From Blastopirellula sediminis (GTDB lineage Bacteria > Planctomycetota > Planctomycetia > Pirellulales > Pirellulaceae), in assembly GCF_020966755.1 (NCBI RefSeq), contig NZ_JAJKFT010000004.1, forward strand, positions 372,001 through 436,000: DNA of 64,000 nucleotides, read 5' to 3'. Of this stretch, positions 1 through 64,000 are shown piece after piece; the first letter of the stretch is position 1, and every line of letters begins with the position of its first letter. The position numbers and the translations under genes are program-made. The notes under the pieces are model-generated. The model was not told the origin of the DNA, did not search any database, and saw only the letters and a program-made list of their open reading frames with translations.

Positions 1-1423
1 AGGCGTAGGCCAGCGCGAATCCGGTGAAATAGTGGTCGTCTTGCTCCGTCTTCCTTCCAAAGCGACCAATGTTGAACGTGACCTGTCCTTGCAGTGGAAT
101 CTGTATATGAAAGTTGTCGACTGGTCCGTTTTCGCTGATGACGGGACGATCGCCGGGAGAATTCTTAAATGGGGGACGCTGGGTGAAGACGAACGGCATG
201 GCGACTTCCCGGACGATCTGGTCCCCAATCTTCGCGCGGATTACGCAATCGATGGCGCCCTTTCGGGGATCATCGACATGGACCGTCGAAGAATCCCAGG
301 TCGCTGCAGGAAGGAGTTCTTCTCCCCGGTGCAGGTCTTTCACGGAGACCTTGACGCCTCGTCCGCTGCGCAGCTCGAGACTCGCTTCGTCATTAGGAAT
401 GCGGACGAGTCGAGCGACGTCTGACAACCGAGTTCCCGTCGCCCCATGAATCACACGGTCATCGATTTTCAGCAGTTCCTTTTCGGTCGGCTTTGTAAAG
501 GAATGCCCGCGACGCAATAGCAAGGGAAGATCCTTGCGCGGGTCTGGCGTCAGGTGAACGACAACTTCGTCCTTGTCTGCGGGCAATGAAGTTTGCGTGG
601 TGCGCCATGTCTCGCCATCGGCGCTTACGGCGACTTCAATGGTATCAGGACGAACGGCGCCAAAGTCGGTTATGACGCGAACCTGAAAATCCATCGCTTG
701 ATTGCGATCTTCCCACTTACTCACATCGTTTGCGGCGCTTAGGCCGGGTTGCTTCAGGAACTCGCGCAGCCGCTGGTAGCTGATCGCAAAACTTGTCCCT
801 ACCGCAGGAAACGCCATCTTCCTGGCGACCACTCCCAGGACGCGACCTTCCGCATCGACAAGTGGGCCGCCCGAGTTGCCAGGGTTGACCCCTGCGTTGA
901 ACTTGATGTCGGTGTAGTTCCCGTTTTCGTCTTGCGGCAGGGAAGTGATCTGGCCTGGATCGCGCGTGATTGATGGGTTCTTCCCCTCGGGAAGCGTCCC
1001 GAAGGGAAAACCGAAGGCGAGGACTTCATCTCCCAGTTCAAGCTTTTCATTTTCGGCGAGAATATCGAGCGTCGGCCAGTCGTTTCGACCGTCGACTTTC
1101 AACAAGGCGAGGTCCCACTCGAGATTGGTGCTAAGCAGCTTCGCTTTGACTTCTTGCTGTTTGTCCCCTTGTCCGGAGTTGATGACCAGCGTCGTCTCGC
1201 TGAGTAACTCGAGTTGCAGCAAAACGTGACAGTTGGTGACGAAGAGGCCGTCGGCGCGAATGCAAAACGCGGTCCCTTCGCCAAGCTCCGTCTGTTTGAC
1301 GAACGCCGTCGCCGCCGCTGCTTGCTGATTGACGTTCTGGGCACGAGCGAAGCCGCAGCAACTTAACAAAAGTGCGATGGCGATGACTTGAGGCGTTTGG
1401 CGTGCGATGCGTTCCAGCTTCAT
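1..1423 (-). CDS. Secreted trypsin-like serine protease, C-terminus outside window
   Basis: The reading frame opens with ATG at 1423 and stays open to the window edge, so the 3' end is missing. It begins with a signal peptide (MKLERIARQTPQ, then a hydrophobic run ending in FARAQ). The S1C/DegP-like triad is visible: His in TNCHVLL near residue 67, Asp in NLEWDLALLKV near 104, and Ser in NPGNSGGPL near 160. This predicts a periplasmic or exported endopeptidase. The part beyond about residue 190 is a long beta-rich region with no PDZ domain I can identify; it may sense or bind substrate. The preceding gene on this strand ends 17 nt upstream, so the two are probably cotranscribed. Exact substrate and length are unknown. 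Confidence 0.85.
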   Translation of the reverse strand, partial: MKLERIARQTPQVIAIALLLSCCGFARAQNVNQQAAAATAFVKQTELGEGTAFCIRADGLFVTNCHVLLQLELLSETTLVINSGQGDKQQEVKAKLLSTNLEWDLALLKVDGRNDWPTLDILAENEKLELGDEVLAFGFPFGTLPEGKNPSITRDPGQITSLPQDENGNYTDIKFNAGVNPGNSGGPLVDAEGRVLGVVARKMAFPAVGTSFAISYQRLREFLKQPGLSAANDVSKWEDRNQAMDFQVRVITDFGAVRPDTIEVAVSADGETWRTTQTSLPADKDEVVVHLTPDPRKDLPLLLRRGHSFTKPTEKELLKIDDRVIHGATGTRLSDVARLVRIPNDEASLELRSGRGVKVSVKDLHRGEELLPAATWDSSTVHVDDPRKGAIDCVIRAKIGDQIVREVAMPFVFTQRPPFKNSPGDRPVISENGPVDNFHIQIPLQGQVTFNIGRFGRKTEQDDHYFTGFALAYA

Positions 1424-1440
1424 TTCGTACTCCGGGCCGG

Positions 1441-2670
1441 TCAATCGACAAGCTTCGTAAGATCGACGACCAACAAGATCTCGCGCGTCAGGCGTGCGCC
1501 TTCCGCGGAAGGATAAATGCGTCGATGAACAAGTATTTCCGACCTATTGGGATGAACGCGAAACGTAGAGCCCTCGATGAAGAAGCCGCGATTTGCGCTG
1601 GGATTCAACATGATAACTCGGTCTGGCTGTGCATATCCTACAATGGTCCAAACGCCATCGGCGGTCCCGCCAAGCTGCGTGATATCGTCCTGACGCAGCT
1701 CCATCGCCAGAGTTTGTCGCGAATCAGGCGCAGTTTCCGCTGGCGAACTAATCGGCGTCGAAACGAATCGACGGCCGTTCGCCATCAAAATGTTCGAGCC
1801 ATCTTTCCGCCAGGCGAGCACATCAACTGCCTCTTTGTAAATTGCGATCTGACGAAGCGGCTCGCTTAACGCCTCCTTGGCCTGGGAAACCTCTTTCTTC
1901 TGGTTCAGGTCAAACAGCGTTACGGTTGGGCTCGTACCGCTACGCCAGTCGACGAACGACGGCGTCGCGATCGCCATCAGGTCAAGGCTTGGATGCAGCG
2001 CCCACCGATTGGGGCTGCGGGGAGAACCCGATCGCGTCCACACAGATTGCCAATCGACGGTGGAGTAGATTGTTGGACCGAACGCGAGCCACTTTCCATT
2101 TCCAGAATAGGCGAGACTCTCTTGCGGTCCGCGAAAGTTGAATTCGAGCGTTTTCACCGGTTTGTCGGACTCGGGTGCGTAGATCTCAGCGATTGAGAAC
2201 TCTTCCCAACCGCGCATGCCTCGTTGAAAACTTCGATCGCTATCGGTCTTACGAGTCTCAAACCGCGTCACGGCGATGTGCCCGTCTGGCGATACCGCAA
2301 GTCGATTTATCTCGGTCGAAAACTTGAGAAGCGTCTCGGGCTCCGTTTGCGGCGCTTTCCAGCAAAGTATTTGAACGCGACCATCATTAAAGCGGGGGTC
2401 AAATTGGCTCGACACGACTGCAATGGCGAGAATCGAGTCGCCGCCGGGGCCGTAGGCGAAGTCGTCCAGGCGTTTAAGGTTCGTTTCTCCCCAAATCGTG
2501 ATGGCCGAATCGGGCGCCTTGGTACGTTTCGGCCCCGTGGACGCCTTGGGAAGTTCTCTCGAGAGGCCATCGGTCAGATTCTGCGAAAAGATCGGTTGGG
2601 TTCCGAGTTGCAGAAATACGCCGATGCCTACGAGGATTCGCACTAGCGTCATTCGCCAAGATGGATTCAT
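1441..2670 (-). CDS. Exported beta-propeller (WD40-like) hypothetical protein
   Basis: A 409-residue protein. The start is set at ATG 2670 because GGAG lies about 8 nt upstream; an in-frame GTG at 2682 is the alternative. The N-terminus is a signal peptide (MTLVRILVGIGVFLQLG, cleavage near IFSQ). The body has repeated beta-propeller-like stretches such as LAVSPDGHIAV, LAYSGNGKWLAF and VLAWRKDGSNILMA, roughly one every 40-50 residues, as in WD40/TolB-like propellers. No catalytic motif is seen. It lies 17 nt upstream of the protease gene, so it may be a partner or scaffold for that enzyme; that is inference. Confidence 0.7.
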   Translation of the reverse strand: MNPSWRMTLVRILVGIGVFLQLGTQPIFSQNLTDGLSRELPKASTGPKRTKAPDSAITIWGETNLKRLDDFAYGPGGDSILAIAVVSSQFDPRFNDGRVQILCWKAPQTEPETLLKFSTEINRLAVSPDGHIAVTRFETRKTDSDRSFQRGMRGWEEFSIAEIYAPESDKPVKTLEFNFRGPQESLAYSGNGKWLAFGPTIYSTVDWQSVWTRSGSPRSPNRWALHPSLDLMAIATPSFVDWRSGTSPTVTLFDLNQKKEVSQAKEALSEPLRQIAIYKEAVDVLAWRKDGSNILMANGRRFVSTPISSPAETAPDSRQTLAMELRQDDITQLGGTADGVWTIVGYAQPDRVIMLNPSANRGFFIEGSTFRVHPNRSEILVHRRIYPSAEGARLTREILLVVDLTKLVD

Positions 2671-3168
2671 GCGTTTCTCCACCGTTTCGCGGCGTTAGAA
2701 GCCGGCAGGAGTCAAGCGTCGGCGAGTTCATAAACCAAATCGCGCGAGCCATCCGCGGATTCGTAGGAAGAGGAGATGAAAAGGGATGCGTCGAACGCTG
2801 CGTTGAATTAAGTCTAGTTCCAAAAAGTGGGCGAATGCAACACGATCTTCGTTTTGGATTGGCGGCGGCTAATCGGATAGACGCGGTGTAGAAGTTGAAC
2901 TCTGGACGTACATTTCTAGTGAGGGATCTTGGCGCCCGTCCGTGGCTGAAAGTTCGTTCGCTACGTTTCGTTCCGTCACAGTGTTGGTGGAAATTTGACA
3001 CCATCGGAGAGGGGGGCTATCATTCGGGCCGACAATGTAGGGGAAGATTTGCGATGCGTTCTCTGCGAGATTTTTAGGAGACGCGACGTTCTTCCATGAT
3101 TCCCTCGCTCGCGACTGTTCGACACCACGCGTTGAATTGGGGGCCCGTCTTTCCGACGGCGAAAGAAA
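2671..3168. other. Intergenic region without a recognisable gene
   Basis: About 500 nt between divergent transcription units. It must hold the promoters for the minus-strand protease operon and the plus-strand efflux operon, but I see no clear hairpin, operator or conserved element. The open frames here have poor codon character. Confidence 0.5.
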
Positions 3169-4404
3169 TTGTCCGCTCTGAATTATTTGCGCCTACGATC
3201 TCTGATTGCGATCCTAGCGGCCATGAGTCTGGTCAGCGGCTGTCGACCGACGAACGAATACCACGAGCCTCCTCCGCCGGATGTGACGGTTGCAAAACCG
3301 CTAGTTAGAGAAGTAACGGTTTATCTGGAAGAGACCGGAACGACCGAAGCGGTCGAGCGCGTCGAGGTGCATGCTCGCGTTAGCGGGTTTCTCCAAGAGA
3401 TCTTGTTTCAGCCGAATGACGATGTGACGCAAGGGGACGTTCTCTTTAAGATCGAGCCGGAAGAATTCCTGGCGAAGCGTGATCTGGCCAAGGCCGAAGT
3501 TCGCCTGGCGGAAGTCGCCAAGGCGAAAGCGGAAAACGATCTGGCGCGTCAAAAGGAAGTCTTTGAAAAAGGCGCCGTTTCCGAAATGACGATGGTCCGT
3601 TTGCAGGCCGAAGTCGACGGCTCGGCCGCCCAGATTGACGCCGCCAATGCGCGACTCAGTCAGGCCCAACTCGACGTGGACTATACCGAAGTCCAATCGC
3701 CGATCACGGGGCGGATCGGAAAATCGCTTGTGAAAATGGGGAACCTGGTTTCGTCCCAACCTTCGACCCATTTGGCGACGATCGTTTCCAATGACGCCGT
3801 CTATGCGAATTTCACGATTAGCGAGCAGTCCTATCTCAGCTTTGTCGACGCTTACGATCCGCAGGAAAAGAATGGACGCGACGTCCCTCTCTATCTGGCC
3901 CGCGCTTCCGACGAAGGATTTCCGTATCAAGGGACTTTGAACTTCACCGACCTGACGGTAGAGCAGGGGACCGGAACTTTTGCAATTCGGGGCCTATTCC
4001 CGAATAGCGACGGCCGACTGACGCCTGGGTTGTTCGTGCGGATTCGATTTCCTGTTGATCGGCAGAAGGATGCGCTACTGATTCCCGATCGGGCGACCGC
4101 CGTCGACCAGGCGGGAAGCTACGTCTTGGTTGTGAACTCGGAAAATATGGTAGAGCGCCGGGATGTCGTCGTGGGGGCGAAATTCGGTCCGATGGTTGTG
4201 ATCTCCGCAGCGCCCAATGCGGAGGAGCCGATTACAGCGGAGGATCGCATCGTTGTGGATGGCGTGCAACGTAGTCGCCCTGGGGCGGTGGTCAATCCAG
4301 TAGGGACCGAGCTGACCGTGGATGAGTCGTTGCTGAATCCTGAAAAGGGGACCGCCGAGAAACCTGCTGCGGACGAAGTTGAGAAAACGGAAAACTCCCA
4401 GTAG
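3169..4404 (+). CDS. RND efflux membrane-fusion (periplasmic adaptor) lipoprotein, AcrA/MexA type
   Basis: A 411-residue HlyD/AcrA-family adaptor linking an inner-membrane RND pump to an outer-membrane channel. The TTG start at 3169 is preferred because it gives a complete lipoprotein signal (LRSLIAILAAMSLVSGC, lipobox LVSG-C at residue 25); the next ATG at 3223 would remove it. Then come the lipoyl half-motif (VHARVSGFL), an alpha-hairpin (about residues 100-170, Ala/Glu/Lys-rich), the second lipoyl half (VQSPITGRIGKS) and beta-barrel/membrane-proximal domains. The C-terminus is Glu/Lys-rich. The pump gene starts 25 nt downstream. Confidence 0.9.
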   Translation: MSALNYLRLRSLIAILAAMSLVSGCRPTNEYHEPPPPDVTVAKPLVREVTVYLEETGTTEAVERVEVHARVSGFLQEILFQPNDDVTQGDVLFKIEPEEFLAKRDLAKAEVRLAEVAKAKAENDLARQKEVFEKGAVSEMTMVRLQAEVDGSAAQIDAANARLSQAQLDVDYTEVQSPITGRIGKSLVKMGNLVSSQPSTHLATIVSNDAVYANFTISEQSYLSFVDAYDPQEKNGRDVPLYLARASDEGFPYQGTLNFTDLTVEQGTGTFAIRGLFPNSDGRLTPGLFVRIRFPVDRQKDALLIPDRATAVDQAGSYVLVVNSENMVERRDVVVGAKFGPMVVISAAPNAEEPITAEDRIVVDGVQRSRPGAVVNPVGTELTVDESLLNPEKGTAEKPAADEVEKTENSQ

Positions 4405-4429
4405 CTATCCTTACCGATAGGCGCAACTT

Positions 4430-7400
4430 ATGTCACGCTTTTTTATCTATCGGCCTATCTTCGCTACGGTCATTTCGATTGTCATCATGCTCGCGGGCGC
4501 GATCGCGCAGTCGAGTCTGCCGATCGCGAAGTTTCCGCAGATCACGCCTCCGACGGTGCAAGTGACGGCAAACTTCCCAGGCGCCAATCCGGGCGTCGTA
4601 TCGGAGACGGTCGCCGCGCCGATAGAACAGGAGGTGAACGGCGTCGAAAACATGATCTACATGTCTTCGACCTGCACCGACAACGGGGCTTACACGTTGA
4701 ACGTGACGTTCGAGACCGGCACCGACATGGATATGGCGACCGTTCTGGTGCAGAACCGCGTGTCGATCGCTCAGCCGCGGTTGCCGGAAGAGGTGCGCCG
4801 TCAGGGGATCACGACGAAAAAGCAATCGACGCAGATCGTGCAGTTCATTACCCTCACGTCGTCCGATTCGCGGCATGACAGTCTGTTTTTAAGCAACTAC
4901 GCCACGATCAATCTGCGCGATCAACTGGGGCGCGTGGAAGGGGTCGGCTCACTCTCGATTTTTGGCGCCGACGATTACAGCATGCGAATCTGGCTGGCGC
5001 CGGAGAAGCTGAAAGCGCGGAATCTGACCCCGCAAGACGTGATCGCGGCGGTCCAGGAGCAGAACGTTCAGGTCGCCGCCGGTCGAGTCGGCGAACCGCC
5101 AACGTCGGACGACACCGCGTTTCAGTTCGTCGTCAATACGAAGGGACGTCTATCCGAACCGGAAGAGTTTGAGGAATTGATCCTCAAGACGACGGCGGAT
5201 GGGGCGCTAACGCGTCTCCGTGATGTGGCGACGGTGGAACTGGGCGCTCGAACTTACAACTACACCGCGTCTACCAATGGCCAGCCATGTGCGGCAATCG
5301 CGATCTATCAGTTACCGACTGCGAATGCGCTCGATCTGGCGAGTTCGATCCGCCGCGAGATGGAGCGGATGAGCAAGCGGTTTCCGGAAGGGGTCAGCTA
5401 TCAGATTCCCTTCGATACGACCCGATTCGTCGAGGCCTCGATCGCCGAAGTCTATTCGACCCTATTCGTCGCCGTTGCGCTTGTCGTGTTGGTGATCTTC
5501 ATTTTCCTGCAGGATTGGCGAGCGACGATCGTCCCTTCGGCGGCGATTCCCGTCGCTTTGATCGGAACGTTCGCCGTGATGGCGGGCTTGGGATTTTCGA
5601 TCAACATGCTGACGCTCTTTGGAATCGTCTTGGCGATCGGGATCGTGGTCGACGATGCGATCGTCGTCGTCGAGAACGCCTATCGCCATTTGGACGCTGG
5701 TTTGGGACCGAAAGAAGCGGCGGTAAAAGCAATGGAGGAAATTACCGGCCCGGTAATCGCCACCACGCTCGTCTTGCTTGCCGTGTTTGTGCCGACGGCG
5801 TTCATGGGGGGAATCGTCGGTCGCTTGTATCAGCAGTTTTCGCTCACGATTTCGGCCGCTGTGATAATCAGCACCATCAACGCGCTGACGCTCAGTCCTG
5901 CGCTGTGCGGGATCTTTCTTCGTCCAGCGCGAGAGTCATTTGAGAGCAACTCGTTTTTGCCAGCCGGGTTTGTCGGCGTCTTGGTTGGTGGGACCGTCTG
6001 GTGGCTCACCCACGCGGCCTTGGGATGGCAGGCGGCTGCGGGACTCGCAGTTGTCGGCGTCGCTGTCGGTTGGCTCCTCTCGCCGCTCGTCAATCGGCTG
6101 CTGAAGATCTTCTTTGTGGGATTCAATCGCGCCTTCGATGTATCGACCAGCGGATATTCGGCCGCCGTCAAATTTGGCGTCCACAACATCGTGTTATCGA
6201 TGGCCATCTTCACGTGTCTGCTGGTCGTAACGGCATGGGGCTTTCGGCAGGTTCCGACCGGGTTTTTACCGACCGAGGACCAAGGGTATGCGTTCGCCAA
6301 TATCCAACTGCCGGACGCCGCCTCGTTGGGACGGACTCATCACGTGATGGCGAAGGTCGACGAGATATTGAAGCGGACCGACGGCGTTTCGGACTGGGTT
6401 TCGATCAGCGGCTATTCGATCTTGAGTGGAACGGTCGGATCGAACAATGGCTTTGTCGCGATCGTGTTCGAGCCTTGGGAAGAACGGACGAGCAGCGAAC
6501 TGAGCCAAGACGAGATCATGGGACGCATCCGGGCGGACCTGCGGAAGATTCAGGATGCGGAATGTATCGCGTTTGTTCCTCCTCCGATTGATGGACTGGG
6601 AAATGCCAGCGGCTTTCAGATGCAGCTTCAAGATGTCGGCGGGATTGGGCTCTTGAACATGCAGTCGCTGGTCGAGGAAGTTGTCGTGGACGGCAACGCC
6701 CAATCAGGTCTGACCGGGATGAACTCGACGTTCCGCGCTTCCGTTCCGCAGGTCTACGCCGAAATCGATCGAACGAAAGCCAAGAAGCTAGGGGTTTCGC
6801 TCGGATCGCTATTCGGAACCTTGCAGGCCTACATGGGATCGGCCTATATCAACGACTTCAACCGCTTTGGGCGAACGTGGCAAGTCCGGGCTCAAGCCGA
6901 GCCGAGCGCACGCGTACTTCCCGAAGATCTGCTGCGCGTCGACGTACGCAACGCCGACGGAGAAATGGTCCCGGCCGGGACGTTGATGGAGATCTCGACG
7001 ATCGTCGGTCCTCAGGTGATTCAACGTTATAACTTGTACCCGAGCGCCCAGATCAATGGGACGCCTGCCCCGGGGTTCAGTTCCGGGGAAGCGATGGAAC
7101 TGCTGGAACAAATGGCGGCGGAGAAGTTCCCACCATCCGTCACCTTTGAATGGACCGGAATGTCGTATCAGGAGAAGTTGCTGAGCGAGGCCGATTCGCC
7201 GTTGCAATCGCCGGCCTTCATTCTGGTTCTTTCCATCGTTTTGGTGTTTCTCGTGTTGGCCGCCCAGTATGAAAGTTGGACCAGTCCAATGGCGGTGATC
7301 GCCGTCGTGCCGCTGGCGGCGCTAGGCGTGGTGATTCTGCTCGTGCTGAGAAACGCCGACATCAACATCTACACGCAAATCGGGTTGGTGTTGCTCGTCG

Positions 7401-7729
7401 CTTTGGCAAGTAAGAACGCGATCCTGATCGTCGAATTCGCCGCCGAACAGCGGCGCGATGGGCTCTCGATTCAGGAAGCCGCTTCCAAAGCGGCCTCGCT
7501 CCGCTTTCGCGCGATTTTGATGACCGCGTTTTCCTCGGTCCTTGGATTCCTGCCGCTGCTAATCGCTCAAGGAGCCGGTGCGGCAAGCCGGCAAGCGGTT
7601 GGAAACGCCGTCGTCGGCGGCATGATCGCCGCGACGATCTTCGCGCTCCTATTCGTGCCGTCGTTCTTCGTGGTGTTTCGCTCGCTTGGGGAACTCGGCC
7701 AAAAAGAACCGCCACCGTCGTCGGAGTGA
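4430..7729 (+). CDS. RND family multidrug efflux pump, HAE1/AcrB type, with extra transmembrane insert
   Basis: A 1099-residue proton-driven inner-membrane efflux transporter. The N-terminal helix (MSRFFIYRPIFATVISIVI), two large periplasmic loops and the TM4 proton relay pair (GIVVDDAIVVVENAY) are all present, as is the C-terminal GIMVE-like block (ASKNAILIVEFAAE). It is longer than the usual ~1040 residues. Part of the excess is about 55 residues at positions ~503-560, between the first and second halves, which appears to add two hydrophobic helices (FVGVLVGGTVWWLT and AAAGLAVVGVAVGWLL). It is the second gene after the adaptor. No TolC-like channel gene lies nearby, so the outer-membrane partner must be elsewhere. 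Substrate cannot be told from sequence. Confidence 0.95.
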   Translation: MSRFFIYRPIFATVISIVIMLAGAIAQSSLPIAKFPQITPPTVQVTANFPGANPGVVSETVAAPIEQEVNGVENMIYMSSTCTDNGAYTLNVTFETGTDMDMATVLVQNRVSIAQPRLPEEVRRQGITTKKQSTQIVQFITLTSSDSRHDSLFLSNYATINLRDQLGRVEGVGSLSIFGADDYSMRIWLAPEKLKARNLTPQDVIAAVQEQNVQVAAGRVGEPPTSDDTAFQFVVNTKGRLSEPEEFEELILKTTADGALTRLRDVATVELGARTYNYTASTNGQPCAAIAIYQLPTANALDLASSIRREMERMSKRFPEGVSYQIPFDTTRFVEASIAEVYSTLFVAVALVVLVIFIFLQDWRATIVPSAAIPVALIGTFAVMAGLGFSINMLTLFGIVLAIGIVVDDAIVVVENAYRHLDAGLGPKEAAVKAMEEITGPVIATTLVLLAVFVPTAFMGGIVGRLYQQFSLTISAAVIISTINALTLSPALCGIFLRPARESFESNSFLPAGFVGVLVGGTVWWLTHAALGWQAAAGLAVVGVAVGWLLSPLVNRLLKIFFVGFNRAFDVSTSGYSAAVKFGVHNIVLSMAIFTCLLVVTAWGFRQVPTGFLPTEDQGYAFANIQLPDAASLGRTHHVMAKVDEILKRTDGVSDWVSISGYSILSGTVGSNNGFVAIVFEPWEERTSSELSQDEIMGRIRADLRKIQDAECIAFVPPPIDGLGNASGFQMQLQDVGGIGLLNMQSLVEEVVVDGNAQSGLTGMNSTFRASVPQVYAEIDRTKAKKLGVSLGSLFGTLQAYMGSAYINDFNRFGRTWQVRAQAEPSARVLPEDLLRVDVRNADGEMVPAGTLMEISTIVGPQVIQRYNLYPSAQINGTPAPGFSSGEAMELLEQMAAEKFPPSVTFEWTGMSYQEKLLSEADSPLQSPAFILVLSIVLVFLVLAAQYESWTSPMAVIAVVPLAALGVVILLVLRNADINIYTQIGLVLLVALASKNAILIVEFAAEQRRDGLSIQEAASKAASLRFRAILMTAFSSVLGFLPLLIAQGAGAASRQAVGNAVVGGMIAATIFALLFVPSFFVVFRSLGELGQKEPPPSSE

Positions 7730-7800
7730 GAATTCGATATCGCACTTTCCGGCCGTCGGATCAGCCGGAGCGTCATGCACGTTTCGCGGCGCCGGCGATT

Positions 7801-9462
7801 TTACTGGCACAGTTCGAGAATGCGTTTCGCGTTGTGGAATAGCCGCTTCAGGACGTTAATCAGATCGGTTTGGATTCGAAACGGCTGGATCGCCTCTTCC
7901 CCTCCTTCGACCAACTGGAGAGCGAGTTTTTCGGTCGCCTCTTCCGCTAGCTGATCGACTAACGCTTGGCGGCTCTCAATCTCGATCGGAACTTTCTGGT
8001 CGTCTGGCCGAATTGCTTGCACGGCGGCTTGCATCGACTCCAGGACGATTTTTTCCAGCGGCTCTTGGACCACGGCTGGGGGGAGGCTCACCTTTCGTTT
8101 GATTCGCCGTTTTCCTTGGGTCACCAGGTTGGTTTCGATCAGGTCGCCGCTATTCTCGAGATAATTTGCGACCAGGATCAGCGTCTGGATTTGACTCGCA
8201 TGATCGGGCGTCAGTTCCGCTCGTTGTATCTGCCGCAGATAATCCAGAATCGCTACGTGCAGGATGTCGACGTCATCGTCGAGATGCTTCAGTGCACGTA
8301 AGTCCCCCTTGTCGCCATATAAGACGGCGGTCGGCGCCGATTGCAACATTTCGACGATCAGCTCTCCCATATGCGTCAGTTCCAGACGAACTCGATCCAA
8401 AGCCAAGGCGGGGGTCTGCAGAAACTCGGGGTCGAGGTACATCGGTTCGATTCGCTTGACTTCCTCGATCGGCGGCTCTGGCACAATTCGAGTGGCCAGC
8501 TTCGCGATGGGGCCTGTAAACCAGATCAAAATCAGCGTATTAGCGACATTGAACAGAGTATTGGCGTTGGCGATCTGACGCGGCGTTTCGGCTGCCAGCC
8601 GCTGCGTTCCTTCCAGGTTCGGGAACTCGGGAGAGATCCATCGAGACATCTCCGCGAGGTAGCCGATCAGGAAGACCCAAAGCAACGCTCCAAGGACGTT
8701 GAACATGACGTGGACGACCGCCGCGCGGCGGGCGTCGACCGGTTTACCAATCGACGACAGGATGGCAGTAACGCAGGTGCCGATATTTGCGCCAATCGCC
8801 AGGGCGATTCCCGCGTCCAGCGACAAGACTCCCTGCGACGCCAGCATGATGACGATGCCGGTGGCGGCGGATGAACTTTGAATCACAGCCGTAAACGCGG
8901 CGCCGAGCAAGATGGCGAGCGCCGGATTGTCCATGCGCCCCATCAAGTCGATAAAGGGCTCGAACGAGCGAAGTGGATAGGTGGCCGAGCTCATTTGATC
9001 CATGCCGAGAAAGAGCATGCCGAGCCCGAGCAGCATCGCTCCATAATTGCGCAGTACGGCGCTGCGGGAAAACGACCAACTGCCAAATCCGACCGCGACC
9101 ATCAGCCACGCGTACTTGGTGACCTGGAAGGCGATGATCTGCGCGGTGACGGTCGTGCCGATGTTGGAGCCCATGATCACGCCGATCGACTGCTGCAGCG
9201 TCATGAGTCCGGCGCTAACGAAGCCTACGACCAGGACTGTCGTCACCGAGGAGGACTGAATCACCGCGGTCACTGCGGCTCCAGTAAAGACGGCGGTAAA
9301 TCGATTCGTCGTGAGCCGGCCGAGCAAGACTTTAAGACCGTCGCCTGCGACAGCTTTCAAGCCATCGGACATTTGGTGCATGCCATAGAGAAACAGCGCC
9401 AGCCCGCCTAGCAAGCCGATGCTGATCTCCAATGCGTTGATTGTCGTTGCCGCGAATAGCAT
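7801..9462 (-). CDS. Na/Pi cotransporter family protein with PhoU-like domain
   Basis: A 553-residue membrane protein of the NptA/YjbB type. Two repeated cores with the family's QSSS signature are visible (AVIQSSSVTTV about residue 66 and AVIQSSSAATG about 195), each followed by a Gly-rich motif (GSNIGTTVT and GANIGTCVT). Roughly eight membrane segments occupy residues 10-320. The C-terminal ~220 residues are charged and helical (HMGELIVEMLQSA onward), as in PhoU-like domains. Related proteins take up or export phosphate with sodium. It faces the RND operon tail to tail with 71 nt between. Confidence 0.9.
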   Translation of the reverse strand: MLFAATTINALEISIGLLGGLALFLYGMHQMSDGLKAVAGDGLKVLLGRLTTNRFTAVFTGAAVTAVIQSSSVTTVLVVGFVSAGLMTLQQSIGVIMGSNIGTTVTAQIIAFQVTKYAWLMVAVGFGSWSFSRSAVLRNYGAMLLGLGMLFLGMDQMSSATYPLRSFEPFIDLMGRMDNPALAILLGAAFTAVIQSSSAATGIVIMLASQGVLSLDAGIALAIGANIGTCVTAILSSIGKPVDARRAAVVHVMFNVLGALLWVFLIGYLAEMSRWISPEFPNLEGTQRLAAETPRQIANANTLFNVANTLILIWFTGPIAKLATRIVPEPPIEEVKRIEPMYLDPEFLQTPALALDRVRLELTHMGELIVEMLQSAPTAVLYGDKGDLRALKHLDDDVDILHVAILDYLRQIQRAELTPDHASQIQTLILVANYLENSGDLIETNLVTQGKRRIKRKVSLPPAVVQEPLEKIVLESMQAAVQAIRPDDQKVPIEIESRQALVDQLAEEATEKLALQLVEGGEEAIQPFRIQTDLINVLKRLFHNAKRILELCQ

Positions 9463-9607
9463 TTCCTGCCGCCGACCGGTCCGCCAAAACTAATTCCCGC
9501 GTCCATCGTAACCAGGAATTGTTTTCCCGATAGGCGGGATTCAGATGGCGGCGGCAATTTATTGCAGCAAATTGGGCCACGTGCCGGCGTCCGCGTAGAC
9601 AGGGTCT

Positions 9608-10342
9608 TCAATCGCAGCGCGTCGCCTGCCATGCTCGCACGGCGATTGGCTCGGCGCACAGAAGATGCGGCTCGCCGGTCAATTCGAGCCCCAGCGGAAC
9701 GCACATCGTGTTCTCGCGTACGGTCCAAGTTGCGTGGGATAGGGACCAGGGATCGTGGTCGATCTCGCCGCGATAGACGCGGCCTTTGCGATCCGAGCAG
9801 TAAAGACAGTAGCGGGCCGTCAGCCAATGTTCCAGCGTCCCGGGCTCGGAATGAAACGGTTCGCTCGTCGCTTGATAGCTCGCGTCGAACAAGGCGGGCG
9901 GTTCTCCTCGGTGCGTCCGCTGGCTGCGGTAGTCGATCTGTTGCGAGTCGTCCTGGACCATCGACATCCTGGCGTCCATGTACGGAAGATGAAACGTCGC
10001 CCTGGCGGCACGGACCGCCAAGCGACTGGCGGCGTCGAGCGAGAAAAACCAAACGCCTGGCTTGTCGTCGCGCGTCACGTAGGTGCGGACGTTCAGTTCC
10101 AGAAAGCGGCTCAGTCTGGGGACGCCAGGAAAGCAGCGAGGCGCGACGTCGGACATCAAAAACGGGACGACGCCGATCCATGCTTGGCCATCCCTCGTAT
10201 CGAGCTCAAGTCCAACTGGCAATAGAGACGCCAGGGCGTTGGGGTCGACCGGCCAATGGGCAAACAGCAACTCTGACCAGGTCATCCGCATGATCCAGGG
10301 ACGCGAAGGCAAATCCCAAGTCCGATCGGTACGCCCCGTCAT
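9608..10342 (-). CDS. DUF2071 (YqjF-like) protein
   Basis: A 244-residue soluble protein of the DUF2071 family, which has an acetoacetate-decarboxylase-like fold and no settled function. The family opening is clear: RPWIMRMTWSELLFAHWPVDP followed by LPVGLELDTRDGQAWIGVVPF. Other recognisable stretches are NVRTYVTRDDKPGVWFFSLD and YRGEIDHDPW. The ATG at 10342 is preferred over a GTG at 10387 because it fits the usual N-terminus of the family. It is separate from the neighbouring DUF1501 operon by orientation-neutral spacing of 110 nt. Confidence 0.85.
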   Translation of the reverse strand: MTGRTDRTWDLPSRPWIMRMTWSELLFAHWPVDPNALASLLPVGLELDTRDGQAWIGVVPFLMSDVAPRCFPGVPRLSRFLELNVRTYVTRDDKPGVWFFSLDAASRLAVRAARATFHLPYMDARMSMVQDDSQQIDYRSQRTHRGEPPALFDASYQATSEPFHSEPGTLEHWLTARYCLYCSDRKGRVYRGEIDHDPWSLSHATWTVRENTMCVPLGLELTGEPHLLCAEPIAVRAWQATRCD

Positions 10343-10452
10343 TTCAGATTCTCGATGTTGGCTTTTGGTGACCTTTGCCGATTCCACTATGGTAACCGCA
10401 AGACCCCTTCACCGATCAACAGCGGTTTTCATCCGCTGGGCCGCCGCAATCG

Positions 10453-11841
10453 TTACGCGACGATCTCCTTAATGACGTTGCCATAGACGTCGGTCAGCCG
10501 GAAATCGCGGCCCGCATAGCGATAGGTCAGTTTCTCGTGATCGAGTCCCATCAAGTGCAGGATCGTGGCGTGCCAGTCGTGGATATGGCATTTGTCTTCG
10601 ACCGCTTCGTAGCCGTATTCGTCAGTGGCGCCATAGCTGAAACCCCCTTTGACGCCGCCGCCGGCCATCCAGGTCGTATACCCTTTGTTGTTGTGGTCGC
10701 GACCGTCGGAGCCTTGCGCCGCCGGAGTCCGGCCAAATTCGCCCCCCCAAATGACAAGCGTGTCGTCGAGCAGGTTTCGCTGTTTCAGGTCAGCCAGTAG
10801 CCCAGCGATCGGCTGATCGCAAGCGACGGCCCGCGCCTTGTGATCTTCGGTCAGATTGCGATGCTGGTCCCAACCTCCATGGGTAACTTCGATGAAGCGA
10901 ACGCCTGCTTCCGCAAATCTTCGCGCGAGGAGACATTGCTTGCCGAAGGCGTCGGTCGGTCCGCCGTCGGCGCCGTACATCGCCAGCGTCGCCTTCGACT
11001 CGTCCGAAAGGTCCATCACCTTCGGCATCGTGTCTTGCATGCGGAACGCCAACTCATACGACTCGATCATCCCTTCCACCGCGGGCTGATACTGTTCGCG
11101 CTCGAGCTTCTCGCGATTGAGAAACTGGATTAGATCGAGCTGCTTCCGTTGTTGGCGGCTGGAAAGCCGTCCGTTTTTAATGTCGTCGACGCTCTCTTGG
11201 TTCGACGCAGGCATGAACTGTCCGACTCCGCCGCCGCGACCGACCTTGGTCCCACCGTAAACGGCCGGCAAGAAGGCGCTTCCCATGTTTTGGGCGGCGC
11301 CGGCGGGTGCGCTCAGCGAAACGAAGCCGGGAAGGCTGCTGTTCTCGGTGCCGAGCCCATAGAGCGTCCAGGCGCCAAGCGACGGGCGAATGAACTGCAC
11401 GGTGCCAGTATGCATTTGCGTCATGGCGCCGGGGTGAAGCGGCTGATCGCAGTGCATCGAGCGAATCAGCGTCATTTCGTCGGCATGTTCCGCCACCTTG
11501 GGAAACAGATCGGAAATCCAAAGCCCGCTGTCGCCCCGCTGGCGAAATTCCCAGGGAGATTTCATCAGCGAACCGCCGTAGCGTCCCCGTCGGCCGTGAT
11601 CTTTCGCAAGCTGCGGCTTGTAGTCGAAGGAGTCGACATGCGAAGGTCCGCCGCTCATGCAGAGGAAAATGACCCGTTTCGCGCTGGCAGGAAAATGTGC
11701 GGCCTTGGGCGCCAGCGGATTATCCGGTTTCGCGTTCGCCGCTTCTTGTGCACGGGCTCGCTCGGATTGAGCCAATCCTGCGAAAGCCAGGTAACCGAAA
11801 CCGGCCGAGCAGCATTTCAAGAGTTGACGTCGATTGAGCAT
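10453..11841 (-). CDS. DUF1501 family protein with Tat-like signal
   Basis: A 462-residue exported protein of the DUF1501 (sulfatase-like/alkaline-phosphatase-superfamily) group that is greatly expanded in planctomycetes. ATG 11841 is chosen because it opens with a twin-arginine-like leader (MLNRRQLLKCC...GLAQSERARAQ); a longer frame would run into the upstream gene. Family landmarks are FLCMSGGPSHVDSFDYKP, a metal-type EVTHGGWDQH block, VIWGGEFGRTP and GRDHNNKGYTTWMAGGGV near the C-terminus. It is the last gene of the sigma-FecR-DUF1549 run and lies 32 nt after the cytochrome gene, the usual planctomycete pairing. Substrate unknown. Confidence 0.92.
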   Translation of the reverse strand: MLNRRQLLKCCSAGFGYLAFAGLAQSERARAQEAANAKPDNPLAPKAAHFPASAKRVIFLCMSGGPSHVDSFDYKPQLAKDHGRRGRYGGSLMKSPWEFRQRGDSGLWISDLFPKVAEHADEMTLIRSMHCDQPLHPGAMTQMHTGTVQFIRPSLGAWTLYGLGTENSSLPGFVSLSAPAGAAQNMGSAFLPAVYGGTKVGRGGGVGQFMPASNQESVDDIKNGRLSSRQQRKQLDLIQFLNREKLEREQYQPAVEGMIESYELAFRMQDTMPKVMDLSDESKATLAMYGADGGPTDAFGKQCLLARRFAEAGVRFIEVTHGGWDQHRNLTEDHKARAVACDQPIAGLLADLKQRNLLDDTLVIWGGEFGRTPAAQGSDGRDHNNKGYTTWMAGGGVKGGFSYGATDEYGYEAVEDKCHIHDWHATILHLMGLDHEKLTYRYAGRDFRLTDVYGNVIKEIVA

Positions 11842-11873
11842 CGCGGAGCCTCGCGTAGGAATAGATAGAGGGA

Positions 11874-14585
11874 CTAGTCGATCAGGCGAAACTCGGCTGA
11901 CGCCAGCAGAGCCTGACAAAAGGCGGCCATGGCCAACGGACTGCCGGGCGTACGGCTACGCTGCGAAGCGCTGGTCTCGTTGAACTGGCGGAGGAAATTG
12001 GAACTGGCGGTTCGCTCGTCTACGGTTGGCGAACGGCCGTAGCAAAGCTGAAACGCAAGATCGATTTGATCGCCGAGAGAATTATGTTCCTTGGTAACTC
12101 GTCCCGCGAGCGCGTCGGCTTGTTTCAGCACGAACGGGTTATTCATCATGTAGAGCGCTTGGTTCGGCGTGTTCGACGACTCGCGAACGCCGGTGATCGA
12201 GTTGGGATCGGCGAAGTCAAATGCCTCCAGGCTGCGGGGGAGTTCGTCCCGCACGATTGGCAAATAGACGCTACGGAACTTCGCGTCCTCCATGTCGAGC
12301 TGATGCGTCACGCTGCGCATGGCGTTGGCGAAGGCGTTTGGTTGATTGGGACGCGGCATGAACGGGGTGCGGAATCGTCCACCGAAACCCCCTTGGTTCA
12401 TTCCGAAGCCGCCGCCTTGGCCGCGCTGGGCGTTCATGGCCGATTGGAACATCGCGCGAATGTCTTCGGGCGATCCTCCCAATGTTCCGCCGCGAACTCG
12501 GGTATAGCCAGCATCGTATACCGGACCGGCGTGCGGTCGTTCTTCGTCGAGGCTGCCGCTGATCGCCAGCATCGCGTCGCGAAGCGATTCGGCGTCCAAT
12601 CTTCTTGGGTTGGCCCGCCAGAGGAGCCGATTGCTTGGATCGATTTCGTGTGCACTGGGGGAGAACGCGGAACTGATGCGATAGACGCGAGAAGTGGCGA
12701 TCTCCTTTACCAGCGTTTTCACCGACCAGTTCGACTTGACGAACTCTAGCGCCAGATGATCGAGCAACTCGGGATGCGTCGGACTTTCGCCGGTCACACC
12801 GAAGTTCTCTGGCGAGCGAACAATTCCGTAGCCGAGGAGGTTCTGCCAAATCCGATTCACCATCACGCGCGAGGTCAATGGGTTGTCAGCGCTGCCGACC
12901 CACTCGGCGAACTCGCGGCGTCCGCTGCTTTCGCTGGGAATTGCAAAGCTCTCGGTGGCAAACACCTGCGGCAGACCGCGCGGGACGACGGCGCCACGCT
13001 GATCGATTTCTCCGCGGATCAGGACCGGGAGATCTCGTGCCCGTCGTTCTTCTTTGACTCCCATGCAAAAGCTGATCGGAATGCCGTTTTCGTCGACGCT
13101 TCCCAATTTGGCGGAGAGTTCCGCCAAACGGTTGGAGGTCCGAATGAGCCGCATTAGCACGTTTGCCTGGTTGTCGCCCGATCGCATATCGCGTCGTACT
13201 TCGGCGGCTTCCTCACGCAACTCCTTCATCTCGTCCTTCATCTTCTCCATCTGCACGGACGTGTATTTCGGCTTCGCGTCGTTCGGATCGTCGACCGGCA
13301 GCGGAATTAAGCTGCTGGTTCGTTGGACCTGAACTTGCCGGTAAGGCCCGTAGTCGGAGGGAGGTGCGCCGAAGAAGGTCGTCAGGTTGTTGAACATGCC
13401 GGCCAGGGCGTAGTAGTCAGCCTGGCGAAATGCGTCGAACTTGTGGTCGTGGCAACGAGCGCAGGAAACGGAAGAGCCAAGGAAGACCCGCGTCGTCGCG
13501 TCGATTTGCTCGTCCACCAGATCGGCTTGAAATTGGATGCGATTCCGCTCGTTGACGTTTTTCGGGCCAATCGCCAGAAACGTGGTCGCGACGATATTCT
13601 CCGCCGATTCTTCATCTGACTTCGCCGGAAGCAAGTCGCCTGCGAGCTGCTCGACGGCGAACTCATTGAACGGCTTGTCGGAGTTGAACGCGTCGATGAC
13701 ATAGTCGCGATATCGCCAGGCGTGCGGGTAGGTCATGTTCACTTCGCGACCGGTCGATTCGGCGTACCGGACGACGTCGAGCCAATGCCGACCCCAACGC
13801 TCGCCAAACTGCGGCATCTCGAGCAATCGATCGACGACTTGCTCAACCGCATCGGACGGATTCTTTTTCCAGACGTTCTCGAAATCTTGAATCTCCTCCG
13901 GCGTCGGCGGAATCCCGATCAGATCAAAGTAGAGTCTGCGCAAAACCTTTTGGGGTTCGGCGTCGGCGGCCGGCGGCAGTTCGTTGCCTTCGAGCTGCGC
14001 CAGGATGAACCGGTCGATGTCGGTAATGGCCCAGTTGGAATCTTGCGTCTGGGGAACCTCCGGCTGACGCAGCGGTTGATACGCCCAGAATTGTTCGCGG
14101 GCCTGGGCGATATCTTCGGCGGTGACGCTCGGCTGGATCTGTTCGACCTGACGTTCGCGGGGATCAGGGGCGCCCATTTCAATCCAAGCGCGAATGTCGG
14201 CGATCACTTCCGGCGCCAGCTTGCGATTCGGCGGCATCCGGAAGTCTTCGTGATTGACCGCGTTGTAGAGGAGGCTCTGTTCCAGGTCTCCAGGGACGAC
14301 TGCTGGTCCGTTGTCGCCGCCGATGTGGGTCAGCTCGCGGGTATCGAGTCGCAAGCCGCCGCGGATGTTGCCCGCCTTTTCGCTGTGACAGCAGTAGCAT
14401 TCTTTGACCAGCACGGGACGGATTTTCGCTTCGAAGAAGGTCAGCTGTTCCGCGGAGTATTCGCTCGCCGCGTCTTCGGCAAACGCGACGGGCGCGATCA
14501 GGAAGAGCAGGAGCCCGCCGCTGAGGAGGCTGAACAGCGATCGCGAATGTTCGTGAGTCAGGGGCATATGATCCAGACGTCTCAT
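11874..14585 (-). CDS. Planctomycete cytochrome C / DUF1549 / DUF1553 (PSD1-type) protein
   Basis: A 903-residue exported protein. The start at 14585 has GGAG about 9 nt upstream. After a signal segment (SLFSLLSGGLLLFLIAPVAFAE) comes a single haem-binding motif in KECYCCHSEKAG (CxxCH, near residue 65), the PSCyt1 domain. DUF1549 follows (DRFILAQLEGNELPPAADA, RRLYFDLIGIPPTPEEI, WGRHWLDVVRYAES), and DUF1553 fills the C-terminal half (LTSRVMVNRIWQNLLGYG, NPRRLDAESLRDAMLAISG). A second cysteine pair (SCARCHDHKFD, residue ~375) looks like another CxxCH. Such proteins are always next to DUF1501 genes; the function is not proven, but polysaccharide or sulfated-glycan use has been proposed. Confidence 0.93.
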   Translation of the reverse strand: MRRLDHMPLTHEHSRSLFSLLSGGLLLFLIAPVAFAEDAASEYSAEQLTFFEAKIRPVLVKECYCCHSEKAGNIRGGLRLDTRELTHIGGDNGPAVVPGDLEQSLLYNAVNHEDFRMPPNRKLAPEVIADIRAWIEMGAPDPRERQVEQIQPSVTAEDIAQAREQFWAYQPLRQPEVPQTQDSNWAITDIDRFILAQLEGNELPPAADAEPQKVLRRLYFDLIGIPPTPEEIQDFENVWKKNPSDAVEQVVDRLLEMPQFGERWGRHWLDVVRYAESTGREVNMTYPHAWRYRDYVIDAFNSDKPFNEFAVEQLAGDLLPAKSDEESAENIVATTFLAIGPKNVNERNRIQFQADLVDEQIDATTRVFLGSSVSCARCHDHKFDAFRQADYYALAGMFNNLTTFFGAPPSDYGPYRQVQVQRTSSLIPLPVDDPNDAKPKYTSVQMEKMKDEMKELREEAAEVRRDMRSGDNQANVLMRLIRTSNRLAELSAKLGSVDENGIPISFCMGVKEERRARDLPVLIRGEIDQRGAVVPRGLPQVFATESFAIPSESSGRREFAEWVGSADNPLTSRVMVNRIWQNLLGYGIVRSPENFGVTGESPTHPELLDHLALEFVKSNWSVKTLVKEIATSRVYRISSAFSPSAHEIDPSNRLLWRANPRRLDAESLRDAMLAISGSLDEERPHAGPVYDAGYTRVRGGTLGGSPEDIRAMFQSAMNAQRGQGGGFGMNQGGFGGRFRTPFMPRPNQPNAFANAMRSVTHQLDMEDAKFRSVYLPIVRDELPRSLEAFDFADPNSITGVRESSNTPNQALYMMNNPFVLKQADALAGRVTKEHNSLGDQIDLAFQLCYGRSPTVDERTASSNFLRQFNETSASQRSRTPGSPLAMAAFCQALLASAEFRLID

Positions 14586-14692
14586 CTTTTCTCACTCCAA
14601 GGCAGCGGACCAGGCAATCGCGTTATTGATTACTTACCCGCAGCCAGGCGAATATGACGAAGTTTTTTTGAACAGACGAAAAAAGGGGCGTT

Positions 14693-16084
14693 TTACGGAT
14701 CGCTGGGGTACGTTCCCTGCGTCAGCGATGCGTCGACAATGACCCGGATCTGATCGATGAGCGGTCCCCAAACGGAGACGTCGAGTCGGACGGTTCGCCG
14801 ATCTTCGCTCAGGACGATCCCGTCTCCGAACGGCGATCCGTTAAGTTCCAAACCTCTTTTAAATTGCGGCACGCGTCCGCCTCGTAAAGAGAAAACACCG
14901 TCGGTAGCGCGAAGTTCTTCTTCGCGAACAATCAGGCCCAAAATCGGCTTGGTGAACGTGATGCTTCCTTGGATCCGCTTGTCCGATTCGGGGGCGGCAG
15001 CGTCTTCCTGGTCTTCGGGATTGAACTGCAGGATAAAGCTGCGGACGCGAGTTCCCGCTGGGATTTCGCCGCCGGTAAGTTGCAGTTCACGCCGATATCT
15101 CCCCGGGGCGTCGATATTGACGGAGCAGGGATGTTCCAACACGACCGGATAGCCTTCCGGAAAAACGAAGATGTTGGCGTCGCTTTCAATCCAATCAAGT
15201 CGCCGCGGCCAAGGCGGAGCGAACCGAAACGCGCCGGTCGACCTGACAATCCCGGATGCGGCCGGCCATAGTTTCTCGAAACGCTTGGGACTAAACGCAA
15301 CTTTGCTGACTGCCCCCTGTGAGTTCAGCTCCAGCGATTCCCCTTCGACGAGCCGCCGCTTTTCGTCGCTTTTCCCAATCACTTCGACCTCGCCGTCAAA
15401 CACGGTGACGATCGACGAGCCATCCTCATTCAGGGCGACGCCAAACGCGGTTCCCAGGTCAATGATTTCCGATTGCGGCGTTGTGACGACAAACCCTTCG
15501 GCCCCATCGGGAACTGTTGCGGTCAATAAGCCGGACAACAGATGGGTGCGTTCAACCGTTTCGATTTGGTACTGAGCCGGCCCCTCGAGCGTCACTTCCA
15601 CGCCGCTATCGAATTCCAAGTGCAAAACGCCTTCCAACAGGTGAAGCTGATCGGCCGCCAGGCGATCGCCAGCGTGCAGCTCTTGTCCTGTCGCGGTACG
15701 AACATTCTCGACCAGCGTGATGGTGACGAACGAGTCGTCGACTTCCTCGACCTGGGGAGCGACGTCGTTGGACGCCTGGTGGGAATCGCCATACCAGTAA
15801 GGAATGCTCGCGATCAGCAACAAGCACGCAGCAAGCGCCAGGCAGATCGCGATAATTCTTGCGGGGCGTACAGGCTTTCTCGAGACCGGCGTCTCTAGAT
15901 CCTCGGCGGAGAACTGTTGCAGCTTGATTTCCGCTTCGAGACGTTCGTCGAGATAAACGGTCTCGGCGAAGCGTCTGGCGTTCGCCGGATCGGCGTTGAT
16001 CCACGTTTCGAGTTCGGCGAGCTGCTCCGGCGTGAGAGTCTCGTCGAGGTAACCATGCAGAAGGAAGTCGATGTGGGAACTCAT
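14693..16084 (-). CDS. FecR-domain membrane protein (anti-sigma-like)
   Basis: A 463-residue protein. ATG 16084 overlaps the stop of the sigma gene as ATGA, so the two are translationally coupled. The N-terminal ~75 residues are a short cytoplasmic helical region like a zinc-less anti-sigma domain ([22 protein letters not shown]). A single transmembrane helix follows ([21 protein letters not shown]), then a periplasmic FecR domain ([52 protein letters not shown]). The C-terminal ~160 residues resemble a carbohydrate-binding-like beta domain. FecR proteins regulate the partner ECF sigma by sensing periplasmic signals, here presumably for the cytochrome/DUF1501 genes downstream. Confidence 0.88.
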
Positions 16085-16599
16085 CCGCTCGCTCCCTCCG
16101 CGGCCGCTTTCGCTTCGACGCAGTCGCGCAGTTGTTCTCGGATTCGCTGCAGCGCTTTGGCGACAGTGTTCGCCGTCATCTTCACTTTTTCGGCGATCGC
16201 GGCCGGCTTCAAATCCTGTTCGTAACGCAAGTCGCACAGCGTGCGGGCTCGACCTTGCAGCTGGGCGATGCACTCTGGCAGGAAGTCGAGCTTGGCGGCC
16301 GGAGTCTCGGATAGAAACGTTGCCTGAAGATTGGCGATCGTCTCTTCGCTGAAAACTAACCGGTCCCGTTTGCGACGTCGCAAGTAGAGACCGATCTGAT
16401 TTCGCGCGACGCCGATCGCCCAGGCTTTGAACGGTTTGCTCGGCTCATAGGTTTCGAACGACTTCAAGACCGCCAGGGCGGTCTCTTGCATAACATCGTC
16501 CCGGTCGGCGCGGTCACGCACGACCGAAGCGACAAACGCCGCGACTATCGGTTGAGCCGACGTCCAAAGCCGAGTTGCGTGTAAGGTCGAATCGTCCAA
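16081..16599 (-). CDS. ECF-type RNA polymerase sigma factor
   Basis: A 172-residue ECF sigma. Region 2 is seen in DDVMQETALAVLKSFETYEPSKPFKAW with the core-binding and -10 recognition helices (AIGVARNQIGLYLRRRKRDR). Region 4 is LQGRARTLCDLRYEQDLKPAAIAEKV followed by the DNA-recognition helix MTANTVAKALQRIREQL. It belongs to the planctomycete/Rhodopirellula-Verrucomicrobium ECF type with short linkers. It heads the run sigma, FecR, DUF1549/1553, DUF1501, which is a common planctomycete arrangement. The regulon probably includes these genes. Confidence 0.93.
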   Translation of the reverse strand: MDDSTLHATRLWTSAQPIVAAFVASVVRDRADRDDVMQETALAVLKSFETYEPSKPFKAWAIGVARNQIGLYLRRRKRDRLVFSEETIANLQATFLSETPAAKLDFLPECIAQLQGRARTLCDLRYEQDLKPAAIAEKVKMTANTVAKALQRIREQLRDCVEAKAAAEGASG

Positions 16600-16770
16600 A
16601 TCCCCTCTCCGAAAGTGCCGCTAAAGGTAACTTATCCGCCGCCCGACGTTCGTGACGCAGAATCTTGGAAAATCGCGAGGATCGGTTCGGCTAGTTCGCA
16701 GTCGGAGTCGCTCGGTGTCGACGTAACCTGCTTGTAGATAGCGGTTTACAAGGTAGCTGGCGGACCTGTC

Positions 16771-16786
16771 ATTCCAGTCCTGGAAT
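16771..16786. promoter_or_regulatory. Inverted repeat upstream of the Rnf operon
   Basis: The 379-nt gap 16600-16978 separates the divergent sigma and Rnf operons. It contains ATTCCAG-TC-CTGGAAT, two perfect 7-nt arms with a 2-nt spacer, about 190 nt before rnfB. It could be an operator; no regulator is assigned. Nothing else conserved is seen in the gap. Confidence 0.35.
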
Positions 16787-16978
16787 TAATCGCCGCTTCC
16801 AACATTACCTTCGCCGGGTTGCCAGACCATTGCGCGGGTGAGTTTGCACCTGAGGCGACACCTGACCTGCTTCGTTCCTGCCGGTGGCATGGCTTTTGCA
16901 ATTCACCGTGATCCGTGCCCGATTGGGCTTCACACCGTTCGGCTTGTTGGGATTGTCGCAAGAGCTGCGAGGTCAATT

Positions 16979-17851
16979 ATGAATCTGTTGACCGCACTGG
17001 GCGCCGCGTTGCTATTGGGGGGACTCACCTTTTCGCTCGCCAGCGTGTTGGTGATCGCGGGGCGCTTTCTGGCTGTCGACGAAGATCCGCGGATCGGAAT
17101 GGTCGACAAGATGCTTCCCCAGGCCAATTGCGGCGCTTGCGGGGTCCCTGGCTGTTCCGCTTTTGCGTCGGCGGTTGTCGCGGGAACTTTGCCGCCGGGG
17201 AAGTGCACGGTCAGCTCACCGGAAGAACTTGCCAGACTAGCTGCGTTTTTGGGTGTCGAAATTGGCGCTGAAGAACGACTGGTTGCGCGGATCGCTTGCG
17301 CGGGCGGCGTGAACGTCGCCAAGTGGAGTACCGAATACGCAGGGACCAAGTCTTGCGCCGCAGCGACGCTGGTCGGCGGCGGGGGGAAGGCCTGTTTGTA
17401 CGGTTGCTTGGGGCTCGCTGACTGCGCCGTCGCTTGCGATTTTGACGCGATCGTCATGAACGAGCATAACCTGCCGGTGGTGCTGGAAGACCGCTGCACG
17501 GCGTGCGGCGATTGCGTCGCCGCCTGTCCAAAAGGGCTCTTTACGCTGCAACCAATCAGCCACCGATTGTTTGTCGCATGTGCGTCATTGGACAACGGCC
17601 GTGGCGTCCTCGACAACTGCAACGTCGGCTGCACCGGCTGTACGAAGTGTGCGAAGGATTCGGACGGGCATATCGAAATGCAGGGACATCTGCCGGTCAT
17701 CCTGGGACCGGAAGGGGGACGGATGAAGTCCCCGATCGACGGCTGTCCGACCGGAGCCATCGTTTGGCTCGATCCAGAGCTTGGTCCGCAAATTGGCGAA
17801 ACGGCGCTAAAGAAGAAGCGCCGCAGCGAAATGAAGGAGGAAGTCTCGTGA
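16979..17851 (+). CDS. rnfB: Rnf complex subunit B, iron-sulfur protein
   Basis: A 290-residue subunit of the Rnf (ferredoxin:NAD oxidoreductase, ion-pumping) complex. ATG 16979 has GAGG about 8 nt upstream; an upstream in-frame extension lacks protein character. The N-terminal membrane anchor (LLTALGAALLLGGLTFSLASVLVIAG) is followed by the conserved CGACGVPGCSAFA cluster motif with a later Cys (PPGKC). Then come several [4Fe-4S] sets: CLYGCLGLADCAVAC, RCTACGDCVAACPKG and CNVGCTGCTKCAKD. The chain ends KKRRSEMKEEVS. It overlaps rnfC by GTGA. RnfB takes electrons from ferredoxin on the cytoplasmic side. Confidence 0.95.
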   Translation: MNLLTALGAALLLGGLTFSLASVLVIAGRFLAVDEDPRIGMVDKMLPQANCGACGVPGCSAFASAVVAGTLPPGKCTVSSPEELARLAAFLGVEIGAEERLVARIACAGGVNVAKWSTEYAGTKSCAAATLVGGGGKACLYGCLGLADCAVACDFDAIVMNEHNLPVVLEDRCTACGDCVAACPKGLFTLQPISHRLFVACASLDNGRGVLDNCNVGCTGCTKCAKDSDGHIEMQGHLPVILGPEGGRMKSPIDGCPTGAIVWLDPELGPQIGETALKKKRRSEMKEEVS

Positions 17852-19284
17852 GTCAATTATCGTGGCCAATTTCAACCTTCTTTCGCGGCGCCGAACTTGA
17901 AGAGACCGGCCATGGGTTTGTCGAATCGCTGGTCGCGTGGGCCAAGTCTTCTCTTGGGGGCAAAGGTTTTGCGCATGGGATCCACCCGCCGGAGAACAAA
18001 GACGACACGCGCGATTTGGCGATCGAGCCGTTTCCGCTGCCAGAGTTGCTGACGATTCCGCTAGCGCAACATATCGGCAAACCATCGAAGCCGGTGGTCG
18101 GCAAAGGGGACAAAGTTACGCGCGGACAATTGATCGCTGAGCCCGACGGCTTCATGTCGGTCGCCATCCATGCTCCGGTCAGCGGCGTGATTCGAAAAAT
18201 CGCCCCCGCGCCAAACATCAAAGGAAAGATGGAGCCTGCCTTCTTCCTGCAGCCCGATGAAGATGCGTCGCAAGAGATGCCGGCCCAGGAAAGATTCGAC
18301 TACCAGACCGCTACGCCCGCGGAGATCATCGCCGCGATTCAGCAGGCCGGCATCGTCGGACTTGGTGGGGCGGCGTTTCCAACCCATGCGAAGATCAAGG
18401 TTCCCGAAGGGAAGTCGGCCGATACGCTGCTGATCAACGGCGCCGAGTGCGAGCCCTATTTGACGACCGATCACCGTGTCATGTTGGAGCATGCGGACGA
18501 CGTGATGACCGGGATCGAGTATCTGTTGAAAGCGTGCGGCGCCAAGCAGGCGATCATCGCCGTAGAGGCGAACAAGGAGGACGCGGCGGAAACGCTGCGT
18601 GCCGCGATTCGGCCGGGACGACCGGTCACCGTCGAGGTGTTGCCGGTCAAGTATCCGCAGGGCGCCGAAAAGATGCTCGCCAAATCGGTGCTGGGACGTG
18701 AGGTTCCTGCCGGCGGTTTGCCAATCGATGTCGGTATCGTTTGCGTGAATGTCGGCACGACGGCGAACGTCGGTCGCTTGCTTCCCCATCGCCTCGGGCT
18801 TTACGAACGGGTCGTCACGGTCGGCGGACCCGGCGTGAAACGAAAGGGAAACTTCCGCATTGCGATCGGAACTACGCTGCGATTCATCCTCGAAACGGTC
18901 GGAACCGAGGAGGACATTTCGACGGTCGTCATGGGGGGACCGATGATGGGGAACGCGGCGTCGAGTTTGGACATTCCGATCACCAAAGGTTCGACCGGGG
19001 TGATCGCCATGACGCAGCAGCAGACCGGCGTGATGATCGATCGCAAGGAGTATCCCTGCATCACGTGCGGCGCCTGCGTTGACGCCTGTCCGATGTTCCT
19101 TAACCCATCGCAACTCGGGTTGCTCTCGAAGAACGGCCGCTTCGACACGATGGCGAGCGACTATCACTTGATGGCCTGTTTCGAGTGCGGCTGCTGCTCG
19201 TACGTCTGCCCCTCCAAGATTCCGTTGGTGGAACGATTCCGCGTCGCCAAAGCGGCGATTCGTAGTGGTGGAGGAAAGCGATGA
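17848..19284 (+). CDS. rnfC: Rnf complex subunit C
   Basis: A 478-residue subunit. The GTG start at 17848 overlaps the rnfB stop (GTGA) and has AAGGAG just upstream at a good distance; a longer frame starting at 17503 is an artefact running through rnfB. Features in order are an N-terminal barrel-sandwich region, the flavin/NADH-binding fold with GLGGAAFPTHAKI, an SLBB-like domain, and two [4Fe-4S] motifs near the C-terminus: CITCGACVDACPMFLNP and CFECGCCSYVCPSKIPLVE. RnfC carries the NADH dehydrogenase site. rnfD overlaps it by ATGA. Confidence 0.96.
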   Translation: MSQLSWPISTFFRGAELEETGHGFVESLVAWAKSSLGGKGFAHGIHPPENKDDTRDLAIEPFPLPELLTIPLAQHIGKPSKPVVGKGDKVTRGQLIAEPDGFMSVAIHAPVSGVIRKIAPAPNIKGKMEPAFFLQPDEDASQEMPAQERFDYQTATPAEIIAAIQQAGIVGLGGAAFPTHAKIKVPEGKSADTLLINGAECEPYLTTDHRVMLEHADDVMTGIEYLLKACGAKQAIIAVEANKEDAAETLRAAIRPGRPVTVEVLPVKYPQGAEKMLAKSVLGREVPAGGLPIDVGIVCVNVGTTANVGRLLPHRLGLYERVVTVGGPGVKRKGNFRIAIGTTLRFILETVGTEEDISTVVMGGPMMGNAASSLDIPITKGSTGVIAMTQQQTGVMIDRKEYPCITCGACVDACPMFLNPSQLGLLSKNGRFDTMASDYHLMACFECGCCSYVCPSKIPLVERFRVAKAAIRSGGGKR

Positions 19285-20300
19285 AACTGCTCGAAAGGCC
19301 GCTGACGATTCGGATGTCGCCGCATATCGGTGCGGTCGCCAGCGTCGATGCGATTATGTTCAACGTCGTGCTGGCGCTGACGCCGGTGGTTGGATACGCG
19401 ATTTATCTGTTCGGAATCGCGGCCATCCTGGTCATTGCGACGGCGACCTTCTCATGCGTGCTAAGCGAACATCTGCTCTGCAAAGCCAGCGGCAAAGCGA
19501 CGACGATTGGGGATGGATCGGCCGTGATTACGGGGCTACTGTTCGGGCTGACTCTGCCGCCAAGCTTACCCTTGTGGATGGCGGCGGTCGGCGGCGTCAT
19601 CTGTATCGCCATCGGGAAGTATATCTTTGGCGGTTTGGGCTTCAATCCGTTCAATCCGGCGCTTGTCGGTCGTGCGATCATGCAGGCCACCTTTCCCGCG
19701 CCGATGACGACCTTCTTCCCCCTCTCCGAAGATCGCTTTCATTCGATTCCTACGTCCACCTTCGCCTTCCCGTTTACGAAGCCGCTCTATGACGGCTTGT
19801 CGGGAGCGACGCCGCTGGCGGATTGGAAGTTCAACCAGACGTCGACCGCCGCTTCCGGACTACTGTGGGGAAATGTGCCTGGTTCGACGGGGGAGACATG
19901 CGCCGTTTTGATTATTCTCGGCGGGGCCTATCTGGTCGCGCGTGGGATGATGAGTTGGCGAATCCCAGTGTCGATCTTTGCGTCGGTCGCGGTTTTCTCA
20001 GGCGTTTTGCACCTGATCGACCCAGACCGGTTTGCCGGCCCGCTCTTCATGCTGCTGTCGGGCGGCCTCGTCCTTGGCGCGGTCTTCATGGCGACCGATA
20101 TGGTTTCGGCGCCGATCACGCCTCGCGCTCGGATCGCCTTCGGCATTTTGATTGGCGTCCTGACGGTGACGATTCGCGTCTGGGGAGGCGCATCGGAAGG
20201 AGTGATGTACGCGATTCTAATTGGCAATGCGCTGAGCCCTCATCTGGACGGTTGGTTGCAGCCGAGGTTGTTTGGCCGCGTGCGGGAGTCGTCGACATGA
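19281..20300 (+). CDS. rnfD: Rnf complex subunit D, covalent-FMN membrane protein
   Basis: A 339-residue integral membrane subunit with about nine or ten helices, homologous to NqrB. The opening RPLTIRMSPHIGAVASVDAIMFNVVLAL and the NPFNPALVGRA block are typical. The FMN-attachment motif is seen as GLSGATPL (Thr near residue 177), where flavin is linked through a phosphoester to threonine. It starts inside the rnfC stop codon and its own stop overlaps rnfG, both as ATGA, so the chain is translated in a coupled manner. Confidence 0.95.
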   Translation: MKLLERPLTIRMSPHIGAVASVDAIMFNVVLALTPVVGYAIYLFGIAAILVIATATFSCVLSEHLLCKASGKATTIGDGSAVITGLLFGLTLPPSLPLWMAAVGGVICIAIGKYIFGGLGFNPFNPALVGRAIMQATFPAPMTTFFPLSEDRFHSIPTSTFAFPFTKPLYDGLSGATPLADWKFNQTSTAASGLLWGNVPGSTGETCAVLIILGGAYLVARGMMSWRIPVSIFASVAVFSGVLHLIDPDRFAGPLFMLLSGGLVLGAVFMATDMVSAPITPRARIAFGILIGVLTVTIRVWGGASEGVMYAILIGNALSPHLDGWLQPRLFGRVRESST

Positions 20301-21022
20301 GTCAGGTAGAAACGAGCCATGCAGAGAAGGTCGAAGCGGTCATCGCGGTGGAGCACGTCTCCCCAGCGGAGGAGTCGTCCGCCTCTTCGATTCTGCGCAT
20401 TTACGGAGTTGTGTTGGCCGTCGGTCTAATTTGCGGATTGTTGATCGTCTCGGTGTTCGAGATTACCAAACCGATCATCGCACGCAACCGCATCAAGCTC
20501 CGCGAGTCGGCGATTCTCAACGTGATCGACGGCGCCACGGCCAGCGTCGGCTACGCCTATGACGAATCGGCGAAAAGCTTTCGGCCGGTCGAAGAAGGGG
20601 CTGACCTGTTCGCCGGTTTTGACGACGCCGGCAAGCTTGTCGGCATCGCCGTCGAGACTTCCGCAATGGGCTACCAGGATAACATTCGCATCTTGTACGG
20701 CTACGATCCCGCGACGGAAACGATCGTCGGCATGAAGGTGCTGGAGTCGCGCGAAACGCCGGGGCTGGGGGATCGGATCGAAAAGGATCCCAACTTCATC
20801 GCCAACTTCCAATCGCTTGACGTGGCGGTCGGCGGCGACGGGCTGGCGCATCCGCTCGAGTTCGTCAAAGCAGGCGGTAAAACGCAAGACTGGCAGATCG
20901 ACGGCATTACGGGCGCAACGATCTCGTCTCGAGCGACCGCCACAATGCTGCGAGAGAGTACCAACGTTTGGATGCCGAGAATTCAGGCTTGCAAGTCGCA
21001 GTTTCGCCAAGAGGAGCCCTAG
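20297..21022 (+). CDS. rnfG: Rnf complex subunit G, periplasmic FMN protein
   Basis: A 241-residue subunit homologous to NqrC. ATG 20297 overlaps the rnfD stop (ATGA). One N-terminal membrane helix (ILRIYGVVLAVGLICGLLIVSVFE, residues ~34-57) is followed by the FMN-binding domain with GMKVLESRETPGLGDRI and the attachment motif DGITGATISSRA, whose Thr carries flavin. The cytoplasmic N-terminal tail of about 33 residues is longer than usual and acidic. rnfE starts 3 nt after the stop. Confidence 0.95.
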   Translation: MSQVETSHAEKVEAVIAVEHVSPAEESSASSILRIYGVVLAVGLICGLLIVSVFEITKPIIARNRIKLRESAILNVIDGATASVGYAYDESAKSFRPVEEGADLFAGFDDAGKLVGIAVETSAMGYQDNIRILYGYDPATETIVGMKVLESRETPGLGDRIEKDPNFIANFQSLDVAVGGDGLAHPLEFVKAGGKTQDWQIDGITGATISSRATATMLRESTNVWMPRIQACKSQFRQEEP

Positions 21023-21025
21023 GTT

Positions 21026-21646
21026 ATGTCCGCCGGAACGATGAATGACTTTACCGATGGCGTTTTCAAACGGAATCCGGTGTTCGTACAAGTGCTGGGA
21101 ATGTGTCCGGTGTTGGCGGTAACCAACACGGCGATTAACTCGTTGGCGATGGGACTCGCAACCGCCGGCGTGTTGCTGGCGTCAAGCGCCGTCGTCTCGT
21201 TGATCCGCCGCATCGTGCCGAGTGAGGTGCGGATCGTCACCTTTATTTTGATCATCGCGACCTTTGTGACGATGGTCGACTACCTGATTCAAGCGATCAG
21301 TCTGGAACTGCACCGCACGCTGGGCGCGTTTATCGCGCTGATCGTGGTGAACTGTCTGATCCTGGGGCGGGCCGAAGCGTTTGCGTCGAAACACCCGGTG
21401 CAAAGGTCGATTCTCGACGCGGCCGGGATGGGGGTCGGATTCACCGTCGGGCTCCTCTGCCTGGGAAGCGTCCGCGAGATCCTTGGCGCCGGAACGTGGT
21501 TCGGCATTCCGCTGCTTGGCCAGTCGTTCGAGACCTGGACGATAATGATGTTGCCGCCGGGGGGCTTTTTTACGCTCGCCGGCTGGCTGCTGTTGTTCCA
21601 ATTCCTGAAGCAAAGAAAAGCCGCAAGCCGTGAGGCGACCGCATGA
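21026..21646 (+). CDS. rnfE: Rnf complex subunit E
   Basis: A 206-residue membrane subunit of the RnfE/NqrD family with six hydrophobic helices. Diagnostic stretches are FTDGVFKRNPVFVQVLGMCPVLAVTNT, RIVPSEVRIVTFILIIATFVT and CLILGRAEAFASK. The Cys in GMCPVLAVT and the one in VVNCLILGRAEA are the pair that, with two from RnfA, hold the intramembrane iron centre in this family. Its stop overlaps the rnfA start (ATGA). Confidence 0.95.
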   Translation: MSAGTMNDFTDGVFKRNPVFVQVLGMCPVLAVTNTAINSLAMGLATAGVLLASSAVVSLIRRIVPSEVRIVTFILIIATFVTMVDYLIQAISLELHRTLGAFIALIVVNCLILGRAEAFASKHPVQRSILDAAGMGVGFTVGLLCLGSVREILGAGTWFGIPLLGQSFETWTIMMLPPGGFFTLAGWLLLFQFLKQRKAASREATA

Positions 21647-22224
21647 ACGACGAATCACTCCCGACCATCTTCATCAACGCCTGCTTGGTGAACAACTTCG
21701 TGTTGGCGTACTTCCTGGGGATCTGCCCCTTTCTGGGCGTTTCCGGAAAACGAGACACCGCGGTCCGCATGGGAGCGGCGGTGACGTTCGTGATGCTGGT
21801 CGCTTCGATGGCGGCCTATGGGATCCACGCACTGCTGACGTGGGCAAACGCCCCTTATCTGGAATTGATCGCGTTCATCGCGGTGATCGCATCGACGGTG
21901 CAACTGGTCGAGATGTTCATCAAGAAGGTGAGCCGTCCGTTATTCGAGGCGCTCGGGATTTTCCTGCCGCTGATTACAACCAACTGCGCGATCCTGGCGG
22001 TGGCCCTGTTTCAAACCAACAAGGGATACGGCTTCTTGCAGGCCTTGGTCTTCGCTCTTGGCGCCGGATTAGGCTTTACGCTGGCGCTCTTCTTGATCTC
22101 AGGGCTCCGCGAGAAGCTGGAATTGGCTGACACGCCGGAGATGGTTCGCGGGACGGTGGTGGCGCTCGTATTGGCCGGAATCCTTTCCGTTTGTTTCATG
22201 GGCTTTGCCGGACTGTTCACCTGA
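21643..22224 (+). CDS. rnfA: Rnf complex subunit A
   Basis: A 193-residue membrane subunit of the RnfA/NqrE family with six helices. The family opening ILFINACLVNNFVLAYFLG appears here as IFINACLVNNFVLAYFLGIC, and LPLITTNCAILAVALF gives the second conserved cysteine. Together with RnfE it forms the ion-conducting core and the intramembrane iron-sulfur centre. It is followed after 1 nt by a small cysteine-rich gene. Confidence 0.95.
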   Translation: MNDESLPTIFINACLVNNFVLAYFLGICPFLGVSGKRDTAVRMGAAVTFVMLVASMAAYGIHALLTWANAPYLELIAFIAVIASTVQLVEMFIKKVSRPLFEALGIFLPLITTNCAILAVALFQTNKGYGFLQALVFALGAGLGFTLALFLISGLREKLELADTPEMVRGTVVALVLAGILSVCFMGFAGLFT

Positions 22225-22225
22225 C

Positions 22226-22402
22226 ATGATCGAAACGCTCTTGAAGGCCGTCAGCGGCATTTCCATCGCGATCGTCGGCTTGCTGGTCGTGCAAACGCTG
22301 CTGGCCAGAACGAATCGGACTCCGGCGGGCGAAGATCCGCTGGAAGGAAGGCTTGGCTGCGGCGACTGCGGCTGCGGTTCGGCGTGCAAGAAGCGGAATT
22401 GA
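22226..22402 (+). CDS. Small Rnf-associated membrane peptide with cysteine-rich tail (NqrM-like layout)
   Basis: A 58-residue peptide whose ATG lies 1 nt after the rnfA stop, so it is very likely part of the operon. It has one transmembrane helix (VSGISIAIVGLLVVQTLLA, about residues 9-27), a short linker and a C-terminal cluster LGCGDCGCGSACKKRN with four cysteines in ten residues. NqrM (DUF539), needed to mature the iron centre of Na-NQR, has the same layout of one N-terminal helix and a Cys-rich tail. RnfA/RnfE are homologues of NqrE/NqrD, so a parallel role in loading the Rnf intramembrane iron is a reasonable inference. Sequence identity to NqrM is not obvious by eye. Confidence 0.75.
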   Translation: MIETLLKAVSGISIAIVGLLVVQTLLARTNRTPAGEDPLEGRLGCGDCGCGSACKKRN

Positions 22403-22446
22403 TGCAGCCCCAATCGTCTGCCGCGAGACGAACGCCCGTTGAATGA

Positions 22447-22776
22447 CTAAAATTTGCGGATCTTGGCGAGCGCCTTTTCCAGAATCGAAACGTCGTCGGG
22501 CGCCTTGCCTCGATCGAGTGCGCCCAACCAACGATCAAACGCCTTGTCGACGACTGCGACCCCTTCTTCCGTCAAATCGGATTCCCAGATCTCGAACGAC
22601 TCGTCCGGCGTTTGCCCCTTCTTGAGCAGCTTCCGAGCGGTCAGGCCGTTGTCTTGCAGGAAGTTGACGAACGCAACAAACCAGCGTTCCGTCTCCATTC
22701 GCCCTTGGGGACTCGGATCTGCCAGCAGAAACGTTTTGATGTTGGTGACCGGTTCGTCATTGGAGCGATCTATCAC
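22447..22776 (-). CDS. Hypothetical protein, 109 residues
   Basis: A small soluble protein with no recognised family. It is mostly helical and charged: ERWFVAFVNFLQDNGLTARKLL, SFEIWESDLTEEGVAVV and FDRWLGALDRGKAPDDVSIL. Codon character is good and no overlapping gene competes. It ends 45 nt past the small Rnf-associated gene on the opposite strand and lies 42 nt after the next minus-strand gene, so it may be the last gene of the DUF1592/DUF1552 run. Function unknown. Confidence 0.6.
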   Translation of the reverse strand: MIDRSNDEPVTNIKTFLLADPSPQGRMETERWFVAFVNFLQDNGLTARKLLKKGQTPDESFEIWESDLTEEGVAVVDKAFDRWLGALDRGKAPDDVSILEKALAKIRKF

Positions 22777-22818
22777 GCTGGGCTCTCCTCGGGGCTGGAG
22801 CGACCGTCGTTGTACTCG

Positions 22819-24039
22819 TTACCTCTTCTGGAAAATCTCCGGGCTCGGCCAACGGTCATCTTGGTTCCGCACGCATTCTTCCATCGGCGGTTTGACATTC
22901 GGCCAGTTTTGCGGGCGGATGCGAGCGACGCGGCCTGGGCGGAAGCCTTCCAGGATCAGCGGAACTTCAAACTGGATTTGAATCCCACTGCTACCGAGCG
23001 GCGGGTTCTCTTCGATCTTTTCGACCGCGACAATCTTGCCGTCCATGCCGTCGTGGTCCTGCCACCAGGTTCGCAAAGTGTTTTCGGCGGCGGCCATCTT
23101 GGCGCTGATGCCCGGTTTGAAGTCGGCGTACAGAGACTCGTCCATACCGCCGAACAAGGTCGCGGTGACCGTCGCGTGGCCGAATTTGCCGTAGTTGATC
23201 GTTTCGACGCGAGCCGGCATCCAGCGGGTGTGAATGTGATGGATATGGACGCCCCTTTGGCGTTCGGTCGCGACTTTCATCGCGGCCTCGTCGAGCCAAA
23301 TATCGGCGACGTGAAACTGTTGATAGAGATAGCGGGGGTGCCATCCCAGAGCGAGTTGAACGGCCTGACCGTCCAGTTGCTTGGAACCATTGGTCGGCCA
23401 GGTTCCATCGGCGACCAGGTCATTGAGTCCCAGCAACTCTCTCCCGCGCCAGATTCGGGTCGAACTGTCGATGGTGAACTTGTGCTCGCCGCCGAGTCCG
23501 TCCCCTCCCTCCGGTCTTTCCAGACTAGCGACCAATTCTCCTTCGCCGCCACGAAAGTTCACTTCCTTCAGCTTCCAGGCTTTTCCTTCTCGCAGGCAAA
23601 GACTGGGCCCGTCTTCCAGCAGGATCGCGTGGTTTTCGCGCGGCGCGGTGACGTTGTTCCCGTTTGCGTTCGGCACGGCCGAAGTCTTGGGATCGGGCGG
23701 CAAATAAAAACGCCCGTACAAAACGGTACCAATCGGAATATCTCGCAAGTCAGCCGGAGCGCCGCGATAGAAGATCTCGCCGTAGGGGAGCATCGCGAAG
23801 TGGTGAAGCTGCCCTTCATGGTAATGGCCGTCGACATGCAGACGAAGGCTGCCGCGGCGGTTGATATGATCGACGAAAACGAGCTCGCCGCGGTAGGCTT
23901 TCGCCTCTTCCAGCGGCGGGAACTGATTGTCTGGCGAAGGGCGAAATGGCTCTTCCCCGCGCAGCGTACTGACGCTTAGCAAAGTGCACACCGCCAGCAC
24001 AAGCTTCGTCAGAGCGTTACGTTCGATCAGTCGTCTCAT
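22819..24039 (-). CDS. Exported conserved hypothetical protein in DUF1552/DUF1592 operon
   Basis: A 406-residue protein with a signal peptide ([21 protein letters not shown]). No known domain is recognised. The mature part is beta-rich, with two histidine-rich patches ([17 protein letters not shown] and [14 protein letters not shown]) that could bind metal. Its ATG overlaps the stop of the DUF1552 gene (ATGA), so it is translationally coupled to it and probably works in the same exported process. Function unknown. Confidence 0.75.
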
Positions 24040-25379
24040 GCCAGATCCAGTTCGCTATTGCTATCGCCGAATTTTTCGGATTCCACGCCCATCTTCTGCG
24101 CCATCGTCAGCAGTAGATTGCTCATGTGGGCGTTCACGTTCACCGGACGGCTGCAGAGATGATAGTGCTTGCCCGGCTCGTTGAGCTGGTAGCCGTCAAA
24201 GTGACCTTGGTTAAGGTCAATATGCTTTCCATGTTTCAGGCCGCAGCCGGTTCCGCCGGCCAAGACAAGGGGCAAGTTGGCGTTGCCGTGTCCGTGCCCG
24301 TACGCCATGCCGCTGCCGAAGAGAGACATCGTCGTTTCGAGGAGCGGGCGACCGTTCAGGTCAGGAGTCTCGGCCAAACGAGTCAGGAAATAGCTGAACT
24401 GTTCGACGCTAAACCGATCGCTTTGCGTCAGCTTCTCCATGTGATTGGGATCGCCGTTGTGATGGCTCAGTTCGTGGCGTGATTGGGAGATCCCGAGTTC
24501 CGGAATCGGCAGCCCTTGTCCTTCGATCCCGCTGCTGAAGGTAATCACGCGAGTCGCGTCGGTCTGGAACGCCAGCACAATCAAGTCGTAGATCGTGCGG
24601 AAGTAATCGCCGGCTTGCGTTTGCGGCACTTCGCGATCGGTGCGACGACGATCTTGTTCCAGGATCTCCGGACGGGGAACGTCAAGCCAGGCGTCTGCCC
24701 GGATGGCGCGAACTTCGGTCTCGCGAACGGCGGTCAAATACTGGGCCATCCGTCCTTTGTCTTCGTCCCCCATCTTCCGCTCCAGCGAGCGAACTTCTTC
24801 CAAATTCGCGTCGAGGACGCTCTTCTTGCGACGCAACGTGCGACGCTGAGCGGCGGTGCCGTTCTTCGGCTCTTCAAAGAGGTAAGCGAAGATCTCGCTG
24901 CAACGGCTCATCCCCGGCAGACGAATGCCGTCCGCCGTCCAGGCCAGCGATTCTCCCTTGTTGGCGATCTCTAGCGAATGGAACCGCGTGAACGGTGAGG
25001 TCACTTCGGCCATCTTCTGGTCGACGGAGATCGTATTGCGATCGGTCGGACCCAGTTGACCGCCGGTGAGCCAGATCTTCTGGCAATTGTGGTGATGCCC
25101 GAGACCGCCGGGATGATGCATGCCGCTGATCGGGGTGATGACGCTGCGATGTTTTTCGAGCGGCGAAAGGGACTTCGACAGGACGTAGTTCTCGCCGGGC
25201 GTCGTGATCTGATAGTCGAGCGTGTTGACGCCGTTCGGGATATAGACGAAGGCGCTACGGCGCGGCGACTCCATCTCGGCGCCCATCGCCGGACGCATGC
25301 AGTTCAAGAGCGGGAGCGCAATGAAGCTGCCAAGTCCACGCAGGACATGGCGACGATCGATCTGCCAGGAAGGTGTCAT
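24036..25379 (-). CDS. DUF1552 family protein
   Basis: A 447-residue protein of the DUF1552 family, a DUF1501-like group common in planctomycetes. The opening ([26 protein letters not shown]) looks like a twin-arginine-type leader. Family blocks include [45 protein letters not shown]-like [12 protein letters not shown] and [26 protein letters not shown]. It is almost always found with a DUF1592/DUF1588-type cytochrome protein, which is the next gene upstream here (53 nt). Role unproven. Confidence 0.9.
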
Positions 25380-25432
25380 ATTCTTGCTCTTAAAGGTTGT
25401 CCGTAATTTGCTTGAATCAGCCTACCCGAGTC

Positions 25433-27853
25433 TTATCTCTTCTTCATCAATCCCGACAAGGCGACGGCGCGCACAATGTCTCGCAACTGATAGTTCTTCG
25501 CTTTCGCCTCGCTGACGATCGCTTGAACGTCTTCTTGATCATCTACCGTCAGCACGCGACGCAATCCGTACGAGCAAAGGTGCTCGACAATCGCCGTCAA
25601 AAACTGATCGCGGTCATCGAGCAGCAGTTGCTTGAACTCGTCCGCGTTGGCGAAAGCGCGACCGTCCGGCATTTTGCCGCTCGGATCGACCAGCGGGTCG
25701 GCGCCGGTTCCTTTCTCGACTCGTTCGTGCGTGCGCCACTGACCGATCGCGTCGAACTGGTCGAACGCCAAGCCGAGCGGATCGATATTGCGATGGCACG
25801 CCGCGCAGCTCGCGTTGTGCGTGTGGGCTTCAATCTTTTGGCGGATCGTCGCCTTGGGACTGTCTGGCGGATTCGGTTCGATCGGATCGACATTCGCCGG
25901 CGGAGAAGGGGGAGTCTTGCCGAAGATCGCTTCGCTGACCCAAACGCCGCGATGCACAGGGCGTTGCCGCGTACCGTCCGAAGTCAGGCCAAGAATCGCG
26001 CCCATCGTCAACAGACCGCCGCGATGGTCATCAGGCTGCAACGCCACCTTCTGCACTCCGGACTTCTTCGGCATCGGGAGCCCGTAGAATTCGCAGAGGC
26101 GGGGATTGGCCATCGTCCAGTCGGACTTAATGAATGCGTCGATCGACAGGTTATTCTGAAAGACTTCGCGGAAGTATTGGACCACTTCTTCCCGCATGCT
26201 CGCTTCGAGCCAGACGTCGTATTCGGGAAACAAATTGCCGTCCGGCGGAAACATCCCCAGCCGATGCAACTGCAGCCATTGCCGGGGGAAGTCGTCGACG
26301 AACCGATCGGTCTTCGGGTCGGCCAGCATCCGATCAACCTGCTCGGCCAGAGCCTCGCCGTTCAGTTTTCCTTCCCGAGCCGCGTCAAACAGCTGCGGAT
26401 CGGGCATCGAGCTCCAGAGGAAATACGATAGCCGGGACGCAAGTTCCCAGTCATTTAGTTTCGGGCGAGGTTGCGCGTCCCCTTCGACCAGATAGGTGAA
26501 GTTGCGGCTGTTCAGCACGCCGAGCAGAGCGAGTTGGTAAGCGGTAGTCGGAGTTTCGCCGGCCGCAAGTTCGGACTCATACGCTTGCAAGTAAGGGCGC
26601 AGTTCCTCGTTCGTTACCGGTCGCCGCCAGGCTCGCTCGGCGAAGCGATGAAGATGACTCATCACGACGTCCGGCGTCGCCTCTTCCGGCGGATAGACGT
26701 CGCTGCGGGTCGCTCGTTCGGCGTCGCTCTCAATCGGGCCTTCCCATTCAATCCAATCGAGCAGCACGAAGGAGAAAATTCCGTTCCCCTCTTCGTCGAA
26801 GAGTTTGGGGCCGGTCGGATTGAGCAGCTTGGTTTCGCTGGTATGGGTGAAGATGTAGTCTTGCCCACCAAGAATGTTGCGATGATGGGCGCCTTTATCG
26901 CGATTGATGATGTCGGTGACGACGACGTTGAATTCGAGACTGGTCGGCATTTCGAGAAAGACCTCGAACTCGATAATCTCCGGCTCGTCTTCAGGCGCCA
27001 GAATATCAAGCTCGATCAGACCTTCGTTCGTCCCTTCGCCAGTGCTCTTGCCGATTCGCAAGTGGGGCGTTTGACCGCCTGGAGGACGAACGCCGCTGAT
27101 CTGCATGCGGACGCGATAGAGCCCGCTTGTCTCAGAACCGTTGCCGAACCAATGGGGGCGGAGCGCCTGCAGTTCGCGGCCGGGAAAGATCAGGGCACGC
27201 AGCGGACGCTTGATTCCAAAGCGATCGAGGAACGCTTGCTGTCGCTCGCCGCCGTTGTAACGCAACTCCGCCGCCGTCTTGTGAACCTTCTTCGTCTCGA
27301 CCCCCTTTTCCGGAAAGGCGCGGCTTAAAACGATTTCGGAAGCGCGGTAGTAACGCTCGACGTGCGAAGGCGCCAGCGAAAGCTGCGAGCCGATTCGTTC
27401 AAAGCCATGCCACAGGGGATCAGCGTTCAACTCGCCTGGCTGGGTCGGATCGTAACGGACTCCCAGCAGATCGTAAACCGTGTTCTGGTACTCGCGTCGG
27501 CTAAGCCGGTAATGGGCGACCGGAGGTCGCGCCGCCATGCGGGCGGCTCGTCCGGCTTTGATCCGTGCGTCGATCTGCGAAACGACCGCGGCGATTTCGT
27601 CTTCGGTCGGTTGAGGTTCGTCTTCCGGCGGCATCTCTCCCGAATTGATCCGTTCGACGATTTCCCCCCAGAGGTGCGAGTCGGCGCCTGACTTGAAGTC
27701 GCGCGACAGTTGATCTATCCGCAAATCCCGCTCTACCAATTCCGGACCATGGCACCGGTTGCAATGCGTTTCGAGAAACCCTTCGAAAGGCTCTGCGGCG
27801 GACGCGATCGCCGAGCCAGTGAAGCATGCCAGCGCTAGGAACAGGAAACGCAT
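25433..27853 (-). CDS. DUF1587/1592/1588/1585 cytochrome-type protein
   Basis: An 806-residue exported protein. ATG 27853 is used because it starts a signal peptide ([19 protein letters not shown]); the longer frame adds 71 residues of poor character. A haem motif is seen at [11 protein letters not shown] (CxxCH). In order: DUF1587 ([18 protein letters not shown]), DUF1595/1592 ([34 protein letters not shown]), DUF1588 with a second CxxCH ([20 protein letters not shown]) and DUF1585 at the end ([17 protein letters not shown]). It heads the run with DUF1552 and is a standard planctomycete pair, possibly a redox step in polymer use. Confidence 0.92.
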
Positions 27854-28228
27854 GAGGGATGGCCTGGTTCGAGGAAGGATCAAGGCTTGGGGGGCGATAG
27901 GCAGGAGGCGAAAGCGATTGTGCGCGTTCTGCGAGCATGGGCATGATCGAGGGGGCTGGATCACACCAACATCCATACGTTTTCGCATCAGCCATTCTAC
28001 TTCAATTCGTAGTCGATGGCATAGAACAAAGCGGGGGGCATCATCGTTGAAGCCAGGGACCATCACGATCCCGGATTCTCCCTCCTAAGCGAGCGATATT
28101 TACCGTTTACGGGATCTATCAATGGTTAAATGCCGATACTGTTCGCAACACTTCACTAGCAAAGTGTCTTCGTGCCGTCCCTTAGGAGACTCTGCATCGA
28201 CGAATGCGTTTGAGAGTCGCTTCGATTG
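27854..28228. other. Intergenic region, no recognised gene
   Basis: 375 nt upstream of the DUF1592-type gene. It should hold that gene's promoter. I see no hairpin or repeat that stands out. Confidence 0.4.
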
Positions 28229-29257
28229 CTAGCCAATCGCGAGTCGTACCTGCTGCTGCGAAACCGAGAACGTCGCGATGTCGCCGCTGTTGAATTCGAT
28301 GAAGTCGTCCTCGACGCCGTCCGAGAAGATCACTCCTTGGGTTGGCATCTGCGAACCGATCACCAGTTCGTCCTCGTCATTGAGAATTCCGATCACGTTT
28401 TCCGCGCTGGAATGACGGCTGACGAACGGTTCGCGGACCGCCCACATCAGCTTGCGTTCATCGCGGGCGAGCGTCAGTTTTTGGACATCGCCGCCGCTCA
28501 CAAATCGACTGACCCCGGCCGCCATGTTGAAGACCGACGACATCCAGCCGGTCGCTCCGGCGCCGGTCGAAATAAGCACGCCGCTGGACGATTGGGCTTC
28601 GCGATTGCCGTTCACATCGAGCGTGTACCGCGCCGAAGCGTGCGAACGGCAGCCGACGAAAAAGTCGTTGAAGGCCAGCATTCGCTGCCCGGTGATGGTA
28701 TTCACTTCGGCGAGTGTGATCTTCTGGTAGCGGGCTCGCTGATTCAGGACGCGCTGCACCGCCGCTCGCGCTTCGCGAACTTGAAACGGCAGGAGCAAAC
28801 CATCGTAGCGGGCCGGATCGGGATTCACCCCAATCACCGGCAAGTCGCCCACATACTTGGCCGCGTTGGCCACCAGCCCATCCTGTCCGATCACAACCAC
28901 CGCCAGGCAGCGGCCGAAGTCAAAGTTCGCCAGAAAGCCGCGGTCGACTTCCCGCACCGGAATCCCGAGATCAAGTTCGCGGAATAACTGCTTAAGCGAT
29001 TGGTTGTACTGCGTGTCTTCCTGCTCGTACGCTTCACGGTCGGTCAGCGCGACGGCGGATTCAGCAAATGCGTCAATGTCCTGGTCGCTGACGGCCAGCC
29101 CCCGTTTCGCCCGGACCTTTCGGCGGCGTTCCACTTCGTGACCGACGGCGGCGCCGAGCAGAAAGTCGGCCTGGTTCGACGTTCCCCACCGCTGCTTGAG
29201 TCCTTCCAAGCGAGTATCGCGCGTGACGACGGCGATCATGTTGGAAATCATGCCCAT
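28229..29257 (-). CDS. NAD-kinase-like protein with altered GGDG motif
   Basis: A 342-residue protein of the NAD/diacylglycerol-kinase superfamily. ATG 29257 has AAAGGAG 7 nt upstream. The central diphosphate-binding motif, normally GGDGT, reads VIGQDGLVAN at residues 122-131, so one Gly is replaced. Later family landmarks are present: LPVIGVNPDP, FNDFFVGCRSHASARYTL and SSGVLISTGAGATGW. The N-terminal ~110 residues are charged and helical and not typical of NadK. It lies 21 nt after an SPFH gene. The altered motif suggests a changed substrate or a sensor role rather than housekeeping NAD phosphorylation; that is inference. Confidence 0.8.
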   Translation of the reverse strand: MGMISNMIAVVTRDTRLEGLKQRWGTSNQADFLLGAAVGHEVERRRKVRAKRGLAVSDQDIDAFAESAVALTDREAYEQEDTQYNQSLKQLFRELDLGIPVREVDRGFLANFDFGRCLAVVVIGQDGLVANAAKYVGDLPVIGVNPDPARYDGLLLPFQVREARAAVQRVLNQRARYQKITLAEVNTITGQRMLAFNDFFVGCRSHASARYTLDVNGNREAQSSSGVLISTGAGATGWMSSVFNMAAGVSRFVSGGDVQKLTLARDERKLMWAVREPFVSRHSSAENVIGILNDEDELVIGSQMPTQGVIFSDGVEDDFIEFNSGDIATFSVSQQQVRLAIG

Positions 29258-29278
29258 GAGTTGGCTCCTTTCACGCGA

Positions 29279-30268
29279 CTAGCGTTTGCGGCGTTTCCCT
29301 TCGCCAGACGAATCTTGTCCGTCCAGCAGCGTCGACAACAAGTCAGGCGAGATGTTCAAGTTGCCGATGTTTTCGGCGTTGTCGGCCAGGTCGCGGAACG
29401 CCATCGCGATCAACTGATTGGCGTCCAATCCGCCGGGGGCGGCCGCCAACAGCGTTCGCCAATCGATGTCCTTCAGCGGTTCGAGCATCGCCTTCAAAGC
29501 GTCGGCCTTCGCCTCCGATTCTTTCCGTTCGTTCTCGATCTTGCGGTCGACCAGCGTCGCACGTTCCTGTTCGATCGCGATATCGGCCTTCAGTTTCGTT
29601 TCGCGAACCTGACGCTGTTTTTGCTGGACGGCGATCTCGGTGTTCAGTTCGTTCTCTTTGATCTGACGTTCGAGTTCGACCGCCGTATTACGACGAGCGT
29701 AGATCGCTTCGTCCGCTTCCAACAGCAGCTTTTCGCGAGCTTCGGCCTGGAGCGCTTTCGCCATCTCCGGCGTCGCTTTGATCGACAAGACCGAAAGGTT
29801 CATTACCTCCACGCCGAGCAGCGCCACGGCGGGCGAAGCGGACAGTTGGGCGAAGACCTGGGCGACGAGTTCGTCGCTGCTGGTCAGCAACTCGCGTAGC
29901 GACTTCTTCAGCGTGAAGGCCCGGGCCAACGTCTGCGTGGTGTGAATCAAGCGGTCATTGAGTTTCGTCGGGTCGTCCGATCGGTACCGTCCCCAAGCGT
30001 CGACGCTGAAATCCAACAGCGTCGCGAGCTTGCCGGGGTTGGTCACGCGGAACGTCAGCTCTCCTTGAATCGTGGCGTCTTGAAAGTCGGCCGTCACTTC
30101 GTTGAAGACGAACGGCACGTCGGTACTGGCCAGCGGAAGTTGAACGAGCGTCGACGTGGGAGCGAAATAGAAGAAGGATAGACCGGCGCCTTCGCAGACG
30201 ACTTTGCCCCTGCGGAACAACATGACATGCGTCGAAGGGGGCGCCTTCACATAGCTGATCCCGAACAT
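29279..30268 (-). CDS. SPFH/Band 7 domain protein
   Basis: A 329-residue protein. ATG 30268 has GAAGGA about 8 nt upstream. The SPFH domain covers residues ~1-170 (HVMLFRRGKVVCEG, then ELTFRVTNPGKLATLLDF and VEVMNLSVLSIKATPEM). It is followed by a long charged coiled coil at ~175-265 (LLEADEAIYARRNTAVELER, then KQRQVRETKLKADIAIEQER). The C-terminus is Asp/Leu-rich and basic at the end (GEGKRRKR). No transmembrane helix is obvious, so it may attach to the membrane peripherally. It is the first gene of a two-gene run with the NAD-kinase-like protein, preceded by a palindrome. Confidence 0.85.
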   Translation of the reverse strand: MFGISYVKAPPSTHVMLFRRGKVVCEGAGLSFFYFAPTSTLVQLPLASTDVPFVFNEVTADFQDATIQGELTFRVTNPGKLATLLDFSVDAWGRYRSDDPTKLNDRLIHTTQTLARAFTLKKSLRELLTSSDELVAQVFAQLSASPAVALLGVEVMNLSVLSIKATPEMAKALQAEAREKLLLEADEAIYARRNTAVELERQIKENELNTEIAVQQKQRQVRETKLKADIAIEQERATLVDRKIENERKESEAKADALKAMLEPLKDIDWRTLLAAAPGGLDANQLIAMAFRDLADNAENIGNLNISPDLLSTLLDGQDSSGEGKRRKR

Positions 30269-30318
30269 TGCTGAAGTCCTTCAAAGATGAGGTTTCACCG
30301 CTCGAATTGAACTGTTGT

Positions 30319-30331
30319 TACACTAAGTGTA
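30319..30331. promoter_or_regulatory. Palindromic operator candidate upstream of SPFH gene
   Basis: TACACT-A-AGTGTA is a perfect palindrome 51 nt before the SPFH start codon, and a further half-site TTTACACTT lies at about 30335-30343. The position suits a repressor or activator site for the SPFH/NAD-kinase-like operon. The regulator is not in this window as far as I can tell. Confidence 0.5.
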
Positions 30332-30466
30332 TGTTTTACACTTTCTCGGGTCAACAATTTTGTTTTCACGATTTCAATATCTGTGAATTCCCTGATTTGG
30401 CCCCAAAATAAGCGCCAAGATCTCCCGAAGAAGGACGCGCCTCTGGTGAGAGATGTTCAGGGAGAA

Positions 30467-31672
30467 TCAGCTGCGACTTGCGGCGCCGCTCGGGTTATCT
30501 GGCGCCAGCAATTCCTGCGGCTTCACCCAGCGCCGCTCGCGCCAGGATGTCATCCCGGCCTGAGCCAACGCGACGCCGTCGGCGCCGGAGCGGATTGACC
30601 AGGGAAAGTCCCCTTCGCCGGCTACGTGCTTCAGGAAGAGTTCCCACTCGGTTTTGAATGCGTTCTCCTCGTGCGTTGCGCTGGGCAACTTGCGCCACCC
30701 TTCGTAGAAGTTGATCGGCTGGGGTATGTCCGGATTCCAAACCGGCTGCGGGGTCGAGCCAAGGCTTTGCACCCAGCAGTCGCGCAGGCCTGCGACGGCT
30801 GATCCGTGCGTGCCGTCGATTTGAATCGTCAGCAGATCGTCGCGGCGGACGCGCGTAGACCAGGAGCAGTTGAATTGGCAAATGACGCCGCTCGCCATTT
30901 CAAAGATCGCATAGGCGGCGTCGTCCGCCGTGCAGGCGTACGCGTCGCCTTGTTCATCGATCCGCTCCGGTATATCGATCGCCGCGTGAGCGAGGACTGA
31001 CTCGATCGGGCCAAGCAAGTCGTTGAGCACGTATTGCCAGTGGCAGAACATGTCGATGATGATCCCGCCGCCGTCTTCGGCCCGATAGTTCCAGCTCGGA
31101 CGCTGGGCAGGGCGATCGCCATCGTGACCCGAAAAGACCCAGTAGCCAAACTCGCCGCGGACGCTCAGGATCTTGCCGAAGAAGCCTTCGTCGCGCAGCG
31201 TCCGCAAGTGGCGAATGCCAGGGAGCCACAGCTTGTCCTGCACCACGCCATTCTTGACGCCGGCCTGCTCGCAGCAATCGGCGAGCTCGAGCGCATCGGC
31301 CATTTCAATCGCAATCGGCTTTTCGCAGTAGACCGCCTTCCCCTGCTCCACCGCTTGGCGAATAACGCTGGGGCGATGGGGAGTAACGCCGGCGTCGAAC
31401 ACGATATCGACGCGGCTATCAGCGATCACCGCGTCTAAGTCGGTAGTGAACTCCACCGCGCGGCCGATCTCGCGCACGGCGACTTCCTCCGCCAAGTGTC
31501 GCAGCTTCGACTCCTCGCGGGCGACCAAGATCGGTTCGACTTGCAGCATGTCGCCGCTGGCGAGCCGGACGCCACCTTGTTTCATGATGGCCAGAATCGA
31601 ACGCATAAAATGTTGATTCGTTCCCATCCGGCCGGTGACGCCATGCAGGGCGACGGTCAACTTCTTATCCAT
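30467..31672 (-). CDS. Gfo/Idh/MocA family oxidoreductase
   Basis: A 401-residue NAD(P)-dependent oxidoreductase. ATG 31672 is preferred over one 18 nt upstream because GAGG lies 7 nt before it. The Rossmann motif is [17 protein letters not shown] and the conserved catalytic EKP is in [12 protein letters not shown] (about residue 115). The C-terminal alpha/beta domain includes [19 protein letters not shown] with the His/Asp expected in the family. It lies 50 nt downstream of a DapA-like gene. Together they suggest breakdown of a sugar or sugar acid: oxidation by this enzyme, then aldol cleavage. The substrate is not known. Confidence 0.88.
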
Positions 31673-31722
31673 CTTGTTCCTCGCGACCAATCGCCGGCAT
31701 GCTGCGGGATGCGAAAAGTGTG

Positions 31723-32676
31723 CTATCGAGTCAACGCTTCTAACCGCAGCAGAATGTCATGCAGGATTGGTTCGTCCGAATCAGGTCGCTGCGGGCTGTT
31801 CGGATGCGTGAGCGAAGACTTGATCCAGCCTCGATCATACAGGAACTGCGCCGCGCTATGCTTGTAGGCCGGGACCGGATTTCGAAACGCGAAGAAGCCG
31901 AGATACTGCAGCAAATCGTTCAGCTCATAAAAGCGAGGATCGCCGCTCTCCCAATAGGCGTCTCGTTTGGCGAATTCTTCCGGAGCGAAGGTGCTCAGTC
32001 CCAGCAGGTAGTCGCTGCCGTACATCACCATGTCGATCGCCAGGTCGTTCCCGGTGAAAACGCGAAAGTCCGGTCGCAGCTTGTTACGCAGCGAAAGTCG
32101 CTGCCATTCCAGTTCGCGGCTGAGAGACGAATGTTTCGCTCCGCTGCACTGTTGGATTCCCATCAGCTCGGCGTACAGTTCCAACGAATAGATTTTGCCG
32201 AACGGAGCGAACATCGTTCCCAGCTCAAAGCCGATGAACTCGCCGGCACACTCGCCCAGTTGGCGATAGGCGTCGGCAATCGCGGCGTCGCTTTGGCCGG
32301 TCAAGCCATACGACTGAAAGATCACCGGCGTCCCGGTATATTCGGTGATCAAGTCGATCTGCTGGCGATAGGCGTCCAGGTTAAAAGCGTCGCCCGGCGT
32401 GTCGCCGACAAAGGCGCCGGCCACAAACTGGCGGTCCCCGATCAACTCGCGCGTCAGCTTCAGCGCCTGACGCCGGATCGTATCGTCGATCAAGTTGCCG
32501 TAGCCGGTATCCATGTTCACGGCCGGGGCCAGTCCGGCCGCGTCGGTTCGCTGCACATGGGCCGCAAAGCCGTCCCAGTCAATCGCGCCATCGGCCGCGA
32601 AGGGGAGCAAAATCGCCGACATCCCGGTGATTTTGCGCCGCGGTTGAAAAAGCTCCGCCAATGTATCGGCCGTCAT
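31723..32676 (-). CDS. Dihydrodipicolinate synthase/N-acetylneuraminate lyase family aldolase
   Basis: A 317-residue (beta/alpha)8 class I aldolase. ATG 32676 is chosen because the fold begins soon after ([26 protein letters not shown]). The Schiff-base lysine is expected in [11 protein letters not shown] (residue ~170) and the conserved tyrosine in [26 protein letters not shown] is the usual strand-4 loop. It is unlikely to be the lysine-biosynthesis enzyme itself because of its distant sequence and its pairing with a Gfo/Idh oxidoreductase; a catabolic keto-acid lyase is more likely. Confidence 0.82.
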
Positions 32677-33064
32677 CGTTTCTTTCTGAATCACCGCTGC
32701 AACGAACCTCAAACAGTTGAATTGTCCAACTCCCAATCCGCCACTTGCCAATCGGGCGGATCCTGCGAAAACAAGACGCGAGCTCGCGGAGTTGTTCCTG
32801 GTTGTACTCGAAATCAGGGGCCATTGCCTTGCAGATTGGGCGAATTCTCGGATGGCAAATCGGGCGTCCTGGGCCAGAATCTTGCACTTAGCGCGTTTTC
32901 GCCAGCGAGAAACGCATCTCGAGCAAAAGCGGACCGGACCGCTGTCCGATTTTTTTTCGCGTCGACCTGGACCAACGTGATTCGTTTGCGCTCAAACGGA
33001 CAGTGGACTCCAGCGCTACATTTTTTTTGAGGCGCCGATCTACGCAACGCCCGGCGCCCGGCGC

Positions 33065-33098
33065 CATGCTCTTATCGCGTCTTCGCGAGAAGAGCATG
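33065..33098. other. Strong hairpin inside the T-tract array
   Basis: CATGCTCTT and AAGAGCATG are perfect 9-nt arms, and inside them CGCG-TCTT-CGCG forms a further stem with one A/G mismatch between. The whole 34 nt folds as one hairpin of about 15 pairs. It lies between units 2 and 3 of the array. Confidence 0.7.
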
Positions 33099-33246
33099 TC
33101 TTCCAAACAGTGGGCTGGACTCGCCCCCATTTTTTTGAGCCCCAAAAGGCCTCGCTCATCCCAAAGCGGCAGAACAAATCAATCGCCTCCGATGTCGACT
33201 GGACCGCCGTCCCCATTTTTTTGCGCCACGCGCTCGTTCCGGGTGG

Positions 33247-33276
33247 CCCGTCCAGTCTCTCCAAAGACTGGGCGGG
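33247..33276. other. Second strong hairpin in the T-tract array
   Basis: CCCGTCCAGTCT and AGACTGGGCGGG pair over 12 positions (one G-U type) around a 6-nt loop. The stem carries GTCCAGTC/GACTGG, the same string as the repeat core, so the hairpin may have arisen from two opposed core copies. No T run follows it directly. Confidence 0.65.
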
Positions 33277-33717
33277 TCGCGTAGCGACAAGATGCCGCGC
33301 CATCCGGCCGGATCCCTTGGGCACACTCGCCCAGCAAACTGGACTGGACCGCGCGCTCTCCTTTTTTTTCGTGCGGAGTGGACTGGACCGCTGACGCATT
33401 TTTTTCGCGAACCTACTCTCCCGTCCAATAGCTCCCATTTGCTCTCACGCATTCTCCCCAGGCCGCCTATCATGTGGACCGCAGCACGCGATTTTTTTCG
33501 CCACACAGTGGACTGGACCGCAACCAAATTTTTTTAGGCGGTCCCCACCGAAACCTCGCACCAAAAGATCGCAGCCGCGACCGCCAGCGCGAATCGCCCC
33601 AGCCCAAAAAACGGCCGGCAATTCGCACTTCCAAAATCAGGACGCACGACTTTAAATCACCCCGCAATCGATCACGAATCCGTGCGCTTTGTCAAGAGAC
33701 AACGTTGGGCGATCCGG

Positions 33718-33739
33718 TAGGCTGGATCGAGACCCAGCA
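33718..33739. repeat. Imperfect copy of the GGCTGGGTC-GA-GACCCAGCC element
   Basis: TAGGCTGGATCGAGACCCAGCA is a one- or two-mismatch copy of the hairpin found with a T run at 44152-44177. Here the stem has a mismatch and no T run follows, so it is a degenerate dispersed copy rather than a working terminator. Confidence 0.55.
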
Positions 33740-33805
33740 GAACCGGAGACGGGACAGAGTTTTCAGACGCGTTAGAAACGAGTTCGACGATTAGCGGCAA
33801 GACGC

Positions 33806-34579
33806 TTGTCATCCGCAATTTGCGCAAGCTGGGACTCGACCATGCCTGCGAGACAACGTTGGCGTCGGCCGGGCTCCGTCTGGGCCATCGATCACGGCGA
33901 GCCGCCCCAGCCGATCGATGGTCACTTCCGCCAGATCCTGGCCGTTCGTGATCTGGCAAGCGGCATGCAACTGGCCTGGACGCCGGTGGCGGAAGCCACC
34001 GCGGCCGAGGCGGTCCCGGTGCTCCAGGCTCTGACGCTTGAGTATGGCGCCCCGCTAGCGCTCAAGAGCGATAACGGCTCGGCCTTCAAGAGCGGCGACT
34101 TCGGCGCCTGGCTGTCGGAGCACCTGGTGGTACCGCTTCTCTCACCGGTTCGTATGCCACGTTACAACGGGGCGTGCGAGGCGGGAATCGGGGCGGCGAA
34201 ACGCCGCACCGAATACCTGGCCGCCCGCCAGGGACGTTACCTTGACTGGACGACCAACGATCTTCATGCGGCCCAGCGTTGGGCAAATGAAGAAAGCTAC
34301 CCCGGCGGCTTCGCCGCCGGAACGCCTGCCAGCCGCTTCGCGGCTCGCGTTCCCATCGACGACATCGAACGTGACACGTTCCGCGCCGCCGTACTACAAT
34401 ACGAACGTGAACGAAACCAGGAAGCGTCCACCCGAGGCGATGCACTGACCGACATGTTACTAGCGATTCATCACCGTCGAGCCGTCCGCCATGTTCTTGT
34501 CGAACACGGCTATCTCGACATCACACGGAGGTCCGTTCCTCAACCACTTCCTGCGAAAAAATGCGCAAAGATTAAGTGA
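33806..34579 (+). CDS. DDE integrase/transposase catalytic domain, N-terminus missing
   Basis: An rve-type DDE integrase core of ~245 residues. The three acidic residues are visible: Asp in VWAIDH, Asp in LKSDNGSAF, and Glu in NGACEAGIGAAKRRTEY. IS3/IS481-like transposases have an N-terminal helix-turn-helix region of 100 or more residues before the first Asp; here only ~30 residues remain and the frame closes upstream. The usable starts are TTG 33806 and ATG 33842. No inverted repeats were found at the ends. It is probably a 5'-truncated, inactive element remnant, although the catalytic core itself is intact. Confidence 0.7.
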   Translation: MSSAICASWDSTMPARQRWRRPGSVWAIDHGEPPQPIDGHFRQILAVRDLASGMQLAWTPVAEATAAEAVPVLQALTLEYGAPLALKSDNGSAFKSGDFGAWLSEHLVVPLLSPVRMPRYNGACEAGIGAAKRRTEYLAARQGRYLDWTTNDLHAAQRWANEESYPGGFAAGTPASRFAARVPIDDIERDTFRAAVLQYERERNQEASTRGDALTDMLLAIHHRRAVRHVLVEHGYLDITRRSVPQPLPAKKCAKIK

Positions 34580-34795
34580 GGGGCACACCAGACTCAGCAA
34601 AGGAGCGAACAATGCTCCACGCTATTCAGACGGGAAAGATTCAAGCAGGTGAAGCTGGTCTGCGTGGCCTGCGACGAAAATTGCAGAGATTGCTCGGCAT
34701 GGATGTGGATCTTTCCGTTATCAGGCGTGGCGGCCCGTTCGATCAGCCGCCAACTATTCCTGTACCATAAGCATCGCAATCACTTGGAAACTCAA

Positions 34796-35164
34796 ATGAA
34801 CCTCTTTTGCAAAATCTTTGTTGACATCGATATCTCAAAGGAAGAGCTTGTGCAGAGGATTGCGGACTGCACAAGTGGAAAGAACGAGCGATGGTCAGTG
34901 CGAACGAATTGGGGCGAGATTGATGTCGTGAACAATGAAGACTTTGACGAAACTCGGAGGTTACAGGCCCCCGATGGCTTTCTATTCTATCGGTTCTATT
35001 TGGAAATGGAGCCGGAAGAATACGTGCCGGAAGAAACGTACATCAAGTCTGTCGGCACGTTGCTAGGCGATCTGTGGGAGTGGAATGTCAAGGCCATAGC
35101 AGCATGCGATTTTGAGAAGAGCTTGCCGATGAAGGGGGGATATAGCTCGCCGAAGAGTTGTTGA
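34796..35164 (+). CDS. Small acidic protein resembling polymorphic-toxin immunity proteins
   Basis: A 122-residue protein from ATG 34796; upstream in-frame sequence is not protein-like. It is acidic (VNNEDFDETRR, YLEMEPEEYVPEETY) with a C-terminal pattern of aromatic, Leu-rich helix and AACDFEKSLPMKGGY. This layout, short acidic protein ending in DFE-x-LP-x-GGY, is common in immunity proteins that follow toxin C-termini. Directly after it, in another frame, comes a remnant of a larger protein that looks like a toxin carrier. The assignment is inference from shape and context, not a family match. Confidence 0.5.
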   Translation: MNLFCKIFVDIDISKEELVQRIADCTSGKNERWSVRTNWGEIDVVNNEDFDETRRLQAPDGFLFYRFYLEMEPEEYVPEETYIKSVGTLLGDLWEWNVKAIAACDFEKSLPMKGGYSSPKSC

Positions 35165-35654
35165 CGTCGTCGAAAGTCAACAACGTCCTGTCATTGGCGA
35201 AAATGGATACGAAAGACTGCAAGCGTACCTCACAGGCTTCGTGCGGACCGAAAACGACCAAGAGTTTCAAGCGGTCGGGGAGCGATACAAAGAAGATCTG
35301 TGGTACGAACTCACCTACAGCCGGAACAATCTCAATTACCAAGGAGGTTTCGCTGAGGGCTTCTTCATTGACGGCGCCTGGGGGAATGTGACCGGACTCA
35401 TTGAATTAGGGAAGATGGCGTATACGGCGAATCAGTGGTTCGCCCATCAAGTCGGAAATCTGTTCCTCGTCGGCAGGGTGGCGCTGTTAGCCGATCTCTT
35501 CCTTCGGGTGCCACTGTCGTCTGCGACAGTGCTCTTCAACCAGTTCGCGCGATGGGGTCGGCATCGTAAAACGTTCAGGCAATTACTATCAAGCCATTCT
35601 TTTGACTTCCGTTCCACAATGCAATGCTGTGCTGATTTGAAGCTCTACCGGTAG
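35140..35654 (+). pseudogene. Fragment of a larger protein (toxin-like carrier), no start codon
   Basis: An open frame without a plausible start runs from about 35140. It reads RRVVDVVESQQRPVIGENGY, then QAYLTGFVRTENDQEFQAVG, then QGGFAEGFFIDGAWGNVTGL and IELGKMAYTANQWFAHQVG. The GFIDGAWGNVTGLIELGK-like block resembles pre-toxin regions of polymorphic toxins that precede a C-terminal nuclease. From 35471 the coding-like sequence runs into a REP-like element, so the end is lost too. It is therefore a remnant cut at both ends. Confidence 0.5.
35471..35537 (+). repeat. REP-like hairpin element, copy 1
   Basis: The ~67-nt element starts GGCAGGGTGGC and carries CTTCGGGTGC followed by the perfect hairpin CACTGTCG-TCTG-CGACAGTG (35512-35531). 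Copies 2 and 4 share the whole length; copy 3 shares the hairpin only. Confidence 0.7.
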
Positions 35655-35719
35655 GCAAAAGAGACTGTCGCAGACGACAATAGCGCCCAAGAAAGACGAT
35701 AAAGCAGTGCCACCAGGAC
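35651..35719 (-). repeat. REP-like hairpin element, copy 2 (inverted relative to copy 1)
   Basis: On the minus strand it reads CCTGGTGGCACTGCTTTA, then TTCTTGGGCGCTATTGTCG and TCTGCGACAGT, matching copies 1 and 4 along their length. Hairpin at 35664-35681 with one mismatch. It lies about 120 nt from copy 1 in the opposite orientation. Confidence 0.65.
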
Positions 35720-35730
35720 GCCCAAGCAAC

Positions 35731-37142
35731 TCAATTCGCCGCAAATGCCTCGCCGTTGGCGAGGATGAATTGATAGAGAAGGATTCTAAGACGATCAAAG
35801 TCGAGTCGCTTGGCCAGGGCGGAAAGCGACTTGCCAAACGCTTTGAGTTCGGCCCCGCGCATTTCCTTTAGACCCGCTCTGGGATTCTCGCCAAGTTCGT
35901 CGAGAAGCCAGGTCAACGCGTTGACATGCGGCGTGGCCTTGAGCGTTCCCAACGACTTGAGCGTGTACCGAAAACGCTTCTCCGACGTTTTTCGCGCGAA
36001 GGCCAGCAGCCCGTCTTCCGGTTCCTCGACCTCGTCGATGTACTTCGACGCGAAAGCGACAACTTTGACGGGACTGGAAAGCGACTTTAGCGAGGTTGAA
36101 TTGACGGCCTCGACGGAAGCCCGGATCGGGTCGTGCGGCCAACGCAATTTGACTCGTCCGAGCAATCCCAGTCGTTTCACGTCAGGATCGCTATGCCGAC
36201 TTGCTGTTGCGAGTATGGGTTCAAAGGGGGCGTTTTGTTTCCGCATCGCCAGCCGAACCACCCAAGTGAGAATCAAGTGGGAACGCCGGTCATTGCCTGG
36301 GCGATCGCGATCGACTCGTTCAAAAATGGTCAGCAGGGAATCGGCCGACACATCGGAATCCAATTCGCAAGCGGTACGAAGAATCGCCGCTAACGCCGGA
36401 TTCTCTGGGTTGAGCATTTCTGCCGATACCAGCTCCGTTTTCGCCCGTTCCGGATCTAGAGAAGCGACAAGTGAGGGAACGTCTGGGAGAAATTCACTCG
36501 GCCAGGTGCAAAGCCGGAGCAAGAGGCTGAATACTGCGTTACGCGACGAGCCCTGGAGTCTGTGTTGTGCGATCGCGCTGCGCAGACCTTGCAGCGTGGC
36601 TGAGATCAGCGCGTCGTCGCGCGACTCCATGGCCGTCCTCAGAATTGCGGCAACGTCTTCTTGCCGGTTTTCGGACTGATATTCGGCAATCACGGCTCGG
36701 AATCTGGCGGATCGGCGCTGGAGTAGCTGCGGAGCGTCGTCTTGCAATATATGCGGGTGATGGCGAATGATAGCGCGGGCCAACGCTTCGTTCGCGGCGA
36801 TTGCGTACTTGGACGCCTCGTCAGCATGGTCGCCGCCGCCATCCGCGAGAACCAGCGGCACTTGTTCCATGTATTCGGGTTGCGCGTAATCCAAAGTGCG
36901 ATACGCATCCCAGGCAATTTTCTCGTCGTCAAGCCGACGAAACATGACGACAAGCTCTTTCAACACTCTGCCCTTGCTTAGGTCCTGAATCTCATTCCAT
37001 TTTCTATCTGCTGGATGCGATTGTCGATCTCGCGAAATTTGTTCCTTTGGATTTGCTGGGAGACCCAAAACACGGCAGATAAGATCACGATACAGAAAAC
37101 CACGATGCCGGCAATTGCGCCAATTGTTCGAATGCCATTCAT
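35731..37142 (-). CDS. Membrane-anchored helical-repeat protein, probably frameshifted near 37000
   Basis: The main frame (stop at 35731) encodes ~420 residues of helical repeat-like sequence (AWDAYRTLDYAQPEYMEQVP; ALISATLQGLRSAIAQH; RAGLKEMRGAELKAFGKSL), possibly HEAT-like. Its upstream part beyond about 37000 has no protein character. In the other frame, ATG 37142 encodes an N-terminal signal anchor (GAIAGIVVFCIVILSAVFWV) and a charged linker (QQIQRNKFREIDNRIQQIE), ending at a TAA at 36978. Joining the two frames at the AAAA run on the coding strand (37000-37003) gives one sensible membrane-anchored protein. Either a real frameshift mutation, a sequencing error, or two genes. No known family. 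Confidence 0.6.
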
Positions 37143-37381
37143 TTGGGTAAATGCCCTGACTGTGGGGAAAGAAAATGAACGGGAGGGACACTTCGTGGCT
37201 AGTTCTTCCCGATCGTGGTTACGGCGACGAAACCGCCCGCTTGCTTAGATTCTAAGCCGCAATCGATAGGTCTCACAGTTTGCGTAATGAGCGATTCGAC
37301 CCGTTGCAAATGGTCGCTTTGGAGCATCATCTCACGCTCGTCACGCCGGGAAATTTACGAGAAATCCGCTTGACGCGTGGA

Positions 37382-37403
37382 GTGTGTAGTATATAGTACA
37401 CAC
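37382..37403. promoter_or_regulatory. Inverted repeat operator immediately before the XRE gene
   Basis: GTGTGTA-GTATATAG-TACACAC has perfect 7-nt arms and an 8-nt spacer and ends at the base before the ATG at 37404. The position over the ribosome entry or promoter is typical of autorepression by small XRE regulators. Confidence 0.65.
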
Positions 37404-37757
37404 ATGAGCAGTTTTGGCGACCATTTACGAAAACTTCGAGAGCAGCGGCGTGCCGACGACGCTAGTTTCTCGGTGCGTCAACTTGCCGTTCGGGTCGGCG
37501 TTGAGCCGTCGTATCTCAGCAAGGTGGAGCGCGGGCAACAGCCTCCTCCTTCCGAGAAAACGATTCTGGCGATCGCGGCTGAGTTGGGGGAAGACCCGGA
37601 CGTGTTGCTGGCGTTGGCAGGCAAGGTTTCGGGCGATTTGCAGGAGGTCATTCTCCGTCGCCCGCAGCTATTCGCCGAGTTGATCCGTCAGCTCAAAGAC
37701 ATGCCGGATCATGCGGTGTTGCGGATCGTACGTGAGGTTCGCGACGGGGAATGGTAA
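37404..37757 (+). CDS. XRE-family helix-turn-helix transcriptional regulator
   Basis: A 117-residue regulator. ATG 37404 is used rather than a GTG nine codons upstream because the helix-turn-helix protein starts there (MSSFGDHLRKLREQRR). The HTH is SVRQLAVRVGVEPSYLSKVERGQQPPP (residues ~23-49), followed by a helical C-terminal tail (ILAIAAELGEDPDVLLALAG; LFAELIRQLKDMPDHAVLRIV). It sits 45 nt before a gene of unknown function and is probably its regulator, working through the inverted repeat just upstream. Confidence 0.9.
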   Translation: MSSFGDHLRKLREQRRADDASFSVRQLAVRVGVEPSYLSKVERGQQPPPSEKTILAIAAELGEDPDVLLALAGKVSGDLQEVILRRPQLFAELIRQLKDMPDHAVLRIVREVRDGEW

Positions 37758-37802
37758 CTGCGACCGACTGAACTTATCTGTTTCATTAGGGGGAATCGAA
37801 TC

Positions 37803-38828
37803 ATGATTGAACTCAAGTCCGACCAACTCGTTTTTACGTTTCCCGAAGTTCATCCGCAGGCGAAACTGAGCATCAGTTTTCAACGGACGCTGCGCATTCC
37901 TGATGACGACAACACTTACCCGTTGCCGCCGGGGTTGGGCGAATTCCCGCTGCGGCATGTTGATGACTTCGCGGAATCGGTTTCCGCTCAATGGCTGAAG
38001 CGGGGGGGCGTCATGCTGCCGATGTATCAGTCCGAAGCGATGTGGTTGAACTTTGATTCTGAGTTTGTCGATGGGCATGACGCAGCGTACCCATTTGCCA
38101 TAAAGATCGCCGCGGGGAAGCAGTGCGCCGTCTCGGGACAGGCCTGGCAAAATGGGCTGCGCCGCGAGTCGCAAGACTACCTGGTTGTTCCGGAACAGCC
38201 TTGGTTGGATGGTTTTGTCGTCGAAAAGGGGTTGATCCGTCAGTTCGTCGCGATGCCGCTGGGAAGCGGCTATTCGGCCGAAGAGCAGATCACCGGCAAC
38301 GCCGAATATGGCGGTTTGCAGATCGCCGTCTGCCCGATGAAACGTGACGTATTTGAAAGACGTTTTCCCAAACGTCGAGAGGTGGGACGATCTCGTTCGA
38401 TAATCATGTCGGAACTCCATTGTAAGGTGGCGCCAGACATGGGCTTAGCGCCAGGGGGCATGATGCGACAAGAGGTTTACGATGACCCGTACGACTTCAC
38501 CGACTGGCAAACCGCCGTCAGCAGCCGTTGTTTCGTCCACCTCTGCAACTCGATGGTGTGGCAATCGATCACGAACTCGCCGCCGCCGCATCCGGCGCCG
38601 ACCGCGAAGAGTTACAGCCAAGCGGGGCTTCCCTGGTTCGAGTATTACGATGACTCCAAGAGCGCTCTGAATGGCTCCGGGGTTCTCGCTCAACTCCAGA
38701 GCATCGCACAGAAGAGTGCGGCGAAAGGAGAGGTTGTGCTGCCCGAAAATGCCACGGCGACGCCTGAAAAGATCGTCGAGTATCGCACAGGACTCCGCCA
38801 AGGGCAGGTGCGCGAAGGGAATTTTTAG
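37803..38828 (+). CDS. Conserved hypothetical protein partnered with XRE regulator
   Basis: A 341-residue protein that I recognise only as a conserved family of unknown function found in diverse bacteria. Its characteristic stretches are SISFQRTLRIPDDDNTYPLPPG, FPLRHVDDFAESV, RGGVMLPMYQSEAMWLNF, QDYLVVPEQPWLDGF and EEQITGNAEYGGLQIAV. It has no signal peptide or membrane helix. The C-terminal ~80 residues carry a Pro-rich linker (TNSPPPHPAPTAKSY). It is cotranscribed with the XRE regulator 45 nt upstream; this pairing recalls stress- or defence-linked two-gene units, but no activity can be named. Confidence 0.8.
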   Translation: MIELKSDQLVFTFPEVHPQAKLSISFQRTLRIPDDDNTYPLPPGLGEFPLRHVDDFAESVSAQWLKRGGVMLPMYQSEAMWLNFDSEFVDGHDAAYPFAIKIAAGKQCAVSGQAWQNGLRRESQDYLVVPEQPWLDGFVVEKGLIRQFVAMPLGSGYSAEEQITGNAEYGGLQIAVCPMKRDVFERRFPKRREVGRSRSIIMSELHCKVAPDMGLAPGGMMRQEVYDDPYDFTDWQTAVSSRCFVHLCNSMVWQSITNSPPPHPAPTAKSYSQAGLPWFEYYDDSKSALNGSGVLAQLQSIAQKSAAKGEVVLPENATATPEKIVEYRTGLRQGQVREGNF

Positions 38829-38942
38829 ACGTTCGGTGAAGCGGCGGTATCCTGGTGGATGCCGCCGTTTCGCTTTCTTGTTAGCCTGACTTGGTGACGG
38901 AAGCATCCAAGCTCCGACTGCGGCGAACGGGATTGTCGAATC

Positions 38943-39710
38943 ATGCAGACGCCGATCGTATTTATCCATGGAACCAACGCCGGGCCGTGGACCATGGCGA
39001 ACTTCGCCCACTTTTTTGCCGGGCAAGGGTACGAATGTCACTCACCCGCCTATCGCTACCATGATCCATCGCCGGCGCCGCAAGATGCGGCGCTGCTGCG
39101 GGGATTGAGCATCGCCGACTACGTGGAAGATATTGCGGCGTATGTGGAAAAGCTCGCCGCCCGGCCGATCTTGATCGGACATTCGCTCGGCGGAGTCATC
39201 GCCCAGAAACTTGCGATGCGCGATTTGGCGAGCGCGATCATATTGCTCAACGGCAGCGTTAACTGGGGAATCTTGCCGACGACCGATCACGAACGGGAGT
39301 TGGCCAAGATGTTCATGGCCGCCGGCCCGTTTTGGGAAGAGACGCTCCTTCCCGACTTTGAAACGATGCAGCGCTTTGGGCTGAACAAACTTGCTGAAGA
39401 AGAGCAGCGGCGGGTATTCCAGCAATTAGGGCCTGAGTCGGGTCAGGTCCTGTTCGAACTCTTCTTCTGGATGTTCGATCAGAACGAGACGACCAAGATC
39501 GACTATGACTCCGTCATGTGTCCGATCTTGATGGTGTCGGGTACGGACGATCTCGCCATCCCTCCGTCGACCGCGCGACAGATTGCCGCACGCCACGGCG
39601 AGCGAGTCACGTTTCACGAGGCGCCGGGCTTCGGCCACTATCTGACGATTGAACCGAACTGGAGGGAGATCGCAGAACTTTGCGCGGCGTTGATCGAGAG
39701 TTCGGTTTGA
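38943..39710 (+). CDS. Alpha/beta hydrolase
   Basis: A 255-residue alpha/beta hydrolase. The oxyanion loop is PIVFIHGTN, the nucleophile elbow GHSLGG places Ser at residue 81, the acid is expected in SGTDDLAIPP, and the base is His in GFGHYLTIEPNW near the end. No signal peptide. It resembles the soluble esterase/lipase or haloperoxidase-like group; the substrate cannot be read. It stands alone, 114 nt after the XRE partner gene. Confidence 0.88.
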   Translation: MQTPIVFIHGTNAGPWTMANFAHFFAGQGYECHSPAYRYHDPSPAPQDAALLRGLSIADYVEDIAAYVEKLAARPILIGHSLGGVIAQKLAMRDLASAIILLNGSVNWGILPTTDHERELAKMFMAAGPFWEETLLPDFETMQRFGLNKLAEEEQRRVFQQLGPESGQVLFELFFWMFDQNETTKIDYDSVMCPILMVSGTDDLAIPPSTARQIAARHGERVTFHEAPGFGHYLTIEPNWREIAELCAALIESSV

Positions 39711-39887
39711 CCTATCGCTCGCGTTTCTACGCGGCGGAGCGGCGATGTCCGGCAGTAGGATCTTGCTAACGCGTTCCACTTGGTTTTCTCCAGAGAAGGC
39801 CAGTTTTCGATGCGACAAGACCTCCTTCAGTAGCGATAATCGACGGTTCCGCCGTCGTACGTTTTCCTCGGACGAAAGAGCCCTTCG

Positions 39888-41180
39888 ATGCGAAGCACGG
39901 TTTTACAGACGCTTGGCGCCATCTCGGCAATCCTGTTGCTCGCAGTAACGGCGACCGCCGAAGACTGGCCGCATTGGCGGGGGCCGAATCGTGATGACGT
40001 CACCAGCGATCGGTCTGGCTGGTCGTCCGATGGCTGGATCAAGTCTCCGCCGGCATGGACGAAGAACGTTGATGAGGGCTCCAGTTCGCCGATCGTCGTG
40101 GGTGATCGGCTGTTTGCGATCGGGTGGAAGGCGAACAAGGATCACGTCGTCTGCCTACAGGCGTCAACCGGCAAAGAGATCTGGTCGGTCTCTTACAATT
40201 GCCCGCGATACGGTCGCCAGGCGACCGGCGATCAGGGACTCTACGGCGGGCCAACTTCGACCCCGGAGTATGATCCGGCGACCGGCTACCTTTACACGCT
40301 CAGTTGCGACGGCGATCTGAACTGTTGGGACGCAGGGGAAAAAGGAAGACAGGTTTGGAGCTTGAACCTGTACGACATCTACAAAGTTGAGCAGCGTCCG
40401 CGAATTGGACGTTCTGGTCGCCGCGACTATGGCTATACCACGGCGCCTTTGGTGCACGGCGATTGGTTGATTGTCGAAATCGGCGCGCAGGCCGGCACGC
40501 TCGCGGCGTTTGATAAACGGACCGGAAAGCAGATTTGGCTTTCCGAAGCGAAAGGTTTCGCCGGCCATGCAGGCGGTTTGGCGCCGATCGAGGTCGAAGG
40601 AGTTCCCAGCGTCGCCGCGTTCACCTTTCAGGGGCTGCTCGTCACGCGACTCGATCCTGGTCACGCGGGAGAGACGGTCGCCGAGTACGAGTGGATGACC
40701 AGTTTCGCCAACAGCATCGCCACGCCGGCGGTCTTCGACAACTACATCTTGATCACTTCCGAATACAACCGCAACGCGATTTGTAAGCTGGAAATCCGCC
40801 TCACTGGCGCCAAGAAAATCTGGGAACAGCCGCTGGCGTCGAAGATCTGCAGCCCGATCGTTCACGCAGGACACGTCTATTGGTGTTGGCAGCGGCTCTA
40901 CTGTCTCGACTTCGAAACGGGAGTGAAAGTGTGGGAAGGGGGGGACTTCGGCGATGCTGGCTCGTGCATCTTAACGGGAGACGACCGCTTGATCTTGTGG
41001 GGCGGCCGCGGAACTTTGGCCCTGACGGAAACTGCCCAAAGGTCGCCGGGCAGTTTCCGCGAACTGGCGAAGGTTGAAAACGTTTTCTCGGAGGACGTCT
41101 GGCCGCACGTCGTGTTGGCCAACGGCCAAATCTTCTGCAAAGGGAAGAGCGGCGACCTGAAGTGCTTCCGCGTTCCTTAG
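39888..41180 (+). CDS. Exported PQQ-like beta-propeller protein
   Basis: A 430-residue protein with a signal peptide (STVLQTLGAISAILLLAVTATA). The mature part starts EDWPHWRGPNRDDV, the usual opening of planctomycete PQQ-like (BamB-type) propellers. Blade signatures recur: VVCLQASTGKEIWSVSYNC, LAAFDKRTGKQIWLSEA and LYCLDFETGVKVWEGG. These proteins have no known quinone-dependent activity; BamB-like scaffolding is one possibility. Its stop overlaps the stop region of the convergent gene by 4 nt. Confidence 0.85.
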   Translation: MRSTVLQTLGAISAILLLAVTATAEDWPHWRGPNRDDVTSDRSGWSSDGWIKSPPAWTKNVDEGSSSPIVVGDRLFAIGWKANKDHVVCLQASTGKEIWSVSYNCPRYGRQATGDQGLYGGPTSTPEYDPATGYLYTLSCDGDLNCWDAGEKGRQVWSLNLYDIYKVEQRPRIGRSGRRDYGYTTAPLVHGDWLIVEIGAQAGTLAAFDKRTGKQIWLSEAKGFAGHAGGLAPIEVEGVPSVAAFTFQGLLVTRLDPGHAGETVAEYEWMTSFANSIATPAVFDNYILITSEYNRNAICKLEIRLTGAKKIWEQPLASKICSPIVHAGHVYWCWQRLYCLDFETGVKVWEGGDFGDAGSCILTGDDRLILWGGRGTLALTETAQRSPGSFRELAKVENVFSEDVWPHVVLANGQIFCKGKSGDLKCFRVP

Positions 41181-42025
41181 CGGGTCAAACCAATCGCGAG
41201 CATCCCGCCGGCGAGACTGAGGTCTTCGGTATCTCCGTCGCCGATCGTGCCGCCGCTCCAGTACTGGCCTTCAAAGGCGCCGCGAAAGTACCACTCGCCG
41301 CCCCAGCGGCCAGGGCGCGTGAACTGGGCGCCGAGTTGCAGTTCGCTGATGGTGAACGTCATGTCTTCCACCACAAAGCCATTGTCGAGTCCGTTGGCCG
41401 CGTATTGGAATGAGCTGCGCGCGGTGGCGAAGATGGCGAAGTGTTCGGTGAGGGGTCTGGTCAATTGCACTCCCAAGACCGGTCCCCAGCTATCTTCCAT
41501 CGTTTCGAAGTCGCCGAAGCTGAATTCTTGGTAGTCGGCGTATCGCAAGCCGCCGCTGATCAAACCTTGCCAATGTCCCAGCTCAAACTTGTCGTTGATT
41601 TCAAAGTCGACGACGGTGAGCTGAATGTCGCTGGTATCGAAAAAGTTGGCATTCGGATTCGACGCGTCGTAGTCGAACCAGCGGACGTTGAAGCCAAGTC
41701 CCTTTTCGCCCGTATAGCCGAGCGAGATCCGGGGCGCCGCGTGATAGTCAAAACCAGGCGCTTCCCCTTCCGATTGGAAGGGTTTAAGGAGGAGCAGTTC
41801 GGCGGCGAAGGTTACGCCGGGGCAAGTGCTGCACGGGTAACAGGGAGAAGAGCAACAAGCTCCCTGCTGAATGTCGGACGCGAGCAAGCGTTCATGCTCG
41901 GCCAAGCGAGCGTAGAGATCGTCCAATTCCGCGCGCGTGACGAACGTCGCCTCTTCCGCATTTGCATCGCGGAATCCAAATCCAACGCAGAGTAAAAACG
42001 CGATGCCAAGAATCGTGGGGCGCAT
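41177..42025 (-). CDS. Outer-membrane beta-barrel-like protein with cysteine-rich N-terminal segment
   Basis: A 282-residue exported protein; ATG 42025 starts a signal peptide (RPTILGIAFLLCVGFGF). A short coiled stretch (ELDDLYARLAEHERLLASD) and a cysteine-rich segment (ACCSSPCYPCSTCPG) precede alternating amphipathic strands such as RISLGYTGEKGLGFNVRWFDY, GLISGGLRYADYQEF and GGMLAIGLTR at the C-terminus, as in small outer-membrane barrels. Similar to planctomycete Lpg1974-like barrel proteins by layout. Function unknown. Confidence 0.7.
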   Translation of the reverse strand: MRPTILGIAFLLCVGFGFRDANAEEATFVTRAELDDLYARLAEHERLLASDIQQGACCSSPCYPCSTCPGVTFAAELLLLKPFQSEGEAPGFDYHAAPRISLGYTGEKGLGFNVRWFDYDASNPNANFFDTSDIQLTVVDFEINDKFELGHWQGLISGGLRYADYQEFSFGDFETMEDSWGPVLGVQLTRPLTEHFAIFATARSSFQYAANGLDNGFVVEDMTFTISELQLGAQFTRPGRWGGEWYFRGAFEGQYWSGGTIGDGDTEDLSLAGGMLAIGLTR

Positions 42026-42490
42026 CGGTATGGGGCTCCGAAGTCTTGCCTGAGACAGGGGGAAGCGTAACGACGTACGCATTACTTCGGTTAACCGCCG
42101 ATAGCAACGAAAGCGCAACCTGTGAGGAAAAAGCCAACGGTAGAGCTAGCCGCAGCAGAATCGATTCCACCGACAAGGTTTACCGCGGGGCGGCTTCCTC
42201 ATGGAGGACGCAGAAGCGCAATTTCATAGAGAATTGCTTCTTGTGCCCCCCCTATGCCTACGGTTTTTCACATGGTTTGTTGGAAACTTTCTGGATTTCG
42301 TCCTTCTTTACACTTGCACGTATACATGAGTTAGGTCATAACCATTAAACAATATTAACCCTTCTGTGGGTTCGTATTTATGGCGGTGAGTTTTCCTTTG
42401 GTGGTCTTTGTTCTCTGCTCGCCATTCCTTTTCTAACTCACTTGTCATTGCTATTTTGCCCCGATGCCTCTTTTCTAGGGAATCCCGTAC
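42026..42490. other. Intergenic region before DUF1559 gene
   Basis: 465 nt between divergent genes. An imperfect inverted repeat (AGAAGCGCAATT and GAATTGCTTCT) lies at about 42212-42242; the last ~170 nt are AT-rich and should hold the DUF1559 promoter. No gene is seen. Confidence 0.4.
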
Positions 42491-43534
42491 ATGCATAAGT
42501 CTCTTGCAAAGCGTTTTGGGCGACGGAAAGCCTTTACGCTGGTCGAACTGCTCGTGGTCATCGCAATTATCGGCGTTTTGATCGCTCTTTTGCTGCCGGC
42601 GGTTCAACAAGCGCGGGAAGCTGCCCGCCGTATGCAATGCTCGAACAATTTGAAGCAACTGGGGCTCTCGCTGCACAATCACCACGACACGTACCGGTAC
42701 ATGCCGGTGCTGCGAAACATTGGCGGCGGAAATCATGACCGTCGCAGCGGTTTCATCTCCCTGCTTCCGTTCCTGGAACAGAACAACACCTACGAACTGA
42801 TCCAGAACGACCTGGGAACGGCGCCTTGGAGCAGCACGACCTATTGGCAGCAATTTAACTTTGATGGTTTTCAGTGTCCGACATCGCCGCCGCCGGCCAC
42901 TTATAACGGCGGCCAAACGTGCCGACGGAATTACCACATGTGCTTGGGTGATCGCCTCCGCGATCGGGACGGCCAAATGGAGAGTACGCGTGGGATGTTC
43001 CAAAAAGGGAGCGGCGCCACCAACGTGGCCCCCAAGAACAAGATGACCTTCGCCGCCGTTACCGACGGCCTCTCGAACACGATGGCTTTTTCCGAGCGGA
43101 TTTCAATGTTCGCGAGCGCTCGCGCTGATCAAGGCGCCTTCGCCCAGATCGCGCTGACTTCTACTAGTTCGCCTTCGGATTGTACTGCCGCTCTAACGAT
43201 GACTTGGATGGGGCAAATCGAAGACTCGCGCTGGAACGACGGACGGTCGCCGTATTCGGGTTTCTTCGCCGCAGCTCCCCCGAACAGCGTCAGCTGCACC
43301 GGTGACGGCAACAGTGGAAACATCCATGATGGAAGTTATGCGCTGCCGGGCGCAAGCAGCCTGCACCCGGGCGGCGTTTTGGCGAGCCTAGGAGATGGTT
43401 CGGTTCGATTTGTCGCCGAGACCATCGATTCCGGCAACCAGGGAGCGAGCTTCAATTTCACCAGCGGAGCTTCTCCGTATGGCGTTTGGGGAGCCTTGGG
43501 AAGTCGCAATGGCGGCGAAGCGATTAGCGAATAA
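42491..43534 (+). CDS. DUF1559 prepilin-like protein
   Basis: A 347-residue member of the very large planctomycete DUF1559 (SBP_bac_10) family. The N-terminus is a type IV prepilin leader and helix ([20 protein letters not shown]) with cleavage expected before F/T, then [21 protein letters not shown], the family hallmark, and [16 protein letters not shown]. The C-terminal H-X-DG motif is in [19 protein letters not shown]. Such proteins probably form pseudopilus-like surface structures. It is followed by a terminator and then a small lipoprotein that is its usual partner. Confidence 0.93.
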
Positions 43535-43560
43535 CGCGCCTGGCGTCGAGTCATCATGCG

Positions 43561-43592
43561 AACGTCCGACCCCATCGGGTCGGACGTTTTTT
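43561..43592 (+). terminator. Rho-independent terminator after DUF1559 gene
   Basis: AACGTCCGACCC and GGGTCGGACGTT form a perfect 12-pair stem around a 4-nt loop, followed by a run of T (43587-43592). It lies 26 nt after the stop codon and before the lipoprotein gene. Confidence 0.85.
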
Positions 43593-43625
43593 CGTTCCAC
43601 GATTTAACCAACGAAGGTAAGCGGT

Positions 43626-44072
43626 ATGAGCAAGAGTCTTCAGTTGATCAACGCGGCGGCGGTTTGTCTGTTTATGATCGGATGTGGCGCCGGCAATCAG
43701 AATCCGCCTACAACTCCGGTAACCGGCAAGGTGACCTATAAAGGTGCGGCCGTGGAGGGAGCTGCGGTCAAGTTTCTTCCCAGCAACTCAGAAGCCAAAA
43801 TTGCGAACGCCACCTCCGGCGCAGACGGTACGTACGCCATCTCGACTTTCGAGCCCGGCGACGGCGCCATGGCAGGCAAATACAAGATCACCGTGCGAAA
43901 GCTCGTTAGCGTTCAGCAGGGAGTTCAACAAGACGGCGAGCACGCCGGCGAGCCAGATTATGTGAATAAGGACATGTTGCCGAAAAAATACATGTCCGTT
44001 GACGATACGCCGCTGGAGTTTGAAGTAAACGCCGGTGGCGACAACGCTTTCGATATCGAATTAAAGGACTAA
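43626..44072 (+). CDS. Lipoprotein with transthyretin-like (carboxypeptidase regulatory) domain
   Basis: A 148-residue lipoprotein. The signal is LINAAAVCLFMIGCG with the lipobox at Cys 20. The mature domain is a single transthyretin-like beta sandwich: TPVTGKVTYKGAAVEGAAVKF, SGADGTYAISTFEPGDGAM and GKYKITVRKLV. In planctomycetes this lipoprotein type typically follows a DUF1559 gene, as here. It may bind or anchor the DUF1559 structure at the membrane. Confidence 0.88.
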   Translation: MSKSLQLINAAAVCLFMIGCGAGNQNPPTTPVTGKVTYKGAAVEGAAVKFLPSNSEAKIANATSGADGTYAISTFEPGDGAMAGKYKITVRKLVSVQQGVQQDGEHAGEPDYVNKDMLPKKYMSVDDTPLEFEVNAGGDNAFDIELKD

Positions 44073-44100
44073 TGGCATATCGTTGAAAACGGTCGGGGTG

Positions 44101-44120
44101 CGCTGTCATCTGCGACAGCG
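44101..44120 (+). repeat. REP-like hairpin element, copy 3 (hairpin only)
   Basis: CGCTGTC-ATCTGC-GACAGCG keeps the loop and stem plan of the other copies with compensating C/G changes in both arms, which supports selection for the hairpin. The flanking arm of copies 1 and 4 is not conserved. Confidence 0.55.
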
Positions 44121-44151
44121 ATCTTCCGCCCGATCATCACGAAGTTGCGTA

Positions 44152-44177
44152 GGCTGGGTCGAGACCCAGCCTTTTTT
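44152..44177 (+). terminator. Rho-independent terminator / dispersed GGCTGGGTC element
   Basis: GGCTGGGTC-GA-GACCCAGCC is a perfect 9-pair stem followed by six T. It is 80 nt after the lipoprotein stop and fits as its terminator. The same string occurs in degenerate form at 33718-33739, and a part-copy (GCTCGACCCAGTC) at about 44200, so the sequence is also a dispersed repeat. The 44178-44540 stretch after it shows no gene. Confidence 0.75.
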
Positions 44178-44540
44178 GTTGGCGACGTCGTAATTGCAGG
44201 GGCTCGACCCAGTCTGACTTTCGAGGCTCTGCGGGTAGAATCCTCTACGCAATGATTTTTCGCTAGCGACTTAGTGCTTCGGGAAGCGTTGCGGTGGCCA
44301 CTATTTTTGACGGTCGCGGAATCTGGATCTGGTCGACTCGCATGAAAGTCGCGCGCACAGAGACGTCTATCTTCTCGTGTTGCGTAGCCCAGTAAGAACA
44401 ATGGGTTCCAGTGTCGTTTGTGACTTTGCTTTGCCTGAATTTCTCTCCCCTGGGAGTTTACCGCCATATAAAATTCCAGATTGAGATCTTTCTTGACCTC
44501 AACCCGTCCCCGACTGCGACTGGCGTGCAGATATGGACTT

Positions 44541-44939
44541 ATGAAGACTTCGCCTCCCAACGACCCGGAAGTAAATGCATGGCTCGCTCTGGCGGCGCAG
44601 GGAGACCAGCAGATTCTGGGAAAGTTGTTGGAGCAAGACCGGGAACGACTTCGGCGCATGGTGACGCTGCGGCTTGTCGATCGGCGAACTGGAGCGGAAC
44701 TAGCCCAACTTCGACTTGGTGAAAACGAAAGACTATATCCCCGCCGCTTTAGCCCTGACGGTTCGTCGTTGTACGTATGGGGGCAGCAAACGAACCTGCT
44801 CTACGTTTGGGATCTGCGCTTGTTGCGAGAGCGATTAGAGGAGTGCGGCTTGGATTGGGATTTGCCTCCTTACCCGCCGCCTCAAGTTCACGAAACCGGT
44901 ATGCGGAAGGTGGTTTTTGATCTTGGGCCTGGTAGATGA
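44541..44939 (+). pseudogene. Deletion chimera: ECF sigma N-terminus joined to WD40-repeat C-terminus
   Basis: The 132-residue frame has two unrelated parts. Residues ~1-50 (PEVNAWLALAAQGDQQILGK, then LLEQDRERLRRMVTLRLVDR) match the opening of planctomycete ECF sigma factors before region 2. From about residue 51 it reads TGAELAQLRLGENERLYPRR, FSPDGSSLYVWGQQTNLLYV and WDLRLLRERLEECGLDWDLP, the closing blade and tail of WD40-repeat proteins that usually follow such sigma genes in kinase operons. No sigma region 2/4 or kinase domain is left. An in-frame deletion between two adjacent genes explains it. It is unlikely to be functional as a regulator. Confidence 0.6.
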
Positions 44940-45015
44940 GTAAGTGGTTGTAAAGCGAGAGCGTCACACGCGACGGTCAATCGAGTAACAAAGCGTTCAA
45001 TTCAAGGAGATGAAA

Positions 45016-45903
45016 ATGTTCGTTTGCCGTTTTGGAGTCCGCGACGTAGTCCGTTTGTCCGTACTTGTTGCGACCGGCATGCTGAGCGTGCTCGCTTGCG
45101 ATTCCTTCGTGAAAGCGCAAGGTCAGGCGGACGCCGCGTTACTCAGCAAACTGCGGGAGACGCAGGATGGGTGGAGGCGATCCCTCGAAGAAAACAGGAG
45201 GCTAAAGCAGATCGCCGGTTTCGACGAATCGACGCCGCTCACGGAGATCGAAGCGGAACGGAAGCGACTGGTAACGCGGTTCGCAGACCCGCAGGGTGTG
45301 CCGGAGGATCAAGTAAACCTTCGTATGCTCCTCGGGTTTGTCGCGGCCAAGGCCGAAGACCTCTCCAAGCGAAACGCAGCTATGCAGGCCGATGCGGAAC
45401 AATCGGTCGCCCTGTCGAAAGCCTCCGCAGAGCGACGGAGCCAAATGGCGGCGGCGACCGGAGCGAAAGAAGAAAAGTTGCGCAATGATATCGCCGCGCT
45501 CAATCAGAAATACGCGGAGGATCGGACCGAATGGAACAAGCGGGCCGAGTCATTGGCCCAGAAGCTTGCCGAGACGCAGCGACAATATGCCGATCTCGCG
45601 GAAAAGCACGCCAAAGAGATCGCGGCGCTCCAAGCCGCCTTACAGCGTTCGGCCGAAGCGAAGGGAGGCGCCTTGAACGGGCCAGTTAAAAGGACTCTCC
45701 CCATTCGCAAATGGACCGACATGACCGGCCAATTTTCAGTCCAGGCGGAGATCGTCGGAGTGGAAAACAACGTCGTCACCTTGCAGCGAACCGACGGCAA
45801 AAGAATCCAGATTCCGATCGCCAACCTAAGTGCTGCGGATCGAGAATACATTTCTTCATTGAAAGAGCTTCCAGGCGCCGCAATTCAAAGTTCGAAAGAA
45901 TAG
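45016..45903 (+). CDS. Exported coiled-coil protein with SHD1 domain
   Basis: A 295-residue protein. AAGGAG at 45004-45009 decides the start: ATG 45010 would touch it, while ATG 45016 has a 6-nt spacer. The signal peptide is VVRLSVLVATGMLSVLACDS; the Cys could make it a lipoprotein. Residues ~40-225 form a long coiled coil (LRETQDGWRRSLEENRRLKQ; AETQRQYADLAEKHAKEIAAL). The C-terminal ~60 residues are an SHD1 (SLA1 homology 1) domain: RKWTDMTGQFSVQAEIVGVE, then LQRTDGKRIQIPIANLSAAD. SHD1 domains are frequent in planctomycete exported proteins; function not known. Confidence 0.8.
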   Translation: MFVCRFGVRDVVRLSVLVATGMLSVLACDSFVKAQGQADAALLSKLRETQDGWRRSLEENRRLKQIAGFDESTPLTEIEAERKRLVTRFADPQGVPEDQVNLRMLLGFVAAKAEDLSKRNAAMQADAEQSVALSKASAERRSQMAAATGAKEEKLRNDIAALNQKYAEDRTEWNKRAESLAQKLAETQRQYADLAEKHAKEIAALQAALQRSAEAKGGALNGPVKRTLPIRKWTDMTGQFSVQAEIVGVENNVVTLQRTDGKRIQIPIANLSAADREYISSLKELPGAAIQSSKE

Positions 45904-46224
45904 ACCGCAGGAAAGTTGTACAGTTCCTCGTTCCGAAATGACCAGGCCTTCGAATTTCCCTGAGATGAAACCTTGGGCCTAAGCGCTTTGTGCGTAGGCA
46001 ACGGCAGATTGGCGCTGTCGCACCATTCTTTTCTCCGGCGCCACTGACTGAAGGCCGGTGCGCCCAGAGGTTATACTGATCGACGGCGCTCTCCGCGCCC
46101 ACCGAAATCAACGGAGCGGGAACGACTGATCGTATCGGCTGGTTTGACCGCGAGGTTAATAGACTTGCCGCGTCCGCACTTGGACCTGGAATCTTAGCGT
46201 TCCTTGCGTGAGCGACTTACCCAC
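45904..46224. other. Intergenic region, no recognised gene
   Basis: About 320 nt between two co-oriented genes. No clear hairpin, repeat or coding signal. It should hold the promoter of the next gene. Confidence 0.35.
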
Positions 46225-47229
46225 ATGAAGCAGAAAGCGTTTTCGGAGGCAGTCGACTTGATGGCGGACTCGGCAGGACTGCGCCGGGTTCCTAGTCGTA
46301 TTCGGACAGGCAAAAACTGGGTCGGAATCTGTTCCGGCATCTGCGTCATCATGAATCTTGACGCTGTTCGCTTGCAGATTGATCTCTCCTCGCCCAGCCA
46401 GTCGGATGCGGCATTAGAAGATTCAACGGATGAAACCGACGACGGCGGGAGTGAGAGCAATTCCGAGCCTGATCAGGCGTTTTTCCGGCGAGCCGCTTCC
46501 CGCGGAATTCCAGAAGACTGGTTTGTGCAATACGACGATGACGAGAACTGGGGATTCCAGTTGGTGATCGACAACAAGCGACAGCGAGAACTCGAACCAG
46601 GCGCGCTCGACGGCCTGCTCGAAGTAATCGCATCGGATCTGCACGATCTTGGCGCCGAAGCGCAACAGCCTTGTTGCAACTGCCAGCGAGAGGCGACGAC
46701 GCTCGGGTACTTTGAAAGCCTGACGGCGGGACAATCTTACGCGACCTACTGCACCGATTGCTGGGAACGGCTCCACCACGACTCCAAGGGGGCGATACAG
46801 GTCAACGCGCCTCAATCGCTTCGACAAGGGTGGGCCGCTCTGATGATTTCGTCCATTCTCTTTGCGGTCGTCTGGGGAGTCGCACAGCATCCGGCCTGGG
46901 GCTTGCCGTTCCCATTTCTCTTTATGGGATGCGTTGGCGCCGGCGTTGCAATCGCGGTTCTCACGGCTTACTTCGCCCAGGGCTCTAGTCTCGGTCTCCG
47001 GTTTGGCGTTGCGCTCTGCGTATTCCTTGCAACATTGGCCGGGAACATTGTCGGGATCAAGTTCCTGCTGGGGCCTGCAGTGAGTTGGGTGATGCTGGTT
47101 CCCGTTTATTTTCAGCAGTACTTTCCGGCGCACGTCGGCCAAGAGGTCTTGTTCCTTTCTTGCGGAGTGGTGGGCGTGCTAATCGGCTTTCTGATCCTAC
47201 GAGAAATGGAGCGTTTGCGAGTCCGTTAG
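46225..47229 (+). CDS. Hypothetical membrane protein with zinc-ribbon-like motif
   Basis: A 334-residue protein from ATG 46225 (TTG 46204 would add seven residues; neither has a good ribosome site). The N-terminal ~140 residues are soluble and acidic (QSDAALEDSTDETDDGGSES). A four-cysteine motif follows: CCNCQRE at ~150 and YCTDCWE ~26 residues later, as in a zinc ribbon. The C-terminal half has about four membrane helices (MISSILFAVVWGVAQ; FLFMGCVGAGVAIAVLTAYF; FGVALCVFLATLAGNIVG; VLFLSCGVVGVLIGFLIL). No family recognised. Confidence 0.65.
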   Translation: MKQKAFSEAVDLMADSAGLRRVPSRIRTGKNWVGICSGICVIMNLDAVRLQIDLSSPSQSDAALEDSTDETDDGGSESNSEPDQAFFRRAASRGIPEDWFVQYDDDENWGFQLVIDNKRQRELEPGALDGLLEVIASDLHDLGAEAQQPCCNCQREATTLGYFESLTAGQSYATYCTDCWERLHHDSKGAIQVNAPQSLRQGWAALMISSILFAVVWGVAQHPAWGLPFPFLFMGCVGAGVAIAVLTAYFAQGSSLGLRFGVALCVFLATLAGNIVGIKFLLGPAVSWVMLVPVYFQQYFPAHVGQEVLFLSCGVVGVLIGFLILREMERLRVR

Positions 47230-47261
47230 AAGCCGGCTAAGTTGTTCCGATACCTGCCGCC

Positions 47262-48770
47262 TTACGGGCTCTCAACTCGGATCACCACGCGTTGGTAACG
47301 CGTAAGCGGTGGCGATCCGGCGTCGGTCGCTTCGCAGATCATGTGGATCTCTTCTCCCGGTTGCGCATCGTGCGGGATCGTGATCTTCGTTCGAGAAGAA
47401 CTCGACTCGTCCAATTGCTTGCCCGGATAAGTTCCGGCCTCGACGTAATTCCACCAACGGAAGCTTAGCGCATCTCCGTCAGGATCGATGGTCGATGTCG
47501 CGTCGAGCGTTACTTCTTGGCCGGGAGAAGCCTTCAAAGCGAGCGGCGTATCCAACAGCTGGACGACCGGAGGATGATTGGCCGCAGCGTAGTCTTTTAC
47601 GCACCAATCTGCACGGGCGGCGAAATCATTTTGCACCGGCGCCAACCATCGCCAGATCGGCTTGAAGTACTGGGTGCGCATCTGTTGTTCTGGCAGGTCG
47701 GCGACATTTTCCAACTTCTTCGACCAGCTGTTGCCAAAATGCCAACGCCCCTCGGGATGCTTCCAGTCATCGGCCGGAGGCGGATCCATCCAGACGTTGT
47801 TCCGTACTCGGACATGTCTTCCTCCCCAACCGCCCCAGTCCGGCGAATCGACGCTACGCAGGCCGTTCGGAATCGCGTGCAAGAAGGCAGGCGTATCCCC
47901 TTCCGCTTGAAAAGCTCCCTCCTTGGCCTCGTAGGCGGCGCATAACGGTCCATGATCGTTCAGAATATGCTGCCCCATCCACTCCGCTTCGAAGTATCGC
48001 TTGGTCTCTTCGGGGAGCACCTTCGGCCAGATGTAGGCCATGCAATCAAACTGATCCGAAATGATCGTCGGTATCTCGAACTGCTCCCAGTTCGGACGAA
48101 TGTAGCTCTGATAGGTTTCATCCTGTTCCCAGATCAGGAACAGACGCAGCTTCCCTGCAACCTCTTTCATGCGTGACGGATGCTCTTCTTGGATGATCCG
48201 CAGCGCCCGAGCGATTGTGTTGCATCCTCCCCAGGCCTGAATCCAAATGGGGCGAGGATCACTGTCGTCCAACAGAATGTTGGCGATGAACTCCGCCCCT
48301 TCGGTACGAATCTCATCCTCACCAATCGCGCTGATGTTGCCGACCTTCCAGCGACTCTTCAGATACTCAGGCGACGGATAGTTGGGATCGTGCAACAACA
48401 GGTTGTCGTACACTTGGGCGTAAAGGTCGATGTACTCGTCGACCCACGCAACCGGATGGAACGCGTTCCAACCTTCTCCCCCTTCCCAATGAAACTGGGA
48501 ACTGCTGTTAACGATCGCCTCGACCTCAAACTCATTGCAGGTCAGCAGGAAGCGAACCATCGAGCAGCGATCATCCGCCTCGCCATCGGTGGTGACGATC
48601 ACCCGCGGCCTGTCGACGATGGGAGACGACAAGTCTTTCGTAGCGGCCGCGTGAGTTTCCGACGCGTCGTCGTCTACAATCGGCGGGTCAGGGGATTCCC
48701 TCTGGCAAGCGAGCGATAAGAGGACGACCGATGCAAGGGCCAGATGGATGACGTGAAGAGAGCGGGGCAT
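47262..48770 (-). CDS. DUF1593 (Sde182-like, nucleoside-hydrolase fold) lipoprotein
   Basis: A 502-residue exported lipoprotein (LALASVVLLSLACQRE, lipobox LSLA-C). The main domain is DUF1593/Sde182 NH-like, a nucleoside-hydrolase-type fold with the metal-binding start RPRVIVTTDGEADDRCSMVRF and blocks FEVEAIVNSSSQFHWEG and PIWIQAWGGCNTIARAL. A C-terminal Ig/PKD-like beta domain follows (VTLDATSTIDPDGDALSFRWW). Related proteins bind or degrade plant polysaccharides; the exact substrate is unknown. Confidence 0.9.
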   Translation of the reverse strand: MPRSLHVIHLALASVVLLSLACQRESPDPPIVDDDASETHAAATKDLSSPIVDRPRVIVTTDGEADDRCSMVRFLLTCNEFEVEAIVNSSSQFHWEGGEGWNAFHPVAWVDEYIDLYAQVYDNLLLHDPNYPSPEYLKSRWKVGNISAIGEDEIRTEGAEFIANILLDDSDPRPIWIQAWGGCNTIARALRIIQEEHPSRMKEVAGKLRLFLIWEQDETYQSYIRPNWEQFEIPTIISDQFDCMAYIWPKVLPEETKRYFEAEWMGQHILNDHGPLCAAYEAKEGAFQAEGDTPAFLHAIPNGLRSVDSPDWGGWGGRHVRVRNNVWMDPPPADDWKHPEGRWHFGNSWSKKLENVADLPEQQMRTQYFKPIWRWLAPVQNDFAARADWCVKDYAAANHPPVVQLLDTPLALKASPGQEVTLDATSTIDPDGDALSFRWWNYVEAGTYPGKQLDESSSSRTKITIPHDAQPGEEIHMICEATDAGSPPLTRYQRVVIRVESP

Positions 48771-48891
48771 AGGATCGGCTTCAGACGAGGCGACATGGAA
48801 ACCGCGTTGAACGAAAAGTCATGTTGCCAATCATTTTACCGACCGAATCCGTTAACCGGCAAATGCAACGCAACTCGGGTGATCCAACCGC

Positions 48892-49830
48892 CTACTGATG
48901 CAGATCCCGCAGCGCCGGTTCCAGCGTCGGAAACTGAAACTCAAACCCCGCTTCCGCCAGGCGCTTCGATACGACGTAACGACCGTAGAGGGCCAGTTCC
49001 GGATCGGTGCGAAATACGAGTGGGGCTCCGATACGAACCATCCACTCGAAGGCCGGCAAGCCAATTGGCATCCGAACCACCTGGCGAAGCGTCCGCATGA
49101 AGTCGACTTGCGACACGGGATTCGGCGCCGAGGCGATGTAGACGCCTGACATCGAGTCGTCGGTGATCGCTTGGGAGAACAATTTGTTGAAGTCGGCTTC
49201 GTGCATCCAGGACATCCCCTGCGTCCCTTTGCCGACTCGACCACCTAACCCAATTCTGGCAAGCAGGCGAAGCGTCGCTAATGCGCCGCCGCCAGCGCCG
49301 CGATCTCGCCCGATCACAAAACTGGTCCGCATGATCACGCCGCGCTGTTGCGGCAGCTTGCTTTCGGCAAACGCAGCTTCCCAGGCATGGCCAATGGTGG
49401 GCGCGAAACCGATCCCCGTGGCCGAGTCTTCGGTGCAGATGGCCGCCGGAGGATCGCCGTAAATATGGGCGGTGCTCATTTGCACCCAAACCGGCGGCGG
49501 GCTGCCGACGGTTCGCATCGCGGCGCCAAGGGCCCGCGTCGATTCTACCCGCGACCTTAAGATCTCATCCTGATGGTCGGGCGTCTTGATGCAGTTCACC
49601 GTCCGGCCCGCCAGGTTAACGACGGCGTCGGCTCCGTCGAGCGTGCTGACCCATTCCCCTGGCGTTCGCCCATCCCAGAAAAGATGCGTCCAGCGGCCGT
49701 CCGCCTGCGGCCGAGACCGCGAAAGAATGACGACCTCTCCGCCGGCCCTCGACAAATGTTCCGCCAGAGACAAACCGAGAAACCCGCTGCCGCCGGCGAT
49801 TACGATTCGTTTGCCCGAGAGATTGGTCAT
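48892..49830 (-). CDS. TIGR01777-type NAD-dependent epimerase/dehydratase
   Basis: A 312-residue short-chain dehydrogenase of the TIGR01777 (YfcH/SulA-like) group. ATG 49830 begins [22 protein letters not shown] with the Rossmann Gly-rich motif near residue 11; ATG 49854 would add eight residues. Other landmarks are [22 protein letters not shown] and [13 protein letters not shown] (the usual SWIH-x-D site), and the C-terminal [22 protein letters not shown]. The usual C-terminal tail is complete. Physiological role of this family is poorly defined. Confidence 0.88.
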
Positions 49831-49939
49831 CACACCGTTTTCCGGAAATTCCAACAGGCCAAAGCTGCTGGAATGATAACCGCAAATGATGCTCGAAGTT
49901 CACTGCAAACGAGCGACGACGTCTGGAGTAACGACGAGC

Positions 49940-52435
49940 CTAGTCGTCGTCATCATCGTCGTCGTCGTCCTCCACTTCCGCAAAGACGAACGCCGATCGC
50001 ACCGGGGCCGGCATCGGAGAGTTGGCGCCGCGGACGCTGCGCCAGACGATCTCTCCAAACAACAGGTCGTCGGCTGCATCTTCGGAACTGAGGTCCAACT
50101 GCTCTGACAGCTTTGCCCCCCAGGCATACTTGTCGTTCTTGGCGTTCACGTCGACCTGGGCCGGAATCGCCGCGTAGGGAGTTAGATCGGGATCGGCCAG
50201 GAAAGAAGCGTGCATCGGCGTGGCGGCGGCGTCGAACTGCGTCATTGGCGGCATGCCGAGAATGAGTTCCATCGTCCGCAACATACTGGAGGTGGAATAG
50301 AGCGTGGAGTCCAAGCCCCGCTTTTGCGTATACGGACTGATCGCCAGCGCGACGGTGCGGTGAGCGTCGACATGATCGCTCCCATTCTGCGCATCGTCCT
50401 GAACGACGAAGATGGCGGTCTGGGGCCAGGCCTTGCTATGGGAAATGGCGTCGACGACCCTTCCTAGCGCAGCGTCATTGTCCGCCACCATGGCCGTCGG
50501 CGTCGGCTTTCCAATCCGCGTTCCGTAGGTATGGTCGTTGGGCAATCTCAAGATGATGAACGAAGGAAGGTTATCTTCCTCGATGAACTGATTCCAGCGG
50601 CGGATGAATTGATCGGCCCGCTTCGCGTCGGGGTAGTCGAGGTCGTACGACCGAAACTGCGGGTCGAAGTGGCCTTGGAGGGCTGCTATTTTGGTCGTCG
50701 CGGGGGCGTTCGGAGTTTTCCCATTGTCGACGAACTCGCCAAAGCTGAAATAGGAAACGCCTGCTTCCTTGCATTGGTCCCAGATGTAGCCGCTCGACGG
50801 TTCGGAGATCTTAAGCTTACCTTCGGAAGGATACGTCAGCTTCCCGCGGCCGCCGCGATAGGAAAGGGGCCAGGTCTTTTCGACGAAGTCGGTCGCGTAG
50901 GCGGCCATGCTCCATTCGTGTCCATCCGCGCTGACCTCGCTTTCGACATAGAAGTTGTCGAGCAGCACAAACTGCTTGGCCAATGCGTGATGATTGGGAG
51001 TGACCTGTTCCGGGAAGATGCACAAAGTCGGATCGCCGTTCCCCAGTTGAATGTCGCCGAACAGCTGATCGTATGTGCGGTTCTCTTTGATAATGTAGAC
51101 GCAATGCTTGATCGGACTCGGCTGTCCCACTTCGCGTGGAACTGGATTTCGCTCGTCCACGGCGGCGATGTTGGGGGATTGATCCGCCTTCAAGGGGCTG
51201 CAGCGAAACGCCGTCTTGGTCATCTGGCTCATTTCCGCCGGCGAAGGAGACGCGATCAGGCTCAGCGTCCCTTTGAAAAGTCCGGCGATATACTCCCGCA
51301 CGGTGGCGTCAGCGTTGAGATTGGGATTCGGGCCGTTGCGGTTGGCCCGTGAGGTGAGCCCCTTGCCATTGGTCACCAGGATTTTTTCTCCCTGGGCGTC
51401 AAATCGAACGCATGTGGGATACCAGCCGACCGGGATGAAACCGAGCGATTTCGTCTGACCTGGTTTCTTGATATCGAAGACGGCGATATTGTTGTTGTCG
51501 GCATTGGCCGCCAGCAGAACTCCTTCGTCCGGCGACACGCAAATGCTGGCCGGCGTACTGCCGTTGGCCGCTTGCGGAAAGAGGGACGTGCGAATGATTT
51601 CCTTCTGCCCGCGCGTTTCGGTATCGACCAGGACGACGCTGTTGTCGTTCGAGCAGGAAGCGAACAGCCACTTGCCTCCCCGCAGCAATTCCATTTCGGT
51701 GGGATGGCTGAGAACTTCGATTTCGGCCGTCTTGGTCATCGACTTCAAGTCGATCACGGCGACTTTGCTTTTGCCCCAGAGGCTGACGTAAGCGATTTCG
51801 CGCGGCGAATCGAGACAGATGCCGTACGGAAACGAATCGTCGTCGAAGGTGACTTCGCCAACCTGCTCTCCGGAATTGACGTCCAGCTTGCGAAGCTTGT
51901 CTCCCAGCAGTCCGCAGGCATAAATGTGCTGGTTGTGGAGAGTGATCCCCGAAACGACGAACACGTCCTTGGGATCGGCGACCTGAATCTTCTTCACCGG
52001 TCCCAAGGTTCCCTGATCAAAGGGAAACGCATAGATGCACTCGTCTTCGCCGCCGCTCACATAGACTTGCTTGCCGTCGGCGGAAAACGCCAGGCCATAG
52101 AATGACTGACGAACGCTCGCCGTCGTCACGATCTTGCCGTCGGCCAGCGAAACGATGCGGACTTCATGCTCGCCATACCCGTTATGCAGCACGGCGGCGT
52201 ATTTCCCATCGGGGCTCAACTCGACCCGCACCGGAAAGTCTCCCATCGCAACTTGCTTGCCCGCCGGGGAAAGGGACCAGCCGTTGGGAAGCAAAACTTC
52301 CTTGTCGCTTTTCTGTCCAGGAAATCGCGGGGCATCCCCGTTCCTCGTCGCAGGAGCGTCCGCAGGCTGCGCGAACAAAACAGCAGGCCCAACGAGCAGA
52401 CCGACGAACAGGAGCAGAGCAAGGAGGGACTTCAT
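49940..52435 (-). CDS. YVTN beta-propeller / phosphoesterase protein with poly-aspartate tail
   Basis: An 831-residue exported protein (signal MKSLLALLLFVGLLVGPAVLFA). Residues ~45-400 are a YncE/YVTN-type propeller (VRVELSPDGKYAAVLHNGYG; EIEVLSHPTEMELLRGG; IPVGWYPTCVRFDAQG). Residues ~440-780 are a phosphoesterase/alkaline-phosphatase-fold domain (HCVYIIKENRTYDQLFGD with the metal/nucleophile region, HALAKQFVLLDNFYVESEVS, then IFVVQDDAQNGSDHVDAHRT). The C-terminus is EVEDD followed by seven more Asp, coded by a GAC/GAT run near 49940-49970. The acidic tail may bind calcium or surfaces. Confidence 0.9.
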   Translation of the reverse strand: MKSLLALLLFVGLLVGPAVLFAQPADAPATRNGDAPRFPGQKSDKEVLLPNGWSLSPAGKQVAMGDFPVRVELSPDGKYAAVLHNGYGEHEVRIVSLADGKIVTTASVRQSFYGLAFSADGKQVYVSGGEDECIYAFPFDQGTLGPVKKIQVADPKDVFVVSGITLHNQHIYACGLLGDKLRKLDVNSGEQVGEVTFDDDSFPYGICLDSPREIAYVSLWGKSKVAVIDLKSMTKTAEIEVLSHPTEMELLRGGKWLFASCSNDNSVVLVDTETRGQKEIIRTSLFPQAANGSTPASICVSPDEGVLLAANADNNNIAVFDIKKPGQTKSLGFIPVGWYPTCVRFDAQGEKILVTNGKGLTSRANRNGPNPNLNADATVREYIAGLFKGTLSLIASPSPAEMSQMTKTAFRCSPLKADQSPNIAAVDERNPVPREVGQPSPIKHCVYIIKENRTYDQLFGDIQLGNGDPTLCIFPEQVTPNHHALAKQFVLLDNFYVESEVSADGHEWSMAAYATDFVEKTWPLSYRGGRGKLTYPSEGKLKISEPSSGYIWDQCKEAGVSYFSFGEFVDNGKTPNAPATTKIAALQGHFDPQFRSYDLDYPDAKRADQFIRRWNQFIEEDNLPSFIILRLPNDHTYGTRIGKPTPTAMVADNDAALGRVVDAISHSKAWPQTAIFVVQDDAQNGSDHVDAHRTVALAISPYTQKRGLDSTLYSTSSMLRTMELILGMPPMTQFDAAATPMHASFLADPDLTPYAAIPAQVDVNAKNDKYAWGAKLSEQLDLSSEDAADDLLFGEIVWRSVRGANSPMPAPVRSAFVFAEVEDDDDDDDDD

Positions 52436-52929
52436 AAGACAACTTGGTGGGAAAGGAGACGGGGCAAAACAGGACGAGCCAGGCGTGCAGGAATCATTAT
52501 TAGAATCCCAGGCTCACGTAAGATCAAAACCGGAACCGCGGGACGTTGGAATCACCCGTCTGGCTTGGAATCCAAGAAAACGACGACGAATTCGCAGGAA
52601 GACCTACCTTCACCACGTAAAACGCAAAGACCAGGCAACCCAACTTATTGATTCACAAAGAGTTGCGTGCGTAGAGTGAATAGGGCTGCGCCTAATGTGA
52701 ATTTTCTGAACGGTGACTAGCGGAGATCCTGTTTGGCAGTATGTCTTGAAAGGGATTTCCTGTGGTAGAACCTTCAAGTCCATAAAGTCACCAGGCTGAA
52801 ATCCACTTGCGGGCGGTTCGTCGTAAACACTTGACGGGTTCCACTCATGACCGTAGCGTAAGCGACCTTAGGCCGAGCGATAGTCCGGCACTAGTGGATT
52901 TCTGTCGATAGACAAGTTCTCTCTGAGTC
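52436..52929. other. Intergenic region, no recognised gene
   Basis: About 494 nt between divergent genes. It contains short AT-rich stretches that could be promoters. I see no repeat shared with the rest of the window. Confidence 0.4.
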
Positions 52930-53418
52930 ATGAATCGCGACAACCCCTCGATGCGCCGACAACTTCAACTGGAACGACTCCCTGACGCGATTGCGGAATG
53001 CGAACGCTTGCTGCGTACAGGCTACACGCAGTCTGGGAATTGGACGCTGGCTCAAATCTGCCGCCACCTCCGTTTGACCATCGAGAGCAATATGAAGGGT
53101 TACCCGGTATGGATGACGACGCTTGGCTATCCGCTCCGGCCGATCTTGCGCCATTTCATGTTGCCCAGGCTGCTGACCGGAAACTCGCCCAGCGGCATCC
53201 GAACGGCCGGGATGTTCGTGCCGCCTGACGACCTGGACGACGCCGTTGAGTTAGAACGCCTGAAAGAGTGCGTGACGCGATTCGTCGAATCAACGCTTCC
53301 GCTGCATGCCCATCCCGGATTTGGCAACATGACGCACGAAGAGTTCAACCGTTTTCACGCCGCCCACGCTGCGCATCATTTGAGTTTTTTACATCCGCAA
53401 ACCGCGGACGCAGGATGA
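52930..53418 (+). CDS. DUF1569 family protein (DinB-like)
   Basis: A 162-residue protein of the DUF1569 family, a helical-bundle relative of DinB. Landmarks are SGNWTLAQICRHLRLTIESN, PILRHFMLPRLLTGNSPSGI, MFVPPDDLDDAVELERLKE and MTHEEFNRFHAAHAAHHLSFL. The histidines in QICRHL and HAAHAAHHL are the likely metal ligands. Two in-frame ATGs (52930, 52951) are possible; the first is used. Confidence 0.87.
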   Translation: MNRDNPSMRRQLQLERLPDAIAECERLLRTGYTQSGNWTLAQICRHLRLTIESNMKGYPVWMTTLGYPLRPILRHFMLPRLLTGNSPSGIRTAGMFVPPDDLDDAVELERLKECVTRFVESTLPLHAHPGFGNMTHEEFNRFHAAHAAHHLSFLHPQTADAG

Positions 53419-53442
53419 CAATGAGAGGCGCCGGATTGCCTC

Positions 53443-53633
53443 CTCCCGGAAGGGAACGCTCTTCGTAAACGTTCTATGTTTTTCGGGAAGAGTGAGCTGA
53501 AACGGTGGCGCGTGCAGCCGCATTCGGTCAAACGGTTCGAGCTTCAATTCGCCTTGTCAACAGGATCCACCCGCGAGGTTTGTCCTGCCGCAATCATTGC
53601 CACGTAAGACCGTGGCAATGGCGCCCGTGCCCA
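53443..53633. repeat. ~190-nt repeat, copy A
   Basis: It matches copy B at 56706-56895. Two blocks are nearly identical: block 1 (53443-53498, CTCCCGGAAGGGAACGCTCT and on to GTGAGCT) and block 2 (53587-53633, GCCGCAATCATTGCCACG and on). Block starts are 144 nt apart in both copies. Block 1 has CTCTTC/GAAGAG arms; block 2 has the perfect hairpin TTGCCACG-TAAGAC-CGTGGCAA. The middle is about 60-65% similar. The 53419-53823 gap holds nothing else recognised. Confidence 0.7.
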
Positions 53634-53823
53634 CTCTCCTCGGCCTTGAAACATGTTGTCGGACGAGCATATTGCCAAGATGCTGCAGTGGACGCGGCCG
53701 CGAGTCCCGTCACACAAGAGTCGCAATCTCGAATACTGCCAACGAGTGCATGATCAGTTCAACTGCACTCCGAATTTCAAATGCCCCATTCTCTCCTGCA
53801 CGATCAATCAAAAGACGGGCTGG

Positions 53824-55386
53824 CTATCCACCAACACGAAGCAGTTCACGGGCTTCCGCCTGTCCTGCGGCCGGACGGCCATACTCACTGGCTGTGACGC
53901 GAGCCAGCGCGCTGACATGCTGCCAGCGATAGGCGGGGCGAGTTGATTGAAAGTCGTCACGCACGGTCTGGAAGTACTTCTCAGCGTGCAATGCACCGTC
54001 CTCGCTGACGGCATACTTAAGCAGGGTAAGGAAGATCCGATCCGCAGGCAGATTCAACTCACCGTAACGGTGCGCAATCGCCGTGGCATGCGCTTGTTGA
54101 TTGAAACGAATTGCTTCATCCAGCTGATTAAGCAGGTCGTCAGCCCCCTGAGCCGTGATTTCGCCCAGATGTCGCTCTGTAGGCAACGAGTCATCTAGTA
54201 GATTGGGCGATGCATCGCGGTCGCGTGCGACTTGCCAAGCGCCGATGATCAGGCAGGACAATGCCGCCGAGTCCGTAGTTGCTGTGGCCAGATTGCGCCA
54301 AGCATTCGCTGCATCGCTCGCATGCACGCCCACAGAATCACCGTGAACACAACCTGCTGGTTTCCCAGGCGACTCCCACTGTGGCTGGCGCCCCCCATCC
54401 AACAACACGAGCCGACTGGCTGCCAGCGACAGGGCTTCACCGATGGTAGTTGGTGCAAAGCCATCCGCCAACATTTCGGCAGCGGCGCGTGCGGCGTCGG
54501 ATGGAGTCGCCTCGGCAAAAACCCGACTGAGTCGATGTACGTCTTCGTCTGCTGCCTTGCGTCTACCTGCGGAAAGCCCCTGCAGTTTGTATTCATCGAA
54601 TAGTCTGCCCAGCATCGCAGCATGTTCACTCCAGTCGTCCCTGCGGTACTTCTCGGATTGAAGGCAGTATCGCAGGGATTGTCGCAGCAGTGTCAGTGCA
54701 TGCTCGGTTCCAACAATCTCCTGCATGTCCCATGCGCGATAAGGCAGGACAGTGCGGTGGACTTCGGGAGAATCATGCACCAGCGGGATGAGTGCATTGA
54801 GCGCTTTGACACGGTCAACGTTTACCAGTTGCGCCAGCAGTTGCTCCGACGTATCTACTTGCCGATCTCTCACGGCGTGATGCAATTCAGCAGCGTCTAC
54901 GTCACCCACCTCGGTCGGATTCATTGTGATTTGATGCAGCACCTCCGAGGCACGACCGCCGAATTCCTGAATTCGATCCGTATTGCGGTACAACACCTTC
55001 ATGACCGGCAGAGCAGCCTCCGGGCCCTTCAACAGACCTGACATTTTCAGCGCGGGTGCCAGCGCCATGAACGTGTGAAAGCCAATGTAGTCTTCGCCAC
55101 CGAACGTACGAGCATTTGCTAGTGCGGCAGCACCGGTCAGTGTCTGGAGTGACACTCCGCTATTCAGTTTCACCACCAATGAGCGTTGTAGTCGATCAAC
55201 ACCGGTTTCCTGAAGTTCTCGAACCAGTGGTTCCAGGTCTCCGAACGTCAGTTCGCCATCAAGCTCATTTGCAAAAGCACGAGGGATCAGCGCCATATCG
55301 AAGGCGGCCCCTCCCAGCGTCGCTAACAGCGTTCCGCTTCCCACGCAACGTAGAAACCCACGACGCGATGAATAATGTCGACGCAT
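53824..55386 (-). CDS. Tat-exported conserved hypothetical protein
   Basis: A 520-residue protein with a twin-arginine leader (YSSRRGFLRCVGSGTLLATL, cleavage near AFA). The remainder is largely helical without a named domain: HALTLLRQSLRYCLQSEKYR, HRLSRVFAEATPSDAARAAAE, and QAHATAIAHRYGELNLPADRI. Histidines are frequent (FHTFMALAPAL; LHHAVRDR), which would suit a metal enzyme, but no motif can be fixed. It stands between the two 190-nt repeats, and I do not recognise partner genes. Probably a planctomycete-specific exported protein. Confidence 0.75.
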   Translation of the reverse strand: MRRHYSSRRGFLRCVGSGTLLATLGGAAFDMALIPRAFANELDGELTFGDLEPLVRELQETGVDRLQRSLVVKLNSGVSLQTLTGAAALANARTFGGEDYIGFHTFMALAPALKMSGLLKGPEAALPVMKVLYRNTDRIQEFGGRASEVLHQITMNPTEVGDVDAAELHHAVRDRQVDTSEQLLAQLVNVDRVKALNALIPLVHDSPEVHRTVLPYRAWDMQEIVGTEHALTLLRQSLRYCLQSEKYRRDDWSEHAAMLGRLFDEYKLQGLSAGRRKAADEDVHRLSRVFAEATPSDAARAAAEMLADGFAPTTIGEALSLAASRLVLLDGGRQPQWESPGKPAGCVHGDSVGVHASDAANAWRNLATATTDSAALSCLIIGAWQVARDRDASPNLLDDSLPTERHLGEITAQGADDLLNQLDEAIRFNQQAHATAIAHRYGELNLPADRIFLTLLKYAVSEDGALHAEKYFQTVRDDFQSTRPAYRWQHVSALARVTASEYGRPAAGQAEARELLRVGG

Positions 55387-56041
55387 GGCTACTTCTCCTT
55401 GCAGATGTCGCAGAAAACGCAGTTCTGGGATTCACTGAATCCAAATGCACGATGGATCGCATGACACACTACCGTGACATCGGAAGTCCATTGTGTGCGA
55501 ATGGATCTGACGAACACCAACTCGCAAAAAGGGCATTCCCGTAGATTGTAACGGCAGGGTGGCACTGTTTAAAAGCTTTTTCCTTCGGGCGCCACTGTCG
55601 TCTGCGACAGTGTCTTCTGTTGGGCGATCATATTGGATCAGCCATATCTTCGAATGCGACAATTCTTTTGACTTCCTGCAGTTCATGCAATACCTTGCCA
55701 GGCATGAACGGCGAAGCGTCGCACCGTAAGCGAATATAGCATTGTCACGTTCCTGGGCATTTCCATGAACTGACGTTTTCCTGTTGCCGTCGGAGGCGTA
55801 CAAACGCCGCATGCCGAATGAAGAGGCTGTCTTAGGCGACATCGCCACTCTCCCGTTCTGCGTAGATCGGCGTCATCTGCGGTTTTTCCACATGCCAAGA
55901 GTTGTGGGAACCGCAGATGAAGGAGATGAGAGCAGATGGCTTAGGGAATCGGTGAGCTGGGGAAGGTCAAGCGTGCAACTCGCGCACGTTCGAAGTCGCG
56001 GCGATGGCCCCCAAATCGCTTGTCTCGCAGTGGGCAAGCGG
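55387..56041. other. Intergenic region with REP-like copy
   Basis: 655 nt upstream of the Tat-exported gene. Apart from the REP-like element at 55552-55622, no gene is supported; open frames on both strands here are of poor character. Confidence 0.4.
55552..55622 (+). repeat. REP-like hairpin element, copy 4
   Basis: It starts CGGCAGGGTGGCACTGTTT and carries CCTTCGGGCGC then the perfect hairpin CACTGTCG-TCTG-CGACAGTG (55593-55612). It is the closest relative of copy 1 at 35471. Confidence 0.7.
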
Positions 56042-56590
56042 TTAGTTGGTCGTTCGATCGAACAGAACGACATGTTTATCTGGCGCCAGAGCGCTGGCGT
56101 AGAATTCAAAATCGACGTGTTGCTGCAGGAAGGGCGTAGCCCCGCACCCAGGGACCAGGCATTCCAGCTTTCTCTGTTTGGGACACTTGCCGAACTTACA
56201 AATACGCCCCAGATATCGATCGGTTTCCGGCTCAAGCAGGAACATTTCGACCTCATGAGGAGCGACGCCGAGACTTTGTTCGTCGTGCAGTGAATTCAGC
56301 GCCTTCGCTTTCGCCCGCTGTAATTCATGGAGGCGAGAGAGATCTCGAATCCAGACCGCGAGGTCGACGTCTTTGCATTCGTGGTAAACCTCAATCTTGG
56401 CGCGTCGAAAGGCGGTGAAGCGAGGAATCTCCTTCCACAGCGGAACGGCGACCGACCCGAACAGCGCGACTTTCTCAACTTCCGGAAATGGCTGCAGCGA
56501 TCGGGCGACCCACTCGGCCGCGATGCGGAACTTTTGTTGACGCTGCAACAAATAGTCGTTTTGCGATTCGATTTCGGCTTTGGTCGGCAT
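56042..56590 (-). CDS. Nucleotidyltransferase-like (MNT-type) protein
   Basis: A 182-residue protein. It has the minimal nucleotidyltransferase pattern: VEKVALFGSVAVPLWKE (the GS motif, residue ~45), then KDVDLAVWIRDLSRLHELQ with the two aspartates. A cysteine-rich C-terminal stretch follows (RICKFGKCPKQRKLECLVPGC), possibly a zinc knuckle. Standing alone in this class it could be an antitoxin-like or nucleotide-transfer enzyme; no HEPN partner is seen. A terminator-like hairpin lies 80 nt upstream. Confidence 0.78.
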   Translation of the reverse strand: MPTKAEIESQNDYLLQRQQKFRIAAEWVARSLQPFPEVEKVALFGSVAVPLWKEIPRFTAFRRAKIEVYHECKDVDLAVWIRDLSRLHELQRAKAKALNSLHDEQSLGVAPHEVEMFLLEPETDRYLGRICKFGKCPKQRKLECLVPGCGATPFLQQHVDFEFYASALAPDKHVVLFDRTTN

Positions 56591-56670
56591 AAGCGGCAGG
56601 CGGTTAACAGCGAAGGGGGAAAGGGGCCCAGAGTTAGCCTACCGAAACCGCGAGACGCCGTCAGCGCATA

Positions 56671-56700
56671 AAAAAAGCCTGGCGAAATGGCCAGGCTTTT
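56671..56700. terminator. Bidirectional rho-independent terminator
   Basis: Six A, then GCCTGGC and GCCAGGC arms around a 6-nt loop, then four T. The flanking A and T runs allow it to work in either direction. It lies between the nucleotidyltransferase start and repeat copy B. Confidence 0.75.
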
Positions 56701-56705
56701 GGAGG

Positions 56706-56895
56706 CTCCCGGAAGGGAACGCTCTTCGTAAACGTTCTATGTTTCTGGGCAGAGTGAGCTTAGAGTCTGCGGTTCAAAATTGCCTTCGATCACGCAGGAC
56801 GACCGTCAATTTTCCCTGTTCATGGGACTCGCCGGCGACCTGTTCTCTGGCCGCAATCATTGCCACGTAAGACCGTGCAATGGTGCCCGTGCCCA
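56706..56895. repeat. ~190-nt repeat, copy B
   Basis: Partner of copy A. Block 1 is 56706-56760 and block 2 is 56850-56895, again with starts 144 nt apart. The block 2 hairpin has lost one G in the second arm (CGTGCAA). On the minus strand block 2 in both copies reads in-frame RSYVAMIAA, so an old coding origin cannot be excluded. Confidence 0.7.
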
Positions 56896-56899
56896 GTAG

Positions 56900-57037
56900 A
56901 CCAACGTCCTGCAAGCGATCCGCCAACTCAAAGTCGGCGCCCGCCCCGACCCGAATGAACCACGAGAACTCAAACGGCGGGCGAAGGGATATAAGCTAAT
57001 GCAAACGCCTCTAAATCGTTACGCGACAGCGGCTTAA
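56900..57037 (+). pseudogene. C-terminal remnant of an IS4-type transposase
   Basis: The frame ending at TAA 57035-57037 reads TNVLQAIRQLKVGARPDPNE, then PRELKRRAKGYKLMQTPLNR. The PNEPRELKRRAKGYKLM string is like the conserved tail of IS4-family DDE transposases (PRxLKRRPKxYKLM). Nothing upstream of about 56900 continues it; repeat copy B abuts directly. About 45 residues remain of an expected 400 or more. Confidence 0.55.
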
Positions 57038-57292
57038 AGTTAAGATCGTGCCATTCGTGCCTGTGCCCCTTTTCTTCCCTTTACTTTTTGCACAGGACGG
57101 TTCGCCACGGTGGGGCGTTTTCTCGTTTGGGGCGTGGTTAGGCCAACTCGGGAAGCATTCGCAACACGGGCCAACGTCGCGGTTTCCCAAAAACCTGCTC
57201 AATTCGCTGAACTGACGCTTGCTGTTTCCACAGTTCCATGGCTCATGTGTCCTATACGAAACCGAACGCCGCTCAACCACGGAGACCGAACG

Positions 57293-57538
57293 ATGACCGC
57301 CAACGCCCTCGAAAGCAAGCTTCGCGACGCCTTGCGTAAGCTGGACCCGCACCAAGCCCAGGAAATCCGCGAAGCCTACTACAAGTCGGTCGAAGGCCTT
57401 CAATCGCTGGCGGAAACGCTCGAGTACGCTGATATCGAACTGGGCGAGACCAACGAACATATTCTTATCGACGAGCACTTGGTTGCCTGCGAAGCGATCG
57501 AGGCGATGAACAAGAGCTTGCTGGGGAAGATTTTGTAA
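57293..57538 (+). CDS. Small helical protein of unknown function
   Basis: An 81-residue protein. ATG 57293 has GGAG about 8 nt upstream; the longer frame from 57110 is not protein-like before it. Sequence is helical and acidic: LESKLRDALRKLDPHQAQEIR, YYKSVEGLQSLAETLEYADI and HLVACEAIEAMNKSLLGKIL. It converges with the methyltransferase gene 5 nt away. No family known; likely a phage or element gene. Confidence 0.65.
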   Translation: MTANALESKLRDALRKLDPHQAQEIREAYYKSVEGLQSLAETLEYADIELGETNEHILIDEHLVACEAIEAMNKSLLGKIL

Positions 57539-57543
57539 CACGC

Positions 57544-58857
57544 TCATCGCATCGCCTCCTCGCGAGCCTTCATCGGAATTGGCGAGTCACCGGTTCTTTC
57601 CAAGATCGCTTGTTTGCCCGTGAACCTCTGGAATCGGTCGACGATAATGTCACAATACAGCGTGTCAAGTTCCATCAAGTAGGCGTTGCGTCCGGTCTGC
57701 TCGGCGCCAATCAAGGTCGAGCCGCTCCCACCGAATAGATCCAGGACGTTCTCACCTGCGACGGTGGAGTACTGCAGCGCACGAACCGCAAGTTCTGCAG
57801 GCTTGGCCGTTAGATGTTCCATCTGCTGGGGCGGAATCTTTTTCACGTGCCACAGGTCGGGGATATTTTTCGGTCCGTAAAAGCGATGGGCCGCACCTTC
57901 ACGCCAACCGTAGAAGCACCACTCATGCGCACCCATGAAGTCTTTCCGAGTGAGAACAGGGTGCTGTTTATCCCAGATAATCGACTGGCTGAAATAGAGT
58001 CCGTGCTTTTTCAAAACAGGCGGGTAGTTCGCACAATTCGCATATCCGCCCCAGAGATAGAAGGCTCGTCCGGGAGTGAGAACGCGGGCCATATTTCCAA
58101 ACCACGCGTCGAGCAAGCGATCGAACTCCTCCTCCGAAACGAAGTCATTCTCCAGCGGGCGATCCTTCGCCCGCAACTTCTTCGGCGTTCCATCCGGCTT
58201 GCGTCTGCTCGGGTCGGTGAAGCTGCTATTACCGGCCGCGATGGCGTTCTTCGATCTCGGTTCAACCTTCACGTTATAGGGAGGATCGCTGTTCACGCAA
58301 TGAATGGCAGCGCCGTTTAGGAGCCGATCAACATCTTCCGGTTTCGAGCTATCTCCACAGAGCAATCGATGTTCGCCTAAGATCCATAAGTCGCCAGGTT
58401 GGGAGACGGCCTGATCCGGTTGCTCGGGGATTTCATCGGGATCGGTAAGGCCTTCTTTGCCGTCGGGGTGGAGCATCTTCGCCAGTTCGTCTGCACTGAA
58501 GCCGAGCAGCCCAAGGTCATAGCCGAGCGATTGTAAATCCGCCAATTCCAAGGGAAGTAGATTCTCGTCCCATTCCGCAAGAGTCGCCGTCTGGTTATCA
58601 GCGATACGGTAGGCTTTGATCTGCTCCGGCGTCATATCTGTGGCTACATGGATGGGAACCAACTCGAAGCCCAGTTTCTGGGCCGCTTTGAGGCGGGTGT
58701 GACCGACAATGATCACGCCCTGATCATCCACGACGATCGGCTGTCGAAACCCAAACTCCTGAAGACTTCGGGCTACCGCTTCGACCGCGCCATCATTGAC
58801 GCGGGGATTGCCGGGATACGGCGTAACGTCAGAAATCTTCCACTGTTCGATCTTCAT
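57544..58857 (-). CDS. ParB-like nuclease domain fused to site-specific DNA methyltransferase
   Basis: A 437-residue protein from ATG 58857; the longer frame adds 40 residues without support. The N-terminal ParB/Srx-like domain is seen in ISDVTPYPGNPRVNDGAVEA and IIVGHTRLKAAQKLGFE (residues ~9-70). From ~155 comes an amino-methyltransferase domain: the catalytic DPPY motif at 191-194 (NSDPPYNVKVEP) and the AdoMet site LDLFGGSGSTLIGAEQTGR near 375. Such fusions are common in prophages and mobile elements, and methylate N6-adenine or N4-cytosine. No restriction enzyme gene is nearby, so it is probably an orphan methylase. Confidence 0.9.
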   Translation of the reverse strand: MKIEQWKISDVTPYPGNPRVNDGAVEAVARSLQEFGFRQPIVVDDQGVIIVGHTRLKAAQKLGFELVPIHVATDMTPEQIKAYRIADNQTATLAEWDENLLPLELADLQSLGYDLGLLGFSADELAKMLHPDGKEGLTDPDEIPEQPDQAVSQPGDLWILGEHRLLCGDSSKPEDVDRLLNGAAIHCVNSDPPYNVKVEPRSKNAIAAGNSSFTDPSRRKPDGTPKKLRAKDRPLENDFVSEEEFDRLLDAWFGNMARVLTPGRAFYLWGGYANCANYPPVLKKHGLYFSQSIIWDKQHPVLTRKDFMGAHEWCFYGWREGAAHRFYGPKNIPDLWHVKKIPPQQMEHLTAKPAELAVRALQYSTVAGENVLDLFGGSGSTLIGAEQTGRNAYLMELDTLYCDIIVDRFQRFTGKQAILERTGDSPIPMKAREEAMR

Positions 58858-58991
58858 GAGACGGAGCTCACCTATGCACAAATGATTCGTGCTGGTAGCT
58901 CCGAGATGCGGAGTGCGGCTCGTTGCGAGCGGCGGGCAAGAGAACCAGAGACCTCCTGCCACTGAAGATGTCTTCATTCTAACCGAAAATG

Positions 58992-59207
58992 CTATCGAGT
59001 CACTATTGGAAACGTGTCCGATTCGTTAGAAGCTGCTGAAAATTTTGCTGTCGATGGCGCCGAGATTGCGATGCGTGCCCGGCGTCCTTTTCTACCAACG
59101 AGTCGCACGATGATGCGCACGCCATTTACCTCTACCATTTGAGAATCACCTTGGGCGTACCAGTCAATCGATTGGGCGACTGGCGTTTGGGAATCCGTTC
59201 GTTTCAT
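58992..59207 (-). CDS. Small protein of unknown function in mobile region
   Basis: A 71-residue protein. The strong ribosome site AAGGAG lies 6 nt before ATG 59207, which is the main support. It reads AQSIDWYAQGDSQMVEVNGV then RIIVRLVGRKGRRARIAISA. The arginine-rich middle could bind nucleic acid. No family recognised. It sits 134 nt before the methyltransferase start. Confidence 0.6.
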   Translation of the reverse strand: MKRTDSQTPVAQSIDWYAQGDSQMVEVNGVRIIVRLVGRKGRRARIAISAPSTAKFSAASNESDTFPIVTR

Positions 59208-59306
59208 AAGTTACTCCTTGTCCTGATTGATCAACATTCGACGAAGTACACACGTTGCCAGGGCATGCCCTGATGGGCTGTGTAGTTTCCTTCAGTGACC
59301 TTGGCG

Positions 59307-59462
59307 CTACAGGTTGCCCTCGCTCGTTCGCAAGTTGACGATTCGTTGAACGCACGTGCCCGCCAGCAGGAGCAGTAGGAAGATGACGATGGCGTCGAGG
59401 GGACCGACCATGCTGTCGACGGTCATCACGAACCGAATGATTTCGTTGTTCCAATTGCACAT
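59307..59462 (-). CDS. Small single-span membrane peptide
   Basis: A 51-residue frame from ATG 59462 with AGGGAG about 9 nt upstream. It has a charged start (MCNWNNEIIRFVMTVDSMVG) and a transmembrane helix (LDAIVIFLLLLLAGTCV), then a basic tail. Its position next to the iteron-like cluster suits a phage holin-like or element accessory peptide; that is inference. Confidence 0.5.
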   Translation of the reverse strand: MCNWNNEIIRFVMTVDSMVGPLDAIVIFLLLLLAGTCVQRIVNLRTSEGNL

Positions 59463-59506
59463 CGTCTCGTTCTCCCTTGCTGAAAGCGATTGAAGCTAGA
59501 TCCAAC

Positions 59507-59785
59507 TGCCGAACCTCTGCCGAACGTTGTGCCGAACCTTGTTGCTCGCATACGTCGTTTCCAGTTCTGGACTTACGTCAAATGCCGAACCTGCCGAACC
59601 TTATTCCGGACCCAGTCTTCATCCGTGCGCGTGCATGCGCGCGCCCGTACGTGCTGCGTTGCTTTTAAGGTTCGGCAGGTTCGGCAGACTGTTTGTATCT
59701 CGATACTATCCTTGAACTTAAGGGTGCCGAACCTTGGGCATTTCAAGGTTCGGCAGAGGTTCGGCAAAGGCCTATAGGTTCGGCA
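59507..59785. repeat. Cluster of 11 iteron-like 10-mers TGCCGAACCT
   Basis: Plus-strand TGCCGAACCT(T): 59507, 59518 (one mismatch), 59530, 59583, 59592 and 59725. Minus orientation (A)AGGTTCGGCA: 59667, 59677, 59745, 59757 and 59776. The pairs at 59583-59602 and 59667-59686 form a perfect 20-nt inverted repeat around 64 nt of alternating purine-pyrimidine-rich sequence; 59725-59735 and 59745-59755 form a perfect 11-nt stem with a 9-nt loop. The last copy lies within the 3' end of the adjacent helicase gene. The pattern resembles replication iterons or partition/regulator sites. Confidence 0.7.
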
Positions 59786-61172
59786 CTTTTTCGGTGAGAC
59801 CAACTCGATAGACGTTTCCTTTGCGATCCTGCGACCGAATGAATGTCGCTGTGCGACCGTCATTCAGATCGAATATCTCCGCAACAAACCGACCGGCGAG
59901 CGAACCAAGCTTGGTGGCCTTCGAGCGAATGGAGCCGTCGCCCAATTCTTCCTGGAGAACTCCCTGCCTGTCGCAGTGCTCCACCAGTTCCTTTGGCGTC
60001 CAGATTCCTTGCGGATGATCGGCTAGGGACGCCACCAAGTCACCAAACTCGCGACGCGTGTCATCCAACTGCGTCGCCGCCTCCTCGCTGTTAGCCAAGA
60101 AGTCTGGTTCACCACAGACATCGAGGATGCCACCAACGATGTCACCCCAGCCGCGTTTGTTGAATCGTGAGTGAGTTGTTACTCGCGGCATGCCCGACGC
60201 CTTCCAGCGTTCGACCATGCCGATAAGTTCGCCGAGAATTTCCAGGCGATGTTCCTGGGCGTAACCTTCCGGGTCAGCGATAGAGAATGTGCGTCGTTCC
60301 GGGTTGCCTTCGTGAAAGAGATTGACGACCACGCTCCGGGTCACCAAGTCGCGACTCACATCAGGCGAGTTGGCCGTCAAGCAGAAGATGTGCGAGTTCT
60401 CGGCGCGGATCGACTCCGAGCTACCCAGCAGGCGATAGGATAGAATCGGGTCCGTGATCGAACGTTCCAGGCAAGCCGACTCGATGCGCGGATTACGGCC
60501 TTTGCCTTTGGCATTGTCAATGATGATTGTGTTGTTCCCACGCCGTACGATCGCTCCCAGCCGCTTCTCGAACTCTTCGTCGTTGGGGTTGTAGCTGGCG
60601 GTCTCCACCGTCATACCATCACGCAGGATGGAGATTATCTGCCCCAGGACCGTTTTGCCGAGCCCGGGTTGATTGCCGTTAAACAGGACCGCCGGTTTGG
60701 AACCAATGAAGTGCGGTATCAAGAGCGCCGTCAGGAGCATCCCGATGAAGTTGGTTCGGTCCCCAGGCGTCTTGAAGCAGAAGTCGCTTAATAATGCATC
60801 GAGCTGATTCGTTCCGGCTCGTCGTTCGACCAGCGGACCTGCGTAGTAGATTTTCGAGTGCGGATCGTATCCGGGCGCCACCAGCCGCCAATCCTGCGAA
60901 TAGACTGGGTTGCGGGTGAACAACTCGATCGCTTGCAGGCGTGCTCGCTCTCCCGGATGGTTGAGCCAGGTGTTGCCGTAATTGGATGGAAGCGGCTTGT
61001 ATTGAAATCGACTCCCTTCGACAAAACCGAACTCGACGTAGTAATTGAGAAGTCCCGCCAATTCTGCAGAAGAAAGAACTGGCGTGATGACATCATCCCG
61101 CATGTTCACCAATTGCTCGGCGCGGCTAAAGCAACCACCGAACTTGAGCAGTGTATTGGTAATCTGATGCAT
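59772..61172 (-). pseudogene. D5-like/AAA helicase part of a decayed primase-helicase
   Basis: A 466-residue frame with an intact ATPase core: Walker A GNQPGLGKTVLGQ (residue ~168), Walker B NTIIIDNAKGKG, and sensor-like HIFCLTANSPDVSRDL, as in D5-type helicases of phages and plasmids. The frame continues upstream of the first ATG (KKRRVISIDPSKNPVGDTMH and further, to about 61300) with no plausible start. It should follow a primase domain, of which only a broken piece remains upstream in another frame. The ATPase might still be made from ATG 61172 but without its N-terminal primase. It ends inside the iteron-like cluster. Confidence 0.6.
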
Positions 61173-61309
61173 CGTGTCGCCGACTGGGTTTTTCGACGGA
61201 TCGATGCTGATAACACGCCTTTTTTTGACGCCTGGGGAATCAACCGAATGATCGCCAACGTCGGGAGGTTCGTCCGCGGCAGCGAAATTCGTAGGGTTGG
61301 AGCGTTCCT

Positions 61310-61515
61310 CTAGAGATGAACGCCGTTGCCGGAGTGAACCACGATAGACGGTTCGGGCAGCTTCGACGCATTCAATCGTTCGCGCACCTCGGAGACAGTG
61401 ACGTGATCAATGTCACACCACAGTGTACGAATGGTCCGGATCTGCCAAGCGAGATCGAACTGTCCCTCGGCGCCGAACCGCGGGCAAGTCCCGAAGAAAA
61501 GATTTAGTCTTTGGT
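61310..61515 (-). pseudogene. Fragment of bifunctional DNA primase/polymerase (PrimPol-like)
   Basis: The minus-strand frame reads LFFGTCPRFGAEGQFDLAWQ, then TLWCDIDHVTVSEVRERLNA and PEPSIVVHSGNGVHL, then stops at TAG 61312-61310. FFG-CPRFG, the DID metal site and SGNGVHL are hallmarks of the element primases where YW would follow. The chain ends right at this motif, and the helicase continues in another frame just below, so a deletion with frameshift removed the middle of the gene. No start codon of its own. Confidence 0.65.
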
Positions 61516-61622
61516 TGCGCCCCGCTCACGGCAAGTGACCTGATCTGCCCAAAGTTGATCCGTTGCATCTCTCGGATGAGTTGTCGTCGCCCAAAAGATA
61601 GTGACGCACTGGAGAATGCCAT
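61413..61622 (-). pseudogene. Truncated small phage-type gene, fused to primase sequence in another frame
   Basis: The ATG at 61622 has a good ribosome site (AAGGAAAG). The first ~35 residues (RREMQRINFGQIRSLAVSG type, here LIREMQRINFGQIRSLAVSG) look like the start of a small planctomycete phage protein with the QRINFGRIE motif. After GAQPKTKSF the DNA is primase sequence read in the wrong frame until a stop at 61413. It is therefore a gene start joined by deletion to the primase fragment. Confidence 0.5.
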
Positions 61623-61738
61623 AACCCTTTCCTTCCTTTGGAGATAGGATCCTATGGCGCAGGGCGAATGGCTCTAGTAAGCCAAAAGAAAAACGCCGGG
61701 TGCACCTTCAAAGCTGAAGGGGGCGACATCCGACGTAG

Positions 61739-61773
61739 CAGAGGCTACATTCCGTGTAGCCTCTGAATTTTTT
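61739..61773 (+). terminator. Terminator-like hairpin between decayed element and QueC-like gene
   Basis: CAGAGGCTACA and TGTAGCCTCTG form a perfect 11-pair stem with a 5-nt loop, followed by AA and six T on the plus strand. No plus-strand gene feeds it, so it may be left from an older arrangement or mark the element boundary. Confidence 0.7.
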
Positions 61774-61781
61774 AGAAATTT

Positions 61782-63899
61782 TTACTCGTTGACGACAGCG
61801 CTAAGCTCCCAGGAAATTCCGTCTAGAGGTTGGTACTTGGGGTGGTTCCCGAAGGTGGTGTATTTTGTCAGGTGCTCCGCAAGAGAACTGTCAGCATGCT
61901 TGATTTGATTATCGATGACACGCTTTACCGCGCTGCGAAAACTGTCGCGAATGTTCTTTTGTTTGTCGCCACTTTGTTTGAGTCGTCCGCCAATGCCTAC
62001 CGAAGTATGTATGGTTGATAGGAAAGCTTGTATTTCAACTTGTAGCTCACGAACCAGCACCTCGTTGTTGTCAGCTCGAGCGCGATCGATCTCACCTAAT
62101 AGTCGCTCTGCTTCGTCGCGATATTGATCAATTGCTTGCTTGTCCGAGATGGCGCCCAACGTATCAAGAAGTGGATTGTGTTTTGACGTAAGTCCATCTT
62201 CGATGGCAGTTCTTGCGACGATTAGATAGTTGCAGTATTCCGCAGCTGATCCGCACACAATTTCAACAGCACTTATTGCTTCACCAGGCCTTGAAAGCAA
62301 CTGGTGAATATAACCAACCCCCTTGTGCCCAAGGACAATAAACTCCTTTCCTCCCTGAAATCGCACTTGCCATGCCTCGCCTTTCCGCCTGAACACGTTT
62401 TCCGGTAGATCTTCTTTTCCAAGCTTCGCGGAAACGGTGCAGGGCAGGCGAGATTCGTACACAATCCGAAGCATCGAATCTGGTGGTAAACTACGTTGAC
62501 GAATGGCCCTCCCATGCTCAGCGAGCATTTTGTCAATTACGCGATTCACCTCCCCTGAATGTTTTTTATACATGTCGAAGCATCTCGGTAATCGCGCTCC
62601 AACGCTTTCATCTAGGTAAGGCAGTGCTCTAGCCACTTCCGGGAACTTCTTCAGGAATTGCAGCGGACCATCGATTAGGTCCACCTGATTGGCGCGCTCA
62701 AGATAGTTGGCGAACAACGTTTTGTCTTCGTTAATATGTTCGCTCTTGGAGCGACTTTCGGTGAAGATATCCATTCGGTATTGTTCGAGCGGATCATGGT
62801 TTTCCAGTCCGGCGGCAAGGATTGCAAATCGTCGATCAATGCATTGTGAGCAATAGCCGCAATGCGAATGTTGATTTGAGATCTCCCATGTGTGAGTGCA
62901 ACTAATTGAATCCGCGATGAGATCGGCACACTCCGCCCTGGAGATCAGTTTTGCTATCTCACCTTTCGTGTTCCAATGAAAGGGATTATCGACACAAAAC
63001 GGCTTACCGCTGACGAGAGTCAGTAATGACTGAAATCCGTGGATTACACGTGGATGGGTCGTCCTTGTCGCATTGCCGCCGACGACATGGGCGCAAATCG
63101 GCAAATTCAAACTGATAACGCCATTCTCGTAGAACCGAACATGAGATAACCCCAGCATCTCCGCGATGGTTGCCCCCAAAGTCACGAAGAGAAACGAGCG
63201 ACTTCTTTGAGTGTATTCACGATTCATCGATTTCTTCTTGTTCACCGTGACACGAACGTGGCTCGGTAGATTATTCGTTGCCTTGGTGTTGAGTAATCGT
63301 CGCAGTTTCTCGTAGCGGATGTCGAGCTTTTGCGTCGCGCGATGATTTACAAGTAAGACTGGATTCTTCTGATTCACTACTTCTTCAACGGCGCCTCCTA
63401 CAGAATCCACGCCCCCAGAAAACATGACTACCCGCTCCGGTAAATTCCGACGAACTTCGTCATCGGTGAAGTTTAAGAAAGTCTGAAATGAAGACTGGTG
63501 TTTAATTTCCGAGAAGATAAAGTCGTAATGATCATCGGACAGGAACGAGAGCGTCTCACAAAGAACCTTCTGGGTTTCTGCTGATCGCCAAAATTCGAGG
63601 TCGCGTACTGAAATGAAAAAATGAAACCGTCGACGCCAGAAGCTGCCAAACGACTCGACGTCTCTGGCGCCGCGTGGGTTAGTTTGATCGGCTGCAAAAA
63701 CATACGTAGCGATGTCGAGTAAATCCCGAAATCGAGCCGGTACCTCCTTGTACAGCCGCTTCTGAATTTCATCGATTCGCAGATTGAGCTTGCAATCATC
63801 GTCGGAGCCATAGATATGAAGACGAGTCGTGTTAGATTCGCATTCGGTCGAGAGTTGCGGCAATGAATCGCCACATATGATGTAGCGATCAATGTCCAT
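61782..63899 (-). CDS. QueC-like PP-loop protein with C-terminal HTH-like domain (anti-phage type candidate)
   Basis: A 705-residue protein; ATG 63899 has GGAG about 9 nt upstream, with ATGs at 63905 and 63929 as alternatives. Counting from 63929, the PP-loop ATPase motif FSGGVDS is at 171-176 and the QueC-type zinc cysteines are C344, C357, C360, C363 (SISCTHTW; HCGYCSQCIDRRFA). Between them TQRSRSFLFVTLGA and FYENGVISLNLPI match the QueC-like branch seen in defence systems rather than queuosine synthesis. After ~400 the chain is helical, with a winged-helix-like block (WQVRFQGGKEFIVLGHKG; LLSRPGEAISAVEI) and a coiled coil near 610-660. Coupled by overlap to the upstream gene. Confidence 0.75.
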   Translation of the reverse strand: MDIDRYIICGDSLPQLSTECESNTTRLHIYGSDDDCKLNLRIDEIQKRLYKEVPARFRDLLDIATYVFAADQTNPRGARDVESFGSFWRRRFHFFISVRDLEFWRSAETQKVLCETLSFLSDDHYDFIFSEIKHQSSFQTFLNFTDDEVRRNLPERVVMFSGGVDSVGGAVEEVVNQKNPVLLVNHRATQKLDIRYEKLRRLLNTKATNNLPSHVRVTVNKKKSMNREYTQRSRSFLFVTLGATIAEMLGLSHVRFYENGVISLNLPICAHVVGGNATRTTHPRVIHGFQSLLTLVSGKPFCVDNPFHWNTKGEIAKLISRAECADLIADSISCTHTWEISNQHSHCGYCSQCIDRRFAILAAGLENHDPLEQYRMDIFTESRSKSEHINEDKTLFANYLERANQVDLIDGPLQFLKKFPEVARALPYLDESVGARLPRCFDMYKKHSGEVNRVIDKMLAEHGRAIRQRSLPPDSMLRIVYESRLPCTVSAKLGKEDLPENVFRRKGEAWQVRFQGGKEFIVLGHKGVGYIHQLLSRPGEAISAVEIVCGSAAEYCNYLIVARTAIEDGLTSKHNPLLDTLGAISDKQAIDQYRDEAERLLGEIDRARADNNEVLVRELQVEIQAFLSTIHTSVGIGGRLKQSGDKQKNIRDSFRSAVKRVIDNQIKHADSSLAEHLTKYTTFGNHPKYQPLDGISWELSAVVNE

Positions 63900-64000
63900 T
63901 GGCATTTGCTCCAACCCGTAACTCGTCATTGATTTTCTTCAAAGCCCAAGAGGCAAACCCCTGAACCGAATCCCGTGAGATTGCTCCATGTTCTTGGTAG
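63889..64000 (-). CDS. C-terminal end of a gene continuing beyond the window
   Basis: The frame reads HGAISRDSVQGFASWALKKI and ends ...GANANGH at TGA 63889-63891, overlapping the QueC-like start by 11 nt or more. Only about 37 residues are visible, so no family can be given. The overlap indicates one operon; if the QueC-like gene belongs to a Qat-like system this would be the position of the preceding component. Confidence 0.55.
   Translation of the reverse strand, partial: YQEHGAISRDSVQGFASWALKKINDELRVGANANGH

What the first reader, a model, noticed from the sequence alone, without database searches (positions are those of the whole stretch)
61782..64000. QueC-like PP-loop protein with HTH-like C-terminus, coupled to an unseen upstream gene
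SGGVDS and the four-cysteine zinc site show a QueC-type enzyme, but at over 700 residues it is far longer than QueC (~230). No other queuosine genes are near, and it sits in accessory DNA next to a decayed replication module. QueC-like proteins occur in Qat and type IV CBASS defence systems. The extra C-terminal winged-helix-like region and coiled coil make this an unusual fusion.
Basis: partly seen in the sequence, partly recalled or inferred. Interest (0 to 1): 0.7.

Follow-up and report, generated by a model that had tools for sequence, protein, structure and literature searches.

The report
Compact two-gene Qat-like defence cassette
The gene is half of a widespread two-gene cassette, often found beside phage-type integrases, in which a QatC-like enzyme fused to a probable DNA-handling domain is paired with a small partner protein whose invariant Met-Gly start looks like the site it modifies, probably to defend bacteria against phages.

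Summary
The ORF is real (window 61782-63929, minus strand, 715 aa; likely start residue 11, base 63899). Residues 13-492 are a QatC: VIA-align Z 31.6 to crystal QatC, catalytic and zinc residues kept. The unseen upstream gene encodes a 264-aa protein starting MGHTRLG, without Pfam or NCBIfam match. A relative's model matches QatB, QatC's partner (Z 14.5, next 6.6), though sequence comparison finds nothing. Scans baited with the enzyme gave 160 loci; a partner gene is upstream in 154, and all 143 that align to residue 1 start Met-Gly, 141 Met-Gly-His. QatA and QatD references hit none of 81 loci. The C-terminus is swappable: mostly one domain shared with an actinobacterial TPR protein, otherwise winged-helix or other HTH domains, unnamed tails, or in a Leptospira plasmid a DpnII/MboI-type nuclease domain. 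A serine recombinase lies upstream in 49 of 54 viral-contig and 36 of 65 genome loci with enough flank. It is a new compact variant of the QatBC core, not qatABCD itself. Conjugation and defence are inferred.

The parts
61782..63899 (-). QatC-like enzyme with a C-terminal extra domain (705 aa from the likely start Met11; 715 aa to the first ATG at 63929)
62454..63893 (-). QatC-like part, residues 13-492: N-terminal extension, QueC-type PP-loop core, zinc site, C-terminal helices
   Evidence: VIA-align 2 to 9y02_B, Z 31.6, 398 aligned, 3.4 A, model 13..492; Foldseek E 2.3e-19 to 9y01_B
63402..63419 (-). SGGVDS ATP pyrophosphate loop (residues 171-176)
   Evidence: S171, G172, G173, D175 and S176 each 77/77 in the family and 8/8 in canonical QatC
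63051..63068 (-). TRTTHP loop (residues 288-293), equivalent to T278/T280 of P. aeruginosa QatC in place of the CDG-recognising Tyr/Asp of QueC and Cap9
   Evidence: T288 70/77, R289 and T290 77/77, H292 and P293 77/77; alignment to PDB QatC; meaning of the threonines from PMC13279940
62841..62900 (-). zinc site Cys344, Cys357, Cys360, Cys363 (C-x12-CGxC-xx-C-xx-RR); family signature CSQC against CxPC in most canonical QatC
   Evidence: each Cys 77/77 and 8/8; Q362 77/77 against P in 7 of 8 canonical; zinc binding itself from PMC13279940
61785..62417 (-). extra C-terminal domain, residues 505-715: short strands, helix pair, long helices; perhaps winged helix plus coiled coil
   Evidence: one single-linkage BLAST cluster holds this tail and those of 62 of 80 genome loci; hhalign 99.6% to the C-terminus of a Streptomyces TPR protein; secondary structure of the model
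63889..64000 (-). 3' end of the upstream QatB-like partner gene (264 aa; the rest lies beyond the window as L006:6890-7684), protein start MGHTRLGALPRTRAW
   Evidence: fold of a 64% identical relative

Best explanation
A natural, self-contained two-gene relative of the QatBC core of the Qat anti-phage system, carried as cargo near a serine recombinase in many of its occurrences. The upstream protein is a highly diverged QatB. After removal of Met1 its N-terminal glycine, on a roughly ten-residue flexible tail, enters the active site of the QatC-like enzyme. That enzyme uses ATP to activate a carboxylate, most likely of a 7-deazaguanine-like base, and joins it to the glycine. The C-terminal domain of the enzyme, swapped among DNA-binding-like and nuclease-like domains, brings the complex to DNA and stands in for QatA/QatD. 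The output is protection of the host, or of a resident prophage, against other phages. Shown by sequence or computation: gene pair, QatC fold and active site, invariant Met-Gly start, no QatA/QatD found, domain swapping, recombinase linkage. Supported by a predicted fold: QatB homology. Inferred: the conjugation reaction, the donor, DNA targeting, defence.
For: QatC: Z 31.6; D69, D81, R86, W98, SGGxDS, R242, R244, E268-N-G270, T290, H292-P293, four Cys: 77/77 in the family and 8/8 in canonical QatC. Partner: a hit upstream in 77 of 80 genome loci and 77 of 80 viral-contig loci, although the scans were baited with the enzyme alone. Start: 72 of 72 plus 71 of 71 that align to residue 1 begin Met-Gly, 141 of 143 Met-Gly-His; in 43 representatives below 82% identity G2 and W15 are 43/43, against a mean column identity of 53%. 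Fold: a relative's partner (64% identical) models at pLDDT 86.7 with residues 1-10 below pLDDT 50 and matches QatB 9y01_A, Z 14.5, 209 of 215 residues, next entry outside QatB 6.6. QatA/QatB/QatD references hit 0 of 81 loci while QatC references hit 81 of 81, and two control loci hit for all four. Tails. Recombinase upstream: 36 of 65 genome and 49 of 54 viral-contig loci with at least 3 kb of upstream sequence. Published: QatBC alone defends against some phages and QatB Gly2 is essential (PMC13279940, parts 1-3 of 6 read).
Against: No profile similarity between partner and QatB (hhalign 0.6%), and the 50 rows shown by plain Foldseek hold no QatB (best E 0.13); the tool warns that helical models can reach Z 14 without kinship. 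The partner lacks QatB's 30-90-residue tail, so reach into the active site is unproven. QatC chemistry was not reconstituted in PMC13279940. Of 47 host genomes searched 5 lack a QueD-family hit; of these, Tepidicella xavieri and one Verrucomicrobia MAG also lack a canonical QueC and a clear QueE while keeping Tgt and a YhhQ-type transporter, so CDG may be absent there. Defence context is weak: type I restriction and other PADLOC models match some neighbours, but no model matches more than 3 of the 120 neighbouring ORFs scanned and no control set was run. The partner has no match in 50,697 named phage records, so the link to phages rests on predicted viral contigs and on recombinases.
Confidence: 0.67

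Rival explanations
1. A prophage or island regulator: the enzyme-modified partner and the HTH tail act together as a switch for the neighbouring recombinase or for lysogeny, and protection of the host is not its purpose.
For: HTH-type tails; recombinase within about 0.3-2.3 kb; eight viral contigs end within 20 bases of the enzyme ORF's end; no clear enrichment of known defence genes.
Against: Both orientations relative to the recombinase occur (27 opposite and 9 same in genome loci, 36 and 13 in viral contigs); 29 of 65 genome loci with enough flank have no such recombinase upstream; a nuclease-like tail stands in this position in one plasmid; the nearest studied relative is defensive (PMC13279940).
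Confidence: 0.15
2. A QatC whose donor is not CDG: the enzyme joins another carboxylate (amino acid, nucleotide derivative or other base) to the partner's glycine. This is compatible with the rest of the best explanation and not exclusive of it.
For: Threonines instead of the CDG-binding Tyr/Asp (0 of 77 carry the Y-x-D-C motif); two hosts with the cassette have no canonical QueC, no QueD-family hit and no clear QueE but keep Tgt and a YhhQ-type transporter; PMC13279940 also suggests a different substrate.
Against: 42 of 47 host genomes carry a QueD-family gene, which also fits CDG. Two further hosts (L036, L091) have canonical QueC but no QueD-family and no clear QueE hit, so the searches may miss pathway genes. 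QueE was sought with two models whose hits lie mostly below their cut-offs, also in hosts that have QueD (39-51 bits with TIGR03365 in two of them, 28 bits in T. xavieri). The cassette could be recent or silent in the two hosts.
Confidence: 0.4
3. A Cap9-type partner of a cyclase (type IV CBASS).
For: Shared QueC fold and N-terminal Gly logic (PMC11996544, abstract only; PMC13279940); a 182-aa ORF about 5 kb downstream has a weak Polbeta nucleotidyltransferase match below its cut-off (16.5 of 26.9 bits).
Against: The partner has no nucleotidyltransferase match and a relative's model matches QatB; Cap9 scores Z 12.5 against 31.6 for QatC; Cap9/QueC nucleobase motif absent.
Confidence: 0.02
4. 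A queuosine or other small-molecule enzyme.
For: PF06508 match.
Against: TIGR00364 QueC 21.6 bits against a cut-off of 150; the genome already has a canonical QueC elsewhere; almost always a protein partner upstream, and mobile context.
Confidence: 0.02

Closest known systems
QatB-QatC core of the qatABCD anti-phage system (PDB 9y01/9y02, 9zee, 9vlk/9vll)
   Same: QatC fold over residues 13-492 with the catalytic and zinc residues, overlapping upstream partner gene, partner (relative's model) with a QatB-like helical fold, low-confidence N-terminus and invariant Gly2
   Different: no QatA or QatD found; partner unrecognisable by sequence, MGH instead of MGTS, tail of about 10 residues instead of 30-90; CSQC instead of CxPC; extra swappable C-terminal region, about 90-450 residues in the members measured
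Cap9-CdnD of type IV CBASS (9nto)
   Same: QueC-type enzyme paired with a protein that starts Met-Gly
   Different: partner without a cyclase match and with a QatB-like model; CDG-recognition Tyr/Asp motif missing
Canonical QueC (3bl5, 2pg3)
   Same: PP-loop core and zinc site
   Different: YPDC motif missing, nearly 500 residues longer, no pathway genes found nearby
C-terminal domain of an actinobacterial TPR protein (WP_320592499.1, Streptomyces sp. KN37)
   Same: hhalign 99.6%, E 1.2e-24 over 185 columns
   Different: there it follows TPR-like repeats (weak Pfam TPR matches), not a QatC

Membership tests
qatABCD system | QatC fold and active site | tested here: met
   fold Z 31.6 over 398 residues, PADLOC QatC 1.5e-53, catalytic positions invariant
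qatABCD system | NCBIfam QatC equivalog score (NF041925, 280 bits) | tested here: not met
   211.3 bits
qatABCD system | QatB recognisable by sequence | tested here: not met
   NCBIfam none, hhalign 0.6%, tblastn with 8 QatB references 0 of 81 loci
qatABCD system | QatB fold with disordered N-terminal tail and N-terminal Gly | tested here: met
   on a 64% identical relative: VIA-align Z 14.5, 209 of 215 residues, next non-QatB 6.6; residues 1-10 below pLDDT 50; Gly2 143/143. Caveats: helical models can reach such Z, Foldseek's 50 shown rows lack QatB, and the tail is much shorter than QatB's
qatABCD system | QatA KAP ATPase in the operon | tested here: not met
   tblastn with 8 references: 0 of 81 loci within the held flanks, two control loci positive
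qatABCD system | QatD TatD nuclease in the operon | tested here: not met
   tblastn with 8 references: 0 of 81 loci within the held flanks, two control loci positive
qatABCD system | protection against phage; QatB Gly2 and QatC ATP site essential | not testable with these tools
   needs plaque assays and mutants
type IV CBASS | CD-NTase as the partner gene | tested here: not met
   partner has no Pfam or NCBIfam match and only a weak PADLOC DpdH match, E 0.0082; a relative's model matches QatB. Farther neighbours were not searched for CD-NTases specifically; one ORF 5 kb away has a sub-threshold Polbeta match
type IV CBASS | Cap9 CDG-recognition Tyr/Asp | tested here: not met
   Y-x-D-C motif 0 of 77
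type IV CBASS | Cap10 TGT-like protein | not tested
   not searched specifically in the neighbourhoods
QueC (queuosine) | QueC equivalog score and YPDC motif | tested here: not met
   TIGR00364 21.6 of 150.3 bits; motif 0 of 77

The most novel reading that the evidence does not exclude
A mobile protein-conjugation immunity family in which one enzyme both attaches a small molecule other than CDG to the N-terminal glycine of a short-tailed QatB-like protein and, through a swappable DNA-binding or nuclease domain, recognises or cuts invading DNA, so that a single two-gene cassette holds enzyme, substrate, sensor and in some versions effector.
Probability: 0.25. Interest if true: 0.85.

Novelty: new variant of a known kind. 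Interest (0 to 1): 0.68.

Why it matters
PMC13279940 leaves open which reaction QatC catalyses, what modification of QatB does, and what QatA and QatD are for. Here nature supplies a QatBC-like pair with no QatA/QatD found, with a very short and strongly conserved substrate start (consensus MGHxRLGxLPRTRxW) that should make a modified peptide easier to find, and with DNA-directed domains fused to the enzyme in several versions, which hints at what the missing parts do. The pair was seen in genomes labelled with ten phyla and in 80 predicted viral contigs examined. The enzyme falls below NCBIfam's QatC cut-off and the partner has no model in Pfam or NCBIfam. The family may account for part of the QatC-type sequences without qatA/qatD neighbours: PMC13329287 reports qatA beside only 34% of its QatC cluster (inference).

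Tried and rejected
CBASS/Cap9 and queuosine readings were tested and dropped. The hypothesis that the partner is a recognisable QatB failed on sequence. Plain Foldseek for the partner gave nothing at E 0.001 or better; the QatB match came only from the second look by VIA-align. An early partner profile (6 sequences) against PDB sequences gave only chance-level hits (cyanate hydratase, E 0.055 and worse). Pfam on ten alternative tails named one above its cut-off (Trans_reg_C, 36.5 of 26.2 bits, L099). The wider scan of 41 alternative tails at E 0.01 gave Trans_reg_C in 5, HTH_11 in 3 and other HTH-type families in 1-2 each; members can overlap, that table shows no cut-offs, non-HTH families appear too (CesT_Tir_1 in 2, DUF7890 in 1), and other tails matched nothing. 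Defence-island enrichment was not shown (339 PADLOC models match at least one of 120 neighbours, none more than 3; no control). QueD co-occurrence does not separate donors (42 of 47 hosts). The partner was not found in named phage records and in one plasmid record only. tRNA-Asn near the element was not followed as an attachment site. PHROGs was not run on the pair. The tree is the quick version, the careful search not finished; long branches (L013, canonical QatCs) make the depth of the split unsure. Of the scans only the best 80 of 212 genome relatives and 80 of 123 viral relatives were examined; whether the rest belong to this family is not known. Rows set aside: 3 of 80 genome loci without a partner hit (L067 and L074 start inside the enzyme gene at the contig edge; L033 has flank but no hit), 5 genome and 6 viral partners that do not align to residue 1 (contig ends, fragments or a shifted frame), 3 viral loci cut at the enzyme. 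Neighbour scans used 120 of the 139 ORFs collected from 38 genome loci and 96 of 126 from 29 viral loci. L014 was left out of the tree (short core).
Full report
Observation. The window lies at G000:C4:372001-436000. The reported ORF is open for 715 codons at 61782-63929 on the minus strand. Most homologues align from residue 11, and Met11 (base 63899) gives the 11-nt overlap with the upstream stop that is the commonest spacing in the family. The SGGVDS loop and four cysteines are present. G+C is 48-49% in the two 1-kb bins over most of the enzyme gene and 52-60% in the other bins of the 18-kb locus.

Enzyme. PADLOC QatC 1.5e-53 and NCBIfam QatC 211 bits, short of its cut-off of 280, place it near QatC; PDB QatC sequences match at 9e-30 over residues 69-403. 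An AlphaFold model (28 sequences, pLDDT 80) matches crystal QatC with Foldseek E 2.3e-19 and VIA-align Z 31.6, 398 residues, 3.4 A, model 13..492; QueC and Cap9 reach 12.5. In 77 family members and 8 canonical QatCs these positions are the same in every row: D69, D81, R86, W98, the ATP loop, R242, R244, E268-N269-G270, T290, H292-P293, T321, four Cys. The Tyr-x-Asp-Cys nucleobase motif of QueC and Cap9 is in 0 of 77 and 0 of 8. Differences from QatC are Gln362 (77/77; Pro in 7 of 8 QatC) and usually His457 (72/77; Gly in 6 of 8). On a quick tree the 77 stand apart from the 8 canonical QatCs (support 99); the careful tree was not finished and long branches are present.

Partner. Upstream, overlapping, lies a 264-aa protein (L006:6890-7684) without a Pfam or NCBIfam match; PADLOC gave one weak match, DpdH at E 0.0082. 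It occurs in 6 of 294 genomes of the phylum, own genome included and one of them a 95-residue match, and in a Leptospira noguchii plasmid, again just before a QatC-like gene. To avoid circularity the wide scans used the enzyme as bait: 80 genome loci kept of 212 relatives and 80 viral-contig loci kept of 123. A partner hit is upstream in 77 of 80 and 77 of 80. Where the alignment reaches residue 1 (72 and 71), every one starts Met-Gly, 71 and 70 of them Met-Gly-His, the other two Met-Gly-Asn. Many loci are near copies; in 43 representatives below 82% identity G2 and W15 are 43/43, H3 42/43, V18 42/43, L9 41/43, P10 39/43, against a mean column identity of 53%.

Partner fold. VIA-align puts QatB first: 9y01_A Z 14.5, 3.8 A, 209 of 215 residues, 12% identity; the next entry other than 9y02 is a dynamin-related protein at 6.6. 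The 50 rows shown by Foldseek lack it, hhalign sees no sequence kinship (0.6%), and helical models can score about 14 by arrangement alone (note). The margin over the next entry, the coverage, and the fact that the match is QatC's own partner make homology likely but not proven. QatB's resolved part begins at residue 64 (PMC13279940), this model's confident part at about 10-20, so the tail is far shorter.

QatA and QatD. Eight references each of QatA, QatB and QatD (regions) hit none of 81 loci (80 plus L006) within the held flanks (up to 5 kb; shorter at contig ends), while QatC references hit all 81 and two control loci hit for all. PMC13279940 (parts 1-3 of 6 and a term search read) shows that engineered QatBC without QatA/QatD still protects against phage lambda-vir, and that QatB Gly2 is essential; this family looks like a natural QatBC-only form. 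PMC13329287 (parts 1-3 of 5 read) reports qatA beside 34% of its QatC cluster.

C-terminal domain. By single-linkage BLAST clustering, the tails of 62 of 80 genome loci and 52 of 80 viral-contig loci form one group with the window. It is homologous to the C-terminus of a Streptomyces protein with TPR-like repeats (tblastn 7e-12; Pfam TPR matches weak; hhalign 99.6%). Other members carry tails outside this group: 41 were scanned, giving Trans_reg_C in 5 and several HTH families in 1-3 each at E 0.01, and nothing for others; one was confirmed above its cut-off (L099, 36.5 of 26.2 bits). The Leptospira plasmid form carries REase_DpnII-MboI, 38.3 of 27 bits. On the quick tree the tail labels need 13 changes, 7 being the least possible for 8 groups. 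So the tail position is a swap site, in the named cases for DNA-directed domains. That the window's own tail binds DNA is an inference.

Mobile context. Upstream of the pair lie a 144-aa ORF (HTH-like by eye, no Pfam match), a 528-aa serine recombinase and DUF2924. With at least 3 kb of upstream sequence, a relative of this recombinase is upstream in 36 of 65 genome and 49 of 54 viral-contig loci, 0.3-2.3 kb away in either orientation, and DUF2924 in 34 of 65 and 49 of 54. Among 96 neighbours in 29 viral-contig loci PHROGs names integrase in 22 and terminase or tail proteins in single cases. The partner has no match in named phage records, so 'prophage' is likely for some copies and unproven in general. 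Enrichment of known defence genes was not shown.

Donor question. The window's genome has a canonical QueC, two QueD-family hits and a QueE-like hit below model cut-offs. Of 47 host genomes searched (48 of the 80 genome loci were sent, L021 is not held) 42 have a QueD-family gene. The five without were tested further. Tepidicella xavieri (L048, intact cassette) and a Verrucomicrobia MAG (L057) also lack a canonical QueC and a clear QueE yet have Tgt and a YhhQ-type transporter, the pattern of a preQ0 salvager; a third (L087, MAG) lacks all of these; two (L036, L091) have a canonical QueC without a QueD-family or clear QueE hit, which warns that the searches may miss pathway genes. If the cassette works in the first two, CDG is not its donor. 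Their completeness is not known here, so this is a lead.

Novelty. Searches for QatB/QatC/qatABCD, QueC with QatC and fusion, and deazaguanylation listed no paper that I could recognise as describing this pair; only PMC13279940, PMC13329287 and the abstract of PMC11996544 were opened, the library lacks most subscription papers, and the two other QatBC structure papers cited in PMC13279940 were not read. Verdict: a new variant of a known kind, working like QatBC, not a member of qatABCD as defined.

Noticed in passing
window 57544-58977 (-): 477-aa protein with ParB-type N-terminus and N6/N4 DNA methylase domain (PADLOC MTase_II 2.5e-103); probably part of the same accessory region.
   Followed up: no
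   Followed up: no
window 56042-56590 (-): 182-aa ORF with a weak nucleotidyltransferase match (Polbeta 16.5 bits, below cut-off; PADLOC PDC-M63A E 0.0055).
   Followed up: no
L006:7831-8265 (-), about window 64830-65264: 144-aa ORF, HTH-like by eye, between recombinase and cassette; relatives upstream in 9 of 65 genome and 15 of 54 viral-contig loci with flank.
   Followed up: partly
L013:8001-10645: Leptospira noguchii plasmid version: QatC-like enzyme fused to a REase_DpnII-MboI domain, partner starts MGHERLG.
   Followed up: partly
L115, L119, L120, L126, L128, L135, L140, L141: Eight IMG/VR contigs end within 20 bases of the enzyme ORF's end, as if the cassette marks the end of the called provirus; L140's ORF runs off the contig without a stop.
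   Followed up: no
L014:5968-7224: Rhodobacteraceae plasmid with an enzyme ORF lacking its N-terminus, with an IS3 transposase gene just upstream in place of a partner: probably a decaying copy.
   Followed up: no
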